In this document: positions 1-64,000 of the stretch, one piece after another
Layout of the letters: each line of letters begins with the position of its first letter
Numbering within the stretch: the stretch's first letter is position 1
Assembly: GCF_014235875.1 (NCBI RefSeq)
Contig: NZ_JACJUK010000006.1
Span: 1-64,000, forward strand
DNA: 64,000 bases
Reading direction: 5' to 3'
Origin: Croceivirga lutea
GTDB lineage: Bacteria > Bacteroidota > Bacteroidia > Flavobacteriales > Flavobacteriaceae
Notes under the pieces: generated by a model
The model's input: only the letters and a program-made list of their open reading frames with translations
Databases searched by the model: none
What the model was told of the DNA's origin: nothing
Program-made: the position numbers and the translations under genes

Positions 1-3000
1 TCGGCTGCGATAGTTACGCCTGTTAGTCCGCCATCATTGGTTACCGTTATTGCGATTTCTGAATCGGTTACCGCTACTCCATTTAAGGTATCGTTGGTAG
101 TTACATCACCGGCATCGCCGCCTGTATACCCATTTACACTTGATAATTCTGCTGGTGTGGTATCGTCTACGGCATCGATTATAGCTGCATCTACCGTTAC
201 GGTTGCAGTGGCTGTATCACAATTCGTCGGATTTAAGTTTTCACAGATTTGATATACTACGGCATAGCTTCCTGCTGGGGTACCTGCGGGTACACTCAAA
301 GTTCCGTCGGCTGCGATAGTTACCCCTGTTAGTCCGCCATCATTGGTTACTGAAATTGTTATCTCAGCATCGGTTACCGCTACGCCATTCAACGTATCGT
401 TGGTAGTTACATCACCGGCATCACCGCCTGTATACCCATTTACACTTGATAGTTCTGCTGGAGTGGCATCATCCACAGCATCGATTACCGCTGCATCTAC
501 CGTTACGGTTGCAGTGGCTGTATCACAATTTGTTGGATTTAAGTTTTCACAGATTTGGTATACTACGGCATAGCTTCCAGCTGGGGTACCTGCTGGTACA
601 CTTAAGGTGCCGTCTGCTCCGATAGTTACGCCTGTTAATCCGCCATCGTTCGTTACTGAAATGGTAATTTCCGAATCGGTTACGGCTACTCCATTTAAGG
701 TATCGTTGGTAGTTACATCACCGGCATCACCGCCTGTATACCCATTTACACTTGATAGGTCTGCTGGAGTGGCATCATCCACAGCATCGATTACCGCTGC
801 ATCTACCGTTACGCTTGCAGTGGCCGTATCACAATTCGTTGGATTTAAGTTTTCACAGATTTGATATACTACAGCATAGCTTCCGGCTGGAGTACCTGCG
901 GGTACACTTAAAGTGCCATCGGCTGCGATAGTTACGCCTGTTAGTCCGCCATCATTGGTTACTAAAATGGTTATCTCTGAATCGGTTACAGCTACTCCAT
1001 TTAAGGTATCGTTGGTAGTTACATCACCGGCATCACCGCCTGTATAGCCATTTACACTTGATAATTCTGCTGGAGTGGTATCGTCAATTGCATCAATCAC
1101 AGCTGCATCTACCGTTACGGTTGCTGTGGCTGTATCACAATTTGTTGGATTTAAGTTTTCACAGATTTGGTATACTACGGCATAGCTTCCGGCTGAGGTA
1201 CCTGCTGGTACACTCAAAGTGCCATCGGCTGCGATAGTTACGCCTGTTAGTCCGCCATCATTGGTTACCGTTATTGCGATTTCTGAATCGGTTACCGCTA
1301 CTCCATTTAAGGTATCGTTGGTAGTTACATCACCGGCATCGCCGCCTGTATACCCATTTACACTTGATAATTCTGCTGGTGTGGTATCGTCTACGGCATC
1401 GATTATAGCTGCATCTACCGTTACGGTTGCAGTGGCTGTATCACAATTCGTCGGATTTAAGTTTTCACAGATTTGATATACTACGGCATAGCTTCCTGCT
1501 GGGGTACCTGCGGGTACACTCAAAGTTCCGTCGGCTGCGATAGTTACCCCTGTTAGTCCGCCATCATTGGTTACTGAAATTGTTATCTCAGCATCGGTTA
1601 CCGCTACGCCATTCAACGTATCGTTGGTAGTTACATCACCGGCATCACCGCCTGTATACCCATTTACACTTGATAGTTCTGCTGGAGTGGCATCATCCAC
1701 AGCATCGATTACCGCTGCATCTACCGTTACCGTTGCAGTGGCTGTATCGCAATTGGTCGGATTTAAATTTTCACAGATTTGATATACTACGGCATAGCTT
1801 CCGGCTGGGGTACCTGCGGGTACACTCAAAGTTCCATCGGCTGCGATAGTTACCCCTGTTAGTCCGCCATCATTGGTTACTGAAATTGTTATCTCTGAAT
1901 CGGTTACAGCTACTCCATTTAAGGTATCGTTTGTGGTTACATCACCGGCATCACCACCTGTATAGCCATTTACACTTGATAGTTCTGCTGGAGTGGTATC
2001 ATCCACAGCATCGATTACCGCTGCATCTACCGTTACGGTTGCAGTGGCTGTATCGCAATTTGTTGGATTTAAATTTTCACAGATTTGATATACTACGGCA
2101 TAGCTTCCGGCTGGGGTACCTGCGGGTACACTCAAAGTGCCATCCGCTGCGATAGTTACGCCTGTTAATCCGCCATCATTGGTTACTGAAATTGTTATCT
2201 CTGAATCGGTTACCGCTACTCCATTTAAGGTATCGTTGGTAGTTACATCACCAGCATCACCGCCTGTATAGCCATTTACTGAACTTAGTTCCGCCGGAGT
2301 GGCATCATCCACAGCATCGATTACCGCTGCATCTACCGTTACAGTTGCTGTGGCCGTATCACAATTCGTGGGGTTTAAGTTTTCACAGATTTGATATACT
2401 ACGGCATAGCTTCCGGCTGGGGTACCTGCGGGTACACTCAAAGTTCCGTCGGCTGCGATAGTTACGCCTGTTAGTCCGCCATCGTTGGTTACCGTTATTG
2501 CGATTTCAGAATCGGTTACCGCTACACCATTTAAGGTATCGTTGGTAGTTACATCACCGGCATCACCGCCTGTATACCCATTTACACTTGATAATTCTGC
2601 TGGTGTGGCATCATCCACAGCATCGATTACCGCTGCATCTACCGTTACGCTTGCAGTGGCCGTATCACAATTCGTTGGATTTAAGTTTTCACAGATTTGA
2701 TATACTACGGCATAGCTTCCGGCTGGGGTGCCTGCTGGTACACTTAAGGTTCCGTCTGCTGCGATAGCTACGCCTGTCAATCCACCATCATTGGTTACGG
2801 TAATTGCGATTTCGGAATCGGTTACCGCTACACCATTCAAGGTATCGTTGGTGGTTACATCACCGGCATCGCCGCCTGTATAGCCATTTACTGAACTTAG
2901 TTCTGCTGGAGTAGCATCTGCTGTCGCATCGATTACCGCTGCGTCTACCGTTACGGTTGCTGTGGCTGTATCGCAATTGGTCGGATTTAAATTTTCACAG

Positions 3001-3060
3001 ATTTGATATACTACGGCATAGCTTCCGGCTGGGGTACCTGCGGGTACAGATAAAGTTCCA
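1..3060. repeat. Ten in-frame tandem 306-bp coding repeats
   Basis: The landmark tcggctgcgatagttac recurs (with small changes) at 1, 307, 613, 919, 1225, 1531, 1837, 2143, 2449, 2755 and 3061, an exact 306-bp spacing that equals 102 codons. The unit starting at 3061 is clearly diverged and marks the N-terminal edge of the array. The array continues past the left edge. It lies inside the choice-of-anchor L protein gene. Confidence 0.97.
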
Positions 3061-4484
3061 TCGGCTGCGATAGTTACCCCTGTTAGTCCGCCATTGTTGG
3101 TTACTGAAATTGTTATCTCAGCATCATTGACGGGATTTCCATCACTAGTATCGTTCGCAGTTACATCTCCTGCATTCCCACCAGCGTATCCGTTTACACT
3201 TGCCAAATCGGCTGGGGTAGCATCACTATTAGCTACCAAAACCATTGGAATTGCATTACATGATGAAGGCGCCGTACCCGCATTAGACTCATTAAAAGTA
3301 CAGCCTACCTCCGCGGAGAATGTAGCTGTTAAATCAATTGGCCCACCATCAGCAGCAAATTGCACATTCGTAAATGTGTGCGGAGATGTTAATCCTGCAA
3401 CCGAAACGGATGCTGTACCATCGCCTGTTAAATCTAATGTTCCTGTAGTAGGTGCACCTACAAAACTTACAGTAACATCCGCTGTAAAAAAGTCGTCTGA
3501 GGCAGTAGTTGGAGTTCCATTATCATTGCAAGTAGATAGATTTGAAGTGGCTATAGCTGAAATATTACAGGCTTCAGAAGCTGAAATCTGATTAACGAAC
3601 ACCCCTGAATCTAAAGAGGCATCCCCTGTATCGGCAAGAGCCATTTTAAATCGGTAGGTATTGCCTGGAACTAGTCCGGCAAAAGTACCTGTAAATTCAT
3701 TAGTCAAACCATTATATTCGGTTACCACTGTAAATGGTCCTGAATTTGTATTACAAGCACCAGGTCCTGGTGGTGTTACAATATCATGTCCATTATTGAT
3801 AAAGTGTACGGTTTGACTTAAATCTGCTGGTGCAGGAAAAGAAGGTTGATTACAACCTAAATATCCCCCATTAACACTATTTACTGCTACCGCATTACTC
3901 GTACCTGGTACAATAGCAATGTTTTGAGTTCCAGTAATTCCCGGTCCGGAAATAAAAAAACCAAAAATGTCATTAAAAACTGTTCCCACATAATCAGGAT
4001 ACTCATCAGAGCCAAATTGATAAGTGACTTGTAAATCTTCAAATCCAGGGTCTATAGTAACGTCAAATGAAAATACAATTACATCAAAATTAGCGGTGGC
4101 ATCAATGGCAACTATATCAGAATCATTATAATTTACAGGCCCCGGTGCGTCAACTGTTGCCTGTACACCACTGTTGTTCGGAAAAGCAGCTGTACCGTTA
4201 GGTCCAAATGCTTGTGCCATACTTCCTGTGGTTAATGCTACCCCTGCATCAATTTGAAAATTCCCTCCGGTAACACCATTAGAAAAAATACCAATTTGAG
4301 TAGCCCTATCCCCTGCTTCTAAGGTTGGATTACTTAAGGTTACACCCGGTCCATCTAATTGGTTTAGCAAATCAGTATTACTAGAACCGGCTGTAAATGT
4401 TGCTTGACCGTATACTAATACGCCGCAGCATAAGAATAAAAGTGTTAGCGCGGGTTTAGAGAAGAATCGTTTATAGATTTTCAT
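1..4484 (-). CDS. Giant secreted repeat protein with choice-of-anchor L domain (partial, 5' end present)
   Basis: Start ATG and a Sec signal peptide (about residues 1-27, ending in LVYGQ) are present; the frame stays open to the left edge, so at least 1494 residues are encoded and the C-terminus is missing. Residues ~30-300 match the choice-of-anchor L family: FGSDEYPDYV near residue 157, FNDIFGFFISGPG, VPGTSNAVAVNSVN, and a late DSGVF motif. Residues ~306-409 form one Cys-containing beta domain. From ~410 onward come tandem units of 102 residues with a hallmark QICENLNPTNCDTAT (two Cys, probably a disulfide) and GDAGDVTTNDT. Eleven units are visible; the first is divergent. Such proteins in Bacteroidota are usually exported by T9SS with a C-terminal signal, which would lie outside the window. 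A cell-surface adhesin role is inferred, not shown. Confidence 0.85.
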   Translation of the reverse strand, partial: MKIYKRFFSKPALTLLFLCCGVLVYGQATFTAGSSNTDLLNQLDGPGVTLSNPTLEAGDRATQIGIFSNGVTGGNFQIDAGVALTTGSMAQAFGPNGTAAFPNNSGVQATVDAPGPVNYNDSDIVAIDATANFDVIVFSFDVTIDPGFEDLQVTYQFGSDEYPDYVGTVFNDIFGFFISGPGITGTQNIAIVPGTSNAVAVNSVNGGYLGCNQPSFPAPADLSQTVHFINNGHDIVTPPGPGACNTNSGPFTVVTEYNGLTNEFTGTFAGLVPGNTYRFKMALADTGDASLDSGVFVNQISASEACNISAIATSNLSTCNDNGTPTTASDDFFTADVTVSFVGAPTTGTLDLTGDGTASVSVAGLTSPHTFTNVQFAADGGPIDLTATFSAEVGCTFNESNAGTAPSSCNAIPMVLVANSDATPADLASVNGYAGGNAGDVTANDTSDGNPVNDAEITISVTNNGGLTGVTIAADGTLSVPAGTPAGSYAVVYQICENLNPTNCDTATATVTVDAAVIDATADATPAELSSVNGYTGGDAGDVTTNDTLNGVAVTDSEIAITVTNDGGLTGVAIAADGTLSVPAGTPAGSYAVVYQICENLNPTNCDTATASVTVDAAVIDAVDDATPAELSSVNGYTGGDAGDVTTNDTLNGVAVTDSEIAITVTNDGGLTGVTIAADGTLSVPAGTPAGSYAVVYQICENLNPTNCDTATATVTVDAAVIDAVDDATPAELSSVNGYTGGDAGDVTTNDTLNGVAVTDSEITISVTNDGGLTGVTIAADGTLSVPAGTPAGSYAVVYQICENLNPTNCDTATATVTVDAAVIDAVDDTTPAELSSVNGYTGGDAGDVTTNDTLNGVAVTDSEITISVTNDGGLTGVTIAADGTLSVPAGTPAGSYAVVYQICENLNPTNCDTATATVTVDAAVIDAVDDATPAELSSVNGYTGGDAGDVTTNDTLNGVAVTDAEITISVTNDGGLTGVTIAADGTLSVPAGTPAGSYAVVYQICENLNPTNCDTATATVTVDAAIIDAVDDTTPAELSSVNGYTGGDAGDVTTNDTLNGVAVTDSEIAITVTNDGGLTGVTIAADGTLSVPAGTSAGSYAVVYQICENLNPTNCDTATATVTVDAAVIDAIDDTTPAELSSVNGYTGGDAGDVTTNDTLNGVAVTDSEITILVTNDGGLTGVTIAADGTLSVPAGTPAGSYAVVYQICENLNPTNCDTATASVTVDAAVIDAVDDATPADLSSVNGYTGGDAGDVTTNDTLNGVAVTDSEITISVTNDGGLTGVTIGADGTLSVPAGTPAGSYAVVYQICENLNPTNCDTATATVTVDAAVIDAVDDATPAELSSVNGYTGGDAGDVTTNDTLNGVAVTDAEITISVTNDGGLTGVTIAADGTLSVPAGTPAGSYAVVYQICENLNPTNCDTATATVTVDAAIIDAVDDTTPAELSSVNGYTGGDAGDVTTNDTLNGVAVTDSEIAITVTNDGGLTGVTIAA

Positions 4485-4960
4485 AATGGTTTTATAGTTA
4501 AAGTGGCTATTTGTTTATAAATTTTTATTGCGAGAATTTTATTTTTATACAGCTTCTAGTTGTTCCGCAAAAACTTAGTGTAAGTGTATTTGGGGGTGTT
4601 TTTAGAAGTGTTAAGTTTATTTAATTCTACAGCTATTTCCTATATCTACTATGATATTTCAAATGTATCTTACCCCATTAGATTCCTTTTACTAATTGTT
4701 GTGAAGCCTAGCAGAAATGTTGTAAATCATTACAAAACACGATATGAGCTACTTTTGTATTTGTAATCTTTTTCTTTCAGTCTTGCGAATCTACTCTAAA
4801 CGCCTCAAAACCTTGATATTAGAGGGATAACCACCGTTTATCTATCGCTATTAGTGCACTAAATGAAGATTAACTGACAAATTAATGCATTTAAGAGCAC
4901 GCTGCCACTATCGATAAATGGCAGGCAAAATGTTGAGAAATAATCAATTTCGATGAATGG
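4485..4960. other. Intergenic region, no gene recognised
   Basis: This AT-rich 476-bp stretch separates the repeat protein from the first Wzi-family gene. It should hold the promoter of the repeat protein, but no convincing TANNTTTG box was found. A weak inverted repeat CTGCCA/TGGCAG (4902-4907 and 4919-4924) lies downstream of the Wzi gene but has no T-tract, so it is not called a terminator. A GTG-initiated 60-codon frame on the plus strand was judged spurious. Confidence 0.6.
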
Positions 4961-6337
4961 TTACTTCTGAAGCGACGAACGGTATTTTAAAGAAAATAAC
5001 ACCGCATATACATCTTCAAAAGTATCGCTATTGTCCATAGCTAAAGAAAGGCCAGCACTGATTTCTGTACTTAATTGGTAACGACTTTCCAGATAGGCGT
5101 GTAGTACCGTTTCGGCAGCTAAATTGGTTAACGGACTTTCAGGAAAATATGGATTTAATCTCGTGCCTTGATTTTCGGCATAAGAGAATAACCCCTTAAA
5201 TGAAATTTTATCAGTGGCTGCATAGGCTCCAAAATGATGCGCTTGTACTAAATTATTTACAATTCCCCTACCATCAGGTCTTGGTAACATAAAAGGTAAT
5301 CCAATTGTTTTTCCATGATAGGTCCAACCTGAAACATACTTCCCGTTGTTAAAATAATTATCTCCTCCTCTATTTTCAGCAAAACCACTTTGATTATTGG
5401 TTTGCACATATTCGTACAACAAACCTTTAACAAAGTTATTGTTAGGCAACCCTAAAAACACCCCCCAAACCCCATCTGGAAAAGCGGCAAACTCTCGTCC
5501 AGAGCTATCTTCAAACAGATTCTGGTGATACAATTCTAAATTCAAATGTTCAAATTGTTTTTTGTAGTGTAAATGGTACGACCCAATATGATTACCCACG
5601 GCATTAGCTTGGTCTGCAACTCGAGCAGTTTCTCCTCCTTGTTTGCCTACAAAAACGCGCCAATAATCTACCAAAGCGGCCGGTTCTTTACCGTCGGGTG
5701 AGGTACCTCCCCATTGCGCGTAGTGGTATACCCCAGCAGTCAACGACGCTTTGGGTGTAAACGTCCATTTAAAACTTAGATTTTTATGATGTACCATAGT
5801 ATTTTCTACTACACGGTCATCTGTCAACCAATAATTAGCAATTCCGGCTTGTATACCGAGCCAATCCCATATTTTTCCAAAACTGGTCATTTGAACGCTT
5901 ACCCCTGGTAAAGCTCGAGCATTATTACTTCGTAAAATATCACCATTAGTGCTCGATAGGCCAAGTAACCGTTCTTCATCGGGTTTTGCCCCTGCTACAA
6001 AAGCTACTCTGTTTAATTGTAGCGCTGCATAGGCGGTATTTAATCGGGGTTGGGTACTGAGTAACGGACTATAATCTAAGAAGGTTTCCAGTCCAAAACT
6101 ATAGCTATTTTTTTCTGTGTATTGTTTTTGGTAGTTACCGCCTACTACGGCTAAAAAATCAGTGTTCGCGCTAATTCGTCCTTGGGTGATATTTTGTTGA
6201 TAGAACGGATTTTGCCCTTCGCCAGCAATGCCTAACAACTCCCCATAAACCGTGTATGACTCCTGTGCTTGGGTGAGCATTAGACTACAAACCGCAAAAA
6301 AGCTCAAAAAGAAAGTAGGTAACCGTTGGTTGTTCAT
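4961..6337 (-). CDS. Capsule assembly Wzi family protein (copy 1)
   Basis: 458 residues with a signal peptide (about 1-25, cleavage near TQAQES). The sequence matches the Wzi-like outer-membrane beta-barrel family (Caps_assemb_Wzi): GLSSTNGDILRSNNARALPG, MVHHKNL, HYAQWGGTSPDG and SSGREFAAFPDGVWG are shared almost word for word with the neighbouring paralogue. Wzi proteins act in the outer membrane and help tether or assemble capsular polysaccharide at the surface. Together with the paralogue it closes the 3' end of the polysaccharide locus. The exact polymer bound cannot be read from sequence. Confidence 0.88.
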   Translation of the reverse strand: MNNQRLPTFFLSFFAVCSLMLTQAQESYTVYGELLGIAGEGQNPFYQQNITQGRISANTDFLAVVGGNYQKQYTEKNSYSFGLETFLDYSPLLSTQPRLNTAYAALQLNRVAFVAGAKPDEERLLGLSSTNGDILRSNNARALPGVSVQMTSFGKIWDWLGIQAGIANYWLTDDRVVENTMVHHKNLSFKWTFTPKASLTAGVYHYAQWGGTSPDGKEPAALVDYWRVFVGKQGGETARVADQANAVGNHIGSYHLHYKKQFEHLNLELYHQNLFEDSSGREFAAFPDGVWGVFLGLPNNNFVKGLLYEYVQTNNQSGFAENRGGDNYFNNGKYVSGWTYHGKTIGLPFMLPRPDGRGIVNNLVQAHHFGAYAATDKISFKGLFSYAENQGTRLNPYFPESPLTNLAAETVLHAYLESRYQLSTEISAGLSLAMDNSDTFEDVYAVLFSLKYRSSLQK

Positions 6338-6625
6338 TGGTCTTGAGTGTTCAAAAAACTTAGAACGAAGATACTAAGCTTCACCCAATTTTAACCCGAA
6401 TTATGCATTAGAAAATTTATTACCACTTGGTGTTCATTTGGATAAAAATTTATCAAATCGAGTGAATTTCCGTTAGTCGAGCATAGCCGAAACCAGGAAA
6501 TTTATATTCAGAATGAGCATTGTTGCGGCAAAAACTTGTTCTTGATACTTTCCCATTTTGGGACAACTCAAACAGACAGTTTTTCAGTTACCATTCATTC
6601 GAAACGCACCACGGGTCATTACTAG
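6338..6625. other. Spacer between the two Wzi-family genes
   Basis: No gene is seen. A 7-bp inverted repeat AATTTCC/GGAAATT (6465-6471 and 6496-6502) encloses tcgagcatagccgaaac, which resembles the degenerate centre of the dispersed hairpin repeats found around 8.4-8.9 kb. It may be a decayed copy; this is a weak resemblance by eye. Confidence 0.35.
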
Positions 6626-8053
6626 TTAATCGTATTCGGGCTCAAAGTCTAAATAGCCCGTATAATAACGATGACGCTTTGCTATTTTATAGGTAATTCC
6701 CCCCAAAACAGCATAGGTGTTCGAAAAATTCATTCCATCAAAATCGCCAGCTGTAGTCAGATGCAATTTTAAATTGGTATTCCAATGGTAGGTGCCTCCC
6801 AATTGCAAATAGGCTACTTTTTGGGTATCTACAAACCGTTCTCTCGATAAGCCTTCGTTCGTAGCAAAACTAGCCATAGCTCTTAATTGTAGTCCACCCG
6901 ATTCGCCCATCACTCCAAAATGATGCGCTTTTACCATATTATTAGCTATACCTACACCATCTGCATTGGGGCGTATAAAAGGGATGCCGATAGTTCTGCC
7001 ATAATGCGTCCAACCCGATTGGTATACCGTACTATTAAAATAATCGTCGTGTCCGCGTTCTGGGCGCACTCCACTTTGCCAATTGGTTTGTACATATTCA
7101 TACAACACACCTTTAAGTACTGATTTTGAAGGCAATTGCCAAAACACCCCCCATAATCCGTCAGGAAACGTATGTCCTTCTCTACCTGAACTATCTTCAA
7201 ACAACGATTGGTAATAGACATCAAAAGCACTGCCTTTTAACTGTTGGTGGTAAGCAATGCGGTAAGACCCTAAATGATTACCTGTACGTTCTTCCCCAGG
7301 AGCAAGTACTGTACCTTCACCATTTTTAATAAATAATACATCTGTAAATGCCCCTAAACCACCCGGTAAATTGCCCTGTGATTCTGAGGTTCCACCCCAC
7401 TGTGCATAGTGATGCGCCCCTAAAGTTAAACGCGCATTCGGATTCAGTTTAAAAGTGAATTCTAGATTTTTATGATGTACCATAGCACCGTCTACAAATC
7501 GGTCATCAGTATGCCAATAGTTCGCAAAACCACCGCTCACGCCAAACCAAGTATTTAGGTAAATGGGTTTTGATGTAAAGATTTCCAAACCGGGCATTGG
7601 TCGGGCATTGTTACTCCATAAAATATCACCATTGGTGCTCGATAAGCCTAGGTATTTTTCTTTTCGTGGTCGTGCGCCCGCTGCTATACTCACCTCATCC
7701 CAGTCTAATTGGGCAAAATAAGTGCTAAAACGTGGGATTAATTGTTGTTGGGAATCAAAATCGATAAACGAGGATATGCCCACCTTTAAAAAGCGACCTT
7801 CAGTTAAAAATTGATTGTAATTGTATTGTAAAATAGAGAGGGCATCAGTATCGTTAGAACGTTGCCCTAAGGTATTGGCTGCTGTCCAAAACGGATTTTG
7901 CAATTTGGCTGCAATTGCCGATTGTTCAAAAGAACCGCGGTGACGGTATTGTGCTGAGCTTAATCCCATTCCGAATAGGAACACTAAAATAAATAGGTTG
8001 TAGGTTCTCAATGGTATGGTTTCTAGTTTTTTTCGTGTTTTAAATTTTTGCAT
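6626..8053 (-). CDS. Capsule assembly Wzi family protein (copy 2)
   Basis: 475 residues with an N-terminal hydrophobic stretch (~18-34, ending LSSAQ) serving as signal peptide; an unusually long basic N-region (MQKFKTRKKLET) precedes it. It contains the Wzi family signatures GLSSTNGDILWSNNARPMPG, WHTDDRFVDGAMVHHKNLEF, HHYAQWGGTS and SSGREGHTFPDGLWGVFW. It is a tandem paralogue of the next gene downstream, clearly diverged (roughly half the aligned positions by eye), so the duplication is old. Expected location is the outer membrane, in capsule or exopolysaccharide anchoring. Confidence 0.88.
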   Translation of the reverse strand: MQKFKTRKKLETIPLRTYNLFILVFLFGMGLSSAQYRHRGSFEQSAIAAKLQNPFWTAANTLGQRSNDTDALSILQYNYNQFLTEGRFLKVGISSFIDFDSQQQLIPRFSTYFAQLDWDEVSIAAGARPRKEKYLGLSSTNGDILWSNNARPMPGLEIFTSKPIYLNTWFGVSGGFANYWHTDDRFVDGAMVHHKNLEFTFKLNPNARLTLGAHHYAQWGGTSESQGNLPGGLGAFTDVLFIKNGEGTVLAPGEERTGNHLGSYRIAYHQQLKGSAFDVYYQSLFEDSSGREGHTFPDGLWGVFWQLPSKSVLKGVLYEYVQTNWQSGVRPERGHDDYFNSTVYQSGWTHYGRTIGIPFIRPNADGVGIANNMVKAHHFGVMGESGGLQLRAMASFATNEGLSRERFVDTQKVAYLQLGGTYHWNTNLKLHLTTAGDFDGMNFSNTYAVLGGITYKIAKRHRYYTGYLDFEPEYD

Positions 8054-8365
8054 TGGTTGTAGATTTGGACAACCTAGTAACGTTATTAGTTTGTAGTAAT
8101 TATCCTACTTTTTATTTTTTAGATGTACAGCACAATGTATAGTCATTTCTGGGGGTGAAATTCTAAATTGTCGTGGTAAAACGCCTTTTTACTACGTACT
8201 GGTTTTACTTACGACTTGTTTTCATTTTTAGATGTTTTAAACGATGTAGTTCATCGAAAAATCAGCCGCAAAATTATTGGGAATTGTAGGTCGTTAGTCG
8301 AGGGGGTTAAGGTTTTATGAGGAAGATATTAACAGAGGGAATACGAAAAAATACGTTTAAATTTT
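8054..8365. other. Intergenic region upstream of the Wzi gene pair, no gene recognised
   Basis: AT-rich sequence with no open frame of note. It presumably carries the promoter for the Wzi-family genes; no promoter with both expected elements was found. It ends at the first copy of the hairpin repeat that flanks the GIY-YIG nuclease gene. Confidence 0.5.
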
Positions 8366-8462
8366 AGATTTCTCAATTGTACTTAGACCTACTCATTTCG
8401 AAATGACTAATTAACTACTCCTTGTCATTTCGAACCGAAATAGAATGGAGTGTGAGAAATCT
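8366..8462. repeat. Palindromic ~97-bp repeat, copy 1 (left of GIY-YIG gene)
   Basis: The unit is bounded by a perfect 10-bp inverted repeat, AGATTTCTCA (8366-8375) and TGAGAAATCT (8453-8462). Inside are the perfect palindrome CATTTCGAAATG (8394-8405) and a second inverted pair TCGAAATGAC (8398-8407) / GTCATTTCGA (8424-8433). The same arrangement recurs at 8785-8880. Confidence 0.9.
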
Positions 8463-8467
8463 AAATA

Positions 8468-8767
8468 TTAGAAAACTTCGCTGTTTAAAAAGTCCCACTT
8501 TGGATTGAATTCGTTGATTAGATTTTCCTTTTTTTCTCTTCTCCATTTTTTAAGTTCCTTTTCTCTTAAAATTGCTAAAGGCATAGAATCGAAAATTTCA
8601 TAATAAATCAGATAGACACAATTGTATTTACCCGCAAAACTATTTTTACCATTTAAACTATCAAACTCATGCTGTGATAATCGTTGTTGTAAATTACCTG
8701 TTACTCCAACGTACAAAGTAGTCTTATTTTTATTCGTTAAAATATAAACATAGTAACACTTAGACAT
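8468..8767 (-). CDS. Small GIY-YIG nuclease (UPF0213/YhbQ-like) inside a repeat pair
   Basis: 99 residues from the ATG at 8767; a TTG two codons upstream is also possible but ATG is preferred. The fold is a stand-alone GIY-YIG domain: YVYIL (6-10), LYVGV (18-22), Arg29, His33, Glu in REKE (68-71) and NPKWDF (88-93). All expected catalytic positions appear intact. The family is a small structure-specific nuclease superfamily whose cellular role is mostly unknown. The gene fits with only a few bases to spare between two copies of a palindromic repeat, which suggests that gene and repeats form one element. It separates the Wzi genes from the Wzc-type kinase gene. Confidence 0.85.
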   Translation of the reverse strand: MSKCYYVYILTNKNKTTLYVGVTGNLQQRLSQHEFDSLNGKNSFAGKYNCVYLIYYEIFDSMPLAILREKELKKWRREKKENLINEFNPKWDFLNSEVF

Positions 8768-8784
8768 GCTCAAATATAAAAATA

Positions 8785-8880
8785 GGATTTCTCAATCGCA
8801 GCTAAGGCTACTCATTTCGAAATGACTAATTAACTACTTACTGGCATTTAGAACCGGAAGAAAATGTAGCTTGAGAAATA
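8785..8880. repeat. Palindromic ~97-bp repeat, copy 2 (right of GIY-YIG gene)
   Basis: Direct repeat of the 8366-8462 unit: it begins GGATTTCTCA, contains the identical core ctactcatttcgaaatgac followed by taattaactact, and ends TTGAGAAATA. The central palindrome is at 8813-8824. Its outer and right-hand arms are less perfect than in copy 1, suggesting decay. It ends about 10 bp before the stop codon of the tyrosine kinase gene. Confidence 0.88.
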
Positions 8881-8889
8881 ACTCGAAAA

Positions 8890-11247
8890 CTAAGAAAAAA
8901 CACGTTTGAACCAGGACTCTTTTTTGGCATCTTGAGCATAGCCATACCCATAACCATAGTTATACCCATAGCTTTTGGTATAACTCGGTTTAACATCATT
9001 AAGCACAAAGGCCATGTTGGCAATTTTGCCCGTTTTTTGAAGATTTTCGATATGTTCAAGCAAGCGCTTTTCAGTATATTCCGCACGTACTACATACAGC
9101 GTTACATCGGCATGCTCCGCAATCAGCATAGTATCTGTCACCAATACGGTTGGTGCGGTATCTACTACGATAATATCAAATTCTTTTTTAGCCTCTTCTA
9201 GTAATTGTTTGTAGCGTTTACCCGCCAATAATTGTGGTGGATTCGGTGGTATTTTACCACTACTCAACACCTTTAATTCTGGGTATTCTTCTGATGGGCT
9301 TTGCAAATAGCCTGTCCAGAATTCACTTTCGTTACTTAGCAATTCAGATAGCCCATGGTCATTACGGTCAAACTCAAAATGCTTGTGTAATTGCGGGTTT
9401 CGTAAATCGGCCCCTATTAACAATACTTTTTTACCCAAGCCCGCATAAGCCATAGCAGCTTGTACGGCCATCATGGTTTTACCTTCCCCTTTTACCGAAG
9501 AGGTAGAATACAACACCTTGCCGTTATCTCCACTTTTGAGCAAGAAATTTAAGTTGGTTCCCATTATGCGGAAACTCTCCCCTAATCGGCTACGTTCTTT
9601 TACTTGTTCGGTGGTTTTACCTTCTGGGATAAACGGTATTTCTGCTACTACAGGCGTTTCTGGTAAGGCCTTTTCCAAATCGTTACGCGAGTGTATTTTG
9701 GTATCTAACGAAAATCGCAAATACAACAACAAAAAAGGTAGCAATAATCCTGTTAAGCCTGCTACCCCAAACACCATCATTTTTTTAGGTGAAGACGGTA
9801 TTTTACTGGTTAAGGCATAGTCAATTACTTTTATAGAGGGCGTAGTTACGGCAAAATTTATCGCTGCTTCTTCACGCTTTTCTAACAAGACCAAAAACAG
9901 GTTTTCTTTGAGGTTTTGTTGGCGCTCAATAGACCGTAAGGCACGTTCTTTTTCGGGTAGGGCAGAATACCTACTTGTACTTATAGCTCGGTCTTGTCGC
10001 AAATCTCGCAAGGTAGTACGCAACTGCGACATATAAATGTTTAACGACTTGGTAATGTTGGTTAAGCGACGTGACAATTGTTCGTTTATCGATAACAAAG
10101 CTGGATTGCGCTCGCCCATATTGGGTAGCATTTTTTCGCGATCCAGAACTAACTCATTATACCCAGCTACCAACGTATTTAAGTTCATATTTTCTAACCC
10201 CACATTAGCTGGCAACAACCCATAATCCACCTGACCTTTTACGGCATCTTGCATCATCTCGGTAATAGATACCTGGGTTTCCAGTTTAGATACCTCAGCT
10301 TCGGTTTCTGATTTACGTTGTAAGGTAAGGCCCGCATCCGCTTCTATATAAGCGAGTTGATTGTCTTCCTTATAGGTTTGTTTGCCCGATTCTATACTAT
10401 CCAATTCTTGGGTGAGGTATACAAAACGGTCATCAATAAAATCTAAAGTACGTTGCGATACCAATTGGCGGTCCAATATACCATCTTCATTAAACTTATC
10501 AATCAACGTATTGATAATGGCTTCTGAACGTTCTAAACTCTCTCCGCTTAAGCTCAAGGCTAGAATATCGCTTTCTTTATCCGTAGGCTGTACCTGAATA
10601 TCTTTAGATAACTGTAAAATGGTTTGATGCTTATCTTTTAAGGTAAAGCGATAGTCTAAATTTCTATAATTACTTTGCCAAACATCATCTACAAAACGTA
10701 TCGTAAATGGTAATTCCTCAGAAGTATCTAAACTTTCATAGGGTACGTTGTACGTTTTTTCATCTTCTGAAGTTATTTTAAAACCCTCCTCATTAAGAAT
10801 TACTTCGTAAGAACCCAAATTAGAGGTGCTATCTGCAATGGACTTTTTTTCTACCATAAATGGTACGCGCCATACTTGCGTGGTTTTTACATCACCTACA
10901 TGAAAATAATCTATATCGAGTTGCAAGGCATCTACCACCTGAGTTAAAATTCGATAGGACTTTAATACCTGAATTTCGTTTTCAAGATTTACTTGAGATT
11001 TCCCCGTTAATAAAGAAGTTGGGTCTAACGCCAATAAATTTTCTTCGTCCTCCTTTAAAATTTTAATTTTGGCTTGACTGTCATAAATAATAGGTGCATA
11101 GCGCATATAGAGTACCGCAAGTGCTCCACAGATAAGAACCCCCAGTATAAACCAATACCAGTACTTGAGGTATTTTCCTATAAATTCTTTAAGATTAAAA
11201 TTATCTTCTTCTGCGTCAAGTATAACTTGATAGGGAGCTTCTTTCAT
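8890..11247 (-). CDS. Polysaccharide co-polymerase/tyrosine autokinase (Wzc type)
   Basis: 785 residues. A Wzz-type chain-length region with a first transmembrane helix at ~30-50, a long coiled periplasmic part (~60-480) and a second helix ~503-525 preceded by SSPKK; then a cytoplasmic BY-kinase with Walker A (VKGEGKT, ~583-590), Walker A' (LLIGADLRNP, ~612) and Walker B (IIVVDTAPT, ~690). The tail is Tyr-rich (SYGYNYGYGYGY), the expected autophosphorylation cluster. It regulates polymer length and export at the inner membrane by cycling phosphorylation. It follows the epimerase gene after an 82-bp gap. A partner outer-membrane Wza channel and a Wzb phosphatase are not in the window. Confidence 0.93.
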   Translation of the reverse strand: MKEAPYQVILDAEEDNFNLKEFIGKYLKYWYWFILGVLICGALAVLYMRYAPIIYDSQAKIKILKEDEENLLALDPTSLLTGKSQVNLENEIQVLKSYRILTQVVDALQLDIDYFHVGDVKTTQVWRVPFMVEKKSIADSTSNLGSYEVILNEEGFKITSEDEKTYNVPYESLDTSEELPFTIRFVDDVWQSNYRNLDYRFTLKDKHQTILQLSKDIQVQPTDKESDILALSLSGESLERSEAIINTLIDKFNEDGILDRQLVSQRTLDFIDDRFVYLTQELDSIESGKQTYKEDNQLAYIEADAGLTLQRKSETEAEVSKLETQVSITEMMQDAVKGQVDYGLLPANVGLENMNLNTLVAGYNELVLDREKMLPNMGERNPALLSINEQLSRRLTNITKSLNIYMSQLRTTLRDLRQDRAISTSRYSALPEKERALRSIERQQNLKENLFLVLLEKREEAAINFAVTTPSIKVIDYALTSKIPSSPKKMMVFGVAGLTGLLLPFLLLYLRFSLDTKIHSRNDLEKALPETPVVAEIPFIPEGKTTEQVKERSRLGESFRIMGTNLNFLLKSGDNGKVLYSTSSVKGEGKTMMAVQAAMAYAGLGKKVLLIGADLRNPQLHKHFEFDRNDHGLSELLSNESEFWTGYLQSPSEEYPELKVLSSGKIPPNPPQLLAGKRYKQLLEEAKKEFDIIVVDTAPTVLVTDTMLIAEHADVTLYVVRAEYTEKRLLEHIENLQKTGKIANMAFVLNDVKPSYTKSYGYNYGYGYGYAQDAKKESWFKRVFS

Positions 11248-11278
11248 GATAGTGTTCTAACGCGTATTCGGGTTGGTA

Positions 11279-11286
11279 CAAAAATA
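11279..11286 (-). promoter_or_regulatory. Possible -7 box upstream of the Wzc-type gene
   Basis: On the minus strand TATTTTTG matches the Bacteroidota -7 consensus TANNTTTG exactly and lies 31 bp before the start codon. No TTG was found at the expected -33 distance, so this is only a candidate for an internal promoter. Confidence 0.35.
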
Positions 11287-11329
11287 GACTATAATTGTTT
11301 TTGTAGGAAACTTCTAATTTTAGAGCTAT

Positions 11330-12424
11330 TTATGAATACAATTCTAGCAATTTTCCTACAATTCTCGGGGCGGTTTTACCATCCCACAACGGAATATCCC
11401 CTCCTTTTTTCCATTCTCCTTTTTGCAGTTTTTCTAAGTACGGACCTATATTCTCCGGATTGGTACCTACCAATTCGTTAGTGCCCATGGTAATAGTTTC
11501 GGGTCTTTCGGTATTGTCTCTAATGGTTAGACAGGGTACCCCCATAACAGTAGTTTCTTCAGTGATACCGCCAGAATCTGTAATTACTGCTTTGGCATTT
11601 TTCACCAAATAATTAAATCGCAAATAGGATAACGGTTCAACATAATGCAACTGCTCATAACGTATTCCCAATTGCTGTAAGGTTTTTGCTGTTCTTGGGT
11701 GCACTGGAAAAACTACGGGTTGACCCTGAGTTCCTTCCATTATCGCCGCCATCAAATCTTTTAATTTTTGCTCTTCATCAACATTAGCAGGTCTGTGAAG
11801 GGTAAGTACAAAATAGGATTTTGGCATCAAGGGTTCCCCAGCGATTGCTAACTCTGGGTCCACCAAACGGTCCATATTTGCTAGTAAGGTATCAATCATG
11901 GTGTTCCCCACAAAATGAATACGTTCTTCCTCCACTCCATTCTTACGCAAGTTTTCGTTAGCAATTTCTGAAGTGGTAAAAAAATGGTCGGTAATACTAT
12001 CTGTAACCATACGGTTAATTTCCTCTGGCATACTCAAATCCCAAGAACGAATGCCTGCTTCTACATGCACCACCGCAACCTGTAGTTTTTTTGCCGTAAT
12101 GCTGCACGCCATAGTAGAGGTTACATCACCCACTACCAATACCACATCTGTAGGATTTTTAAGTAATTCTTGTTCAAAACGCACCATTATATTTGCGGTT
12201 TGTTCTGCTTGCGTACCCCCACCCGCTTCTAAATTGGCATGTGGTTCCGGAATGCCCAATTCTTCAAAGAATGAACCCGACATTTTTTTATCGTAATGTT
12301 GACCGGTATGCACCAATCGAAACTCAATAGGTTTTCCTACATCTTTTGCCGCGTTGATTGCATTAATAATGGGTGCAATTTTCATAAAGTTTGGGCGTGC
12401 CCCTGCAACTAAGGTAATTTTCAT
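11330..12424 (-). CDS. UDP-N-acetylglucosamine 2-epimerase family protein (WecB-like, copy 1)
   Basis: 364 residues, normal family length. Non-hydrolysing UDP-GlcNAc 2-epimerase features are clear: GARPNFMKIAP at the N-terminus (a variant of the GTRPE motif), HTGQHYD, VVHVEAGIRSWD, PEEINR, TDSGGITEET and DNTERPET. The enzyme interconverts UDP-GlcNAc and UDP-ManNAc in the cytoplasm; some relatives act on other UDP-N-acetyl sugars such as the L-fucosamine precursor. It starts 7 bp after the WbuB-like gene, implying one operon and possibly a shared sugar. It differs from the second WecB in this locus, so the two probably do not share a substrate. Confidence 0.87.
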   Translation of the reverse strand: MKITLVAGARPNFMKIAPIINAINAAKDVGKPIEFRLVHTGQHYDKKMSGSFFEELGIPEPHANLEAGGGTQAEQTANIMVRFEQELLKNPTDVVLVVGDVTSTMACSITAKKLQVAVVHVEAGIRSWDLSMPEEINRMVTDSITDHFFTTSEIANENLRKNGVEEERIHFVGNTMIDTLLANMDRLVDPELAIAGEPLMPKSYFVLTLHRPANVDEEQKLKDLMAAIMEGTQGQPVVFPVHPRTAKTLQQLGIRYEQLHYVEPLSYLRFNYLVKNAKAVITDSGGITEETTVMGVPCLTIRDNTERPETITMGTNELVGTNPENIGPYLEKLQKGEWKKGGDIPLWDGKTAPRIVGKLLELYS

Positions 12425-12431
12425 AGTAGTT

Positions 12432-13640
12432 TTAAACTGTTTTTAAGGTGGTTAGCATGGCAGCCGCAATTTTTTTACGGTCAAAATCTAAAGCCAATGT
12501 TTTTACACCTTTTTGTAAGTTATCGTAATTCTGGGGGATTCTAATTTTATGCACTGCTTTGCTAAAGGCAGATGCATTTTCGGGTTCGTAACAAACCCCT
12601 GCCTTGTAGTACTCAATAATACCTTTGGTTTCGCCTTCTAATCCTAGTAAAATAGGTTTTTCCATGGCGGCGGCCTCAAAAATCTTAGAAGGTATAACTG
12701 TTAAAAAGGTATCGCTCTTTTTTAAATTTACCAGAGCTACATCCATTATACTTAAATAATCTACCACTTCTTTTTTAGGAACGGAGTCTACAAATACTGC
12801 ATTTTTCAATTGTAAACGTGCTGCCTGTTCTAGCAGTGCTCCTTTTTTAGCACCATCACCAATAAACAAAAAAGCCATATCTGGATGAGAATTTTCAAAG
12901 GGTTTTATGGCTTCTAAAATAAAATCTAAACCATGGGCCATACCATGCGTACCTATATAGGCTAACACAAATTTGCCCTTTAACTTATGCTTTTGAAGTA
13001 GGGTTTCATTTTTAGGCTGGGGTACAAAAAGTTCTAAGTTTGCTCCATTTTTGTGCACCGAAATCTTATCGGGAGTAATTCCTCTAGCAGCTATTTTCTT
13101 TTTAAAGGTATCTGTTACCACAACAATATGGTTGGCATTTTGATATAACCGCTTTTCTACCCATTCAAAAAACTGAATTGCCTTCCCTTTTTTCATGGCA
13201 CCTACGGCAATAATAGACTCTGGCCATAGGTCACGCACTTCCATCACCCACTTTTTTCGTCTAAAAAAAGCTAACCATCTACCAGCAACTGCCGTAAAAA
13301 ATTGTGGTGAGGTAGCTATTATCAAATCGGTTTTAACAAATAAACCCGCAAAAAATGCCATTACTGCAAAACTGATATAATCTAAAATACGTTTTACAAA
13401 TCCTGAATTTGCTGTGATATACGTCCAAACGCGAATCACTTTAATGCCATCAATTACTTCTGTTTGGTACAGTTTGTTTTGGTAACCCTCATATACCTTA
13501 CCTTTTGGAAAATTGGGAGCACAAGTAATGACAGTAACTTGCACGCCAGATTTCACCCAATGTTTACAGTGTTCATAGGTTCTATTAGCGGGAGCATTAA
13601 CTTCTGGGGGGAAATTGTCTGAGAGGAATAAAATTCTCAA
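12432..13640 (-). CDS. Glycosyltransferase family 4, WbuB-like
   Basis: 402 residues. GT4/GT-B fold: N-terminal LSDNFPPEVNAPANRT and TVITCAPNFPKGKVY, RDLWPES near 138, and a C-terminal donor site region with EAAAMEKPILLG. These phrases are typical of WbuB, the (putative) N-acetyl-L-fucosamine transferase of O-antigen loci; donor identity here is an inference. The start codon is TTG, chosen because the conserved N-terminus begins there and no in-frame ATG lies near. It sits 14 bp after the heparinase-like gene and 7 bp before the epimerase gene. It acts on the cytoplasmic face of the inner membrane. Confidence 0.87.
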   Translation of the reverse strand: MRILFLSDNFPPEVNAPANRTYEHCKHWVKSGVQVTVITCAPNFPKGKVYEGYQNKLYQTEVIDGIKVIRVWTYITANSGFVKRILDYISFAVMAFFAGLFVKTDLIIATSPQFFTAVAGRWLAFFRRKKWVMEVRDLWPESIIAVGAMKKGKAIQFFEWVEKRLYQNANHIVVVTDTFKKKIAARGITPDKISVHKNGANLELFVPQPKNETLLQKHKLKGKFVLAYIGTHGMAHGLDFILEAIKPFENSHPDMAFLFIGDGAKKGALLEQAARLQLKNAVFVDSVPKKEVVDYLSIMDVALVNLKKSDTFLTVIPSKIFEAAAMEKPILLGLEGETKGIIEYYKAGVCYEPENASAFSKAVHKIRIPQNYDNLQKGVKTLALDFDRKKIAAAMLTTLKTV

Positions 13641-13654
13641 GGTATGCTGATATT

Positions 13655-15211
13655 TTAAGTAATTCTAGGGTAAATTTTTACCCGATATGTATGCACAAAA
13701 CTAAGCGTTATTTTTTGAGCAGGAATACGTTTATTGTATTCTTCTGCAAATTCATAGGAATTTAACGCTAGCTTCTCAATTCCTTCAAATTCAAAGCATA
13801 GGTTTTGCGTTAAAACTAAATTGTTTTTAATAATAGGCTTGCAATTGGGGTGAAAATGAAAATGACTTTTCGTTTTTAAACTACCAGCTACTAGCTCATC
13901 TTCTAAGTAAAGTATGTTATCTACCAAGCGTACTGTTCTTGTATGCCATTTTTCATAGCCATTGTGGGAGGCTTTCAGCTGTTCTGCAGCACTTTTTAAA
14001 TAGGTGACTTTAGCGCGTTTACCTACTCTAAAACCATCCCAAACCGCGGAAGAATTTTCTCCATTTACCGTAACCGTATTATGTGCACTGGTTGAACGCT
14101 CCCTTTGTCTACGTTCATTTTTTTCATAGGTGCTAGTTCCTGTATCTACCAAAATGGGTTGTCCTTGGTAGTGTAGTAATAGGTGTAAGGTATCTGCATG
14201 GGCATGTCCTGGCTGATATGTTGGGCTAATTTGTGTAGCTTTTAAGACTACCTCAAAATGGGTGTTTTCTAATTTACGGTAGCCACTTTCGCCTAAAACT
14301 GTTTCTGAAGCAGAAATTCCTAATTGTTGCGCATATTCCACCAATTGTTCTGTTGTTGGCGCAATACCATTGGCAGCATCATTTACCAAAGGTATACTGC
14401 CATCTGCCCAGCTTATAGCTTTTAACCAACCCAACATGGCTACAGCTTTCTCTTTTAGAAAAGTAGCCATATGTTCATCTAGCTGGTTTACCGAAACCAA
14501 TTGGTAACTATCTAAAACTCGATGTACTAAAATTTGATGGTACATGGGACTGAGTTCATAATGTGCGCCATCTGAAAGGATTTGTTTCTGTAGCTCCTTT
14601 TTAACAATTTGATTCCCTTTTTTAAGCAATTTTTCATCCTGAAAATAATGCCCGCCAAACACTAAGGCAAAACCGTTTTCTAATAAATGATTGGCCAATA
14701 AATGGTATTCTAATTGGTCCAATAATCGGTAAAAATCTTGATACAACAGTGTTGCTAACTCAGGGTCTAAGATTTTGGTACGAGCACTATATTTAATCCA
14801 ATTGATACCTCGTAATGAGATGGGATACGGCTCAATACCATCTTTACGAATAGCGGCTGCTGTTTTATAACTAGCTAATAATTCTTGGGCGTCAGCATCT
14901 GAAATTTTGGACTGATTCAAAAAATCGAAATAGTTGAGATTGTAGGTCCAAAGTTTACCATGTTGGTCATAGTTCCAATCTAGTTGAGAAAACTGTTCTT
15001 TTAAATTTAAAAATTGAAAGGTTTTATTGCCTAAATACGTGGTAGGCGCAGGTATGTTGTAGGGCCATTGGAATTTGGTCTGGGTTTTGGGTTGTTGGTT
15101 GTATTTTTTAGCTGGCAACATTCGTCGTAGACGGTAATACAACTGATACCCCACCTGTATGGGTTTTAAGTGGCGTAGGGTGTGGTAGTATGTTAGTAGC
15201 TTTTGTAGCAT
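13655..15211 (-). CDS. Heparinase II/III-like protein of the polysaccharide locus
   Basis: 518 residues. An N-terminal alpha-helical toroid-like region carries WTYNLNYFDFL and NHLLENGFALVFGG; the C-terminal heparinase II/III domain carries GHAHADTLHLLLHYQGQ, DTGTSTYE, RSTSAHNTVTVNGENSSAVW. No signal peptide is visible, so the protein is probably cytoplasmic or membrane-peripheral, unlike secreted heparinases. Members of this clade often neighbour a two-domain oxidoreductase in exopolysaccharide clusters, as here, but their reaction (lyase or otherwise) is not established. The nuclease-containing repeat array separates it from that oxidoreductase. Confidence 0.82.
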   Translation of the reverse strand: MLQKLLTYYHTLRHLKPIQVGYQLYYRLRRMLPAKKYNQQPKTQTKFQWPYNIPAPTTYLGNKTFQFLNLKEQFSQLDWNYDQHGKLWTYNLNYFDFLNQSKISDADAQELLASYKTAAAIRKDGIEPYPISLRGINWIKYSARTKILDPELATLLYQDFYRLLDQLEYHLLANHLLENGFALVFGGHYFQDEKLLKKGNQIVKKELQKQILSDGAHYELSPMYHQILVHRVLDSYQLVSVNQLDEHMATFLKEKAVAMLGWLKAISWADGSIPLVNDAANGIAPTTEQLVEYAQQLGISASETVLGESGYRKLENTHFEVVLKATQISPTYQPGHAHADTLHLLLHYQGQPILVDTGTSTYEKNERRQRERSTSAHNTVTVNGENSSAVWDGFRVGKRAKVTYLKSAAEQLKASHNGYEKWHTRTVRLVDNILYLEDELVAGSLKTKSHFHFHPNCKPIIKNNLVLTQNLCFEFEGIEKLALNSYEFAEEYNKRIPAQKITLSFVHTYRVKIYPRIT

Positions 15212-15258
15212 TTGGGTTTTTAGCCTTATCCCTCTTTAATTAATTTTCTTTTTTATTG

Positions 15259-15389
15259 TCAATCCCTCCGTCTAGCTACGCTAGACACCTCCCTTCTCTA
15301 AAGGGAGGAGTTTGAATGGATACTTTTCTTACCACCCTTTCCGTCTCCCTATACTCGAGAGCCACCTTTCCCTAATCAGGGAAAGGAGT
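15259..15389. repeat. Hairpin repeat array, left part (modules A1 and B1)
   Basis: Module A (15259-15322) contains two hairpins: GTCTAGC-TAC-GCTAGAC (15270-15286) and CCTCCCTT-CTCTA-AAGGGAGG (15288-15308). Module B (15329-15389) contains CCTTTCCCT-AATC-AGGGAAAGG (15365-15386). The same modules recur to the right of the nuclease gene. The last bases of module B overlap the stop codon of the DUF559 gene. Confidence 0.93.
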
Positions 15390-15755
15390 TTAATTCGTTG
15401 TAAAATTAGCTTCAATTTCAGCTAATACTGAACTTAAGTGTTTAAAAACCATTTCATTTTCAAATCGTATTACGGTAATCCCTAATGACGCTATGAATTC
15501 GGTACGCTTTTCGTCATAGGCTTCTGCTACTGGATTATTATGTACCTCTCCATCTAATTCAATTACCAGCTTTTCTGAAGCGCAGTAAAAATCAACAATA
15601 TAAGTTCCTATGCTGTGTTGCTTTTGAAATCGTTTTCCTCCTAATTGCTTTGCTTTAAGATGTTTCCATAAAAATGCCTCTGCTGGAGTTAGGTTCTTTC
15701 TTAATTCCTTGCGTTTTAAAAGCATCTCTTTTTTATTATGATTCCTTCTATTCAC
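15390..15755 (-). CDS. DUF559 family endonuclease (PD-(D/E)XK fold) inside a repeat array
   Basis: 121 residues from a GTG start; an ATG 10 codons downstream (15725) would give 111. DUF559 / Vsr-like signatures are intact: LTPAEAFLWKHLK, QKQHSIG (His47), YIVDFYC with Asp55, and the core IELDGEVH with Glu66 and Asp68, then VIRFEN. The family has the PD-(D/E)XK restriction-like fold and is predicted to cut DNA; its biological target is unknown. It lies between modules B and C of a repeat that is otherwise uninterrupted in neighbouring copies, so it appears inserted into one repeat unit. Polysaccharide genes flank the array on both sides and run in the same direction. Confidence 0.85.
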   Translation of the reverse strand: MNRRNHNKKEMLLKRKELRKNLTPAEAFLWKHLKAKQLGGKRFQKQHSIGTYIVDFYCASEKLVIELDGEVHNNPVAEAYDEKRTEFIASLGITVIRFENEMVFKHLSSVLAEIEANFTTN

Positions 15756-15781
15756 GTTACTATTTTATAGCATGTACAGAA

Positions 15782-16266
15782 CAACTCCCCTCTTTAGAAA
15801 AGAGGGGTGGTTTTGCATAGCAAAAGCGGGGAGATTGATTCGCTTTATTTTCAATCCCTCCGTCTAGCTACGCTAGACACCTCCCTTCTCTAAAGGGAGG
15901 AGTTTGAATGGATACTACTCTTACCACCCTTTCCGTCTCCCGATGCTCGGGAGCCACGTTTCCCTAACTAGGGAAAGGAGTTTGTTGTGGTTTTGCATAG
16001 CAAAAGCGGGGAGATTGATTTATCTTAATTTTCAATCCCTCCGTCCAGCTGCGCTAGACACCTCCCTTCGCTAAAGGGAGGAGTTTAAATTGATACTTTT
16101 CTTACCACCCTTTCCGTCTCCCGATGCTCGGGAGCCACCTTTCCCTAACTAGGAAAGGAGTTGTTATGGTTTAGCATAGCAAAAGCGGGGAGATTGATTT
16201 ATTTTAATTTTCAATCCCTCCGTCTAGCTGTGCTGGACACCTCCCTTCTCTAAAGGGAGGAGTTTT
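15782..16266. repeat. Hairpin repeat array, right part (C1, A2-B2-C2, A3-B3-C3, A4)
   Basis: Module A restarts at 15851, 16032 and 16211, so the unit is about 180 bp. Each full unit has A (two hairpins), B (including CTCCCGA-TGC-TCGGGAG and a TTTCCCTA/TAGGGAAA-type stem) and C (TTTTGC-ATA-GCAAAA, first copy at 15811-15825). The first C is preceded by an extra hairpin CCCCTCTT-TAGAA-AAGAGGGG (15787-15807). A1 and A2 are identical over their first ~65 bases by eye. The last A module ends directly at the stop codon of the oxidoreductase gene. Confidence 0.93.
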
Positions 16267-18378
16267 CTAAACTGCTACCCACTGCCCTGTTTTTAAGCTT
16301 TCTAGGGCTGCAAGGCTTGCTTTTGTGGTGTTGTACACTTCATCAAATCTAATGATTGCCTCACCTCCTTTTTGAAGGTAATCTACCACTAACTGAAATT
16401 GTTTTTTATGCCCCTTATCTTGTCTGGTTTTTTGCTTTTTAAAGCCTTTAAATCCATATCCTTTTAACACACGCCAATTGTCCATCACCAACGTACGTTC
16501 TTGGCTATATACCTCTACACGTTCTTTGCTGTAAGCTTTACTTCCGTTAGAAAAATAATTAATCACTGCATTGGTACCGTTTTCATATTTCAATACAATA
16601 CTGGCATTATCTGTATTTTCTTCGGGTTGCGTACCCATTGCATTCATACACACTTCAACCACTTTACTATCGGCTAGGTAGGAACACAAATCAATATAAT
16701 GGCAAGCTTCGCCTAGAATACGGCCGCCGCCAACTTGCATATCGTGCACCCAAACATCTGCCGGTATAAAACCAGCGTTCATGGTCGCAATAATGTTTTT
16801 AGGGCCTGACCCTACTAACTTTTTCATTTGGGTAGCCAAGGGTGCAAAACGCCTGTTAAAACCAACTACTACCATGTTACCTGTTGCTTCTTGCGCGTTT
16901 TTTATAGCTTCTAATTCTTCTTGGGTTAAGCACAACGGCTTTTCTACAAACACGTGTTTACCTGCTTCTAGCGCTTCTAAAGTCAATTGTGCATGTAGGT
17001 TATGGCGTGTGGTAATCAACACCATGTCTACTTCATCATCGGCCAAAAGGGCTTTATAATCACTACTGGCATTGGCAATGTTTCCCTTTTTTGCAAGGGT
17101 TTTGGCATTTAAACCACCGGCACTGGCTATGTATTTAACTTGAGCTTGAGCGCTATTTAGTGCAGGAATAATTGTGGAAGACGTAAAGTTACCTGCACCG
17201 ATAATACCCAACACGCCTTTAGTTGCCGAAAACTGTTGCGAAGTCACTGCCACTTTAGCTGTTTGGTCAGCTTGCTCTGGATATTCTAAAATACTGGCAA
17301 TACTACCCGCTTTGCGCATATCACCATAAATTTCTTCATAATTGGCTAGGGGAACACGTTCTGTGATGAGCGACTTTACCTTTAGCTGTTCGTGGCTAAT
17401 AGCTTGCAAAACGGCTTCAAAATTGCGCTTTTCTGTCCAACGTACGTAACCTACAGGATAATCTTGCCCTTTTTGTTCGTAGTTATCGTCATAACGTCCT
17501 GGACCGTAGGAACAGGAAACTTGAAAGGTGAGTTCTTTATCAAAAAAGTCTGACCGTTGTAGGTTGAGTCCTATAACACCCACCAAGACAATGCGGCCTC
17601 GCTTTCTGCTCATTTGTGCCGCTTGGTGAATAACCTCATCAGATTTTGCTGATGCCGTAATAATTACCGCATCGGCACCTACCGCATTGGTGTGCTCTAA
17701 AACGGTTTTTACCGGGTCTGCCCCAGCTTTAGGATTAATAGTGGTAATCCCCTTTTCTTCGGCTAAGGCTAGCTTTTGTGGGTCAAAATCTATACCAATA
17801 ACCTTACAACCGTTAGCTTGTAATAACTCTGCGGTGACCAAACCAATTAGCCCTAAACCAATGACTACAATGGTTTCGCCAAAAGTGGGATTGGTTAAGC
17901 GTATGCCTTGCAAACCAATAGCGCCAATAACGGTAAAGGCCGCTTCTTCATCAACAACGTTGTCTGGTATTTTAGCTACTAGGTTTTGAGGCACACACAC
18001 AAACTCAGCATGGTGACCGTTAGAAGCTACGCGGTCTCCTACTTGAAATTCTGAAACCCCTTTGCCTACCGCTTTAACAACACCTACATTACAATAGCCT
18101 AAGGGTAAGGGTTGATTGAGTTTATTAAAAACCGCATCTAGGGTAGGTTTAATACCATCGGTTTTCATTTTATCGAGCACCTGTTTTACCTTATCGGGTT
18201 GTTGTTTGGCTTTTTGTATAAAATTGGCTTTACCAAACTCTACCAGCATACGCTCTGTACCTAAAGACACTAAAGAACGGGTAGTTTTAATTAATACCTG
18301 CCCCGCTTTTACCTGAGGTGCTGGCACCTCTTCTAATACCGTAGCCCCGTTTTTAAGGTCTTGGATGATTTGTTTCAT
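16267..18378 (-). CDS. Two-domain oxidoreductase: zinc-type dehydrogenase fused to Gfo/Idh/MocA
   Basis: 703 residues. The first half (~1-365) is a medium-chain dehydrogenase/reductase: LGYCNVGVVKAVG, GDRVASNGHHAEF and the Rossmann motif VVIGLGLIGLVTAELL. The second half (~385-703) is a Gfo/Idh/MocA oxidoreductase: LGIIGAGNFTSSTIIPAL (GxGxxx nucleotide motif), HNLHAQLTLEALEAGKHVFVEKP with the catalytic-type EKP, and RFAPL. Such fusions are common in polysaccharide loci next to heparinase II/III-like genes and probably modify a nucleotide sugar or glycan, but the reaction is unknown. It follows the acetyltransferase after 3 bp. Its base composition is clearly less AT-rich than the upstream cassette. 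Confidence 0.88.
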   Translation of the reverse strand: MKQIIQDLKNGATVLEEVPAPQVKAGQVLIKTTRSLVSLGTERMLVEFGKANFIQKAKQQPDKVKQVLDKMKTDGIKPTLDAVFNKLNQPLPLGYCNVGVVKAVGKGVSEFQVGDRVASNGHHAEFVCVPQNLVAKIPDNVVDEEAAFTVIGAIGLQGIRLTNPTFGETIVVIGLGLIGLVTAELLQANGCKVIGIDFDPQKLALAEEKGITTINPKAGADPVKTVLEHTNAVGADAVIITASAKSDEVIHQAAQMSRKRGRIVLVGVIGLNLQRSDFFDKELTFQVSCSYGPGRYDDNYEQKGQDYPVGYVRWTEKRNFEAVLQAISHEQLKVKSLITERVPLANYEEIYGDMRKAGSIASILEYPEQADQTAKVAVTSQQFSATKGVLGIIGAGNFTSSTIIPALNSAQAQVKYIASAGGLNAKTLAKKGNIANASSDYKALLADDEVDMVLITTRHNLHAQLTLEALEAGKHVFVEKPLCLTQEELEAIKNAQEATGNMVVVGFNRRFAPLATQMKKLVGSGPKNIIATMNAGFIPADVWVHDMQVGGGRILGEACHYIDLCSYLADSKVVEVCMNAMGTQPEENTDNASIVLKYENGTNAVINYFSNGSKAYSKERVEVYSQERTLVMDNWRVLKGYGFKGFKKQKTRQDKGHKKQFQLVVDYLQKGGEAIIRFDEVYNTTKASLAALESLKTGQWVAV

Positions 18379-18381
18379 TGA

Positions 18382-18894
18382 TTAAGTTCTTTCTTTAATA
18401 AGTTTTGCTGGATTTCCTCCAACTATTGCAAATGGAGCCACATCTTTTGTAACAACACTACCAGCTGCAACAACTGCGCCCTCACCGACGGTAACACCAG
18501 GTAGTATTACGCAGTTAGCACCAATCCAAACATCATTTTCTATTGTTACTTTCTTGCCAACATGACCTGAGTCAAAAATGCGTTGTGGTTTTGGTGGAAT
18601 TACATGATTACCAGAAAATATCTTAGTGTCATACCCTACAAGCGTTCTATCTCCAATACTGACACCCCCTCTTGTAGTAATTAAAACACCCCAGGCCAAA
18701 TCAACATGGTCACCAAGGGTTAGATTATTTCCAGGGCTTAGTTTTATTCCAGGATAGAAAGTTATTTTTTTTCCAATTTTTGCCCCCATGAATAGGAGAA
18801 AAAATTTTTTAATGGGGTTAAAAATCTTGTGTCTTGGTAAAGCAAAAACCAAAAATGAGATTGACTCGTATGTGCAGACTAGGAAGTTCTTCAT
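18382..18894 (-). CDS. Hexapeptide-repeat acyltransferase (LbetaH family)
   Basis: 170 residues. Left-handed beta-helix repeats run from about residue 35 ([25 protein letters not shown]) and the end carries the typical [30 protein letters not shown] and [12 protein letters not shown] of maltose O-acetyltransferase/WcaF-type enzymes. A catalytic-type His is in SGNHVIPPK. It probably O- or N-acetylates a sugar of the repeat unit in the cytoplasm. It overlaps the preceding glycosyltransferase gene by 4 bp (ATGA), implying translational coupling. Confidence 0.88.
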
Positions 18895-20003
18895 TCTAAC
18901 TCACTTATTAAATCCAAAATCATTCTAGTTTTATTTGATTGCGTTGGTAATTCTTTTAACCTCTTTTTACCTTCTTTAACTAATTGTTTTTGAAGACTTT
19001 TATTATTGAGTAATTCATGAATCTTATCAATATGATTATTTAAATTATGCGGATTTATATAAATAGCACTGGTTCCGCAAATGTGTCTAGAAAAATCAGT
19101 ATCGGAAACAATCAATGGCAAACTTGCTTTCCAAGCTTCCATATAGTTATTGCTAAAACTTTCTAAATCACTAATATTCAAAAGAAAATCAGATTTTTCA
19201 TATAAAGCATTGATTTTATCGGGAGGAACTGAACCAACAAATTCAAAATGTTTATCAGTCTCCAATGAATGTAAAGATTCAGAATGTGCAATTTTTAAAA
19301 AATCCTTTTTCTCAGCTGAAACGATAAATTTAAAATTAATATCTGCCTTCATTAATAAATTAGAAAACTCATTAAGTCGCCATAAATTTTTGTGCGGTGA
19401 TAAACCACTAAGAATTAAAATTCGATTTTCTTCCGAAGGATATCGATAGCCTTTTTTTTCAATCACAAATTCTGATGGCGACGGTTTCAATATCTTAATG
19501 TCATCTTTTTTCTTCTCCAAAATTTTTGACAATCTATCTGCCATTACTTGAGTTTCGGCAATTATAAAATCAGCACGTTTAAGTCTTCTAATCCGTACCC
19601 AATTTTTTATTTGTTGTTTTATCTTCTTTGATTTTGGAATGTACTTCCAAAATGGACTTTCTGGATAACAAATGATTGGATAGGCTACACTTACGATAGA
19701 AATAACGTTCTTTTTTTTTGGTAAACCAGCGCCAAAAAAAGTATAAATCTTTCTTATCTTTTTTTCTTTGATAATCTTTGGAAGATAAAAATTTTCAAAA
19801 ATAAATCTTGTTATAATCCTTGCCGATGGAGAGGTATAGAAAAGCAAATTTGGAAATCTCTCATGCAATCCTTTCAACGGTCCCACATTTGGTATTAAAA
19901 TCAAATAGTTTGTTTGTTGTAAACCTGAAAGCTCTTTTATAAAGTTTAATGCCAATTGACACCCACCCCCTGACTTTAATGCACTACAATCTATCAGTAT
20001 CAT
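18891..20003 (-). CDS. Glycosyltransferase, GT4-like (B)
   Basis: 370 residues. GT-B architecture: N-terminal [11 protein letters not shown] acceptor-side loop, and a C-terminal glycosyltransferase group 1 region with [55 protein letters not shown], and [12 protein letters not shown]. It probably adds one sugar of the capsule repeat unit on the cytoplasmic side; donor and linkage cannot be told. It overlaps both neighbours (20 bp upstream, 4 bp downstream). It lies in the AT-rich cassette: the line at 19021-19080 has 16 G+C of 60 bases, against 26 of 60 at 17041-17100 in the oxidoreductase gene. Confidence 0.83.
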
Positions 20004-21126
20004 TAGATTTTTTTAAACTTAAGAACTCAAAATGTTGATAAGCTGTGTCTTTAGCTAATTGAATTTTCTTTGAAGCTTTATTTTGGATGAGTTTTAATTC
20101 ATCAAATAGATTAACTAGATTTTCCTTTTTATCAACGACTGTTACAGGAAGGTTTTTTTCTATCGAAACATTATAATAATCAGTTTCGATTTTATTTATA
20201 ATAACATTTAGTCCTGAATTAATGTATTCTCCAAATTTTGTTGGAGAAGATGCCAAATTTGTAGGTATTGCATCTCTAATTAAAATACCATAATCGGCCA
20301 TTTGCAAATAATTTGAAACTTCTTCATACGGAACTGAAAAACTCATTACATCTTTTTCAATTTCTAATTCGGTAATTAATTTTCGTAATTCAGTTTGCTG
20401 TTTAGTAAGTACAACTAGTTTTACATTACCATTTTTAGTGTTCTTATAAGCTGTAAGAATAGTCTCCAAATTTTGCCATGGAGCTAAATTTCCAGTATAT
20501 ACAACAATTATATCTGATTGCGAGAAATTAAATTTAGTTCTGTAATGGTTTCGTATCTGATTATTAAAATAAAACAAATCATCAGAAACAATCGTACCAA
20601 ATACACCAATTCTATCAGAAGATAACCGATATGTTTTGTTTATTTTGTTTTTTAAATAAGATGATACTACAAAAGCGTAATCTACTTTTTTAAAAATTTT
20701 CTTTAAAGAGAAGTAATGAGATAAATAACCAAAATATTTTTTTCTTAGCCATGTTTCATCTAAAACATCTGCTCTGATATCAACTATAAATTTTGGTGAA
20801 GTCTTTAAAGAAGATAGCAAATGTAAACCCATCAATGCTCCGTTTGTGCTTCTACCGATGATATAATCAACATCAAAATCCTCTATCAACTTTACTAATT
20901 CATCCTTTCTATTCTTTAGGTTATACCAAGAAATGAGATTATTATAACTTCCTGGTAGTAGCTTAAAATATATTCTACCATTTATAAGTCCTGAATCTTT
21001 GTTAGAAAGTATCATCTCTAAAACCCTAAAGTTCTTTTTATATTCAAATAAAAGTTGTTTTACTTGAGAATGATATATGTTATGAGACTCATCAATATTT
21101 GATATATATAATAATCCTTTATTCAT
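19984..21126 (-). CDS. Glycosyltransferase, GT4-like (C)
   Basis: 380 residues. GT-B like: VDYIIGRSTNGALMGLHLL, FIVDIRADVLDETWLRKKYF, then a Rossmann-type C-terminal half with IIVVYTGNLAPWQNLETILTAY and VPYEEVSNYLQMADYGILIRD and SSPTKFGEYINSGLNVII. The late EX7E-like region is replaced by FGEYINSGL, as in several divergent GT4 enzymes. It probably contributes one linkage of the repeat unit. It follows the polymerase after 42 bp and overlaps the next glycosyltransferase gene by 20 bp. Part of the AT-rich cassette. Confidence 0.8.
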   Translation of the reverse strand: MNKGLLYISNIDESHNIYHSQVKQLLFEYKKNFRVLEMILSNKDSGLINGRIYFKLLPGSYNNLISWYNLKNRKDELVKLIEDFDVDYIIGRSTNGALMGLHLLSSLKTSPKFIVDIRADVLDETWLRKKYFGYLSHYFSLKKIFKKVDYAFVVSSYLKNKINKTYRLSSDRIGVFGTIVSDDLFYFNNQIRNHYRTKFNFSQSDIIVVYTGNLAPWQNLETILTAYKNTKNGNVKLVVLTKQQTELRKLITELEIEKDVMSFSVPYEEVSNYLQMADYGILIRDAIPTNLASSPTKFGEYINSGLNVIINKIETDYYNVSIEKNLPVTVVDKKENLVNLFDELKLIQNKASKKIQLAKDTAYQHFEFLSLKKSNDTDRL

Positions 21127-21168
21127 TTCACCTATTAAAAATCAAATGCAAAAACAAGCTAAAACTAT

Positions 21169-22356
21169 TTATACTGGAATTATCAATTTTGTTATTCTTT
21201 CTTTTTGCAGCAATAATATGCCAGTTAAAACTATAGCATTAAACAATACAAATTGATTAGGTAAATCTAAAGAACTCATGGATGATATTATTCCTAATAA
21301 AAAAATAGAAATAGCAAACTTTTTTTGATTATGTGGATATTTAATGGAATCATATTTAATTAGAGCATTCCAGACCTGAAACAGCATATAACAAAAAATG
21401 GCTAATCCAACTATACCTAGTTCAGCAACTAATTCAATAAACAAGTTGTGAGGGTAATATCTCTCATCATAACCTAGAGCAAATACAGGATAAGAACCAA
21501 ATCCTTTACCGAACAGAAAATTTTCACTGAACATTTTTACACCAACCCCATAATGCTCGAATCTAGTAAAAACGTTACCTGTGGTAAAAGTTGATAAAGA
21601 AAAAGAACTTAACGACCTATTAACAAGATCATTAGAAACTCCAAGAACATTTATTGAAAGAAATAAAACCAAAAACAAGCCAAACAGAACATTAGTTGCT
21701 ATTTTCTTAAACTTTGTTTTTGTGGCTTTCTCAAAATAAACTAAAAAGATGAAATGAATTAATGCTATCGAAAGGAAAATAGTACGTGTGGCTGTCAATA
21801 ATAGGGCGAGAAAACCTACCACACCGATTAGGTAATTAATTGTCTTGTTAATACCATTTTTAAAGTATAAGGCGAAACATATTAAAATACCGGCAATACG
21901 AGAAAGAATTATAGGTTCACCACTTCCAATTCTAGTATCTGCTTGGAAATTTAATCCGCCAATAAGTATTCCCGCGGCTATTTGAAACACCCCAAAAATT
22001 ATAAAGAATCTTAATTGTTTAGCTGTATTTATAGACAATACGATTAAGGTAAATGTCAAAAGATTCCATATCATAAGATTAACCTTATAAGAATGATATA
22101 ATGGAGCTAGTGAACTTTTATTTATGAAACAATAAATAGTAAAGAGAAAAAAAGGAATAAGAATTTTTCTTATCGAATATACTTTCTTTAATAAGTCTGT
22201 TTTTATATTACCTGAAATCGCAAATGCAATGAAACAAAAAAGTATTTGAAGTGTATGGGTCGAAGAAGATTCACCACCTAATACTTGAATCAAACCACCT
22301 TTATAATCAAAAGAAAAGCTTAACAAAATAAGTTTTATAATTGTTTTAGGACTCAT
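21169..22356 (-). CDS. O-antigen/capsule polymerase, Wzy-like (O-antigen ligase family)
   Basis: 395 residues with about 10-12 predicted membrane helices and the family's characteristic large periplasmic loop, seen here as ENFLFGKGFGSYPVFALG followed by YYPHNLFIELVAELGIVGLAIF. The HN-x-F/x-E...GxxG pattern is typical of the Wzy_C/O-antigen ligase superfamily. In the Wzx/Wzy pathway it joins lipid-linked repeat units in the periplasm. Assigned as polymerase rather than lipid A ligase because it lies with Wzx, Wzc and glycosyltransferase genes. Overlaps the preceding glycosyltransferase gene by 11 bp. Confidence 0.85.
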   Translation of the reverse strand: MSPKTIIKLILLSFSFDYKGGLIQVLGGESSSTHTLQILFCFIAFAISGNIKTDLLKKVYSIRKILIPFFLFTIYCFINKSSLAPLYHSYKVNLMIWNLLTFTLIVLSINTAKQLRFFIIFGVFQIAAGILIGGLNFQADTRIGSGEPIILSRIAGILICFALYFKNGINKTINYLIGVVGFLALLLTATRTIFLSIALIHFIFLVYFEKATKTKFKKIATNVLFGLFLVLFLSINVLGVSNDLVNRSLSSFSLSTFTTGNVFTRFEHYGVGVKMFSENFLFGKGFGSYPVFALGYDERYYPHNLFIELVAELGIVGLAIFCYMLFQVWNALIKYDSIKYPHNQKKFAISIFLLGIISSMSSLDLPNQFVLFNAIVLTGILLLQKERITKLIIPV

Positions 22357-23485
22357 TCTGAATTTGATTAATTAATTCGATCCACTTTTTCTGCCAAAGA
22401 TTCTTTGAATAAACAGTCTTAGCCAACCTTAAAGCGTTCTGAGACAAATTTATTCTTAAGTTTCGATTTTCAATTAATAAAGAAACTGATTTTAAAAAAG
22501 AATTCTTTGAAGGTTGACAAAGTAATCCATTATAAGAATCAACTATAATATTTGTTAACCCACCTACATTGGATGCAACCACCGAAGTACCAACTGCCAT
22601 TGCTTCAAGAGCAGAAATTGAGGTCCCTTCTGAACCTAGGGAAGGTATTACACTTATATGAAATTGTTTTGTGAATTCTAAACTTTCAGTTTGGTCAAAT
22701 TTTGTAATTGTAATTTTGTGTGAGAATTTAAGTTTTTCAATTTCAGAATATAAATCACCTTCTCCAGCAAACGTAAATTCCACATTTGGGTAACGATTAT
22801 CTAAAATCTTGATTAATTCTAAGAATAACTTTACCCCTCGCATTTCTACAAATCGTCTTGCAAACAAGATTTTAACTACAGCGCTATTGTGTTTTTGATT
22901 GATAAACTCTGGATTAATTGTTTCATCATTCCGGGTGAAGTTGGTAATAACATTTACTTTAGGAAAGCAACCCTTTGTTCTAAGCCAGTTAAGATAATTG
23001 TAATCAACACAAACTTGAAATCTTGCATTGTAAAAGTTTTTAATTAATTTTCTATGAAGTAATAACCTTGAAATAGTATTTGGCAATAATCTATATGGTT
23101 TAGAAAGATTTAAAAATTTAAAATTTAAATCCCAATAAATTCCGTGCTGTATAACTATTGAATTAAATTGTGTCGCTGAAACACTGAAGTTTTCAGAACC
23201 GAAAACAATAATATCATTTTGTTTTAAAGTTGCCTCAATTAAACTAAATAAACTTTCTTTTTTTTTGGAATTAAAAAACCTACCATGAATAACAAAGCCG
23301 TCTAGTTCTATATCGAAGTCGTAATTGTAAAGTTGAAAAAAAACCACTTTAAATCCTTGATTAAGAAACAATTCTATTAAATTCCTCAAATAAGTTTGCA
23401 CCCCACCAATGGAATATGAGCTATTGTCATAATCATAAAAATTAGTGTAACTGATGTAGGCGGTTTTTATTTCTTTCTCAACCAA
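22346..23485 (-). CDS. Glycosyltransferase family 4 (A)
   Basis: 379 residues. N-terminal YSIGGVQTYLRNLIELF and C-terminal VVKILFARRFVEMRGVKLFLE, FTFAGEGDLYSEIEKL, then the strong GT4 donor motif SLGSEGTSISALEAMAVGTSVVASNVGG with the EX7E-type acid pair region. TTG is taken as start because the frame opens there and no ATG occurs until far inside the protein. It overlaps the flippase gene by 19 bp and the polymerase gene by 11 bp, so the three are likely translationally coupled. Acceptor and donor unknown. Confidence 0.87.
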   Translation of the reverse strand: MVEKEIKTAYISYTNFYDYDNSSYSIGGVQTYLRNLIELFLNQGFKVVFFQLYNYDFDIELDGFVIHGRFFNSKKKESLFSLIEATLKQNDIIVFGSENFSVSATQFNSIVIQHGIYWDLNFKFLNLSKPYRLLPNTISRLLLHRKLIKNFYNARFQVCVDYNYLNWLRTKGCFPKVNVITNFTRNDETINPEFINQKHNSAVVKILFARRFVEMRGVKLFLELIKILDNRYPNVEFTFAGEGDLYSEIEKLKFSHKITITKFDQTESLEFTKQFHISVIPSLGSEGTSISALEAMAVGTSVVASNVGGLTNIIVDSYNGLLCQPSKNSFLKSVSLLIENRNLRINLSQNALRLAKTVYSKNLWQKKWIELINQIQNES

Positions 23486-24759
23486 AATAAAAGTATTAAT
23501 TGATTTAATAAATGAAAAAAGTGAGCAAGAGTAAAGGATAATGCTAAACCTAGAGCCCCGAAATCACGTGAAACAAAATAATAACTAAGCAATAAGAACA
23601 ATGTAGCCCATATCGCATTCAACATAAATCCAATCCACATTTTGTTTTTACTGGCAATTACTTTTCCAATTATATTATTTACAATCATTAAAGTTGCACA
23701 TATAACAAGAATTCTAAGAGTGTCTGTATCTTGATAATTTTCGCCATATAAATTCAAAATCAATTTTGGGAAAAAGAATATAGGAATTGAAAGCAAAAAG
23801 GAAAGAAAAACGTTTAAAAGAATATTTGTATTGAGTATTGAACGATAAACATTTTTTTTTGACAAATTCGAAGATAAATGAGGTAATATAATTTGAGAAA
23901 AGGAGTTTGGCACAAAAAGAATAATGGCCATTATTTGAAAGGAAACTTCAAAGTCTGCTAAATGAAGAGCTCCACTTGATGAGTTTATTAAAATTGTTTT
24001 ACCGTACCATAAAACTGGAGTCACTAATAAACCTGCGAGAAAAGCGGGAAGAGCAAAATTTACAATAGTTCCTATTTCTTGATTAATATTTAGATTGAAA
24101 TTATAATTGCCTTCTTTTAAAAAAAATTTACTCAAAATAAATATCATAATTATTGAAAAAACAATCTCAATAATTGCATAACCATAAAGAGCTCCATCCA
24201 AGTTTAATATAGAAGCTAAATAAAAGAAAAGAGGCAAACTAATTAAAGTAGATATTAGAGAGGCTATAAAAAAGCTTTTGAACATAAAAAAAGCAGATAA
24301 TACGTAACGCATAAAAGTGCTAATAGACCCGCCCATTAAAATAAGTATTGCAATTTTCAAAGGCTTTGATAGTTCACTTGAATTTAAAAGTTTTAATGAG
24401 ATAACTTCCGAAAATAAATAAACAGCCAAGGAAATCAATCCAGTTGAAAGTAATAAAATCAAAAAACAGGTATTTAAAATGTTAAACGCTCTCTTTTTAT
24501 CACTTTTATATTGCTCTGGCACCAACTTGGTAACAGTTAGTCCCAAACCCAATCCACTGAATAATAAGAAAGAATCTATTGTAGAACGAATAATCATCAG
24601 CTCTCCAAATGCTACCTTTTCTAATAATCGTGCTAAATAAATACTAATTACAATAAAAGCCGTTCTTCTTACAACAGAAGCTAAAATGGCGTAACTTCCT
24701 TGGGTTAATAATTGCTTTCGTAATTGTTTATTTAGTGAAAAGTATTTTTTAATATTCAT
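23467..24759 (-). CDS. Polysaccharide repeat-unit flippase (Wzx, MATE/MOP superfamily)
   Basis: 430 residues from ATG at 24759; an upstream TTG (24771) would add four residues. About 12-14 hydrophobic helices in the typical Polysacc_synt arrangement, beginning with LTQGSYAILASVVRRTAFI and LLEKVAFGELMIIRSTIDSFLLFSGLGLGLTVTKLVPEQ, a strong N-terminal signature of Wzx/RfbX. It flips undecaprenyl-linked repeat units across the inner membrane. It starts 22 bp after the second WecB gene and overlaps the next glycosyltransferase gene. AT-rich composition. Confidence 0.9.
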   Translation of the reverse strand: MNIKKYFSLNKQLRKQLLTQGSYAILASVVRRTAFIVISIYLARLLEKVAFGELMIIRSTIDSFLLFSGLGLGLTVTKLVPEQYKSDKKRAFNILNTCFLILLLSTGLISLAVYLFSEVISLKLLNSSELSKPLKIAILILMGGSISTFMRYVLSAFFMFKSFFIASLISTLISLPLFFYLASILNLDGALYGYAIIEIVFSIIMIFILSKFFLKEGNYNFNLNINQEIGTIVNFALPAFLAGLLVTPVLWYGKTILINSSSGALHLADFEVSFQIMAIILFVPNSFSQIILPHLSSNLSKKNVYRSILNTNILLNVFLSFLLSIPIFFFPKLILNLYGENYQDTDTLRILVICATLMIVNNIIGKVIASKNKMWIGFMLNAIWATLFLLLSYYFVSRDFGALGLALSFTLAHFFHLLNQLILLFWLRKK

Positions 24760-24781
24760 TCTGAACGACAAAGTTTTTAAA

Positions 24782-25915
24782 CTATACTTTCCTTTGTAAA
24801 TCCTTTATGAATTGTACAATTTTTTTTGAAGCCATTCCATCACCGTAAGGATTATGCAACTGACTCATTTCTTGATATTTTATATGACTGTTTAACAATT
24901 CCAATGTAAAATCTACTATTTTTATTGTATCAGTTCCAACCAATTTTACAGTGCCTGCTTCGACTGCTTCAGGTCTTTCTGTTGTATTTCTTAAGACTAA
25001 GACAGGTTTACCTAAACTAGGTGCTTCCTCTTGAACTCCACCGCTATCGGTGATTATTAATTTTGCCTTATCCATTAACCATACAAAATCTGGATAAGAA
25101 AGCGGTTCAATTAAATCAATATTTGAAATCTCAGATAAAATTCTTGTTACCGGGCCTTTTACTTTGGGGTTTAGGTGCACAGGATAAATAATTCGAATAT
25201 TTGGTTTTTGTTTTGCAATTTTTTTTAAAGCTTGGCAAATATCTTCAAATCCTTGGCCATGATTTTCTCTTCTATGGCCTGTCACCAATATAATTTCCTC
25301 CTCCTTCTTTAAAGAATTTGAAAATCTCTTAATAAAATCAGTTGGATTATTCTTTGTAAGATGAACACAATCTAATAATGCATCAATTACTGTATTTCCA
25401 GTTACAACAATCTTATCTTCACGTATACCTTCGTTAAGTAAATTTTCTTTTGAGGTTTTTGTAGGGGCAAAATGAAAATCTGCAATTCGTCCTGTTATTT
25501 GCCTATTCATTTCTTCGGGGTAAGGAGAGTACTTATTGTTAGTCCTTAATCCCGCTTCAACATGGCATAACTTTGCTTTTGCATAAAATGAGGCAATACT
25601 AGCGGCCATTGTAGTTGTTGTATCACCATGCACAAAAACAAAGTCTGGTTTAAAATCCTCTAAAACCTCCTTTAAGTCTAAGACAATTGCTGCGGTTAAC
25701 GAATATAAATTTTGATTTGGTTTCATTAAATTCAAATCGTAATCAGCAACTAAATCAAAGAAATTCATTACTTGATCTACCATTTCACGATGCTGTGCAG
25801 TCAAACAAACCTTAGTATCAAAAAAATTAGTTTGTCGTTTAAACTCTTTAACCAGAGGAGCCATTTTTATTGCTTCAGGTCTAGTTCCAAAAATGACCAG
25901 TACTTTTTGCTTCAT
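24782..25915 (-). CDS. wecB: UDP-N-acetylglucosamine 2-epimerase, non-hydrolysing (WecB, copy 2)
   Basis: 377 residues with the canonical motifs FGTRPEAIKMAPLV, TAQHREMVDQV, VHGDTTTTMAASIASFYA, CHVEAGLRT, PEEMNRQITGRIADFHFAPT, GHRRENHG, ITDSGGVQEEAPSLGKPVLVLRNTTERPEA. This is the classical WecB/MnaA form producing UDP-ManNAc from UDP-GlcNAc in the cytoplasm. It follows the WecA-type gene after 57 bp. UDP-ManNAc is a likely precursor for the polymer; no UDP-ManNAc dehydrogenase (WecC) is present in the window, so ManNAc itself or an unlinked later step is implied. Confidence 0.93.
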   Translation of the reverse strand: MKQKVLVIFGTRPEAIKMAPLVKEFKRQTNFFDTKVCLTAQHREMVDQVMNFFDLVADYDLNLMKPNQNLYSLTAAIVLDLKEVLEDFKPDFVFVHGDTTTTMAASIASFYAKAKLCHVEAGLRTNNKYSPYPEEMNRQITGRIADFHFAPTKTSKENLLNEGIREDKIVVTGNTVIDALLDCVHLTKNNPTDFIKRFSNSLKKEEEIILVTGHRRENHGQGFEDICQALKKIAKQKPNIRIIYPVHLNPKVKGPVTRILSEISNIDLIEPLSYPDFVWLMDKAKLIITDSGGVQEEAPSLGKPVLVLRNTTERPEAVEAGTVKLVGTDTIKIVDFTLELLNSHIKYQEMSQLHNPYGDGMASKKIVQFIKDLQRKV

Positions 25916-25972
25916 AAAAAATATAGTAAAGCTGAATGTTAAAGTAAATAATTAACTAGAATTCAATGCAGC

Positions 25973-27265
25973 CTAGCCCTCAATACCGGCAACTTCCTTT
26001 TCCTTTTTTCGACTATTTTGTGAAGATACTTTATTTGAGGATTTTAAAAGTTGTTTCATCTCCTCAGGCTTATACCCTTCTAATAAATTGGCCATGGCTA
26101 CTTTTCTATTCGCTTTTGTGCCAGGGTGGCTTGCGAAATCTGGGTTATGTACCAACACCTTTTTTCGTAACCGTTGGGTTTGTGTGGGTAATAAGAATAC
26201 CGGTGCCATATAAAATAGGGTCCCTACCGCTACCACAATTACACATTGTAGTGTTATAGATAAGGTTTGTGAGCCCCAACTTAAACCAATAACCGCCATA
26301 TTAGCGAGTACAATCAATAGGGTAGCTTGTGCATGGCTAAAACCCTTTTGTAACAACCGGTGGTGCATATGGTTTTTATCTGCTGAAAACGGGCTACGAC
26401 CGTTGGCTATACGTATGCTAAATACGCGTAGGGTATCTAATAAGGGGTATGACAATACGGCCAATACCAATACTGGTGGGTGTGCTGTAGCAAAGGTACC
26501 GGTTGCCCCTACGGTTTGTAAAAAGGCAATGGCTAAAAAGCCCATTAAAAAGCCCATAAATAACGAGCCAGAGTCCCCCATAAACAGTCGGTTCTTTTTA
26601 GAGAGGTTAAAGCGTAAAAAGCCTAAACTTACCCCTGCCATGAGTATGGCTGGTAGCGCAAGGGCTAGTTGGCCTTCCCACAGAAAGCAGGCGGCAAAAA
26701 ACAAACCTACCAAGGTACTTACAGCTCCTGCTAAACCGTCGATACCATCAATAAGGTTATAGGCATTGCTAATTAACATATACACAAAAAAGCTAAAGGC
26801 TACAGAAACGGCGTAGGGCAATTGCTGTATGCCAAAAATGCCACCTAGACTATCTATACGTACGTCAGCCAAAAAGATAACTAAGGCTGCGGTAATAAAC
26901 TGGGCTATAAATTTTTTACGGGGGTGGAGGCCTATCATATCGTCTTTCATTCCTAAAAAGAACAATACGGTTAAAGCGGCTAAGAGCACTAAGGCTTTAG
27001 CCATGGCCGCTGCGGTAAGGCCTGCTAACACGGTTACGACCAAAAATACTACGGCAAAAGCTAAAAACATGGCTACGCCACCGTAAGTGGGTACACTGCT
27101 TTTATGCGCACTGCGGCCGTTAGGGTCGTCTAACAGTTTTTTGGAGTGACAAATTTTAATGATGATTGGACAAAACCTTGTGGTGAGCCAATAAGCGACA
27201 ACCAAGGCAAAGCCACTGAGTAGGTACGGGTTTTGGAGGTAGGGTTGTATTCTTTCTAAAAGCAT
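25973..27265 (-). CDS. Undecaprenyl-phosphate N-acetylaminosugar-1-phosphate transferase (WecA/MraY family)
   Basis: 430 residues, multi-helix membrane protein. WecA/TagO hallmarks: DDPNGR (46-51) with His54 and PTYGG (59-63), LIDGIDGLAG near 170 with the catalytic Asp pair, GDSGSLFMGF near 229 and KNHMHHRLL near 298. It transfers a GlcNAc-1-P-like group from a UDP-sugar to undecaprenyl phosphate, starting the lipid-linked repeat unit. It is first in the minus-strand operon. The C-terminus beyond ~360 is a charged cytoplasmic tail longer than in E. coli WecA. Its upstream side is occupied by the heptamer arrays. Confidence 0.92.
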   Translation of the reverse strand: MLLERIQPYLQNPYLLSGFALVVAYWLTTRFCPIIIKICHSKKLLDDPNGRSAHKSSVPTYGGVAMFLAFAVVFLVVTVLAGLTAAAMAKALVLLAALTVLFFLGMKDDMIGLHPRKKFIAQFITAALVIFLADVRIDSLGGIFGIQQLPYAVSVAFSFFVYMLISNAYNLIDGIDGLAGAVSTLVGLFFAACFLWEGQLALALPAILMAGVSLGFLRFNLSKKNRLFMGDSGSLFMGFLMGFLAIAFLQTVGATGTFATAHPPVLVLAVLSYPLLDTLRVFSIRIANGRSPFSADKNHMHHRLLQKGFSHAQATLLIVLANMAVIGLSWGSQTLSITLQCVIVVAVGTLFYMAPVFLLPTQTQRLRKKVLVHNPDFASHPGTKANRKVAMANLLEGYKPEEMKQLLKSSNKVSSQNSRKKEKEVAGIEG

Positions 27266-27507
27266 ATATGCTAAACTATTGCTGTGCTTTTAGGGGGAGA
27301 GTGCTAACAAGATACATAAGAACAATTTACAGGTTGTGTTTATGAGTCTGAAGCAATCTTGCACAAAAATTACATTCATTTTCGGCTCTAAAAGTATGAA
27401 TATCTGGTAAACCGCAATTGTATTTCGTCGATTTTTGTAAACTTTTTCGTATTTGGTAACATTTACTTTACAAAACTGGCAACTTCTAATTTTTTTTAAC
27501 AAAAGGC

Positions 27508-27750
<243 letters not shown>

Positions 27751-27751
27751 T

Positions 27752-27981
<230 letters not shown>

Positions 27982-28370
27982 AACCTCCAACTTCATCATT
28001 CGTTTTTTCAAAAATTCATATAAACTGTTAAACTTTTCAATATCCTATCAAACCCATAGAAAAAAGCTGTTACTTTCACTATACTATGTTAAAAACCTAA
28101 CAAAAAACTATAAAATACCCATGAATAGGTATTGCTCTATACCACTAGTTACTCGTATTTTTATACCTGATTTTAGCAAATATTAAACTTGCGTATTGTT
28201 GAATTTTCTTTCAACAGTAGATGCAAAAGAAATACAATCCCCGCCCTTTATTAGTAGTTGGTTTGTAGTCTTGGGGGAGGCTATTTACCAACAAACGTAG
28301 AGGGCTTGGTTTGTTTTAGCTCCTAGTTGTTTGGTGGGTTGCCAAGGCTCAAATTGCTATATTTATACCA
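27982..28370. other. Intergenic region upstream of the exonuclease gene, no gene recognised
   Basis: No convincing open frame or RNA gene. The 3' part (about 28230-28340) is richer in G/C than the rest, with a weak pairing of TTGGT and ACCAA around gtcttgggggaggc; this could be a 5' leader structure but is too weak to name. Confidence 0.4.
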
Positions 28371-29735
28371 ATGTATTGTATCATTGATGTTGAAACTACA
28401 GGCAACGGTGTTAAAGGAAATAAGGTCACCGAAATTGCTATTTTTAAATACGATGGCAACACCTTAGTTGATGAGTTTACCAGTTTGGTGAATCCGCAAG
28501 CTCCTATTCCACATTTTATTACAGCGCTTACTGGTATTGATGATAGCATGGTGGCTACGGCTCCCACGTTTGCTGAAATTGCCGATAGCATTTTGAATTT
28601 TACGGCGGACTGTATATTCGTTGCGCACTCTGTAAATTTTGATTACGGCGTTATCAAAGAAGAGTTTCGCCTTTTAGGTATTGATTTTGTGCGTAAAAAA
28701 CTGTGTACGGTGCGCCTATCTCGTAAATTATTACCGGGTTTGCGCTCGTATAGCTTGGGTAAATTATGTGCCGCTGAAGACATTCCCCTTACCGATAGAC
28801 ACCGCGCTCGTGGTGATGCGCATGCTACTGTTTTACTGTTTGAAAAACTTTTGAGACAGCCCGGAGCTAAAGACTTGCTTACCGCTTCGTTACATGCAAG
28901 AAGCCAAGAAGCTACGCTTCCGCCTCATTTAAATCGCACAGAACTGCTAAACCTTCCTAATCAACCGGGTATTTATTACTTTCTTGACAGCAATCATAAG
29001 ATTATTTATGTGGGTAAGGCCAATAACCTTAAAAAGCGTGTTTTAGGGCATTTTTATGATAAGAGTGAACACGAGCTTAAACTATGCCGAGAAGTAGCCC
29101 ATATTGATTTTGAACTGTCTGGTAGCGAACTGGTAGCGTTACTTATGGAGGCTGCCGCTATTAAAAAACACTGGCCCCGATTTAACCGAGCTCAAAAACG
29201 TAAACCGCGCCAATATGGTTTATTCACCTATGAAGACCGCCGTGGTGTGCAGCATTTGGGATTTGGATTATTAAGCAAACTACAGCAACCGCTAGCCACT
29301 TATAATAATCCTACAGATTGCCGAACGGTGTTAACTGAACTCTGTAAAGCCTTTGACTTGTGCCCAAAATACTGCCAGTTGGTAGCAGCTACTTTTGACT
29401 GTAAAACCCAAGCTAGTGTTTTTACTTGTAAAGGTATTTGCACAGCAGATGAGGCTATTGCCAATTATAATAAACGTGTAGAACAGGCTATAGCTGTATT
29501 AGAAGCTGCATCAGAAACGGTAGTTTTTAAAGAAAAAGGTCGCCACGCCCAAGAGTCAGCCTTTGTACTTATTGAAGCGGGAATTTATAGGGGCTACGGA
29601 TTTGTGCCCGAAACAGCGGTGATAACAGACCCAGCTGAACTAGAAACCTATTTAATTCCGCAACAAAACTCTCCAGATATTGAGCGCATTTTAAACTCAT
29701 ACAAACGAAAGCGTATGGTTTTAACAACAACATAA
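28371..29735 (+). CDS. DnaQ-type 3'-5' exonuclease fused to a UvrC-like GIY-YIG domain
   Basis: 454 residues. N-terminal DEDDh exonuclease: ExoI DVETTG (6-11), ExoII AHSVNFDYG (~84-92), ExoIII HRARGDAHA (~144-152). Central GIY-YIG domain from ~196: QPGIYYFLD, IYVGKANNLKKRV, then LVALLMEAAAIKKHWPRFN as in the UvrC/Cho N-terminal nuclease. The C-terminal part keeps a Cys-rich segment (CPKYCQ, CKGICTADEA) resembling the UvrC Cys region. Bacteroidota commonly carry this architecture; a role in DNA repair is expected but not demonstrated. It is divergent from the polysaccharide locus. Confidence 0.9.
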   Translation: MYCIIDVETTGNGVKGNKVTEIAIFKYDGNTLVDEFTSLVNPQAPIPHFITALTGIDDSMVATAPTFAEIADSILNFTADCIFVAHSVNFDYGVIKEEFRLLGIDFVRKKLCTVRLSRKLLPGLRSYSLGKLCAAEDIPLTDRHRARGDAHATVLLFEKLLRQPGAKDLLTASLHARSQEATLPPHLNRTELLNLPNQPGIYYFLDSNHKIIYVGKANNLKKRVLGHFYDKSEHELKLCREVAHIDFELSGSELVALLMEAAAIKKHWPRFNRAQKRKPRQYGLFTYEDRRGVQHLGFGLLSKLQQPLATYNNPTDCRTVLTELCKAFDLCPKYCQLVAATFDCKTQASVFTCKGICTADEAIANYNKRVEQAIAVLEAASETVVFKEKGRHAQESAFVLIEAGIYRGYGFVPETAVITDPAELETYLIPQQNSPDIERILNSYKRKRMVLTTT

Positions 29736-29776
29736 GGGGGTTTTGTTTACCTTTAATAGACCAAAAAATTCCAACC

Positions 29777-30853
29777 TTGAACTTCTTTGTAAACTCCAAA
29801 CCCATTATTGGTTTTAACGATACTATTCTTGTAGTTCTTGGTATAATTTCAAACACAGCAATTTTTATTGGTATTTTTTATCAAGGGGCGTTTATAGATG
29901 TTCCCTTTACACATTTTATATTTAAAACCTTAGAATACCTGCTTATAATCACCGCAGTTTGGTTGACCTTAAGGTATCTTTTTCTATTAATTGCTAAAAG
30001 ATATACGGGACGAGAAAATAGAAAAATTAGACTCGCTTTTCTCCCTTTTTTGTTTATACCTTTTTTTATTTTGGTATATGGCTATTTAGAATATGTTCAA
30101 CCAATTTTTATAGCTATTTATGACCCGTATTATGCGCAACCCAACCATAGCTATCTTATTTCTACAGGCTTTGTGGTCACATTGCTAGACATTGTTATTT
30201 ACACCGTTATTAATTATGCTAATCAACTGAATAATACGCAATTAGAAACGGAAATTTTATTACGAGAAAAAGCGGTGAGCGAATTAAATACGCTGAAAAA
30301 TCAATTGAGTCCGCATTTTTTATTTAATAGCCTTAATACCTTATTATATTTAATTGATGAGGATAAAGAAACCAGTAAAGACTTTATTTACAAACTTTCT
30401 TTTTTGTACCAAAAATTACTACAGTATTCCAACAAAGATTTTATTACCGTTTCTGAAGAATTGCAATACCTTAAAGCATATACTGGCTTGTTAGAAAAGC
30501 GCCATGGTGGTAAGCTAATTGTTGATCTAAAAATTGACCAAGCCGTAGGTCAGCTATTTCTAGTGCCTCTTTCCACGCAAATGGCTGTTGAAAATGCTGT
30601 AAAACACAATACCATTTCTAAGGCGCACCCCTTAACCATTACCATTTCTAATGAACCCTATTATATTGTTATCTCTAATAAACTAAAAGGTAAATTTGCT
30701 ATCGGCAATTCTTTAGGTATTGGGCTAGAAAACCTTCAAAAACGCTACAAGCTACTTAGCAATAGGGAAGTGTTTTATGAAAAAACAAATGACCTCTTTA
30801 TTTTAAAAATACCTTTACTAGATGCTTGGGAGTTAAAATTGAAGGAACGATAA
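29777..30853 (+). CDS. Sensor histidine kinase, LytS/YehU type
   Basis: 358 residues. Four membrane helices in the first ~150 residues, then a coiled linker and the His_kinase domain with SPHFLFNSLNTLLYLID (His180). The ATPase part retains ENAVKHN (Glu272, Asn273) and the G-box SLGIGLENLQKRY, so it should be active. The start is TTG; the paralogue downstream begins at the equivalent position with ATG, which supports this start. The input domain has no known ligand-binding fold. It lies 122 bp upstream of a paralogous kinase gene and a LytTR regulator gene, which likely receives its phosphate. Confidence 0.88.
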   Translation: MNFFVNSKPIIGFNDTILVVLGIISNTAIFIGIFYQGAFIDVPFTHFIFKTLEYLLIITAVWLTLRYLFLLIAKRYTGRENRKIRLAFLPFLFIPFFILVYGYLEYVQPIFIAIYDPYYAQPNHSYLISTGFVVTLLDIVIYTVINYANQLNNTQLETEILLREKAVSELNTLKNQLSPHFLFNSLNTLLYLIDEDKETSKDFIYKLSFLYQKLLQYSNKDFITVSEELQYLKAYTGLLEKRHGGKLIVDLKIDQAVGQLFLVPLSTQMAVENAVKHNTISKAHPLTITISNEPYYIVISNKLKGKFAIGNSLGIGLENLQKRYKLLSNREVFYEKTNDLFILKIPLLDAWELKLKER

Positions 30854-30925
30854 GATTTTTCTTTCACTAAAAAGAAGACGTATTACAGTCTAAAGTTAAA
30901 TTTATACACTTTATTTTAGTTTTTG

Positions 30926-30956
30926 TTTGTTTTAACTAAATAGATTACTACCTTTT
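30926..30956 (+). promoter_or_regulatory. Bacteroidota-type promoter upstream of the second kinase gene
   Basis: TTTG (30926-30929), a 19-bp spacer and TACCTTTT (30949-30956; one mismatch to TANNTTTG) lie 20 bp before the ATG. Spacing and composition fit the Bacteroidota housekeeping promoter, so the second kinase and the regulator may be transcribed separately from the first kinase. Confidence 0.6.
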
Positions 30957-30975
30957 ACCTAATCAAACAACCATA

Positions 30976-32049
30976 ATGTTTTACGATAGTCAAAAAACGC
31001 TACTCGGGTTCGATGACCGCATCATTGTACTCGTTGGTGTACTTGTAAATACACACACCGTTATGGCCATGTATTATACAGACTCTTTTTTAAATGTAGA
31101 CCGTACCTCTTATTTTATTAAATGGACAGGTGAATTTTTGTTGGTGCTTATCCTATGGCTAGTTATGCGTTTTTTGTACTTAAAATTGATAAAACAATAT
31201 AGGGGAATCTTAAATTTTAAAAAGCGCTGGGCTATTATACCCTTGTTCTTACTGCCTTATTTTGGCATTTGCTTGCTTCACTTTAATTACGTGCAACCCT
31301 ATTTTGATTGGAACTATCCTGAATTTGAAGAACCTTCAACTTTTGCCCAAATGGTGACTGGTGTTATCATCTTTTTTTTAGACATCAGTATTTATGAAGG
31401 TTTACACTTTTTTGCTGAAGCCAAGGATAATGAGATTAAACAAGAACAACTGCGGAAAGAAAAGTTGGGTGCGGAGTTAAACTCACTTAAAAACAATTTG
31501 AGTCCACATTTTTTATACAACAGCTTAAACACGCTCATGTTTTATATTGATAGTGATCCAGAAGCAGCCAAAGAATATGTTATTTGCCTATCTAAGTTAT
31601 TTAAAAACTTTTCAGAAAATTCTGAACGTGAGCTTATAAGTATCAGAAAAGAACTACAAGCAGCGGAATTGTATGGGTATTTAATAAAAAAACGTTTTCA
31701 AGAGAATTTGACTATAAATTTTGAAATAAGTCCGTTACTTTACGATAAGAAAATAGTACCTTTTTCAATACAAGCAGCCATTGAAGACGCTGTAGCCAAA
31801 AACACTATAACTAAATCTAAGCCATTAACTATCAATATTTTAAACAATGGAGAATATATTGAAGTTCACAACACCAATCAACCAAAAATAACTTTTAACA
31901 CCTATAATTCTGAAACCATAAAGAATATCATAAATTCGTACAATATTCGTTCTAAAAAACGAGTAGTTGTTGAAGAAAAGCCAAATAATTTTGTAGTTCG
32001 GCTTCCAATTCTTACATTTTCAGACTTAAACACTTCCAACATTAACTAA
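30976..32049 (+). CDS. LytS-type sensor kinase paralogue with degraded ATP-binding domain
   Basis: 357 residues, same layout as the preceding kinase: four membrane helices, coiled linker, and SPHFLYNSLNTLMFYID with the phospho-acceptor His178. The ATPase half has decayed: the N-box reads EDAVAKN (Asp271 replaces the essential Asn, and KHN becomes AKN), and the glycine box seen in the paralogue (SLGIGLENL) is replaced by SETIKNIIN without glycines. The protein therefore probably cannot bind ATP normally and may work as a partner or phospho-acceptor for the active kinase. Its stop overlaps the regulator start (TAATG). Confidence 0.88.
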   Translation: MFYDSQKTLLGFDDRIIVLVGVLVNTHTVMAMYYTDSFLNVDRTSYFIKWTGEFLLVLILWLVMRFLYLKLIKQYRGILNFKKRWAIIPLFLLPYFGICLLHFNYVQPYFDWNYPEFEEPSTFAQMVTGVIIFFLDISIYEGLHFFAEAKDNEIKQEQLRKEKLGAELNSLKNNLSPHFLYNSLNTLMFYIDSDPEAAKEYVICLSKLFKNFSENSERELISIRKELQAAELYGYLIKKRFQENLTINFEISPLLYDKKIVPFSIQAAIEDAVAKNTITKSKPLTINILNNGEYIEVHNTNQPKITFNTYNSETIKNIINSYNIRSKKRVVVEEKPNNFVVRLPILTFSDLNTSNIN

Positions 32050-32852
32050 TGAATATCACAATGGAGTCACCCCTTCGCATCGTCATTGTAGAAGACGAAC
32101 CCGTTTCAAGCATTTATTTAGAGAAAAAAATAAGTGAAACAGGCAAATCTTTTCAAGTTGTTGGTAAAGTAGATAGCGTTTCTGACGGACTAATCTATTT
32201 TACCGAAAACACTTCTTATGATTTGGTTTTTATGGATATTCAATTGGGTGATGGTACTTGCTTTGATTTATTGAATGAAGTTCGTATTCAAAAACCCATC
32301 ATCTTTTGTACCACTTTTGATAATTATGCCATGCAGGCGTTTAAATACAACAGTATAGATTATCTATTAAAACCGGTAAATAGCGAAGATGTGGATAACG
32401 CTTTGGCTAAATACTCTAGCATCTACAGCAGTGATACCGCTACAGGAGATGATTATTTTAACCGTTTAGATAATGCGTTAAAATCTTTACAACAAACCCC
32501 TGCCACTAAGAAAAAACGCTTTTTAATTCGTACGGAAAATCATTTAGAGATTGTTTACATAGAAGATATTGTCTGCTTTTATTCCGAGGAAGGGCAATCG
32601 TACATTGTAGATAACAAAGGCGCCATATTTTCTACTGAATATACTTTAGACCGTATTGAAGAAATGGTAAGTTCAGATGAGTTTTTTAGAATTAATAGAA
32701 AAGCCATGATACGTATTGAAACTATAAAGTCTATAGAAGACTACGTAAATAACCGGCTTAAAGTCTTCTTGAATATAGATGCCATAAGTTTTGACCTCAT
32801 TGTAAGTAGAAACCGCGTAAAAGAGTTTAAAAATTGGATTCGCGGTAATTAA
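32049..32852 (+). CDS. LytTR response regulator
   Basis: 267 residues. Receiver domain (~9-130): acidic pair VEDEP, phospho-acceptor Asp63 in VFMDIQL, conserved Thr in FCTTFD and Lys in YLLKPV. LytTR DNA-binding domain (~155-265): FLIRTENHLEIVYIEDIVCFYSEEG, FFRINRKAMI, and VSRNRVKEFKNWI. It is coupled to the upstream kinase by a one-base overlap. It is a cytoplasmic transcription regulator; its targets are unknown. Confidence 0.92.
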   Translation: MNITMESPLRIVIVEDEPVSSIYLEKKISETGKSFQVVGKVDSVSDGLIYFTENTSYDLVFMDIQLGDGTCFDLLNEVRIQKPIIFCTTFDNYAMQAFKYNSIDYLLKPVNSEDVDNALAKYSSIYSSDTATGDDYFNRLDNALKSLQQTPATKKKRFLIRTENHLEIVYIEDIVCFYSEEGQSYIVDNKGAIFSTEYTLDRIEEMVSSDEFFRINRKAMIRIETIKSIEDYVNNRLKVFLNIDAISFDLIVSRNRVKEFKNWIRGN

Positions 32853-32860
32853 AAACGTAC

Positions 32861-32962
32861 TTATTTTCTACGTTTCATTTCTTTATACATCTTAGCTACA
32901 AAGATGAGCCAGATAAGAAATATCACCGAAACCGCTATAGAGTATATTAAAATAAAATCCAT
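32861..32962 (-). CDS. Small membrane protein (33 aa), second of a coupled pair
   Basis: Frame: starts MDFILIYSIAVSVIFLIWLI, one transmembrane helix (about 3-24), and ends in a basic tail KEMKRRK. Its ATG overlaps the stop codon of the 60-residue gene upstream as TAATG, strong evidence that it is translated. The N-out/C-in arrangement is suggested by the positive tail. It resembles short membrane-anchored subunits in form only; no family was recognised. Confidence 0.62.
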   Translation of the reverse strand: MDFILIYSIAVSVIFLIWLIFVAKMYKEMKRRK

Positions 32963-33144
32963 TAGTCTCGATATTTAAGGTAATTCATAAACCCCAAAAT
33001 TGTTGGAGCCCAAAATGCGATAAAAATTGCGTCTAGTTTTTTTCCGGTCAGGAAAAGATATTCAGCAGTTATAATTATACCTACTACAACTAAAAGCATA
33101 ATAATATTCATTATGCCTATTTTTTCAATTAATTCCCTGAACAT
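32962..33144 (-). CDS. Small membrane protein (60 aa), first of a coupled pair
   Basis: Two hydrophobic segments (about 12-32, IMLLVVVGIIITAEYLFLTG, and 38-54, IFIAFWAPTILGFMNYL) with a short GKK turn between them and an ending LKYRD. This looks like a two-helix inner-membrane hairpin protein. It is followed without a gap by a 33-residue membrane protein. No family was recognised; function unknown. It is convergent with the LytTR regulator gene. Confidence 0.65.
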   Translation of the reverse strand: MFRELIEKIGIMNIIMLLVVVGIIITAEYLFLTGKKLDAIFIAFWAPTILGFMNYLKYRD

Positions 33145-33309
33145 TTATAATCAAATAGTGAATAACCTACGGTAAAGATAGGAAATAGATTAATGCGAAA
33201 TGTAAATTTATTGTGATTTTCTTAACTGTTTTGTTTAAGATAAAACAACTATCACTAGAACAATTACCTAAAACCCTCCGCTTTATTCTTAAATTTTTCT
33301 TAAATAAGT

Positions 33310-34089
33310 TTAAGAAATTGTAGGGGTAAGCATCACCGTAAACATTGCCTTTTCACTTAAATATTGAAAGCCTTCGTGCAATTTGTTCTGTTCAACGGCA
33401 TACGGATAAAACGAAATGGGCTCTAAACAAACCATATTGTTCACTTCTGTCCAGCACATAAAATTGCCAAAACCCTTGGTGGTAATTGTTAGCTCTTGGG
33501 CGTCTTTTAAAACTAGCTTTTCACAATTTGCTACTTCTAAAGCTCTACTACCTACAGCCAAGATTTCTTCTAGGGTTATCACTTTTTCTTTTGCTATTAC
33601 AAAAGCATTTGCGGTGTGTAATTTAAAGGCTGGATGGTACCCCAGCATAAAAGGCATGTCTTGCTCACCATCGATTACAAAACGTATTTCTAAGCCTTCT
33701 TTGGTAAGCCTAAAATGCTTCTCAAAACTAAAATTATAAGGCCATACCAACCATTGCTTCGTAGATTTTTCAGGAAATTTTGAATTTTTTATGGGCGTAC
33801 CCGCACGATACGTTTTTGAGAAAATAGCTGAAGTAGCTCCATTTTCTTCTAATACATATGGAAATTGGCGTAACAACCCATGCTGGTCTTGTATAGCTGT
33901 ACTGCGAGGCACTTGAACTTGAAAACCAGCTTCATTCACCGGCCCAATGATAGGAAACATCTCTGTATCTGCACTACCCCAACCTGGGCTTCCTTTTTGG
34001 TGTATAAATTCATGACCGTTTACTGTATAACTAACCAATTCGCCCGCATCAATTTTTACATTCTGGTTTTCGAATTCTAAAGCTATCAT
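33310..34089 (-). CDS. Aldose 1-epimerase family protein
   Basis: 259 residues. Beta-sandwich mutarotase-like sequence with MLGYHPAFKL carrying the catalytic-type His and CLEPISF carrying the catalytic-type Glu; PRSTAIQDQHGLLRQF contains the first conserved His. Related proteins include aldose 1-epimerases and glucose-6-phosphate 1-epimerase-like YeaD; the substrate cannot be assigned. No signal peptide, so cytoplasmic. It follows the LolC/E-like permease gene by 21 bp and is probably co-transcribed. Confidence 0.85.
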   Translation of the reverse strand: MIALEFENQNVKIDAGELVSYTVNGHEFIHQKGSPGWGSADTEMFPIIGPVNEAGFQVQVPRSTAIQDQHGLLRQFPYVLEENGATSAIFSKTYRAGTPIKNSKFPEKSTKQWLVWPYNFSFEKHFRLTKEGLEIRFVIDGEQDMPFMLGYHPAFKLHTANAFVIAKEKVITLEEILAVGSRALEVANCEKLVLKDAQELTITTKGFGNFMCWTEVNNMVCLEPISFYPYAVEQNKLHEGFQYLSEKAMFTVMLTPTIS

Positions 34090-34110
34090 TTCTTGTGTTT
34101 TTTGATTTTC

Positions 34111-35352
34111 TTACTCAAATTTAATCGCCTTAACCGGAGCTATTCTAGAAATGGCATAAGAAGGCACTAATAACATTAACGTACACAACACCAAAACCCC
34201 TACATTTAACAATACCACTGATGTTAGGTCTACATGCACGGGAATGTAATCTATGTAATACTGTTCTGGATTTGGAAATTTTAGAAACCGATATTTTCCT
34301 TGTAAATAAATGATTCCCAGTCCTATAAGATTACCCCAAAACAGACCCAATACTATTAAATAAGCGCCGTTATACACAAATATTTTACGAATACTCCAAT
34401 TGTTAGCACCCAAAGCTTTTAAAATACCAATCATTTGGGTGCGCTCTAAAATGAGCACTAGCAGCGCCGTTATCATATTAATGCCGCCTACAATTATCAT
34501 AATACCTATGATAAGCGCTATATTAAAATCAAAAAGGCTTATCCATTCAAAAATTTGAAAATAGTCGTTTTTAATGTTGCGCGTATCTAAATACGATTGG
34601 GTTTTGCCGTAGATTTCATTTGCCTTTTCTTCTAGCTCATCAAAATTGGTTAAAAACACCTCAAAATTACCTATTTGGTCTGCCTCCCATTTATTCATGC
34701 GCTGTATGTGCCTAATATCTACAAAGACAATATCTCTATCGAATTCTTCAAAACCGCTATCATAGATACCCACAATAGTAAATCTGCGGTTATTGGGTAA
34801 TTTATTTGGGTCGTTATCTTTTAAAAAAACCGAATAAAAGCTATCGCCCACACCTAGCTGCAACAAATTGGCTTTTAATTTAGATATTAAAACCTCATCA
34901 TTTAACTTTCCTGTATACCTAGGTAAGGCGCCTTCTATTAGAAAATCTTCTACATAAGACCAATCATAATCTGTTCCTACGCCTTTAGCTAACATACCTT
35001 CAAAGGTGTCTTCGGTTCTGATTATACCGCCTTTAGTGGCCACCCCTTGGATGTGTTTAATACCACTAACACTTTTAAAATCTGGATAAAAATCTTGCTG
35101 TATAGAAATGGGTGAGGTTGAAACTTCAGAGGCATTATTGTCATAATTCTGTATTTGAATATGACCATTAAAGGCCGCCACCTTTTCTCTTATCTTCTTT
35201 TTTAAACCCACCCCACTTGCCAAAGCTATGAGCATCATCACCAAACCAATACTAATTGCAGTAATGGCAATTTTTAGGATTGGCGCAGAAATACTACTTT
35301 TAGTTTCGCCGCCTTTTACTAAGCGTTTGGCTATAAAATATTCTAAGTTCAA
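34111..35352 (-). CDS. ABC transporter permease, LolC/LolE-like (FtsX family)
   Basis: 413 residues. One N-terminal helix (ILKIAITAISIGLVMMLIALASGVG, ~26-50), a large periplasmic MacB-type domain, and three C-terminal helices including GIMIIVGGINMITALLVLILERTQMIGILKALGA, the classical FtsX/LolE signature. Family members release lipoproteins from the inner membrane together with a LolD ATPase, not encoded nearby. The start is TTG; it is preferred because MNLEYFIAKRL is the conserved beginning of flavobacterial homologues and no upstream ATG exists in frame. It lies head-to-head with the NamZ gene, three bases apart. Confidence 0.87.
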   Translation of the reverse strand: MNLEYFIAKRLVKGGETKSSISAPILKIAITAISIGLVMMLIALASGVGLKKKIREKVAAFNGHIQIQNYDNNASEVSTSPISIQQDFYPDFKSVSGIKHIQGVATKGGIIRTEDTFEGMLAKGVGTDYDWSYVEDFLIEGALPRYTGKLNDEVLISKLKANLLQLGVGDSFYSVFLKDNDPNKLPNNRRFTIVGIYDSGFEEFDRDIVFVDIRHIQRMNKWEADQIGNFEVFLTNFDELEEKANEIYGKTQSYLDTRNIKNDYFQIFEWISLFDFNIALIIGIMIIVGGINMITALLVLILERTQMIGILKALGANNWSIRKIFVYNGAYLIVLGLFWGNLIGLGIIYLQGKYRFLKFPNPEQYYIDYIPVHVDLTSVVLLNVGVLVLCTLMLLVPSYAISRIAPVKAIKFE

Positions 35353-35355
35353 CAG

Positions 35356-36588
35356 ATGTCGATTAATTCCGTTTTCAAAGGTACAGTTTTAAGCTTTTGT
35401 GTTTGCTTTTTGGCTTGTGGTCAAAAAAAACCCGAAAATGCTACTCCAGCCTCTTCTATTACTAACCCACAACCTATTCTAGTTGCTGCCAATAGAACTG
35501 ATGCCTATTTGCCTTTACTTCAAAACAAAACTATTGCAGTAGTGGCCAATCAAACTTCAGTGATTTTTCACGGTTCTAACGAGCTACCTAAAAGTACACA
35601 TTTGGTGGATTCGCTTTTAACATTAGGGATACAGATTGAAAAGGTATTTGCTCCTGAACACGGTTTTAGAGGCAAAGCAGATGCAGGGGAACATGTTAAG
35701 GACGCTATTGACCAAAAAACTGGCCTGCCGCTACTATCATTACATGGTAAAAACCGGAAGCCTAATCAAGAACAATTGCAAGGTCTAGATTTGGTGCTTT
35801 TTGATATACAAGATGTTGGCGTGCGTTTCTACACCTATATTGCCACCTTACAATTGGTAATGGAAGCTTGCGCAGAAGCAGGTATACCGGTTGTGGTTTT
35901 AGACCGGCCTAATCCTAACGGGCATTATGTTGATGGCCCAACTATGGAGCTTGAACACACCTCTTTTTTAGGCATGACGCCAATACCCTTAGTCTATGGT
36001 TTAACCATTGGAGAATATGCGCAAATGATTAACGAAGAAGGTTGGTTAGCAACTAATTTAAAAGCTGAACTTACTGTTGTTCCTTTAGAAAATTACACGC
36101 ACGATTTGGCGTATCATTTACCCATACGCCCATCACCAAATTTGCCGAATGATACCGCTATAAACTTGTATCCTAGCTTAGGCCTTTTTGAAGGTACCAA
36201 TATTAATGCCGGTAGGGGAACTGAGTTTCAATTTCAACGCTATGGTGCCTCTTTTTTAGATACTACAGCTTATGATTTTGCTTACTTTCCACAACCTAAT
36301 TTTGGGAGCAAATCACCTAAAGAAAATGGTAAGAAAGTATTTGGAAAAGACCTTTCTAAGCATAAAAAAATGAATGAAGTTTCTCTAGAATGGGTGATAG
36401 ATGCTTATCAAAACTGCCCAGATACCTCTAAATTTTTCTTAACCGCTGGTTTTACCAAACACGCAGGGACAGCAACACTGCAACAACAAATTGAAGCTGG
36501 TCTTACTAATGCTGAAATTAAGGCTAGTTGGCAAGCAGACTTAGCCCAGTTTAAAAGGCTAAGAACGAAGTATTTGCTATACGATTAA
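35356..36588 (+). CDS. NamZ-type exo-beta-N-acetylmuramidase (DUF1343) lipoprotein
   Basis: 410 residues. Lipoprotein signal with lipobox LACG (Cys21). The DUF1343/GH171 domain carries VVANQTSV, VFAPEHGFRGKADAGEHV, LVLFDIQDVGVRFYTYIATL, VVVLDRPNPNGHYVDGP, and EGTNINAGRGTEFQFQ, the motifs of NamZ, which removes terminal MurNAc from peptidoglycan fragments. Lipidation places it in the periplasm or outer membrane for cell-wall recycling. The ATG is three bases from the TTG of the divergent permease gene, so its promoter must lie inside that gene. Confidence 0.92.
   Translation: MSINSVFKGTVLSFCVCFLACGQKKPENATPASSITNPQPILVAANRTDAYLPLLQNKTIAVVANQTSVIFHGSNELPKSTHLVDSLLTLGIQIEKVFAPEHGFRGKADAGEHVKDAIDQKTGLPLLSLHGKNRKPNQEQLQGLDLVLFDIQDVGVRFYTYIATLQLVMEACAEAGIPVVVLDRPNPNGHYVDGPTMELEHTSFLGMTPIPLVYGLTIGEYAQMINEEGWLATNLKAELTVVPLENYTHDLAYHLPIRPSPNLPNDTAINLYPSLGLFEGTNINAGRGTEFQFQRYGASFLDTTAYDFAYFPQPNFGSKSPKENGKKVFGKDLSKHKKMNEVSLEWVIDAYQNCPDTSKFFLTAGFTKHAGTATLQQQIEAGLTNAEIKASWQADLAQFKRLRTKYLLYD
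35376..35383 (-). promoter_or_regulatory. Possible -7 box for the LolC/E-like gene, inside the NamZ coding region
   Basis: The minus strand reads TACCTTTG, a perfect TANNTTTG, 23 bp before the TTG start of the permease gene. No TTG was seen at the expected -33 distance. It overlaps codons 7-10 of the NamZ gene. Confidence 0.4.
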
Positions 36589-36607
36589 AATCATTTTTTG
36601 CCGCAGT

Positions 36608-37438
36608 TTACCCTTGGGTTGTTGGCTTTCGGTATTTATGAAAAGGCTGTTTTAACAAACCTACAATACTAGCATTTTCAACCTCATCAGGAAAGGTATC
36701 TACCCCATACTGAATTTTATCTCTATCCAATTCCATATAGGTGCCAAAAAGTCTATCCCAGACAGCGAAAATATTGCCATAATTAGAATCTGTATACGGC
36801 AACACAAAATGGTGGTGTACCTTATGCATATCTGGCGATACAATAAAGTAGCTCAACAACTTATCTACTTTTCTAGGTAACGAAATATTGGCATGATTAA
36901 ATTGTGAAAACACCACTGATAAACTTTGGTATAACATTATAATACCAATGGGAGCGCCTACTAAAAACACTCCTAAGAGGGTAAACACATATCTGATTAT
37001 ACTTTCTAACGGATGATGCCTGTTTGCTGTAGTCGTATCTACATTATGGTCTGTGTGGTGCACTAAATGTATCATCCAAAAGGGTTTTACTTTGTGCTCT
37101 ACCCAATGCGCCGTGTACGCCCCAATTAAGTCTAAAAACAACAGGCCTACTAAAACATACAACCATAAAGGCATGGCTGGCAACCAATTTAAAATTCCAA
37201 AATTGTTAGCGGCTGTCCAATCTGAGGTTACCAAGAAAAAATATGCCAAAGGCAAATTGATAATTATGGTGGTAACGGTAAAGAAAAAGTTGGGTAAGGC
37301 GTGACGCCATTTTTTATACTTTACGCTATACAAAGGCACAATGCCTTCTAAAATCCAGAATAATGTAATTCCGCCCACAAAAAACAAGCTTCTATGCTCA
37401 CGGGGAATATTTGTGAAATAGTCTATGATTGCCTCCAT
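36608..37438 (-). CDS. Sterol desaturase/fatty acid hydroxylase family protein
   Basis: 276 residues from the ATG at 37438; a TTG five codons upstream is less likely. Several membrane helices surround the eight-histidine di-iron motifs: HWVEH, HLVHHTDHN, NRHHPLE and HKVHHHF, all intact. The superfamily hydroxylates or desaturates lipid chains in the membrane; the substrate is unknown. It is convergent with NamZ, 19 bp away. A heptamer repeat unit begins 42 bp upstream of the start. Confidence 0.9.
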   Translation of the reverse strand: MEAIIDYFTNIPREHRSLFFVGGITLFWILEGIVPLYSVKYKKWRHALPNFFFTVTTIIINLPLAYFFLVTSDWTAANNFGILNWLPAMPLWLYVLVGLLFLDLIGAYTAHWVEHKVKPFWMIHLVHHTDHNVDTTTANRHHPLESIIRYVFTLLGVFLVGAPIGIIMLYQSLSVVFSQFNHANISLPRKVDKLLSYFIVSPDMHKVHHHFVLPYTDSNYGNIFAVWDRLFGTYMELDRDKIQYGVDTFPDEVENASIVGLLKQPFHKYRKPTTQG

Positions 37439-37480
37439 GATATAAAAATACAAGTTCAGATGTCAATTATCAAGTATTAG

Positions 37481-37649
37481 TTGTTCGTTGTTCGTTGCTG
37501 GTTGCTGGTTGCTGGTTGCTGGTTTTTCGTTTTTCGTTTTTCGTTTTATATTTTATGTTTTTCGTTGTTGGGGGTTTAAATTTCATAACAACTGCTTTTT
37601 GTTTCCAACATAAACTTCACACTTCTAACTTTTAACTTTTAACTTTTAA
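37481..37649. repeat. Composite heptanucleotide array, unit 3
   Basis: Heptamers TTGTTCG, GCTGGTT and GTTTTTC form the left arm. The core gggtttaaatttcataac, then aactgctttt, matches the core of the two units near 27.5-28.0 kb. The right arm is shorter and carries ACTTTTA repeats (ttctaacttttaactttta). The array ends directly at the stop codon of the YkgJ-family gene. Confidence 0.9.
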
Positions 37650-38144
37650 CTAAAGTAATCTCTGCTTCATTTTTTCAACGATGTTGTATGCGGCAGGACA
37701 TATGGCCACGTTTTTAAGGGTAAGGTTGCTAATTTGCTGAAACTTTTTTCTATCGGTATGCGGGTATTCTCTGCAGGCTTTGGGTCTTACCTCGTAAATA
37801 CTGCAGTAATTATCGTAACCTAAAAACGGACAAGGCACTTGTTGTAAAACAAAGTCACCATCTTCATCAACACGCAGGTAATCATCAATAAATTTAGAAG
37901 GTTTTACCCTAAAATGCTTGGCTATACGCTCAATATCAATATTGGTAAAAAGCGGACCCGTAGTTTTACAGCAGTTGGCACAAGTTAAGCAATCGGTTTG
38001 TTGAAACTCTTCGGTATGCAGTTCTTGCATTAGGTAGTCTAAATTCTTAGGCGGCTTCTTTTTTAGCTTTGTAAAGAACTTTTTGTTTTCTTGGTGTTTT
38101 TCCGCTGCCTTTTGGGGTAAGGCTTTTATGTCATCTTCAATCAT
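37650..38144 (-). CDS. YkgJ family cysteine cluster protein
   Basis: 164 residues. The zinc/iron-chelating Cys cluster is clear: LTCANCCKTTGPLF near 58-68, then CPFLGYDNYCSIYEVRPKACREYPH near 103-126 and a final C in AICPAAY. The family is predicted to bind a metal cluster; function unknown. The start overlaps the end of the DUF2059 gene by 8 bp, so the two are likely co-translated. Confidence 0.88.
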   Translation of the reverse strand: MIEDDIKALPQKAAEKHQENKKFFTKLKKKPPKNLDYLMQELHTEEFQQTDCLTCANCCKTTGPLFTNIDIERIAKHFRVKPSKFIDDYLRVDEDGDFVLQQVPCPFLGYDNYCSIYEVRPKACREYPHTDRKKFQQISNLTLKNVAICPAAYNIVEKMKQRLL

Positions 38145-38664
38145 TCTGCAGCAATAATGACGCTGTTTGGTATAAATCTTTACTCCAAAATTCTGAAACG
38201 GCCTGGGTTTCTTCAGTAAGTACAGCTTGTTTTTCTAGTAATTTCTGACCAACGGCTGATTGCTGAAAAGCTTCTAAGTCTGCTTTGTGTTCTTCGGTAA
38301 GTGCGGTGCGGTCTGCTACCAATTGTTTACCAGCGTCTGAGATATAAAATGCATTCATTTGCCGTAAATCTTCCTCTGTAAAATTCTGTAAATACACCGC
38401 TGTAAGCATGTCTCTAATTTCAAATAAGGCTTTGGTTTTATTCTTTTCTAAATATATCCAACCATCACTATTTCTATCTGATTTAGGGTATTGTTTTTCC
38501 ATAAGATTTAACAAATTATCATAGGCATCTGAATACTGTTTCATGGTACCATTGTGCTCTAGATAATTGTTTACCAACTTAACTGATTCGTATTCTTGAC
38601 TAAAAATAGTTACGGGAATCAGTAAAACTACTAGGAGGATTAGTTTACTTTTGACAACTTTCAT
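38137..38664 (-). CDS. Exported DUF2059 domain protein
   Basis: 175 residues from ATG at 38664. An N-terminal extension of 45 codons is possible in frame but is rejected because MKVVKSKLILLVVLLIPVTIFSQ is a perfect signal peptide. The DUF2059 region shows the helical pattern NFTEEDLRQMNAFYISDAGKQLVAD. Periplasmic; function unknown. The start is 17 bp from the ATG of the divergent methyltransferase gene. Confidence 0.85.
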   Translation of the reverse strand: MKVVKSKLILLVVLLIPVTIFSQEYESVKLVNNYLEHNGTMKQYSDAYDNLLNLMEKQYPKSDRNSDGWIYLEKNKTKALFEIRDMLTAVYLQNFTEEDLRQMNAFYISDAGKQLVADRTALTEEHKADLEAFQQSAVGQKLLEKQAVLTEETQAVSEFWSKDLYQTASLLLQND

Positions 38665-38681
38665 TTGGTTATTTATTTCGG

Positions 38682-39410
38682 ATGCAAAATACAAAGAATT
38701 TAAACGAAGACCTTTTGGGTACTGCGCTCGTTGACTATGTAAACAATAACTATACCGAAGATTTAAAAACCTACTCTTCTTTAGATGAAGAAGCTGCAAT
38801 GCCTTTACCCTACTTATTTAGAACATTTGAAGAAATGCCTATGCTTGAGCAAAAAGCTCTTGAACTTTCTAAAGGTAGCATTCTTGATATTGGTTGCGGA
38901 GCTGGTAGTCATAGCCTTTGGCTACAAAATACTAACCACAAGGTTACTGCTCTAGATACCTCACCTGGGGCTATAGCGGTATGCAAAAAAAGGGGAATTG
39001 CCCATTGTGTCCAAAGTGAATTTCTAACCCTAGCAACAGGTACCTACGACACCCTTTTATTACTCATGAATGGTATTGGTATTGCAGGTAAACTCAAACA
39101 CTTACCTGACTATTTAACTCATTTTAAAAAATTGTTGAAGCCAGGCGGTAAGGTATTGTTAGATTCTAGCGACATAATTTACATGTTCGACCAAGACGAG
39201 GATGGTGGGTATTGGACACCGGGCAATGTAGATTATTACGGTGAAGTATCGTTTACGTTTAGTTACAAAAACCAAATTGGCCCAAAATTTGATTGGTTGT
39301 ACCTAGATTTTAACACGCTAGCGTATTATGCAGAAACGCATGGTTTTACCTGTGAATTACTAGCTGAAGGTGAACATTACGATTATTTAGCCAAACTTAC
39401 CGTTAGCTAA
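38682..39410 (+). CDS. Class I SAM-dependent methyltransferase
   Basis: 242 residues. Motif I SILDIGCGAGSHSLWLQ (~67-83), motif II VTALDTSPGAIAVCKKRG, motif IV-type TLLLLMNGIGIAGKL, and LKPGGKVLLDSSD. Methyl acceptor unknown; no fused domain. Divergent from the DUF2059/YkgJ pair and 44 bp before a lipoprotein metalloprotease gene. Confidence 0.88.
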   Translation: MQNTKNLNEDLLGTALVDYVNNNYTEDLKTYSSLDEEAAMPLPYLFRTFEEMPMLEQKALELSKGSILDIGCGAGSHSLWLQNTNHKVTALDTSPGAIAVCKKRGIAHCVQSEFLTLATGTYDTLLLLMNGIGIAGKLKHLPDYLTHFKKLLKPGGKVLLDSSDIIYMFDQDEDGGYWTPGNVDYYGEVSFTFSYKNQIGPKFDWLYLDFNTLAYYAETHGFTCELLAEGEHYDYLAKLTVS

Positions 39411-39454
39411 TACTATTGCCTTTTGAATTGCGTTTGAATTAAAAAGTTGTTTTG

Positions 39455-40387
39455 ATGAAAAAGTGGTTATACCTACTCTCAATAGTTACCTTATTTATTG
39501 CGTCTTGCTCAAGTGAAACTTCTACAGACCCAGTTGACGACACCCCAATGGTTAGCGATGACGAGCCTTTTGTATCAACAAATCCTGTTCGAGATTTTCC
39601 TGGTAATTTTTTACCCACAGGGGACTCTGGAGGTGATATTCTCGCTAATGATAATTTTACAAATCTTGAAATACAAATTGCTTTTGTTGAAGGGTTTAGG
39701 CCAACAGAGGAGGCTATGAATAACTTTGAATCATATTTGCAAGAATTTTCTTTTAAGCAGGAAATTAACGTGGTGTATACGCAATTAGATTCACCAAATG
39801 AAGAAACCCTAACGTTAGAAGAAATTTCAGACCTAGAATTAGACAATCGAACTTCGTACAATAGTGATGATACCTTAGCCATCTACATTTATTTTGCTGA
39901 TGCGCCTTCTGATGGTGACGACCCCGATAGTAATTTAGTTACTCTTGGTGCGGTATACCGCAACTCATCTATGGTAATTTTTGCACAAACAATTAGAGAC
40001 TTAGCCGCTCAATTTAGTCCTATTTCATCCATAAACAGGTCAGATGTGGAAACCGCAACGTTAAACCACGAATTTGGACATTTATTTGGTCTGGTAAATT
40101 TAGGTACTGCCATGGTAAACCCGCATGAAGATGAAGAAGCTGCCAACCACTGTAATGTTGAAGGCTGCCTAATGCGTGCCGAATTGCAATTCTCAAACAC
40201 TGGTTTAAAAGCATCTGCTAAAGGAGATATTTACGCCCCTGCTTGCCAAATTACTGGGCATGATATTATAAAAGCCTTACAAACACGCAAATCTAATGCT
40301 GAAACGGTTGATTTAGATACGGAATGCCGTTTAGATATTGAAGCAATTGGTGCCCGAATTACAAGTTCTACTGCTAAGGAATATTAA
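39455..40387 (+). CDS. Lipoprotein metalloprotease (zincin)
   Basis: 310 residues from ATG at 39455 (a TTG precedes it directly). Lipobox IASC (Cys18), then an acidic linker. The zinc site is HEFGHLFGLVN near 206-216; a typical metzincin would have His or Asp where Asn stands, so the third ligand is likely one of the His residues in MVNPHEDEEAANHC. The following CNVEGCLM resembles a Met-turn. Likely an outer-membrane or surface protease; substrate unknown. The 3' end overlaps the convergent queE gene by 14 bp. Confidence 0.83.
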   Translation: MKKWLYLLSIVTLFIASCSSETSTDPVDDTPMVSDDEPFVSTNPVRDFPGNFLPTGDSGGDILANDNFTNLEIQIAFVEGFRPTEEAMNNFESYLQEFSFKQEINVVYTQLDSPNEETLTLEEISDLELDNRTSYNSDDTLAIYIYFADAPSDGDDPDSNLVTLGAVYRNSSMVIFAQTIRDLAAQFSPISSINRSDVETATLNHEFGHLFGLVNLGTAMVNPHEDEEAANHCNVEGCLMRAELQFSNTGLKASAKGDIYAPACQITGHDIIKALQTRKSNAETVDLDTECRLDIEAIGARITSSTAKEY

Positions 40388-41006
40388 GGTATTTATGGGT
40401 TTGTAAGGATACTTTCCATTTTGGATTCTTCATTACATAATCCACAATCATAGGTACTATCTTATCTCGAACGCTCCATTCTGGTTGTAAATACAAAATG
40501 CAATCTTTACCCACTTTTGCGGCTTGCGCTTCTGCAAACTCAAAGTCATGTTTATTGTACACAATTACCTTTAGCTCATTAGCAACCGGGTATATTTCTG
40601 GTACTGGAAGTTTTAACTTTTTTGGTGAAAGACAAATCCAATCCCATTCACCCGTTAATTTATACGCTCCTGAAGTTTCAATATGAGTGTTGAGACCTTT
40701 TGCTTTTAACCCTTTAGTTAATGGCCCCATATCCCACGTTAGTGGTTCTCCACCAGTAATTACAATGGTATCAGCATACGCGGCAGCATTTTCAATTATA
40801 TGATTAATGGCAGTAGCCGGATGCGTTTCTGCATTCCAGCTTTCTTTAACATCACACCAATGACAACCTACATCACAACCACCCACTCTAATAAAATAGG
40901 CCGCTGTACCTTTGTAATACCCTTCTCCTTGAATGGTGTAGAACTCCTCCATCAACGGTAGCTTCAACCCTTGTTCTACTAAACGCATTTCTTCATTTGC
41001 AATCAT
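40374..41006 (-). CDS. queE: 7-carboxy-7-deazaguanine synthase QueE
   Basis: 210 residues from ATG at 41006; an in-frame TTG five codons upstream is less likely. Radical SAM family: MEEFYTIQGEGYYKGTAAYFIRVGGCDVGCHWCD with the shortened-to-variant cluster CX3CX2C, ITGGEPL, ETSGAY and SPKKLKLP. It converts carboxy-tetrahydropterin to CDG in the queuosine/preQ0 pathway. The companion genes queC and queD are not in the window. Confidence 0.93.
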   Translation of the reverse strand: MIANEEMRLVEQGLKLPLMEEFYTIQGEGYYKGTAAYFIRVGGCDVGCHWCDVKESWNAETHPATAINHIIENAAAYADTIVITGGEPLTWDMGPLTKGLKAKGLNTHIETSGAYKLTGEWDWICLSPKKLKLPVPEIYPVANELKVIVYNKHDFEFAEAQAAKVGKDCILYLQPEWSVRDKIVPMIVDYVMKNPKWKVSLQTHKYLNIP

Positions 41007-41072
41007 GCCGCAAAAGTACAATTTCGAAACGGTATGCCAAGTTCATTTGTTTACATCAACCTGAGTCTACAA

Positions 41073-43586
41073 TTAACGTTTTAATGTAAAATGCCCTGTT
41101 TTAACTCGTGTACCGCCATTACTATAGACCAAGTGTAAACGGTACCAATATTCTCCGGCGGGCAATGTGGTGTTTTTAAAGAAATCTTTAAATGTAGGGT
41201 CTAAGGCATTAAAACTACCCAAAGCTCTGCCGTAGCGGTCCATAACCCACAGTTCTGCCGTTTTATAAACATCATTTGTAAGTCCTAGCACATTTAATGC
41301 ATCGTTTATAGTATCTCCATTAGGTGTAAAGAAATTAGGCATACCTACTATACCTATTTCAATTTCATCTATTCCACATCCATAAACATCCTTAGCATAT
41401 AAAGTATGTAAACCAGGAGCAATATTGGTAAATATTGTATTTGGTGTGTAATCACCGTTAGGCTCGTCTAAGGAAAACAAATAGTTGCTATTACCTAATT
41501 GACCAGCATCATTAAGTACCGTTATACTACCCCATTCACCGTCATCATCGACTTGTACAAACTCTCGTTTTAATTGTGGCGGAAACGATTCTACTACTGT
41601 AAAACTTTTGCTTGTAGCTACACAACCTTCTGAATTTGTGGCGGTAACCTTAAATGTACCGCCAGAATTAACCGTTAAAGTCTCTTCCGTAGAAACCAAA
41701 TTTTCATTACCATCATACCAAAAAAACATATAATCTTCATCTGTGTTTTCTGGTTGAACTTCTGTTGTTTCCCCTGAACAAAACGTATACAATTCGGCAA
41801 TAGAAAATTTAGGTAATGCTATCACCCTCAATTGTAAAACTGGAGCTATACCAAAACAGGTGCCGCTTTCTTTATCATCTACCCGAACAAAAACCTCATC
41901 GTTCTCAGGGAAATTATTTTTGTAAGGTAGGGCAGGATCAATTGCTTGTTGTAGTAAAAGCGCGTCATCTAAATTTTTATAATACGAAACACCAAGATTT
42001 TGATTTTCGGGAAATTCCGCTAATAGTGCAGCGGTAGCATCCTCTAAATAAAAATCGTAAATACCATCTTGTTCATCGGCATCACAAACACTTAACTCGT
42101 AAGAATAATTCAATGGGAATTGCGTTGTGGAGGTTTCAAGGTAAAGTTCTCCAATGTTATGACAGTACTCTCCTGAGCCTTGAAGTCGAAAATATAATGT
42201 AGTTGCCACGGCACTTTGAAAAGTGCTTACTTCTAGGCTATTTACCGCAGCTTGTGCATCTGCTTCATTTAAATGAAAAGTAATCTCATAATTGGCAAAA
42301 TCTGATTTTATCAACCCTAGGTATTCGTTTAAATTAAACGTGGTGAAACCGTCTACTGTTCCATCTTCATCACAATTGGTAAGGGTTATTCCTGAGTTTA
42401 CTTGTGGCACTCGTTTTACAATGGCTTTAACCGGTTGACTAGGACCAGAAATGCAGCCATTGATTTCTACCTTTGCATAAAAAGTTTGCGATTGTAATAA
42501 ATATGGAGTTTCAAAATTGCTGCCCGTTCCTATGGGTATGGTGTCTTCTTCATTTTCAAACCAAACTACAGTTCCAAAATTTGAGGTTGCATTCAAACTT
42601 AAAGTTCCTGGTCCGCAAATAACGGCATCATTAGATTGTTTGATTTTAGCAATTCTTAGTTTAGTTGTTGCCGAAAGAAATAAGGTAGGATCATTTGGCA
42701 TACCACCATATTCTACTATATAGCCTTTGGGTTCATAATCACCAAAGGAGCCTTGTGCAGGTAAATCATTCCATGCACCTACTACCCCGATATTTGGTGA
42801 GGTAATATGAGCGTAATCTTCATTGTTTAGATTGTTTGGTTCACCCGTATTCCAGAATGCATAATTTGGAGACGAACCATTGCTATCTCCTTGCCAAAAA
42901 ATAAGACCTTCTTCAGGACCACCCATCCAGCGCCATGTGCCCTCCACAGCTTCATCAGAACCACCTATCCAACCCGTTCCTTCGGTTTGTTCTCCACAAA
43001 AAATGGCCTCATCTGCTGAGGTCAATGTTGCCAAATAACCTCTTAAACCAAAATACGTTCGTTCTTCAGCGGCTACTTTTGCTTGTTGCCAGGTAATGCC
43101 TAAATCTGAAACATATTGATAATAATGCTGAGTACTTGGCAAATAATTTGCACTACCTAAAGTAAGTGAAAACACTTTTTCGTCAGTACTATTAAATGCA
43201 TCGGTATAAAATTGAATGCTTTCAACAGCGCTAATTAAATCAGCTAAGGGTATTGGTGATTGTGTAGTGCTCGATAATGTTAATTTACCTTCTACCGCAT
43301 TCCATGAGGTGCGAATGGTTGCTGGGGGATTATTAAGAATTAACACATCAAAACCTCTTTGGTAACCTAAAGAAATTTGAGCATTAAATTCATTAATTTC
43401 TTCAGTAGAAACCGATGATATTTCAAACTGCTCAACAATATTTATATACGAACCTATACAATAGCGTTGGTCTCCAGAAGCAGTGACTACAGGTGATGCA
43501 TTATTTTGCGCAAATGAAAATAAGGAAGTAACCAACCAAACGGCAATAGTGATACTCTTAATAGTTTTACTTTCCTTATTGAACAT
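41073..43586 (-). CDS. C-type-lectin domain protein with T9SS type B sorting domain
   Basis: 837 residues. Signal peptide (~1-26, ending FSFAQ). A C-type lectin domain spans about 150-300: ITWQQAKVAAEERTYFGLRGYLATLTSADEA, GWIGGSD, FWNTGEPNNLNNEDYAHI with an EPN motif (typical of mannose-type Ca-dependent binding), WNDLPAQG and YIVEYGG. Ig-like segments follow (~315-740). The C-terminus (FFTPNGDTINDALNV ... HFTLKR) is the gliding-associated T9SS type B signal. It is expected to be secreted and surface-bound, with sugar binding inferred. Confidence 0.9.
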   Translation of the reverse strand: MFNKESKTIKSITIAVWLVTSLFSFAQNNASPVVTASGDQRYCIGSYINIVEQFEISSVSTEEINEFNAQISLGYQRGFDVLILNNPPATIRTSWNAVEGKLTLSSTTQSPIPLADLISAVESIQFYTDAFNSTDEKVFSLTLGSANYLPSTQHYYQYVSDLGITWQQAKVAAEERTYFGLRGYLATLTSADEAIFCGEQTEGTGWIGGSDEAVEGTWRWMGGPEEGLIFWQGDSNGSSPNYAFWNTGEPNNLNNEDYAHITSPNIGVVGAWNDLPAQGSFGDYEPKGYIVEYGGMPNDPTLFLSATTKLRIAKIKQSNDAVICGPGTLSLNATSNFGTVVWFENEEDTIPIGTGSNFETPYLLQSQTFYAKVEINGCISGPSQPVKAIVKRVPQVNSGITLTNCDEDGTVDGFTTFNLNEYLGLIKSDFANYEITFHLNEADAQAAVNSLEVSTFQSAVATTLYFRLQGSGEYCHNIGELYLETSTTQFPLNYSYELSVCDADEQDGIYDFYLEDATAALLAEFPENQNLGVSYYKNLDDALLLQQAIDPALPYKNNFPENDEVFVRVDDKESGTCFGIAPVLQLRVIALPKFSIAELYTFCSGETTEVQPENTDEDYMFFWYDGNENLVSTEETLTVNSGGTFKVTATNSEGCVATSKSFTVVESFPPQLKREFVQVDDDGEWGSITVLNDAGQLGNSNYLFSLDEPNGDYTPNTIFTNIAPGLHTLYAKDVYGCGIDEIEIGIVGMPNFFTPNGDTINDALNVLGLTNDVYKTAELWVMDRYGRALGSFNALDPTFKDFFKNTTLPAGEYWYRLHLVYSNGGTRVKTGHFTLKR

Positions 43587-43659
43587 CTTTTAAAAATGCA
43601 TAAATAAATTGAGTTACCAAAAGAACATCCTTGAATTGCATGATTTCTAATACCTAGGT

Positions 43660-44112
43660 CTATTTTACGGCCATTACTTCGATTTCGACCTTGGCGTTTC
43701 TTGCGAGCCCAGCTGCAGCAAAGGTGGTACGTGCCGGTTTCTTTGTAAAATATTTGGTGTAGACTTCATTAAAAGCAGTAAAATCTTCCATCGTACTTAA
43801 AATCACGGTACATTTTACCACATTATCTAAGGTTAAATTATGCTGCGCCAATACCTCTATAATGTTCTTAATAGCTTGTTCTGTTTCTGGTTGAATACCA
43901 CGTTCTACCATTTCTCTAGTGCTGTGGTCCATACCAATTTGGCCAGCTAGAAAATACAAATTACCCGCCTGAACAACATCACTAAACGGAGCATTTTGTT
44001 TTAATGGATAATGAGATTCGTGAAAGGTAATGGTGGTTTCATTTTGCGCATTGAGCGTATTTACATAAAAAATGCCTGCAAAGAGCATCAGAAAAAGGTG
44101 TATGTTTTTCAT
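43660..44112 (-). CDS. Exported RidA family protein
   Basis: 150 residues: signal peptide (~1-22, LNAQN) followed by a full RidA/YjgF domain: FSDVVQAGNLYFLAGQIG, TEQAIKNIIEVLAQHNLTLDNVVKCTVIL and KPARTTFAAAGLARNAKVEIEVMAV, including the Arg that binds the imine/keto acid in deaminase-type RidA. Cytosolic RidA hydrolyses reactive imines; a periplasmic copy has an unclear target. Alone between divergent neighbours. Confidence 0.88.
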   Translation of the reverse strand: MKNIHLFLMLFAGIFYVNTLNAQNETTITFHESHYPLKQNAPFSDVVQAGNLYFLAGQIGMDHSTREMVERGIQPETEQAIKNIIEVLAQHNLTLDNVVKCTVILSTMEDFTAFNEVYTKYFTKKPARTTFAAAGLARNAKVEIEVMAVK

Positions 44113-44144
44113 TTCTAAAAGTATTGAATTGAGTTACTAATCTT

Positions 44145-44174
44145 TTTGACTTCAACCAAATTACCCTATTTTTA
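44145..44174 (+). promoter_or_regulatory. Bacteroidota-type promoter upstream of the HerA-like gene
   Basis: TTTG (44145-44148), an 18-bp spacer and TATTTTTA (44167-44174, one mismatch to TANNTTTG) end 16 bp before the ATG. Confidence 0.5.
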
Positions 44175-44190
44175 GCACAAATACGAAGTA

Positions 44191-45708
44191 ATGGACATCA
44201 AAGAAAAATTCTTTGCTACTATAGAAAAAGGCTACGCTACAAAAGGTGATTACCTTATTATGGGTGCTGGTATGGTTAATGGTGAAACTGTTAAAGATGC
44301 CTACATCAAAGTTCCACTTAAAACGTTGAACAGACACGGTTTAATTGCTGGTGCTACAGGTACTGGTAAGACAAAAACCTTACAAGTAATAGCTGAAAAC
44401 CTCTCTGATAAAGGAATTCCTGTTTTACTAATGGATTTAAAGGGTGATTTAAGTGGTATTGCCAAAGCGAGCCCTGGCCATCCTAAGATTGATGAAAGGC
44501 ATGCAGCCATAGGCTTACCGTTTGAGGCAAAGGGTTTTCCTGTTGAAATTCTCTCACTTTCTGAACAAGAAGGTGTGCGTTTACGTGCTACCGTTTCAGA
44601 ATTTGGTCCTGTTTTACTTTCTAGAATTTTAGACCTAACGGTAACTCAAGAAGGTATTGTTGCCGTTGTATTTAAGTATTGTGATGATAATAAACTACCT
44701 CTTTTAGACTTAAACGATTTTAAAAAAGTATTGCAATATGCAACTGGCGAAGGTAAAAAGGAGTTTCAACAAGAGTACGGTCGTATTTCAACCAGTTCTA
44801 CTGGTACCATCCTTAGAAAAATTATTGAGCTAGAACAACAAGGAGCTGATTTATTCTTTGGCGAAAAGTCGTTTGAAGTTGATGATTTAACCCGAATTGA
44901 TGAAAACGGTCGTGGTTATATTAATATCATTCGCTTAACAGATATTCAAGATAAACCAAAACTATTCTCCACCTTTATGTTAAGTCTACTGGCTGAGATT
45001 TATGCTACTTTTCCTGAACAAGGTGATAGTGACAGACCAGAATTAATCTTGTTTATAGATGAAGCGCATTTAATTTTTGACAATGCTTCTAAGGCCTTGT
45101 TAGACCAAATAGAAAGTATAGTAAAACTTATACGTTCTAAAGGTATTGGACTCTATTTTGTAACGCAAAATCCAACTGATATTCCTGATGATGTTTTGGC
45201 GCAATTAGGTCTTAAAGTACAGCATGCGTTGCGTGCTTTTACCGCAAAAGATAGAAAAGCAATTAAACTTACGGCTCAAAACTATCCTGATTCTGAATTT
45301 TATGACACAGAAGAAATCTTAACATCTTTAGGTATTGGTGAAGCTTTAATTTCAGCTTTGGATGAAAAAGGTAGGCCAACGCCATTGGCTGCTACTATGC
45401 TTAGAGCACCTATGAGCAGAATGGATGTACTTACCGCTTCTGAGCTTAAAGAAACGATAGGAAAATCTAAACTAATTAAGAAATACAACGAAAATATTGA
45501 CCGCGAAAGTGCCTATGAAATTTTAAACGAAAAAATAGAAAAGGCAGAAAAAGAAGCAGAAAAAGAAAAAGAAGCAGCAGCTAAACGCAAAACTTCTCGT
45601 AGAACAACCACCCGAAAAAGTACACGTATGAATCCGGTTGTTAAGGTACTTACTAGTGCTACTTTTATTCGTGGAGTTCTTGGAGTTCTTAAAAAGGTTA
45701 TTCGTTAA
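44191..45708 (+). CDS. HerA-like ATPase (DUF853 family, YjgR-like)
   Basis: 505 residues. Walker A GATGTGKT (54-61), MDLKGDLSG, Walker B LILFIDEAHLIF (~285-296), and a sensor-like YFVTQNPTDIPDDVLAQLG. The C-terminal ~80 residues form a highly charged Glu/Lys coiled coil and a basic tail (RKTSRRTTTRKSTR). Family members are hexameric FtsK-HerA ATPases of unknown precise role, likely on DNA. Monocistronic by position. Confidence 0.9.
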   Translation: MDIKEKFFATIEKGYATKGDYLIMGAGMVNGETVKDAYIKVPLKTLNRHGLIAGATGTGKTKTLQVIAENLSDKGIPVLLMDLKGDLSGIAKASPGHPKIDERHAAIGLPFEAKGFPVEILSLSEQEGVRLRATVSEFGPVLLSRILDLTVTQEGIVAVVFKYCDDNKLPLLDLNDFKKVLQYATGEGKKEFQQEYGRISTSSTGTILRKIIELEQQGADLFFGEKSFEVDDLTRIDENGRGYINIIRLTDIQDKPKLFSTFMLSLLAEIYATFPEQGDSDRPELILFIDEAHLIFDNASKALLDQIESIVKLIRSKGIGLYFVTQNPTDIPDDVLAQLGLKVQHALRAFTAKDRKAIKLTAQNYPDSEFYDTEEILTSLGIGEALISALDEKGRPTPLAATMLRAPMSRMDVLTASELKETIGKSKLIKKYNENIDRESAYEILNEKIEKAEKEAEKEKEAAAKRKTSRRTTTRKSTRMNPVVKVLTSATFIRGVLGVLKKVIR

Positions 45709-45828
45709 TTGTTGCTGGTTGCTTATTCTTATGGTGAGGTTTAGCTATAACAGCGTATATACCTTTAAACTAATTATCTTTTAACCACTAAACTCTTAAA
45801 ACTAGGGTTCGTATTTGTAGCAAACTTT

Positions 45829-45836
45829 TACCTTTG
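45829..45836 (+). promoter_or_regulatory. Possible -7 box upstream of a small lipoprotein gene
   Basis: TACCTTTG fits TANNTTTG exactly and lies 41 bp before the ATG at 45878. The nearest TTG (45815-45817) is only 11 bp away, too close for the usual spacing. Confidence 0.4.
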
Positions 45837-45877
45837 AAACTTAAACTAGAATTCAATTTTTATTACTTCTAACAAAC

Positions 45878-46417
45878 ATGAAAAAAATAGTAACACCACT
45901 ATTGCTACTTTTGGTTTTTGCCTGTACCAATGACCATACGTTTACCATCGGAAATGACTATGTTGGTGCCTTAACCAAAACAGATAAGGTAGCTGATTTA
46001 GAAGGTATTTTTGTAGCCGATTCTGTGGTGTTTGATAACCAAGAGGAGAATAAAGAATTAGGCAGTAATCGAATAAAAGTATTCGAAAAAGGAGGTGCTT
46101 TATTAATGACGCTAACGCCTAGTAAAGACAGTGTACAGACTGTAGAAAATATACGTATTGAAGACCCAAGATTTGTCTCTGAAGAAGGGGTTGGTTTAGA
46201 AAGTACCTTTAAGGATATTCAAAATAATTACGAAATAAAGAAAATCTTAACTGCTCTAAATAACATTGTTGTTACTGTCAAAGGAAGTCCTATTTACTTT
46301 ACCATTTCTAAAGAAGAGCTCCCAAGTAATCTTCGGTTTTCTACAAACCAAATTGAAGCCGTACAAATACCAGACGAAGCTAAAATTAAGTATGTAATGG
46401 TTTCTTGGGATAACTAA
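45878..46417 (+). CDS. Putative lipoprotein of unknown function
   Basis: 179 residues with lipobox VFAC (Cys16). The rest alternates beta-strand-like stretches (GIFVADSVVFDNQ, GSNRIKVFEKGGALLMTLT, NNIVVTVKGSPIYFTIS). No family recognised. Convergent with the HxlR regulator gene, 9 bp apart. Confidence 0.8.
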   Translation: MKKIVTPLLLLLVFACTNDHTFTIGNDYVGALTKTDKVADLEGIFVADSVVFDNQEENKELGSNRIKVFEKGGALLMTLTPSKDSVQTVENIRIEDPRFVSEEGVGLESTFKDIQNNYEIKKILTALNNIVVTVKGSPIYFTISKEELPSNLRFSTNQIEAVQIPDEAKIKYVMVSWDN

Positions 46418-46426
46418 TACTGGCTC

Positions 46427-46849
46427 CTATTGCAAGCCATATTTTTCTCGATTTGCCAATACTTTCGGACTGTTTTTTTGCATCCATTCTGTAAGTTCTA
46501 ATAACTTTACAACGTATGCTTGCCCAAATGGTGTTAGACTATATTCTACTCGGATAGGCACCTCTGGATAGGCCTCTCTATTTAAATAACCCTCGGCTTC
46601 TAAAACTTTTAAGCGTTGGCTCAAAACCTTATTTGAGATGCCGTAGACATATTTTTGAAGTTTATTAAAACGCAGCACTTTAAAATAACCTAACCATAGT
46701 AAAATAAGTGTGCTCCATTGGTCAGAGGCTACAGACATTACATCTCTAACCGGGCATGACTCAGGCGGATTCTTATAATCGATATGCCCAAACATTTTTT
46801 CTAATTTTTTTTGAGTGCTAACGCGCTGATTATCAATTATAGTTTCCAT
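46427..46849 (-). CDS. HxlR family transcriptional regulator
   Basis: 140 residues. Winged-helix HxlR domain: CPVRDVMSVASDQWSTLILLWL with the conserved Cys32, FNKLQKYVYGISNKVLSQRLKVLEAEGYLNREAYPEVPIRVEYSLTPFG. Such regulators often sense electrophiles or oxidants through that Cys. Divergent from an alpha/beta hydrolase gene, with a palindrome next to the hydrolase start that may be its operator. Confidence 0.9.
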   Translation of the reverse strand: METIIDNQRVSTQKKLEKMFGHIDYKNPPESCPVRDVMSVASDQWSTLILLWLGYFKVLRFNKLQKYVYGISNKVLSQRLKVLEAEGYLNREAYPEVPIRVEYSLTPFGQAYVVKLLELTEWMQKNSPKVLANREKYGLQ

Positions 46850-46921
46850 TTTTACACTTGGTTTTAGAAAGTTTACTTCTTTTTTAACTTGTTGTAATAG
46901 CTTACTTTAGTTACAAATTAA

Positions 46922-46942
46922 TAGTAAGTTACTAAAAGTAAC
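46922..46942. promoter_or_regulatory. Overlapping palindromes, candidate HxlR operator
   Basis: TAGTAA-G-TTACTA (46922-46934) and GTTACT-AAA-AGTAAC (46928-46942) share their middle half-site, giving three alternating half-sites 5 bp before the ATG of the hydrolase gene. Position and symmetry fit a repressor site in the shared promoter region. Confidence 0.5.
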
Positions 46943-46947
46943 CAATT

Positions 46948-47790
46948 ATGCGAAAAATCATAGAAAAAGTTGCTCCTTTATATTATGGTCAGCTATTGAA
47001 CGGTATGGCGCTTTTTAATAAACCTAAAGCTGCGGAAAAAGCCTTTGATATATTTTGTACAATTCGTAAAGGCCGCGTAAAGCCAGAACAGGCTGACTTT
47101 TTAGATGCTGCCAAACATACGGTTGAAGAAATTGGTGAACAACATATTCAAACCTATAAGTGGACAGGTGGAAAAGAAACGGTATTGTTACTGCACGGTT
47201 GGGAAAGTAATACCTATCGTTGGAGAAATCTTATTAAAATGTTACAAGAAAAAGACTTTACTATTTTGGCCTTTGATGCTCCCGCTCATGGGTATTCTAC
47301 AGGTGAAATGCTTCATGTGCCTTTGTATGCGGAATCTTTACGACACATCTTAAATAAGTTTACGCCAGATTATGTTGTTGCCCATTCTATGGGTGGTATG
47401 ACGATTTTATTTGACCATTACCTACATCCTGATGCACCTGTACAAAAAATTGTTACGGTAGGCTCACCATGCGATTTTGAAAGTTTTATGCATCATTATC
47501 AAAAAATCTTAAAGTTCAATGCTACTGTTTGGGAAGCTATGGATGAACGCTTAAAAAGCGTTTTTGGTTTTCATATGCACGAATTCAAAAGCTCTTTGTT
47601 TGCCAAAAACAATAAGGTACCCGGTTTATTATTTCACGATAAAGAAGATAAACAGGTATTGTATACTGAATCTGTTAAAGTACACGAAAGTTGGAAAAGT
47701 AGCCGATTGGTGCTTACAGAAGGATTAGGGCATTCTATGCATCAAGTGCATGTAAATGAGGAAATCATTGAATTTTTGGAGTCAAAATAA
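46948..47790 (+). CDS. Alpha/beta hydrolase
   Basis: 280 residues. Oxyanion-strand motif LLLHGWESNTYRWRN, FDAPAHGYS, the nucleophile elbow VVAHSMGG (GxSxG-like with Ser in AHSMGG), LFHDKEDKQV carrying an Asp, and a final His in GLGHSMH. A complete Ser-Asp-His triad is therefore visible. Substrate unknown. Likely controlled by the divergent HxlR regulator. Confidence 0.88.
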   Translation: MRKIIEKVAPLYYGQLLNGMALFNKPKAAEKAFDIFCTIRKGRVKPEQADFLDAAKHTVEEIGEQHIQTYKWTGGKETVLLLHGWESNTYRWRNLIKMLQEKDFTILAFDAPAHGYSTGEMLHVPLYAESLRHILNKFTPDYVVAHSMGGMTILFDHYLHPDAPVQKIVTVGSPCDFESFMHHYQKILKFNATVWEAMDERLKSVFGFHMHEFKSSLFAKNNKVPGLLFHDKEDKQVLYTESVKVHESWKSSRLVLTEGLGHSMHQVHVNEEIIEFLESK

Positions 47791-47826
47791 CCCATAGTTA
47801 TCGTCTACTTTGCTGTAAAAACGAAA

Positions 47827-48075
47827 ATGGATAAAGACAAAAGACCACAAATTAAAAATGAAGAACAATACGAAGCGTTAAAAGACAAAGGCTATAGCAA
47901 AGAAAAAGCTGCTCGTATAGCAAATACTCAGCTTTCTGGTGAAAAAGGTGGTAAGGCTTCTAATTACGAAGACAGAACTAAAGAAGAATTGTACGAGCAA
48001 GCTAAGAAAGTTGGTATTGATGGCCGTTCAAACATGAACAAAGACGAACTTATCAAAGCTTTACGAAGTAATTAG
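47827..48075 (+). CDS. DUF7218 / Rho N-terminal-like small protein
   Basis: 82 residues, highly charged. The first half (YEALKDKGYSKEKAARIANT) matches the DUF7218 type; the second half (RTKEELYEQAKKVGIDGRSNMNKDELIKALRS) is a SAP/Rho-N-like helix-extended-loop-helix. Often annotated as a Rho termination factor-like protein; a stress or nucleic-acid-binding role is inferred. 36 bp downstream of the hydrolase gene. Confidence 0.8.
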   Translation: MDKDKRPQIKNEEQYEALKDKGYSKEKAARIANTQLSGEKGGKASNYEDRTKEELYEQAKKVGIDGRSNMNKDELIKALRSN

Positions 48076-48082
48076 AATTGTT

Positions 48083-48114
48083 TTTGTTGGTGTTACTACA
48101 TTGATTTATTTTTA
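48083..48114 (+). promoter_or_regulatory. Bacteroidota-type promoter upstream of the VOC gene
   Basis: TTTG (48083-48086), a 20-bp spacer and TATTTTTA (48107-48114) end 16 bp before the ATG, the same geometry as the candidate promoter of the HerA-like gene. Confidence 0.45.
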
Positions 48115-48130
48115 AGGCAAACTAAAAGCA

Positions 48131-48556
48131 ATGCAGCATAACTTAACTCCTTTTCATGTAGCTATACCGGTTCATAACCTTGACGAATGCCGAGAATTTT
48201 ACCGTGAAACTTTAGGATTTACTGAAGGTAGAAGTAGCGACCATTGGATAGATTTTAATTTCTTTGGCCATCAAGTCGTTATTCATTACAAACCAAAATC
48301 AGGTGAAGATTTACATACCAACGCCGTTGATGGTAAAAATGTACCCGTGCCACATTATGGAGTTGTATTACCATGGGAAACTTTTCAAAGCTTTGCTACT
48401 AATTTAAAAACTAAGGGCATTCAATTTGTAATTGAACCCTACATTAGATTTGAAGGCTTACCTGGAGAGCAGGCTACCATGTTTTTCTTGGACCCAGCCG
48501 GAAATGCATTGGAATTCAAGGCCTTTAAAGACATGAATCAACTTTTCGCTAAATAA
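48131..48556 (+). CDS. VOC family protein (glyoxalase/dioxygenase-like)
   Basis: 141 residues with the paired beta-alpha-beta-beta-beta units of the vicinal oxygen chelate fold: [23 protein letters not shown], then [16 protein letters not shown] and [16 protein letters not shown]. Metal-binding His (FHVAI, PHYGV) and Glu (ALEFK) are present. Reaction unknown. Confidence 0.88.
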
Positions 48557-48560
48557 ATAA

Positions 48561-48585
48561 AGCCCTTAAAATCAAGGGCTTTTTT
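48561..48585. terminator. Intrinsic terminator between convergent genes
   Basis: Stem AGCCCTT (48561-48567) / AAGGGCT (48574-48580) with a 6-nt loop and a TTTTT tract after it on the plus strand. It directly follows the VOC gene and precedes the stop codon of the large minus-strand gene; the minus side is AT-rich (TTTATTTATTT), so it could serve both. Confidence 0.85.
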
Positions 48586-48586
48586 A

Positions 48587-51500
48587 CTATTTCTTTAAAA
48601 TAAATATTTTACCTTCTCGAGTATCATCAGTTTCAAAGACTATATAATATACCCCATCTGCAAAGTCGCTTACCCTTATTTCCTCAGTTTCTGAATGGGT
48701 TTGCATTAATTTATTTTGATACACTAATTGTTGAAGTTCATTAAAAATAGTGATACTCACCTCTTGGTTCATGTAAGCTCGTACATCTAAAATCAAAATT
48801 CCTGTAGTAGGATTTGGATAAAAAGAGGGTTCAGTAATTAACTCATTTGATAATTGCTCCATGACCTTAATCAAGGCTTCAGCGGTAAAGTTACCATCGT
48901 TTGTGGTTGCCCTAATAGTTGCTACGCCTTCTGCAATTGCAGAAACCATTCCAAATTCATCTACGGCTGCAATAGTTTCATCTGTAGATTGCCAAACCAC
49001 AGCTTTATCGGAAGCATTATCCGGATAAATTGTGGCTATCAGGGTAGTAGTTTCACCAACATACAGTTTTACATCCTCAGCAGATAAGCCTATACTAACA
49101 ACATTCACAAGTTGTTCTTCAACCGTTATTTCAGCAGTGGCTGTGAAACCGCCATCATTCGCGGTAACCGTTATGGTCGCCGAACCGGGAGCTATTGCCT
49201 CCACATTTCCGTTAGCGTCTACCGTAGCTACAACTTCATTATTGGAAGACCAACTTACATTAGTATCCGTAGCATTGGCTGGACTCACCTCCGCGGTTAA
49301 CTCGAGGTTTTGCCCTTCTACTAAATTCGCGCTAGTTGGCGTTACCGAAATTCCCGTTACTGGAATCACATTCGCTTCTACCGTAAATTCAGCAGTGGCT
49401 GTAAAGCCTCCATCATTGGTGGTTACTGTTATGGTCGCCGAACCGGGAGCTATTGCCTCAACATTTCCATTAGCATCAACGGTAACTACAGCTTCATTAT
49501 TGGAAGACCAACTTACACTAGTATCCGAAGCATTGGCCGGACTCACCTCTTCGGTTAACTCAAGGGTTTGCCCTTCTACTAAATTCGCGTTGGTTGGCGT
49601 TACTGAAATTCCTGTTACCGGAATCAGATTTGCTTCTACCGTAATTTCAGCAGTTGCTGTAAAGCCTCCATCATTGGTGGTAACCGTTATGGTCGCCGAA
49701 CCGGGAGCTATTGCCTCCACATTTCCAATAGCATCAACGGTAACTACAGCTTCATTATTGGAAGACCAACTTACACTAGTATCAGAAGCATTGGTCGGAC
49801 TCACCTCCGCGGTTAACTCGAGGTTTTGCCCTTCTACTAAATTCGCGTTGGTTGGCGTTACTGAAATTCCTGTTACCGGAATCAGATTTGCTTCTACCGT
49901 AAATTCAGCAGTGGCTGTAAAGCCTCCATCATTGGTGGTTACTGTTATGGTCGCTGAACCTGGAGCTATTGCCTCCACATTTCCATTAGCATCAACGGTA
50001 GCTACAAGTTCATTGTCTGATGACCAATTTACACCAGTATCCGAAGCATTGGCTGGACTCACCTCCGCGGTTAATTGCACTGTTTCACCTTCCACTAAAT
50101 TTGCGTTGGTTGGCGTTACTGAAATTCCTGTTACCGGAATCACATTCGCTTCTACTGTTATTTCTGCAGTGGCTGTGAAACCGCCATCATTGGTGGTTAC
50201 TGTTATAGTTGCCGAACCGGGAGCTATGGCTTCCACATTTCCATTAGCATCTACCATAGCTACAACTTCGTTGTTGGAAGACCAACTTACACCAGTATCC
50301 GAAGCATTAGACGGAGATACCTCAACCGCTAACTCGAGGGTTTGCCCTTCTACTAAATTCGCGCTAGTTGGGGTTACAGAAATTCCCGTTACCGGAATCA
50401 CATTCGCTTCTACCGTTATTTCAGTCGTGGCTGTAAAGCCTCCATCATTGGTAGTTACTGTTATTGATGTGGTCCCTGGAGCTATTGCCTCTACATTTCC
50501 GTTAACATCTACCGTAGCTACAAGTTCATTGTCTGAAGACCAACTTACACCAGTATCCGAAGCATTGGCCGGACTTACAGCAGCGTTTAATTGCACTGTT
50601 TCACCTTCTACTAAATTCGCGTTGGTTGGCGTTACCGAAATTCCCGTTACTGGAATCACAATCGCTTCTACCGTTATTTCAGCAGTGGCTGTGAAACCGC
50701 CATCGTTCGCGGTAACCGTTATGGTCGCCAAACCGGGAGCTATTGCATCCACATTTCCATTGACATCTACCGTAGCTACAAGTGCATTGTCTGAAGACCA
50801 ACTTACACCAGTATCCGAAGCATTCGCTGGACTCACCTCAGCGGTTAATTGCACCGTTTCACCTTCCACTAAATTCGCGCTAGTAGGCGTTACTGAAACC
50901 CCGGTAACATTTACAATTGTGGAAACTGGCGTTAATATCCATCGCATGTAATCGGAGCCATCGTTATAATACGTTTTTACACTGGCTGCATTAGCATCTG
51001 AATTGTTTTCAATTCCTAAATAATGACCGTTAGATTTATTCTTAATGGCAAACTGATTATTTCCTAAATCTTCAAATTTCCAACGTTGGTTTTCATTTCC
51101 ATTACTGTAATATTGTACTACGTTGGTGCCCGAACCTTGGCCATCATTTTCGGTATCAAAATATAAATTACTGTACGTAGACTGAATGGTGTAGTAATCC
51201 ACATCTTTTACAATTGCAAATTCTTGACTAGGATTACCATTATTGGTGTTTTGAATAATATCAGCCACTGGGTCTACTGATGCTCCAGCGATATCTAATA
51301 CTTTGCTACTTCCTACATTAGTTATGATATAATCTCCTTCAGGAATATCAACGGTATTAGGAGTATTAGATAAGGAATTAATCCAATCTTCTATTAAGGC
51401 TGTTCCTGGCACATCAATAACGCTCTTGCCTAAGGGCGGCATCATTATCGTAGGGTCTACTGAGTTTGTTCTATGATATAGTAAAGATTGTGCAGCATTG

Positions 51501-53722
51501 CCCGGTTCTATAATTTTTGTTCCGCTTACCCCATAAATTGGCGTATTTGCCTCCGCGGTTAATAAACCGGTCTGTTCTAAGGTATTGAACAAACGTAAAT
51601 CGAACGCTGCTCTATCACCAGAACGTCCTGGTCTATGACAATATGCACAGTTTAAATCTAAATAGGAACGTGCTCTTTCTGCTAAACTCGCCGTTGGGTC
51701 ATTAGATGCTTTATGGGTTTGATATGTTGCCGCAATTTCATCTGTTATGGTTTCTTCAATTAATCCTAAGTAACTATAGGTAACTAATTGGTTTGCGGTA
51801 ACGCCAGTTTTATACGTTTCATCTGTATTTAAATAACGCGTAGCTGGACCCAATACCCCAAAGTTACCATGACACTCATAACACTGTTGTCTACTTGGGT
51901 AATACCAAGTTTGATTACGCGTAGAACCATCTGCTTGGGTAATTACGATATCTTCTTCATACCCTCCATCAAGCAATACGGCGTCTGTTCCAGATTCATT
52001 CCATTTGTATAATAAATAATAATATGAACCATCTGTAGCTCGAACCTCAATACGGGTTTCTAAACGTTGTAAAATTGAAGGGTCTCTTTCATCAACAGCA
52101 AAATCGAAATGTTTTACCAAAACCGAACCTATTGGAAATTCCCAGTCACCGTTTTCAGTGAATTTAATTTGCTCTTCAGGTGAATTGTACGTACCATCAT
52201 TAGGCACTGAAAACCATCTACGTTTTAACCCGCCATCTGACCAGAAAGGTTCTACCATATCATAAGGCAATACACCATCACTTGGTGTTAAATTGATTAC
52301 ATCTGAAAAAATTCCGGTTTCTGAAAGTAGTGTAGGAATCTCACTCGAATCAATTTGCGGTTCTGTAATTTGGTATAAAGAAACGCCATCGCCATAGCTT
52401 AGTAAATACAACTCACCGCTATGGTCTTCACCAAAAGAAATAATATCAGTAGGAGAAAATTGCGTTAACAAACTATAATTACCTGTCGTAGTATCTACAC
52501 TCCATATTTCTTCACCCACACCAAAATCAGCACAAACATATTTACCTACTAAGCTAGGTACTTCTGTACCATTATACACATAACCACCAATTAAGGAATT
52601 GGCATCTTGCCTTGGAAAAGATACTAGAGGTTTAGTATCTACCATATCATTGTATAAGGTTGTACAGCCTTCTACTCCAACGGGGCCTGGGTCATTACCT
52701 TCAAAAACAGGCCAACCGTAATTTGCACCAGATTGTACTACATTAATTTCTTCATGATTGCTCTCCCCTACTTCGCCAATGTAGAGCGTACCTGTTGCAC
52801 GGTCTTTTGTCATTCTATACGGATTACGGTGCCCTATGGTGAAATATTCTTCATAGGCTGAACCGTCTGGACTCAAAAAAGGATTGTCATTAGGTATGTA
52901 ATAGCCCACACCCGAAAACTCGTCATCATAAATAGAAGCATCTTGCATTTTTCGAATTGGGGGGTGGCTTTTAGATGAATCCATATCCACATCAATACGA
53001 AGTACGCCACCATCTATATTATTTTCTAAATTCTGAGCACGAGCATAACCTGTTTGTTCACCTGTGGTTAGGTATAAAAAGCCGTCATCACCAAACACCA
53101 TTCCACCACCACGATGAGTTGAACCATACATACGCACTTGTATCATAGTTAACTCTGAATTAGGAATCATAGCATAGGTTGTTGGGTTTAGCTCAATACG
53201 TTTTAACACCAAATGGTTACCCCAAAACCATTCTTCTTGCGTACAACCAAATCCGCTAGCCATACCATGAGGTTGATGTCCTCCTAAAGAATCTCTAGTT
53301 GAGTACCACATATACAGGTAATTCTTACCCAATTCTCCAAAACGGGGATGAACTGCTGTACCTAAAAAGCCGCCATCTAAAGGTGTACCCACGTCATAAG
53401 AGAAATCAGCTACCAAGCTTTTATTTGTTGTGGTTTCATCATTTTCAAATGAAAATATTTTGCCATCTCGTTGTCCAATTACTATTCTATTGCTATTGGG
53501 TATAGCATTAAAAGTAATAGGCGAATCAAAGGTTAGGTTAGGAAAAGCTTTTCTGTAGGGTTTAGCTTCGAGAGGTTCGCTAGGAAAATTACCATTTAAA
53601 AAACTGCCAATAGGCTCTGCCTCTGTTAATCCTGGCCCAGCAAAATATGGGATAAAAGAGAACAAGGCTATGATGAATGCAAAAACGAAAAGTAGTTTTA
53701 ATTGGGGTAGACTTTTCTTCAT
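48587..53722 (-). CDS. Secreted fusion: sugar dehydrogenase, diheme cytochrome c, ricin lectin, eight BIG2 domains, T9SS type A signal
   Basis: 1711 residues. A hydrophobic N-terminus (~9-27) for export; a glucose/sorbosone dehydrogenase beta-propeller (PQQ-type) at ~55-460 (PNDNPFLSPDG, GHRNPYRM, GEVGESNHEEIN, NYGWPVFEG); an SO2930-like diheme region with CYECH (Cys614, Cys617, His618) and CAYCH (Cys692, Cys695, His696); a ricin-type beta-trefoil at ~795-937; eight 86-residue BIG2 domains from ~939 (seven nearly identical, the last divergent); and a T9SS sorting domain at ~1630-1711 (PSFYPNPTTGILIL ... KIFILKK). It probably oxidises a sugar or polyol at the cell surface and passes electrons to its own hemes. 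Substrate and electron acceptor unknown. Confidence 0.9.
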   Translation of the reverse strand: MKKSLPQLKLLFVFAFIIALFSFIPYFAGPGLTEAEPIGSFLNGNFPSEPLEAKPYRKAFPNLTFDSPITFNAIPNSNRIVIGQRDGKIFSFENDETTTNKSLVADFSYDVGTPLDGGFLGTAVHPRFGELGKNYLYMWYSTRDSLGGHQPHGMASGFGCTQEEWFWGNHLVLKRIELNPTTYAMIPNSELTMIQVRMYGSTHRGGGMVFGDDGFLYLTTGEQTGYARAQNLENNIDGGVLRIDVDMDSSKSHPPIRKMQDASIYDDEFSGVGYYIPNDNPFLSPDGSAYEEYFTIGHRNPYRMTKDRATGTLYIGEVGESNHEEINVVQSGANYGWPVFEGNDPGPVGVEGCTTLYNDMVDTKPLVSFPRQDANSLIGGYVYNGTEVPSLVGKYVCADFGVGEEIWSVDTTTGNYSLLTQFSPTDIISFGEDHSGELYLLSYGDGVSLYQITEPQIDSSEIPTLLSETGIFSDVINLTPSDGVLPYDMVEPFWSDGGLKRRWFSVPNDGTYNSPEEQIKFTENGDWEFPIGSVLVKHFDFAVDERDPSILQRLETRIEVRATDGSYYYLLYKWNESGTDAVLLDGGYEEDIVITQADGSTRNQTWYYPSRQQCYECHGNFGVLGPATRYLNTDETYKTGVTANQLVTYSYLGLIEETITDEIAATYQTHKASNDPTASLAERARSYLDLNCAYCHRPGRSGDRAAFDLRLFNTLEQTGLLTAEANTPIYGVSGTKIIEPGNAAQSLLYHRTNSVDPTIMMPPLGKSVIDVPGTALIEDWINSLSNTPNTVDIPEGDYIITNVGSSKVLDIAGASVDPVADIIQNTNNGNPSQEFAIVKDVDYYTIQSTYSNLYFDTENDGQGSGTNVVQYYSNGNENQRWKFEDLGNNQFAIKNKSNGHYLGIENNSDANAASVKTYYNDGSDYMRWILTPVSTIVNVTGVSVTPTSANLVEGETVQLTAEVSPANASDTGVSWSSDNALVATVDVNGNVDAIAPGLATITVTANDGGFTATAEITVEAIVIPVTGISVTPTNANLVEGETVQLNAAVSPANASDTGVSWSSDNELVATVDVNGNVEAIAPGTTSITVTTNDGGFTATTEITVEANVIPVTGISVTPTSANLVEGQTLELAVEVSPSNASDTGVSWSSNNEVVAMVDANGNVEAIAPGSATITVTTNDGGFTATAEITVEANVIPVTGISVTPTNANLVEGETVQLTAEVSPANASDTGVNWSSDNELVATVDANGNVEAIAPGSATITVTTNDGGFTATAEFTVEANLIPVTGISVTPTNANLVEGQNLELTAEVSPTNASDTSVSWSSNNEAVVTVDAIGNVEAIAPGSATITVTTNDGGFTATAEITVEANLIPVTGISVTPTNANLVEGQTLELTEEVSPANASDTSVSWSSNNEAVVTVDANGNVEAIAPGSATITVTTNDGGFTATAEFTVEANVIPVTGISVTPTSANLVEGQNLELTAEVSPANATDTNVSWSSNNEVVATVDANGNVEAIAPGSATITVTANDGGFTATAEITVEEQLVNVVSIGLSAEDVKLYVGETTTLIATIYPDNASDKAVVWQSTDETIAAVDEFGMVSAIAEGVATIRATTNDGNFTAEALIKVMEQLSNELITEPSFYPNPTTGILILDVRAYMNQEVSITIFNELQQLVYQNKLMQTHSETEEIRVSDFADGVYYIVFETDDTREGKIFILKK
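49103..50908. repeat. Seven tandem 258-bp coding repeats (BIG2 domains)
   Basis: Seven consecutive 86-codon units share long identical stretches (cctgttaccggaat, gttggcgttactgaaatt, ccaccatcattgg and others) inside the secreted dehydrogenase fusion gene. An eighth diverged unit occupies about 48845-49102. The similarity is high enough to support unequal recombination. Confidence 0.9.
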
Positions 53723-53764
53723 AATATTTGTTTGATATTAATCTTATTATCAGAATATTACCAA

Positions 53765-53792
53765 CAAAAATACTTTTAGCCTTTAGCTCCAA
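53765..53792 (-). promoter_or_regulatory. Bacteroidota-type promoter of the dehydrogenase fusion gene
   Basis: On the minus strand TTG (53792-53790), a 17-bp spacer and TATTTTTG (53772-53765, exact TANNTTTG) lie 42 bp before the ATG. Confidence 0.5.
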
Positions 53793-53935
53793 TAATGATA
53801 TTTATCATGAAAAGAATGATGAGTCTTCATTTTCGATGAGCTACCTGTAAAACTCGATGAACTTCCCTTAAAATGTACTGTTAATGCGTTAATCAGAAAG
53901 CATTCTATAAATGGTGTAGTACTTTACAGAGTAGA

Positions 53936-54907
53936 TTATTGTGACCAAGATGTGGGTACCCTATCCCAACGATGTTTTTTGAGTTCTTTATAAAGCTCAC
54001 TAGACAATGAATTGCCATCACTCGTAGCAGTATTTGCCAAAACATTACGTTGTTTTCTCATCCCAGGAATGGTGGTTCCTACATGTTTATTCTCTAAAAT
54101 AAAGCGTAGCGCCATTTCTGCCATGGTCATACCTTCTGGAATAAGTGGTCTTAATGCATCTGCATGCGCAACAGAAGAATTTAGGTTTTCTGGCACAAAG
54201 TACGCACCCCTCCAATCTCCTTCTGGGAAAGTGGTTTCTTTGGTTAAATTACCTGTTAAGGTGCCTTCATCAAAAGGTACTCTTGCAATTACCCCAATAT
54301 CTAGTTTTTCACATAATGGAAATAACTTGTCTTCCGGAGCTTGATCAAAAATATTATAGATTACTTGTACGGCATCTAATAATTCTGTTCTCAGCGCCAG
54401 AATACCATTTTCAGGTTCCCAGCGGTTCATGCTTATACCCATGGCCGCAACTTTTCCAGAGTTCTTTAACTCTTCAACCGCTCTTTGCCACTCCTCTCTT
54501 TTGCTCCAGGTATCATCCCAAGTGTGAAACTGCATTAAGTCTATTTGTTCTAAACCTAAGTTCTTTAATGTTTTATCAGTATAATCCATAATATGCTGCG
54601 TAGGATATGAATCTTCAAAAGCATATTCTGGTTTAGCGGGCCACTGAAAATTCTTTGGAGGTATCTTACTGGCCGTATATAATTTTTTAGAAGGATGTCT
54701 TTTTACCAAAGCACCTAAAAGTTGTTCGCTATGGCCTTCTCCATATCCCCAAGCGGTATCAAAAAAATTAACGCCGTTTTCAACAGCCAAATCTAGAGAA
54801 TGTGCAGATTGAAGGTCATCAGAGGCTTTCCAACCTGCCATACCCCACATACCGTATCCTACTTCACTTACTTGCCAATTTGTTCTACCAAACCTTCTAT
54901 ACTTCAT
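53936..54907 (-). CDS. Aldo/keto reductase
   Basis: 323 residues. Catalytic tetrad is complete: Asp50 and Tyr55 (FDTAWGYGEGHSE), Lys81 (TASKIPPK) and His in QFHTWDD near 127. NADP-binding C-terminal part includes IPGMRKQRNVLANTATSDG. Cytoplasmic NAD(P)H-dependent reduction of a carbonyl substrate, identity unknown; closest in style to the AKR of sugar or general-stress type. 107 bp downstream of the DUF2306 gene. Confidence 0.9.
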   Translation of the reverse strand: MKYRRFGRTNWQVSEVGYGMWGMAGWKASDDLQSAHSLDLAVENGVNFFDTAWGYGEGHSEQLLGALVKRHPSKKLYTASKIPPKNFQWPAKPEYAFEDSYPTQHIMDYTDKTLKNLGLEQIDLMQFHTWDDTWSKREEWQRAVEELKNSGKVAAMGISMNRWEPENGILALRTELLDAVQVIYNIFDQAPEDKLFPLCEKLDIGVIARVPFDEGTLTGNLTKETTFPEGDWRGAYFVPENLNSSVAHADALRPLIPEGMTMAEMALRFILENKHVGTTIPGMRKQRNVLANTATSDGNSLSSELYKELKKHRWDRVPTSWSQ

Positions 54908-55014
54908 AGTAAACCTTTCTTATTACAATAGTTCTTCATTATTATTTTTTCTTTAGAGGGAAATACTGCTATGTAGCACTCAAAGCACATTTTTAAATTA
55001 TTTGACCTATAAAC

Positions 55015-55635
55015 TTATCCTATTTGAAGTCCTTTTCGTCTTACCCAATAGAACGCAAAAGCAATATTAGGCACCCAACACATCCAAGCTACAATTTTAT
55101 AAGCAATAAGAAATTCACCAAATATAAGAATGAGAATAGGTAAATAAATGCGCAGTGTAACTGCCGCAAAGCATGCTGCATAACTATACACCATCATTCC
55201 TTGGTGTAGGTCAATATCTTTTTTCTTAACGGCTATGTAGGCCTTATACGTGGTATATAACCATATAGCGCCCAGAGCCATAAAGCCTAAAGCAGATACC
55301 AAACCACCTGTAGCAAAAGGTCCAATCGCAAAACCACAAACCCCGCTTATTACTGCTGTGGTTACGTATATTTTACCCAAGTTGCGATGTAGCGCTAACC
55401 GCTTTTTACGTAACCGAACACTGAACTGTGACCAACCAACTAGAAGCGCAATACCCCCGAAAGTAATATGGCCATAAAACCCTATTTTCCATAAAATGTT
55501 GATTACTAATTCTGCTGGTTTTTGAGATAAAAACCCATAGCTAGAGTCTATAAATAAATAGGAGATAGGATACAACCCAATGCTAATGGCTAACAACCCA
55601 AAAACGAACCACGCTACTCTATTAGAACCACTCAT
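55015..55635 (-). CDS. DUF2306 domain membrane protein
   Basis: 206 residues with about six membrane helices. Family-like GHITFGGIALLVGWSQF and HRNLGKIYVTTAVISGVCGF contain conserved His residues, which suggests heme or quinone-type chemistry, as in related cytochrome b561-like proteins; this is inference. It starts 3 bp after the esterase-like lipoprotein gene, so the pair forms an operon. Confidence 0.8.
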   Translation of the reverse strand: MSGSNRVAWFVFGLLAISIGLYPISYLFIDSSYGFLSQKPAELVINILWKIGFYGHITFGGIALLVGWSQFSVRLRKKRLALHRNLGKIYVTTAVISGVCGFAIGPFATGGLVSALGFMALGAIWLYTTYKAYIAVKKKDIDLHQGMMVYSYAACFAAVTLRIYLPILILIFGEFLIAYKIVAWMCWVPNIAFAFYWVRRKGLQIG

Positions 55636-55638
55636 TTT

Positions 55639-57369
55639 TTATTGATATCTCCAACTTGTTAAATCTGCTCCCGCAGGTGCCGATTCTTGAATACGTTTCA
55701 TAATTTTTGGCACATACATACTATTGTATCGAAGCCTACTAATATGATTTGGGTTTTCTTGGTCACCATTCCAACAATGTTCTGCTCTGTCACCATAATC
55801 TACCTCACCAGCATAATACGGGTCAGTGGTACTTTCGAGAAAGTCTTCCATTAGGTAAACGGCATTATTAAGGTAATAGTTGTCCATATCACCACAGTAA
55901 ATATGTATTTTACCTTTAAGCTTGTCTCCGAGTTTATCCCAATCTCGTTCTAAAATATGGCGTAAATCATAATTTTCTTTCCAAAATTCTGCTACAGAAT
56001 GATTGATTTTACCTGTTTTTTTATCCCATAATCTTTCGGGGTATCCATCCTCTCCCTGCGGAGAATAGGTAGCTTCCCAGATATCCCACTGCTGACCAGA
56101 CCTAGATTTTGTACCCAAAACATATTCTAAATAATTGTAATCTTTAACTGAAATATCCACTTTGCCAAGGTAATTTCTATGGCCTGGAATTTCAGTAGTC
56201 TTATGCTCAGAATTATAGAAATAAGCATTTTCATCTTCATAAATATTAGACAAGCAATATGCTCTAAAATCTATGGGGTCTGGGCATGCTGCAAAACAAC
56301 CATTGTATTCTTCGGGGTATTTTACTTGTACAGCTAAAGCCTCCCAACCACCCGTAGAACCACCATATAAAAAACGAGACCAACCTTCTCCCATTCCTCT
56401 AAATTCTTTTTCTATATGCGGTATTAATTCATAGGTAATAGCATCACCATAGGGCCCTTGACTCGCAGAATTTACTGCATACGAATCATCATAATATGGC
56501 GTAGGATGCTTTATTTCTATGATTATAAATCTTGGAAAACCAGGATCATTCCATCGTTTATAAAAATCATAGGCTTCTTGCTGCTGCATGATGTTGTATC
56601 CTTCTACATTAAATCTGGCTGCAAAATCGGGTTCTAAATTGGGGTCTGGGGGTGTGGTTCTAAATCCGCCAAAATCACTTGGGAAATGACCGTGAAAAAT
56701 CATTAATGGATATTTAGCTTCTGGATGCTCATTAAAACCTTTGGGTAATAATACGTGAGCTCCTAAATACATGTCTCTACCCCAAAATTCTGATAACTTT
56801 TCTGATTTTATTTTTATGTGTTTTATCCATTCTGTATCCGCTGGCTCTTCAATTTCTGGTATAATTTCATTCATTACTACATTAACATTGGTTATCCCAT
56901 TTTCCCCAATTGTAATTTTGAATGGTTTACTGTATAGGTTTCCAGGAGAGCGATTCCATTGTTGACCTTCACCATTATCCATTGGCAATTTTACCGTATG
57001 TCCAGTAGCCAGGTTAAAGGTTTCATAGGTATGCAATAGCGCTTGTACATTATATGTACCAGGGGGTAAATCGGACATGCTTTCATAGGGAAAACCAAAA
57101 ATGGTTTCATCAAAAACTATTTCTTGGCTAGGTTGCATGGCCTCAACATTTAATCCGAAAATAGGCTGTGCATTTAGACCCGCATTAATTTGAAATCGAG
57201 GTTCCTTAGTATCATCTGTAGAAAACATTAATAGCAATCGACCATCTAAAGCTTTCTCAGAAACTGTATTTGAAAATGATACGCTAACCGTAGCGCTTTT
57301 TTTGGGGTTGGTGTTACAGCCAATAAAAATTAGACTACAAAGAAGTAGCAGTACATATAGTTGTTTCAT
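55639..57369 (-). CDS. Putative esterase lipoprotein (alpha/beta hydrolase, Esterase D-like)
   Basis: 576 residues. Lipobox IGC (Cys18). An N-terminal beta-rich domain (~30-180) precedes an alpha/beta hydrolase with YPLMIFHGHFPS and the nucleophile GGSTGG near 338, followed by DPIDFRAYC; GDMDNYYLNN and AEHCWNG supply candidate Asp and His. Resembles enterochelin-esterase-type enzymes. A periplasmic or outer-membrane location is expected. Substrate unknown. Confidence 0.82.
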   Translation of the reverse strand: MKQLYVLLLLCSLIFIGCNTNPKKSATVSVSFSNTVSEKALDGRLLLMFSTDDTKEPRFQINAGLNAQPIFGLNVEAMQPSQEIVFDETIFGFPYESMSDLPPGTYNVQALLHTYETFNLATGHTVKLPMDNGEGQQWNRSPGNLYSKPFKITIGENGITNVNVVMNEIIPEIEEPADTEWIKHIKIKSEKLSEFWGRDMYLGAHVLLPKGFNEHPEAKYPLMIFHGHFPSDFGGFRTTPPDPNLEPDFAARFNVEGYNIMQQQEAYDFYKRWNDPGFPRFIIIEIKHPTPYYDDSYAVNSASQGPYGDAITYELIPHIEKEFRGMGEGWSRFLYGGSTGGWEALAVQVKYPEEYNGCFAACPDPIDFRAYCLSNIYEDENAYFYNSEHKTTEIPGHRNYLGKVDISVKDYNYLEYVLGTKSRSGQQWDIWEATYSPQGEDGYPERLWDKKTGKINHSVAEFWKENYDLRHILERDWDKLGDKLKGKIHIYCGDMDNYYLNNAVYLMEDFLESTTDPYYAGEVDYGDRAEHCWNGDQENPNHISRLRYNSMYVPKIMKRIQESAPAGADLTSWRYQ

Positions 57370-57595
57370 GGTGGTTGATTAAACCATTAAGATACACAAA
57401 TCTTAAATTCGAAAGTAAACCGTAGCTGTAAATTAATACTTAAATATAATTAGTCTAGTTAGTGCAAAACGCTATTAGTAAACGTGTTATGCTGTAAAAA
57501 GGTACTCATAACCACTCATCGAATTACTGGTTAAGAAAACAAGATGTTTAACTTTAAAACGTTTTAAACCTGTGAAATCCCAAATTTTACTTGAA

Positions 57596-57745
57596 ATGAA
57601 AACCATTCTTTTATTAGTATCACTTGTATTTAGTGGTATGGCATTAAGCAGCTGCACCAATGATGAAGGTGATGATTTAGAAGTTCTAACCCCAGAAGAA
57701 ACTGAAGAACAACTTGCATTAACAAAAGATAATCAGAAAGCTTAA
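57596..57745 (+). CDS. Small lipoprotein (49 aa)
   Basis: A short frame with an excellent lipoprotein signal: MKTILLLVSLVFSGMALSSC, lipobox LSSC (Cys20), then a 29-residue acidic tail (TNDEGDDLEVLTPEETEEQ). It is convergent with folD, only two bases between the stop codons. Probably a membrane-anchored acidic peptide of unknown function. Too short for homology by eye, but the signal is hard to get by chance. Confidence 0.7.
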   Translation: MKTILLLVSLVFSGMALSSCTNDEGDDLEVLTPEETEEQLALTKDNQKA

Positions 57746-57747
57746 AT

Positions 57748-58620
57748 TTAGTTTTGGCGTTTACGTGCCAACAATGTATTTTTAAGTAACATAGCAATAG
57801 TCATAGGCCCTACTCCACCTGGTACCGGGGTAATATGAGAAGCTTTTGGTGCTACTTCATCAAAATCAACATCGCCAGTGATATAGTACCCTTTTTCTGA
57901 ACTGTCTGGAACTCTGGTAATACCTACATCAATTATAACCACACCTTCTTTTACCATGTCTGCTTTGAGAAAATCTGGCACTCCTAAAGCAGATACAATG
58001 ATATCAGCATTTTTAGTAAATTCTTTTAGATTTTGAGTTCTACTATGCGTTAAGGTAACTGTGGCATCAGCAGCTTTACCTTTTTGGCTCATTAAAATAC
58101 TTATAGGTCTACCAACAATGTGACTCCTACCAATAACAACCGTATGCTTGCCTGTTGTATCTACATCATACCTACGTAATAACTCCATAATACCGTAAGG
58201 TGTTGCCGGAATAAAAGAAACCATATCTAAAGCCATTTTACCAAAATTCTCTGGATGAAAACCATCGACATCTTTGCTAGGGTCAACAGCTAATAGTACT
58301 TTTTGCTCATTAATATGTTTTGGTAAAGGCAGCTGTACAATGTAACCGTCAATTTCAGGATTGGCATTTAATGCTTCAACCTGGGCAAGTAGTTTTTCTT
58401 CTGAAGTATCTTCTGGCAAATGAATTAAGGTTGACTCAAAACCTATTTTTTTACAAGTACGCACCTTACTACCTACATAGGTTAAACTAGCACCATCATT
58501 ACCTACTAAAACCGCTGCTAAATGAGGTACCTTCTCCCCTCTGTCTTTCATTTTAGCTACTTCTTCAGCAATTTCTTGCTTGATATCGTTTGAAATTTTC
58601 TTACCGTCTAGAATTTCCAT
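57748..58620 (-). CDS. folD: Methylenetetrahydrofolate dehydrogenase/cyclohydrolase FolD
   Basis: 290 residues. Catalytic Tyr48-Lys52 (YVGSK), [23 protein letters not shown], the NADP motif [12 protein letters not shown], and [15 protein letters not shown] are all intact. The enzyme interconverts 5,10-methylene-, methenyl- and 10-formyl-tetrahydrofolate in the cytoplasm. It starts 42 bp after ffh on the same strand, a common pairing in Flavobacteriia. Confidence 0.96.
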
Positions 58621-58662
58621 AAGTATTGTTGTAGGCTATTAGGATTAGAATTTTGATGATTT

Positions 58663-59991
58663 TTAACGCATATTCTGCATCATCTGCATCATTTGTTTGC
58701 CGCGTCCGCCCTGCATCATCTTCATCATTTTACTCATTTGGTCGAACTGTTTTAATAGTTGATTTACATCTTGTATAGTTCTACCACTACCTGCTGCAAT
58801 GCGTTTTTTACGGCTAGCATTTAATTTGTTTGGGTTTGCACGTTCATCTGGTGTCATGGAATAAATCATAGCTTCAATATGCTTAAAGGCATCATCATCA
58901 ATATCAATACCTTTTAGGGCTTTACCCATACCAGGAATCATGCCCATTAAATCTTTCATATTACCCATCTTTTTAATTTGATGGATTTGGGTTAAGAAGT
59001 CATCAAAACCAAATTTATTCTTGGCAATTTTCTTTTGAATTTTACGTGCTTGCTCTTCATCGAACTGTTCTTGAGCACGTTCAACAAGAGAAACCACATC
59101 ACCCATTCCCAAAATTCTATCGGCCATACGAGAAGGATAGAAAACATCAATAGCTTCCATTTTCTCTCCTGTACCAATGAATTTGATTGGTTTATTGACT
59201 ACCGATTTAATAGATATTGCAGCACCACCACGAGTATCACCATCTAACTTGGTTAAGATAACCCCATCAAAATTTAATACATCATTAAAGGCCTTTGCGG
59301 TATTTACTGCATCTTGACCTGTCATAGAATCCACTACAAAGAGGGTTTCTTGTGGCTGAATTGCTTTATGAATGTTAGATATTTCATCCATCATTTCTTT
59401 GTCAACTGCAAGTCTACCCGCCGTATCTATAATGACCACATTACAACCTAGCTCTTTAGCTTTTTTAATACCATCTTGAGCTATGGCTACGGGGTTATTA
59501 TTGCCGCGATCAGAATATACCTCTACGCCTATTTGTTCGCCAACCACATGCAATTGGTCTATTGCTGCAGGACGATGCACATCACAAGCTACTAATAAGG
59601 GTTTTTTAGTTTTTTTGTTTTTAAGAAAGTTGGCTAGTTTACCAGAAAAGGTGGTTTTACCAGAACCTTGTAAACCAGACATTAAAATTACAGATGGGTT
59701 ACCTCCTAAGTTAATATCAGCAGCATCACCTCCCATAAGTTCGGTCAATTCGTCTTTAACGATTTTGACCATTAACTGTCCTGGTTTTAAATTGGTTAAA
59801 ACATCTTGCCCTAGTGCCTTTTCTTTTACCGTATTGGTAAATTCTTTGGCAATTTTAAAGTTAACGTCAGCATCTAATAATGCTCTACGCACTTCTTTTA
59901 GGGTTTCGGCCACATTAATTTCTGTGATTTTTCCGTGCCCTTTTAAATTATGTAAGGCTTTGTCGAGTTTATCGCTAAGATTATCAAACAT
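58663..59991 (-). CDS. ffh: Signal recognition particle protein Ffh
   Basis: 442 residues. NG domain: P-loop GLQGSGKTTF (~107-116), DVHRPAAIDQL, DTAGRL, TKLDGDTRGGAAIS; M domain from ~310 is rich in methionine (MMKMMQGGRGKQMMQMMQ). It is the GTPase that binds 4.5S RNA and targets membrane proteins. The 4.5S RNA gene is not in the window. Confidence 0.97.
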   Translation of the reverse strand: MFDNLSDKLDKALHNLKGHGKITEINVAETLKEVRRALLDADVNFKIAKEFTNTVKEKALGQDVLTNLKPGQLMVKIVKDELTELMGGDAADINLGGNPSVILMSGLQGSGKTTFSGKLANFLKNKKTKKPLLVACDVHRPAAIDQLHVVGEQIGVEVYSDRGNNNPVAIAQDGIKKAKELGCNVVIIDTAGRLAVDKEMMDEISNIHKAIQPQETLFVVDSMTGQDAVNTAKAFNDVLNFDGVILTKLDGDTRGGAAISIKSVVNKPIKFIGTGEKMEAIDVFYPSRMADRILGMGDVVSLVERAQEQFDEEQARKIQKKIAKNKFGFDDFLTQIHQIKKMGNMKDLMGMIPGMGKALKGIDIDDDAFKHIEAMIYSMTPDERANPNKLNASRKKRIAAGSGRTIQDVNQLLKQFDQMSKMMKMMQGGRGKQMMQMMQNMR

Positions 59992-60018
59992 CGGCTATCA
60001 TCATTTTTTGAAGAACGA

Positions 60019-60026
60019 CAAATTTA
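60019..60026 (-). promoter_or_regulatory. Possible -7 box of ffh
   Basis: The minus strand reads TAAATTTG, an exact TANNTTTG, 27 bp before the ATG of ffh. No TTG at the usual -33 distance was seen. Confidence 0.4.
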
Positions 60027-60079
60027 TGAAATACCAATGGATTCTATGTTTGATACTCAAGTAAATAGTTGAGTAGGTT

Positions 60080-60121
60080 TAAAAAAAATAAAAGGACGGC
60101 TTTGAGGCAAACCGTCCTTTT
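60080..60121 (-). terminator. Intrinsic terminator of the large lipoprotein gene
   Basis: Stem AAAGGACGG (60091-60099) / CCGTCCTTT (60112-60120), extended inside by TTTG/CAAA, followed on the minus strand by TTATTTTTTTTAAA. It lies 21 bp after the stop codon of the 698-residue lipoprotein gene. Confidence 0.88.
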
Positions 60122-60141
60122 AAAAGATGTGGGGTAAAATT

Positions 60142-62238
60142 TTAAATTCGTTTTTCGAAAACTAAGATTTCTGCGGTTTCATCTTCTTTATCGTCTAACA
60201 ACTCTATTCTATCTACAGTAACTGTGCCAATATCCCAATCTTCGGTTAATTCATCAAATGGGTCTTCAACACCTAAGTTTAAGTATAATTTAAGGTCGCC
60301 ATCACTATCTCTTATTACTCTCCATAAACCTGTGGTAATTGGATCGTTATTTACAGAAACCTCAACGGTATTATCTGCTGAAAAACTAAAATCATACTCT
60401 TGATAACTTACGGTATTATTGGTTTCATCATATTCAAATAAAGCAACCATCCAAGTACCACCCATCATTATATTTCTGATTTCAAGTACATCACTATCAG
60501 TTGTATTGGCTTCGCAAACTTTTTCTAATTCTAGTTCGTATTCAAACTCTTCAATCTTAAAGTAAAGATTGCCATCTTCTGCCTCAACCAAGGCCCATTC
60601 ATAACTTAAATCTGGCTCACCTTCGATACTCATTTGAAGTGCTAATTGCTGGGCGTTGTTAAAGCCTACTTCCCAAGTACCTTCTGATACTTCAACACCG
60701 TTGCTTAAAGTAACCATACCTGTTGTTGTAAATTCTAATTCGTATCCTAGAATTCTATCATTTTCAAATCCTTGATTCACAAAATCTTCAACTATCCAAG
60801 CACACTCGGTTAATTGCGCTAGTAAACCATCTAAGGTTGGCACTTCAAATTCACAATCTTTTTCTATTACAACATACCTGTTGTCTGCGTTCATTAACTT
60901 AATGCGTTCTGGACCGCATTGCACAACTTCCCAATCGCCGCTCAAGGGTTCAACTGCATCAAAAAGCGCATTAAATCTTAATTTACCTTCTACAATTTCC
61001 CAATTACCTTCGTCACCAAAAGCGCCAGTATCATAATAGGCATGAATATTTCTGTTAGAGAAATCTATGGTTCCTTCGAACTCAAATTCGTCAGAGGTAT
61101 CTGCAACTCTCCAGTTACACGTTTCTAAATACTCTGCTACTTCTTCAATGTTACAATCGGTTGAACTGTCATCATCATCATCACCTTCACAGAACTTCTT
61201 TAAAACAATTCTGTTATCACTATCAGAATAGAATTTTATTTTGCCTTCTTCTATTTCGTAAACCAACCAGGTAGCATTAAAATCTGTGTAATTAGTAAAA
61301 GCTAGACTTACTAATAATCCGTTGGCAGTAAATTCATATGACCACTCGCCTTCAGCTGTGGCATTTCCATAAGGTCCTGTAATTGTTACTACACCTTCTT
61401 CTTCGAATTCAAACGTAAAACCTTCATACTGTCCTAATTGGTCTACACCAAGCCTTCTAATGTCTCTTAATTTCCAAGGACAATCAGTTAAATATTCTAG
61501 AAAACGCTCTTCATCAAAATCATCATCGTTATAATCATCGTCATCATCTTCATCACACTCATCTTTAGCAGTTTCTAAAGCCATTGCCAATTGAGCATTA
61601 GTTTGTACGGTAACTTCTGTACCATCATATTTAGCTAAGGTTACAGGGTAGTCGATACTCACTAAATCAGAAGCATCTTTTTCTTTAAAAAACCTACGCA
61701 TTTCACGGTCAGAATTCACTTGAACCTCACCGGTAACTTGTTGATTAATATCAAAAGTGAAAAGTGTTATTGGGTATACAAAATCTATACATTCAATATC
61801 ATCATCTTCCCCGCCCTCAATACAATCAGCTGCCAATTCTCGTAGCTGTTCTTTATTTTCTATTACCAATTCTGAATAATCAGCAAAAGTTACCGTAATG
61901 GGGAAAAGAATTTCTAAAATATCATCATCTGTATCAAACTCATCAAAAATTTCTTCAATAATATGTAAGTCTTCTACAGCGTCAATAGTTATTTGAACGT
62001 CTGCAATCTCAACTGTGTAAGGAAACTGAATTGCAAAACAGCTAGCTTCATCTACAATATTATCATAGGAACCATCATTAGCAGATGTATTCACAATTAA
62101 GTTGGCTGTAGTAGAACCTGCTTCAATGGTTTCTTGTTCTTGTCCTCCAATTTCTTCAAATTCTTCTTGACAAGAAGCAAACGTTAAAAGCGCAAAAAAG
62201 AATGCCGCTCTAAAAAGTTTAGTAATACTATTTTTCAT
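60142..62238 (-). CDS. Acidic lipoprotein with four repeated beta-rich modules
   Basis: 698 residues. Lipobox FASC (Cys23). After an N-terminal domain (~40-240) with two duplicated FPITVTFADYSEL/YPVTLAKYDGTEV-like segments and an Asp-rich stretch (CDEDDDDDYNDDDFDEE), four similar modules begin with LEYLTDCPWKL, AEYLETCNWRV, LLAQLTECAWIV and IRNIMMGGTWMV and continue as lipocalin-like beta strands (EGEWSYEF, EGTWEVGF, TGLWRVIRD). No named family was recognised. It is divergent from the ECF sigma gene, so the two may be linked functionally. Confidence 0.82.
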   Translation of the reverse strand: MKNSITKLFRAAFFFALLTFASCQEEFEEIGGQEQETIEAGSTTANLIVNTSANDGSYDNIVDEASCFAIQFPYTVEIADVQITIDAVEDLHIIEEIFDEFDTDDDILEILFPITVTFADYSELVIENKEQLRELAADCIEGGEDDDIECIDFVYPITLFTFDINQQVTGEVQVNSDREMRRFFKEKDASDLVSIDYPVTLAKYDGTEVTVQTNAQLAMALETAKDECDEDDDDDYNDDDFDEERFLEYLTDCPWKLRDIRRLGVDQLGQYEGFTFEFEEEGVVTITGPYGNATAEGEWSYEFTANGLLVSLAFTNYTDFNATWLVYEIEEGKIKFYSDSDNRIVLKKFCEGDDDDDSSTDCNIEEVAEYLETCNWRVADTSDEFEFEGTIDFSNRNIHAYYDTGAFGDEGNWEIVEGKLRFNALFDAVEPLSGDWEVVQCGPERIKLMNADNRYVVIEKDCEFEVPTLDGLLAQLTECAWIVEDFVNQGFENDRILGYELEFTTTGMVTLSNGVEVSEGTWEVGFNNAQQLALQMSIEGEPDLSYEWALVEAEDGNLYFKIEEFEYELELEKVCEANTTDSDVLEIRNIMMGGTWMVALFEYDETNNTVSYQEYDFSFSADNTVEVSVNNDPITTGLWRVIRDSDGDLKLYLNLGVEDPFDELTEDWDIGTVTVDRIELLDDKEDETAEILVFEKRI

Positions 62239-62321
62239 ATCGATTTGGATTTATTCGTTATTTACAGCCTTAAAACAACCTACTTTTAAAAAACCCTACC
62301 TAACGATTAATTTTTTTAAAA

Positions 62322-62329
62322 TATCTTTA
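62322..62329 (+). promoter_or_regulatory. Possible -7 box of the ECF sigma gene
   Basis: TATCTTTA (one mismatch to TANNTTTG) lies 30 bp before the ATG of the sigma factor gene. A -33 TTG at suitable distance was not found, so confidence is low. Confidence 0.3.
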
Positions 62330-62359
62330 GAGAAATCAACCTAAGAAAGTAGCCTAAAC

Positions 62360-62860
62360 ATGAACAATGTTTGTGAAGAGCAACAGTATAGCTCAATTTT
62401 CTCAACCCATTCTAAAACGGTTTTCAATTTCATCTATTATAAATTTGGTAATGAAGAAAAAGCTCATGACGCTGTTCAAGAAGCTTTTGTAAAGCTTTGG
62501 GAGAATTGTAGTAAGGTAACACCAGATAAAGCTAAATCTTATTTATTTACTGTTGCCAACAACTTGTACTTAAATGTACTTAAGGCAGAAAAGGTGAAAC
62601 TTAAATACGCCGATAGGCATACACATACTACTACCTACGAGTCTCCAGAATTTGTTTTAGAGGAAAAACAATTTGAAGATAAACTCAACAATGCTCTAAA
62701 TAGCTTGCCTGAAAATCAAAGAACCACTTTTTTATTAAATAGAATTGACGGTAAAAAATATGCAGAAATTGCTGAAATGGAAGGGGTAAGCGTAAAGGCT
62801 ATTGAAAAAAGAATGCATTTGGCGCTAAAATATTTGAGAGAACATATTGATGGAATATAA
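62360..62860 (+). CDS. ECF RNA polymerase sigma factor
   Basis: 166 residues. Region 2 (~10-75): VFNFIYYKFGNEEKAHDAVQEAFVKLWEN; region 4 (~105-160): LPENQRTTFLLNRIDGKKYAEIAEMEGVSVKAIEKRMHLALKYLRE. A Bacteroidota-type ECF factor paired with FecR. Followed by the FecR gene after 73 bp. Confidence 0.95.
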   Translation: MNNVCEEQQYSSIFSTHSKTVFNFIYYKFGNEEKAHDAVQEAFVKLWENCSKVTPDKAKSYLFTVANNLYLNVLKAEKVKLKYADRHTHTTTYESPEFVLEEKQFEDKLNNALNSLPENQRTTFLLNRIDGKKYAEIAEMEGVSVKAIEKRMHLALKYLREHIDGI

Positions 62861-62933
62861 ATATGAAATAAAATGAGATTTGAAGTAGGGTTTACAAAAA
62901 GTTAGTTGTTATAAAATTGAAAGAAAAGATATT

Positions 62934-63848
62934 ATGCAAGAAAATTACTTAGCAAAATGGTTGAACAACGAGCTCACAGAAGAGGAGTTGGCGACTTTTA
63001 AAAAGTCTGCTGAGTATGCTTCTTATGAGAAAATAGCCAAAGCTTCTAACAAGCTTAAAGCTCCAGAATTTGACCAAAACAAAGCTTGGGAACAACTAAA
63101 AGACAAAACAAAAACCAATAGAGCATCTAAAGTGGTTGTTTTAAATCCGTTTAAGAATTTCCTTAGAGTTGCTGCGGTTATTGCTATACTTCTAACAGGC
63201 TCTTATTTCTTTTTAAATTCTTTAGACCAAACGTATGAGTCTCAACTGGCACAACAGACCGAGTTGGTCTTACCTGATAATTCAGAAATTGTTTTGAATG
63301 CGGCATCAAAAGTTTCGTTTAGTGAGAAAAAATGGGACAAAAAAAGAGCCGTTGCCCTAGATGGTGAGGCCTTTTTTAAAGTTGCCAAAGGAAAAAAGTT
63401 CACGGTAACCACCTCTTCTGGAAAAATAGCAGTTTTAGGTACGCAGTTTAATGTAAAAAATAGAGATGGCTTATTTACGGTTTCATGTTTTGAAGGTCTT
63501 GTAAGTGTTACCTATAATTCTAAAGAAATTAAATTGCCTGCTGGTAATTCTTTTACCGTAATTAACGGCAATGTTAGTAAGGGTACAGCACAACGCAATG
63601 GACAGCCATCTTGGCTAAATAAAGAAAGTAGCTTTACTAGCACACCTTTAGAATATGTTTTAGCTGAATTTGAAAGACAATTTAATATTAAAGTAGAAAC
63701 CCAAAATATTAATACTAATAAGCTATTTACAGGTACTTTTAGTAATAGCGATATTAATTTAGCGTTGAAAAGTATAAGCACTCCTACCCAAATTCGTTTT
63801 AAATTAGGCAAGGAAAAGGTACTTTTCTATGACGAGAATACACCTTAA
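62934..63848 (+). CDS. FecR-type anti-sigma/transmembrane sensor
   Basis: 304 residues. N-terminal cytoplasmic part (KWLNNELTEEELATF), one helix (~75-93, VAAVIAILLTGSYFFLN), a FecR domain (TELVLPDNSEIVLNAASKVSF, LDGEAFFKVAKGKKFTVTTSSGKIAVLGTQFNV), and a C-terminal DUF4974-type region (STPLEYVLAEFERQFNIKVE). It senses a periplasmic signal from a TonB receptor and controls the ECF sigma factor. The receptor gene overlaps its 3' end by 20 bp. Confidence 0.95.
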   Translation: MQENYLAKWLNNELTEEELATFKKSAEYASYEKIAKASNKLKAPEFDQNKAWEQLKDKTKTNRASKVVVLNPFKNFLRVAAVIAILLTGSYFFLNSLDQTYESQLAQQTELVLPDNSEIVLNAASKVSFSEKKWDKKRAVALDGEAFFKVAKGKKFTVTTSSGKIAVLGTQFNVKNRDGLFTVSCFEGLVSVTYNSKEIKLPAGNSFTVINGNVSKGTAQRNGQPSWLNKESSFTSTPLEYVLAEFERQFNIKVETQNINTNKLFTGTFSNSDINLALKSISTPTQIRFKLGKEKVLFYDENTP

Positions 63849-64000
63849 GTTTCTAATTCTTTTTGTGGGGCTAATTTTTGTCCCTAGGCTATCATTGGCG
63901 CAAGAAACCAAATCTTTGCGTGAGGTAATAGTGCAGGCCGAAGAAAAATTCAATGTAAAGTTTTCTTTTGCAGATGAATCTATTACAAATCTGCAAGTAA
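63829..64000 (+). CDS. STN-domain outer-membrane receptor, N-terminal fragment (runs off right edge)
   Basis: 57 codons visible: signal peptide (about 1-25, ending RLSLAQ) and the start of a secretin/TonB short N-terminal (STN) domain, SLREVIVQAEEKFNVKFSFA. In sigma/FecR cassettes this is usually a TonB-dependent receptor whose STN domain touches FecR. The ATG overlaps the FecR gene by 20 bp in another frame, supporting co-translation. Confidence 0.75.
   Translation, partial: MTRIHLKFLILFVGLIFVPRLSLAQETKSLREVIVQAEEKFNVKFSFADESITNLQV

Follow-up and report, generated by a model that had tools for sequence, protein, structure and literature searches.

Among described bacterial repeats, the closest to the locus reported here are the PIT/TM repeats of Escherichia coli, intergenic hairpins of a pyrimidine (Y) and a purine (R) tract with a mirror third tract, which can occur in inverted pairs and whose site content varies between strains (PMC4666352). 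According to the accessible text of Holder et al. 2015, the TM_ECO motif has 23 copies in K-12, all of them intergenic, and varies among 56 E. coli strains; a G/C-rich triplex motif is present in >260 genomes, and the ITxF search rule admits 1-6 nt loops between tracts (PMC4666352). The same text reports neither promoter nor terminator activity for TM_ECO, no triplex observed in vivo for the E. coli motif and no mobility gene flanking TM motifs, and it presents the mechanism of TM_ECO spread as unexplained; the words ycjD, DUF, nuclease and endonuclease are absent from its main text (PMC4666352). The locus described below is like these repeats in hairpin, mirror tract, inverted pairing and variable site content, but its modules have a linker of 18-26 nt, mostly with a hairpin of its own, as against three bases (TTA) in E. 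coli, and they stand in tandem with a nuclease gene inside.

Three other known systems invite comparison. RAYTs are HUH tyrosine enzymes; MITEs and Correia-like elements comprise gene-less repeats with inverted ends alongside a gene-bearing version; and the known EDxHD/Vsr-like homing endonucleases home into introns or split-intein genes. The REP/RAYT system is similar to the present locus in that short structured intergenic repeats are tied to a repeat-flanked nuclease gene and have many gene-less copies, but the enzyme here is PD-(D/E)XK-like, being a DUF559 protein with the 3hrl fold and not an HUH (Y1) transposase, and the repeat is a triplex hairpin, while REPs bear a GTAG or CGTC tag (PMC3733652). 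Gene-less units beside a gene-bearing unit recall MITEs and Correia-like elements, from which the locus differs in its gene, a nuclease of another fold; no clean target duplication was found in the alleles compared. The window protein is matched in fold by the homing endonuclease I-Bth0305I and shares with the EDxHD type its unvarying E, D, H and D positions, but its gene lies within intergenic repeat arrays.

DUF559 was placed in the PD-(D/E)XK superfamily in an analysis in which YcjD, according to the part of the text available, detects Vsr (PMC1189080). In the literature searched, which comprised few subscription journals and mainly titles and abstract starts, no link between DUF559 and triplex repeats was found; DUF559 and triplex repeats are each known, and their link, its breadth and the co-variation described below appear to be new.

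The repeat array and its nuclease in Croceivirga lutea

The window, that is, the whole stretch of 64,000 nucleotides analyzed (Croceivirga lutea, assembly GCF_014235875.1, contig NZ_JACJUK010000006.1, positions 1 to 64,000), appears from the look of its genes to be an exopolysaccharide cluster, and its closest DUF559 relatives point to a flavobacterium. About 1.05 kb between a heparinase-like gene and a bi-domain oxidoreductase gene consists mostly of four repeat units, three near-full and one partial, which start exactly where the preliminary description had placed them (Table 1). Taking unit 2 as the reference, unit 1 matches it at 94% over the first 133 of 181 bases, unit 3 at 93% over the full length and unit 4 at 95% over the first 55 bases. 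The description had also recognized a DUF559 gene plus an extra 9-bp hairpin between modules B and C of unit 1 and a direct passage from B into C in units 2 and 3, and both were borne out; the extra hairpin and C, listed there as separate parts, are both present but together make up one module in reverse orientation.

Table 1. Features of the repeat array and its borders (positions in the window)
Feature	Position	Strand or orientation	Remarks
Left border gene, heparinase II/III-like	13655..15211	-	
Unit 1, module A	15259..15310	+	TCAATC end
Unit 1, module A, third tract	15263-15269		TCCCTCC
Unit 1, module A, linker hairpin	15270-15286		
Unit 1, module A, triplex hairpin	15288-15308		arms CCTCCCTT / AAGGGAGG
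Unit 1, module B	15335..15386	+	decayed linker hairpin after third tract
Unit 1, module B, third tract	15335-15342		CCCTTTCC
Unit 1, module B, triplex hairpin	15365-15386		
DUF559 nuclease gene	15390..15755	-	121 aa, GTG start, YcjD-like, PD-(D/E)XK / EDxHD
Unit 1, module C	15787..15838	-, reverse	
Unit 1, module C, triplex hairpin	15787-15807		9-bp stem; "extra hairpin" of the preliminary description
Unit 1, module C, linker hairpin	15811-15825		
Unit 1, module C, third tract	15828-15834		
Unit 1, module C, GATTGA end	15833-15838		
Unit 2, gene-less	15851..16031	+	A, B, truncated C; gene and C hairpin missing
Unit 3, gene-less	16032..16210	+	A, B, truncated C
Unit 4, partial	16211..16265	+	module A only; stops beside oxidoreductase gene end
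Right border gene, bi-domain oxidoreductase	16267..18378	-	

Each module follows one plan, namely a Y-tract, a linker hairpin, a second Y-tract, a loop and an R-tract, with module C having this plan reversed. The tracts of module A are CCCTCC, the linker hairpin GTCTAGC-TAC-GCTAGAC, CCTCCCTT and AAGGGAGG; those of module B are CCCTTTCC, the linker hairpin, CCTTTCCC and GGGAAAGG. The first Y-tract mirrors the second, as the third strand of a predicted intrastrand triplex would need. All eight R/Y hairpins of the array (stem of at least 6 bp) are accompanied, at a distance of 18-26 nt, by an exactly mirrored third tract of 6-8 nt, and hence the term "hairpin repeat" was right about the stems but understated the structure. 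Like PIT/TM, all eight combine a Y-R hairpin with a mirror tract of 6 nt or longer, and their 18-26 nt linker to the third tract exceeds the 1-6 nt loops of the ITxF rule; thus, the array has PIT/TM geometry without belonging to the same listed class.

The termini of unit 1 form an inverted pair, with TCAATC at the start and GATTGA at the end. Since the linker hairpin and third tract of module C are kept in units 2 and 3, from which the gene and the C hairpin are gone, these gene-less units look like internal-deletion derivatives; the events may also have run in the reverse order. Perfectly paired stems of 7 bp or more are concentrated here, with 13 of the window's 48 lying at 15200-16300 (one of them within the gene) and 35 in the other 62.9 kb. 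As single-stranded DNA, the repeat unit has a predicted fold 5.4 SD below that of shuffled sequences, none of 200 shuffles being equally stable. No Rfam family matched the window at threshold, and elsewhere in the organism's own genome (3.45 Mb, 19 contigs) the unit has one weak match, 75% over 64 bases.

The open reading frame on the reverse strand matched PF04480 with E=3.4e-34 and 117.4 bits, compared with a curated cut-off of 20.6, and was the only DUF559 match in the C. lutea genome. The nuclease core that had been called intact from the sequence (D55, E66, D68) proved invariant in 47 aligned homologues, as did R19, E26, W30, Q46, F56, G69, H72 and D81, and the putative active site (D55, E66, D68, H72, D81) of the window protein is likewise intact. 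The invariant E26, D55, E66, D68, H72 and D81 agree with a predicted active site of the EDxHD/Vsr-like type. The protein matched PDB 3hrl by sequence (E=6.9e-22), and its AlphaFold2 model (mean pLDDT 88) had 3hrl as its first fold match, followed by the catalytic domain of I-Bth0305I (E=2e-4, TM 0.61), the best fold match outside DUF559. Plasmid and phage records gave 38 and 3 DUF559 matches, respectively, every one at <60% identity. A known defense system was also considered and is unsupported because PADLOC gave only weak matches.

A second nuclease gene lies in the same window. This GIY-YIG gene (PF01541, E=7e-18), at 8468-8773, stands between two 94-bp direct repeats (8367-8460 and 8786-8879) that are 81% identical and have palindromic CATTTCGAAATGAC and GATTTCTCA...TGAGAAAT ends, and together they may be another nuclease-in-repeat element of a different kind.

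Hairpin modules beside DUF559 genes across bacteria

A protein search of one-per-species genomes that was blind to repeats gave 68 named loci, and the loci fetched were part of the standalone DUF559 genes found in relatives. Removal of duplicate proteins and of genes matching <80 profile positions left 127 genes from 160 matches. Hairpins with a pure R/Y stem of at least 7 bp were counted within 400 bp of the gene, and DNA >1.2 kb away in the same loci served as the comparison. Five loci (L122, L123, L126, L127 and L128) had been chosen for a hairpin already known beside the gene, and therefore the headline figures refer to the 61 standalone genes from the protein search. An R/Y hairpin was found near 54 of these 61 genes, on both sides in 31, and hairpin density was 3.38/kb within 400 bp compared with 0.089/kb beyond 1.2 kb. 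Among all distinct standalone genes, the fraction with a near hairpin was 88/111 (84/107 without loci picked for a known hairpin). The remaining 23 of the 111, including 7 of the 61, had no qualifying near hairpin, and both E. coli DUF559 genes were without one under this strict stem rule.

Hairpin-flanked standalone DUF559 genes extend from Bacteroidota to Clostridia. The arms are CCTCCCTTT and CCCCTCTTT at flavobacterial loci, CCCCTCCT at Chitinophagales loci and CCCCCTCC and CTCCTCC at Clostridia loci; single hairpin-bearing loci were labeled Geobacter, Planctomycetota and Muribacter, and in Neisseria gonorrhoeae three tandem copies of R/Y hairpins come after a DUF559 gene (L133). Thus, most of the DUF559 flanks collected from relatives carry the same kind of hairpin module, and not unrelated DNA throughout. 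Together with the gene-less copies and the arm-clade relation described below, this occurrence of the module in several phyla lends good support to the earlier proposal that gene and repeats form one element.

Ordinary terminators, or hairpins standing by chance beside a small gene, would also place stems near DUF559, and the presence of R/Y hairpins near fused DUF559 genes too, mostly without a third tract, fits such an origin. We nevertheless regard it as very improbable, considering that hairpins stand on both sides of 48 of the 111 standalone genes, that their density near the gene is ∼34-fold that in distal DNA (2.78/kb versus 0.081/kb), that 235 of 238 near hairpins are pyrimidine-first and that the arms track the nuclease clade. 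The third tract likewise lies far above expectation: a mirror tract of at least 6 nt was found at 139 of the 238 near hairpins, counts that include non-independent hairpins from within arrays and from related genes, whereas 200 shuffles of the flanks averaged 18.4 and never exceeded 31; when each gene contributed a single hairpin, the fraction was 50/88 (shuffled mean 7.3, maximum 13). Far hairpins also have the tract (14 of 25), indicating that this geometry marks the repeat and not merely a place beside the gene. Linker hairpins argue in the same direction, since stems of at least 6 bp occur in 61 of 89 distinct linkers of at least 16 nt (shuffled mean 2.7, maximum 7) although the linker sequences differ, showing that structure and not sequence is conserved.

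Fused genes, defined as DUF559 domains in frames of at least 300 codons from stop to stop, were chosen to provide a negative control and serve as one only in part. An R/Y hairpin was near 8 of the 15 (9 hairpins, 1.03/kb), but a third tract was present at only one of the 9, and hence a triplex-type hairpin was near 1/15 fused genes versus 64/111 standalone genes. All but two of the 9 hairpins are within the reading frame, 20-65 bp ahead of the domain, and they may derive from coding sequence that related proteins have in common or from an earlier insertion in frame. In six long frames (L080, L014, L017, L018, L182 and L191), the R/Y hairpin is 31-65 bp before the internal DUF559 domain, as if hairpin and domain had entered together once, shared coding sequence being the plain alternative.

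A fixed slot for the nuclease, as the preliminary description had proposed, did not generalize. For the 21 genes with a third tract at the nearest hairpin on both sides, the two modules are inverted in 13 and in the same orientation in 8; in the inverted set, the third tracts point towards the gene in 10 and away from it in 3 (L051, L127 and the window), so that the arrangement of the window is found, the window included, in only 3/21 comparable genes.

Gene-less copies, array-free borders and E. coli ycjD

In a genome of the same genus (G002), the counterparts of both border genes overlap each other, the likely start codon of the heparinase gene lying within the oxidoreductase end, and the first 700 bases of this stretch contain no hairpin of at least 7 bp; the right border gene is represented there by a partial homologue containing in-frame stops, which makes this a good but single array-free case. 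G004 has a further open frame of 416 codons between the oxidoreductase orthologue and the heparinase homologue, and no R/Y hairpin with a stem of at least 8 bp was found in the 3.7 kb of this region. Considering the extra frame and the partial G002 homologue, the ancestral gene order is uncertain.

Solo arrays without the gene, which the preliminary description had suggested looking for, do occur, and the modules are not restricted to the window. Hairpins remote from any DUF559 gene were found in G001, G004, G005, G006, G009, G048 and G034. A gene-less tandem in G288 (C10:16740-17526) has at least five CCTCCCTTT hairpins at ∼191 bp spacing, and the sole DUF559 match of that genome lies in a long fused frame. 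Two hairpin-bearing contig ends of G004 carry weak, short N-terminal DUF559 remnants (L111 and L112, E ∼1e-5; perhaps one locus), and in G002 three tandem N-terminal DUF559 fragments precede one full gene (L124, C1:3979000-3984500), suggesting that array units can include pieces of the gene. At another locus (L198, G083 C2:233400-237500), two DUF559 genes that agree in length and score lie ∼1.4 kb apart, apparently a tandem duplication.

These observations bear on the idea that DUF559 is a Vsr-like repair or host nuclease and that the hairpins are regulatory or protective DNA, serving autoregulation or blocking self-cutting, and are not mobile. Consistent with it, the Caulobacter DUF559 protein VsrA was tied, in the accessible part of the report, to DNA damage in cells without a cytosine methyltransferase (PMC12907096). 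Gene-less arrays, dispersed solo copies, tandem gene fragments and the array-free G002 border genes fit mobility better, and the E. coli motif was reported without promoter or terminator activity in the text available (PMC4666352); we therefore judge a resident host function improbable.

The DUF559 member of E. coli is ycjD, located between sapF and fabI and matched in 3365 of 5426 complete genomes. The repeat 3' of ycjD is the TM_ECO motif of Holder et al. 2015, formerly PIT, a 15-base piece of which was matched in PMC4666352. Counting the ycjD locus, strain H240 has 27 places with this hairpin and strain KE47 has 16 (on 25 and 15 loci), with one DUF559 place in each of these records; apart from the ycjD locus, 3 of 14 solo sites of KE47 have a counterpart in H240. 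Genomes lacking ycjD have 3-6 repeat-matching places each, of which up to two are possibly the sapF and fabI ends. No clean empty ycjD site was found: in three E. coli records lacking ycjD, the position holds an RND efflux operon, an arrangement likewise described in the accessible text of PMC12817139, and the TM core is in none of these three stretches. Comparison of three solo TM sites between E. coli strains revealed no clean insertion, target-site duplication or exact ends, and sstT-alx showed one internal-deletion allele and one replaced block. A simple insertion at gcvP was considered and rejected: ygfF is also present in the element-bearing strain and is missing from the two strains compared.

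Further variation was seen in E. coli. Between gldA and yijF (L176, L155), a TM pair in KE47 corresponds to a different stretch in BW25113, presumably a REP-like pair, as if one repeat family had been swapped for another at the same intergenic place. A long inverted repeat at the ycjD 5' end in K-12 (L134 1813-1857), which in KE47 (L132) forms a perfect stem of 19 bp, may represent a terminator, a regulator or an element end. In strain ETEC6 (L140), ycjD is broken by an IS1 element.

Co-variation of repeat arms with the nuclease and a proposed element

Protein distance and arm similarity were correlated across 88 genes (Mantel r=0.436, reached in 0 of 5000 permutations), with r=0.492 in the largest nuclease clade (54 genes) and 0.405 in the remaining 34. 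For instance, one clade (L185, L188, L196 and L216) has TCCCCTC arms in four genomes (G009, G001, G079 and G047), and the other DUF559 genes of G009, G047 and G079 have arms largely unlike these, those of G001 being close. Mean arm similarity was 0.26 for 12 within-genome pairs of unlike nucleases and 0.57 for 37 cross-genome pairs of near nucleases. The rule that arms follow the nuclease is not absolute, given that two of the 12 unlike-nuclease pairs, both in G001, have similar arms (0.67) and that a fairly close nuclease pair in G002 has unlike arms (0.07). Nevertheless, the fact that unlike clades in one genome mostly occur in different repeat families while near nucleases are alike across genomes indicates that the repeats travel with the nuclease.

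Such co-variation weighs against a guest relationship, in which triplex repeats spread by other means and DUF559, as a homing-endonuclease-like parasite, cuts and settles in them as a safe harbor, adapting to the repeats and not spreading them. The likeness to I-Bth0305I, the excess of solo repeats over DUF559 places in H240 and KE47 and the TM-like places that seem to persist without ycjD (subject to the possible sapF and fabI ends) all accord with a guest. Genomic co-occurrence speaks for a closer bond. Among 149 relatives, 22 carry the pattern, and 11 of these have an exactly palindromic CCTCCCTTT or CCCCTCTTT hairpin; standalone DUF559 was found in 10 of the 11, the exception being G034, which has no DUF559 match of any kind, versus 30 of the 138 others, although we do not rely on a p-value since 7 of the 11 belong to one genus. 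In an order-wide sample, the CCTCCCTTT hairpin was present in 5 of 395 genomes, all five with a DUF559 match (overall 90/395), which in G288 is the fused form only and in G191, G254 and G041 is a standalone match within ∼200 bp of the hairpin. On balance, a guest relationship seems unlikely, if less so than a host function.

We consider it probable that a Vsr/EDxHD-like DUF559 gene among its cognate DNA-structure modules constitutes a small REP-like selfish element from which the gene-less units are derived. For DUF559 itself we infer a part in recognition, cleavage, copying, mobilization and the choice of DNA ends. According to this proposal, the module would fold when single-stranded, e.g., at a replication fork, into a hairpin with an intrastrand triplex, and the cognate nuclease would recognize the folded module and nick or cut at or near it. 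Subsequent repair could copy the modules to intergenic sites, either alone or together with the gene, and amplify them in tandem. Gene-bearing units would be autonomous, and units that lose the gene would persist as non-autonomous copies, such as units 2 to 4 here and PIT/TM in E. coli. More tentatively, though as a serious possibility, DUF559/YcjD proteins may be the engines of bacteria-wide selfish elements that are signaled by DNA shape (hairpin plus triplex) and not by a fixed sequence, independent of RAYT/REP, with PIT/TM of E. coli and similar repeats of Neisseria, Clostridia and Bacteroidota as the non-autonomous copies.

DUF559, which accompanies these modules in several phyla, is a candidate enzyme for triplex repeats, and since E. 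coli K-12 possesses it in the form of ycjD, the origin of TM repeats can be tested in laboratory strains already available. A genomic context is also supplied for a nuclease family on which little was found in print. The co-variation of arm sequence with the protein suggests an enzyme reading DNA shape, and the association may explain the origin of a puzzling class of bacterial repeats.
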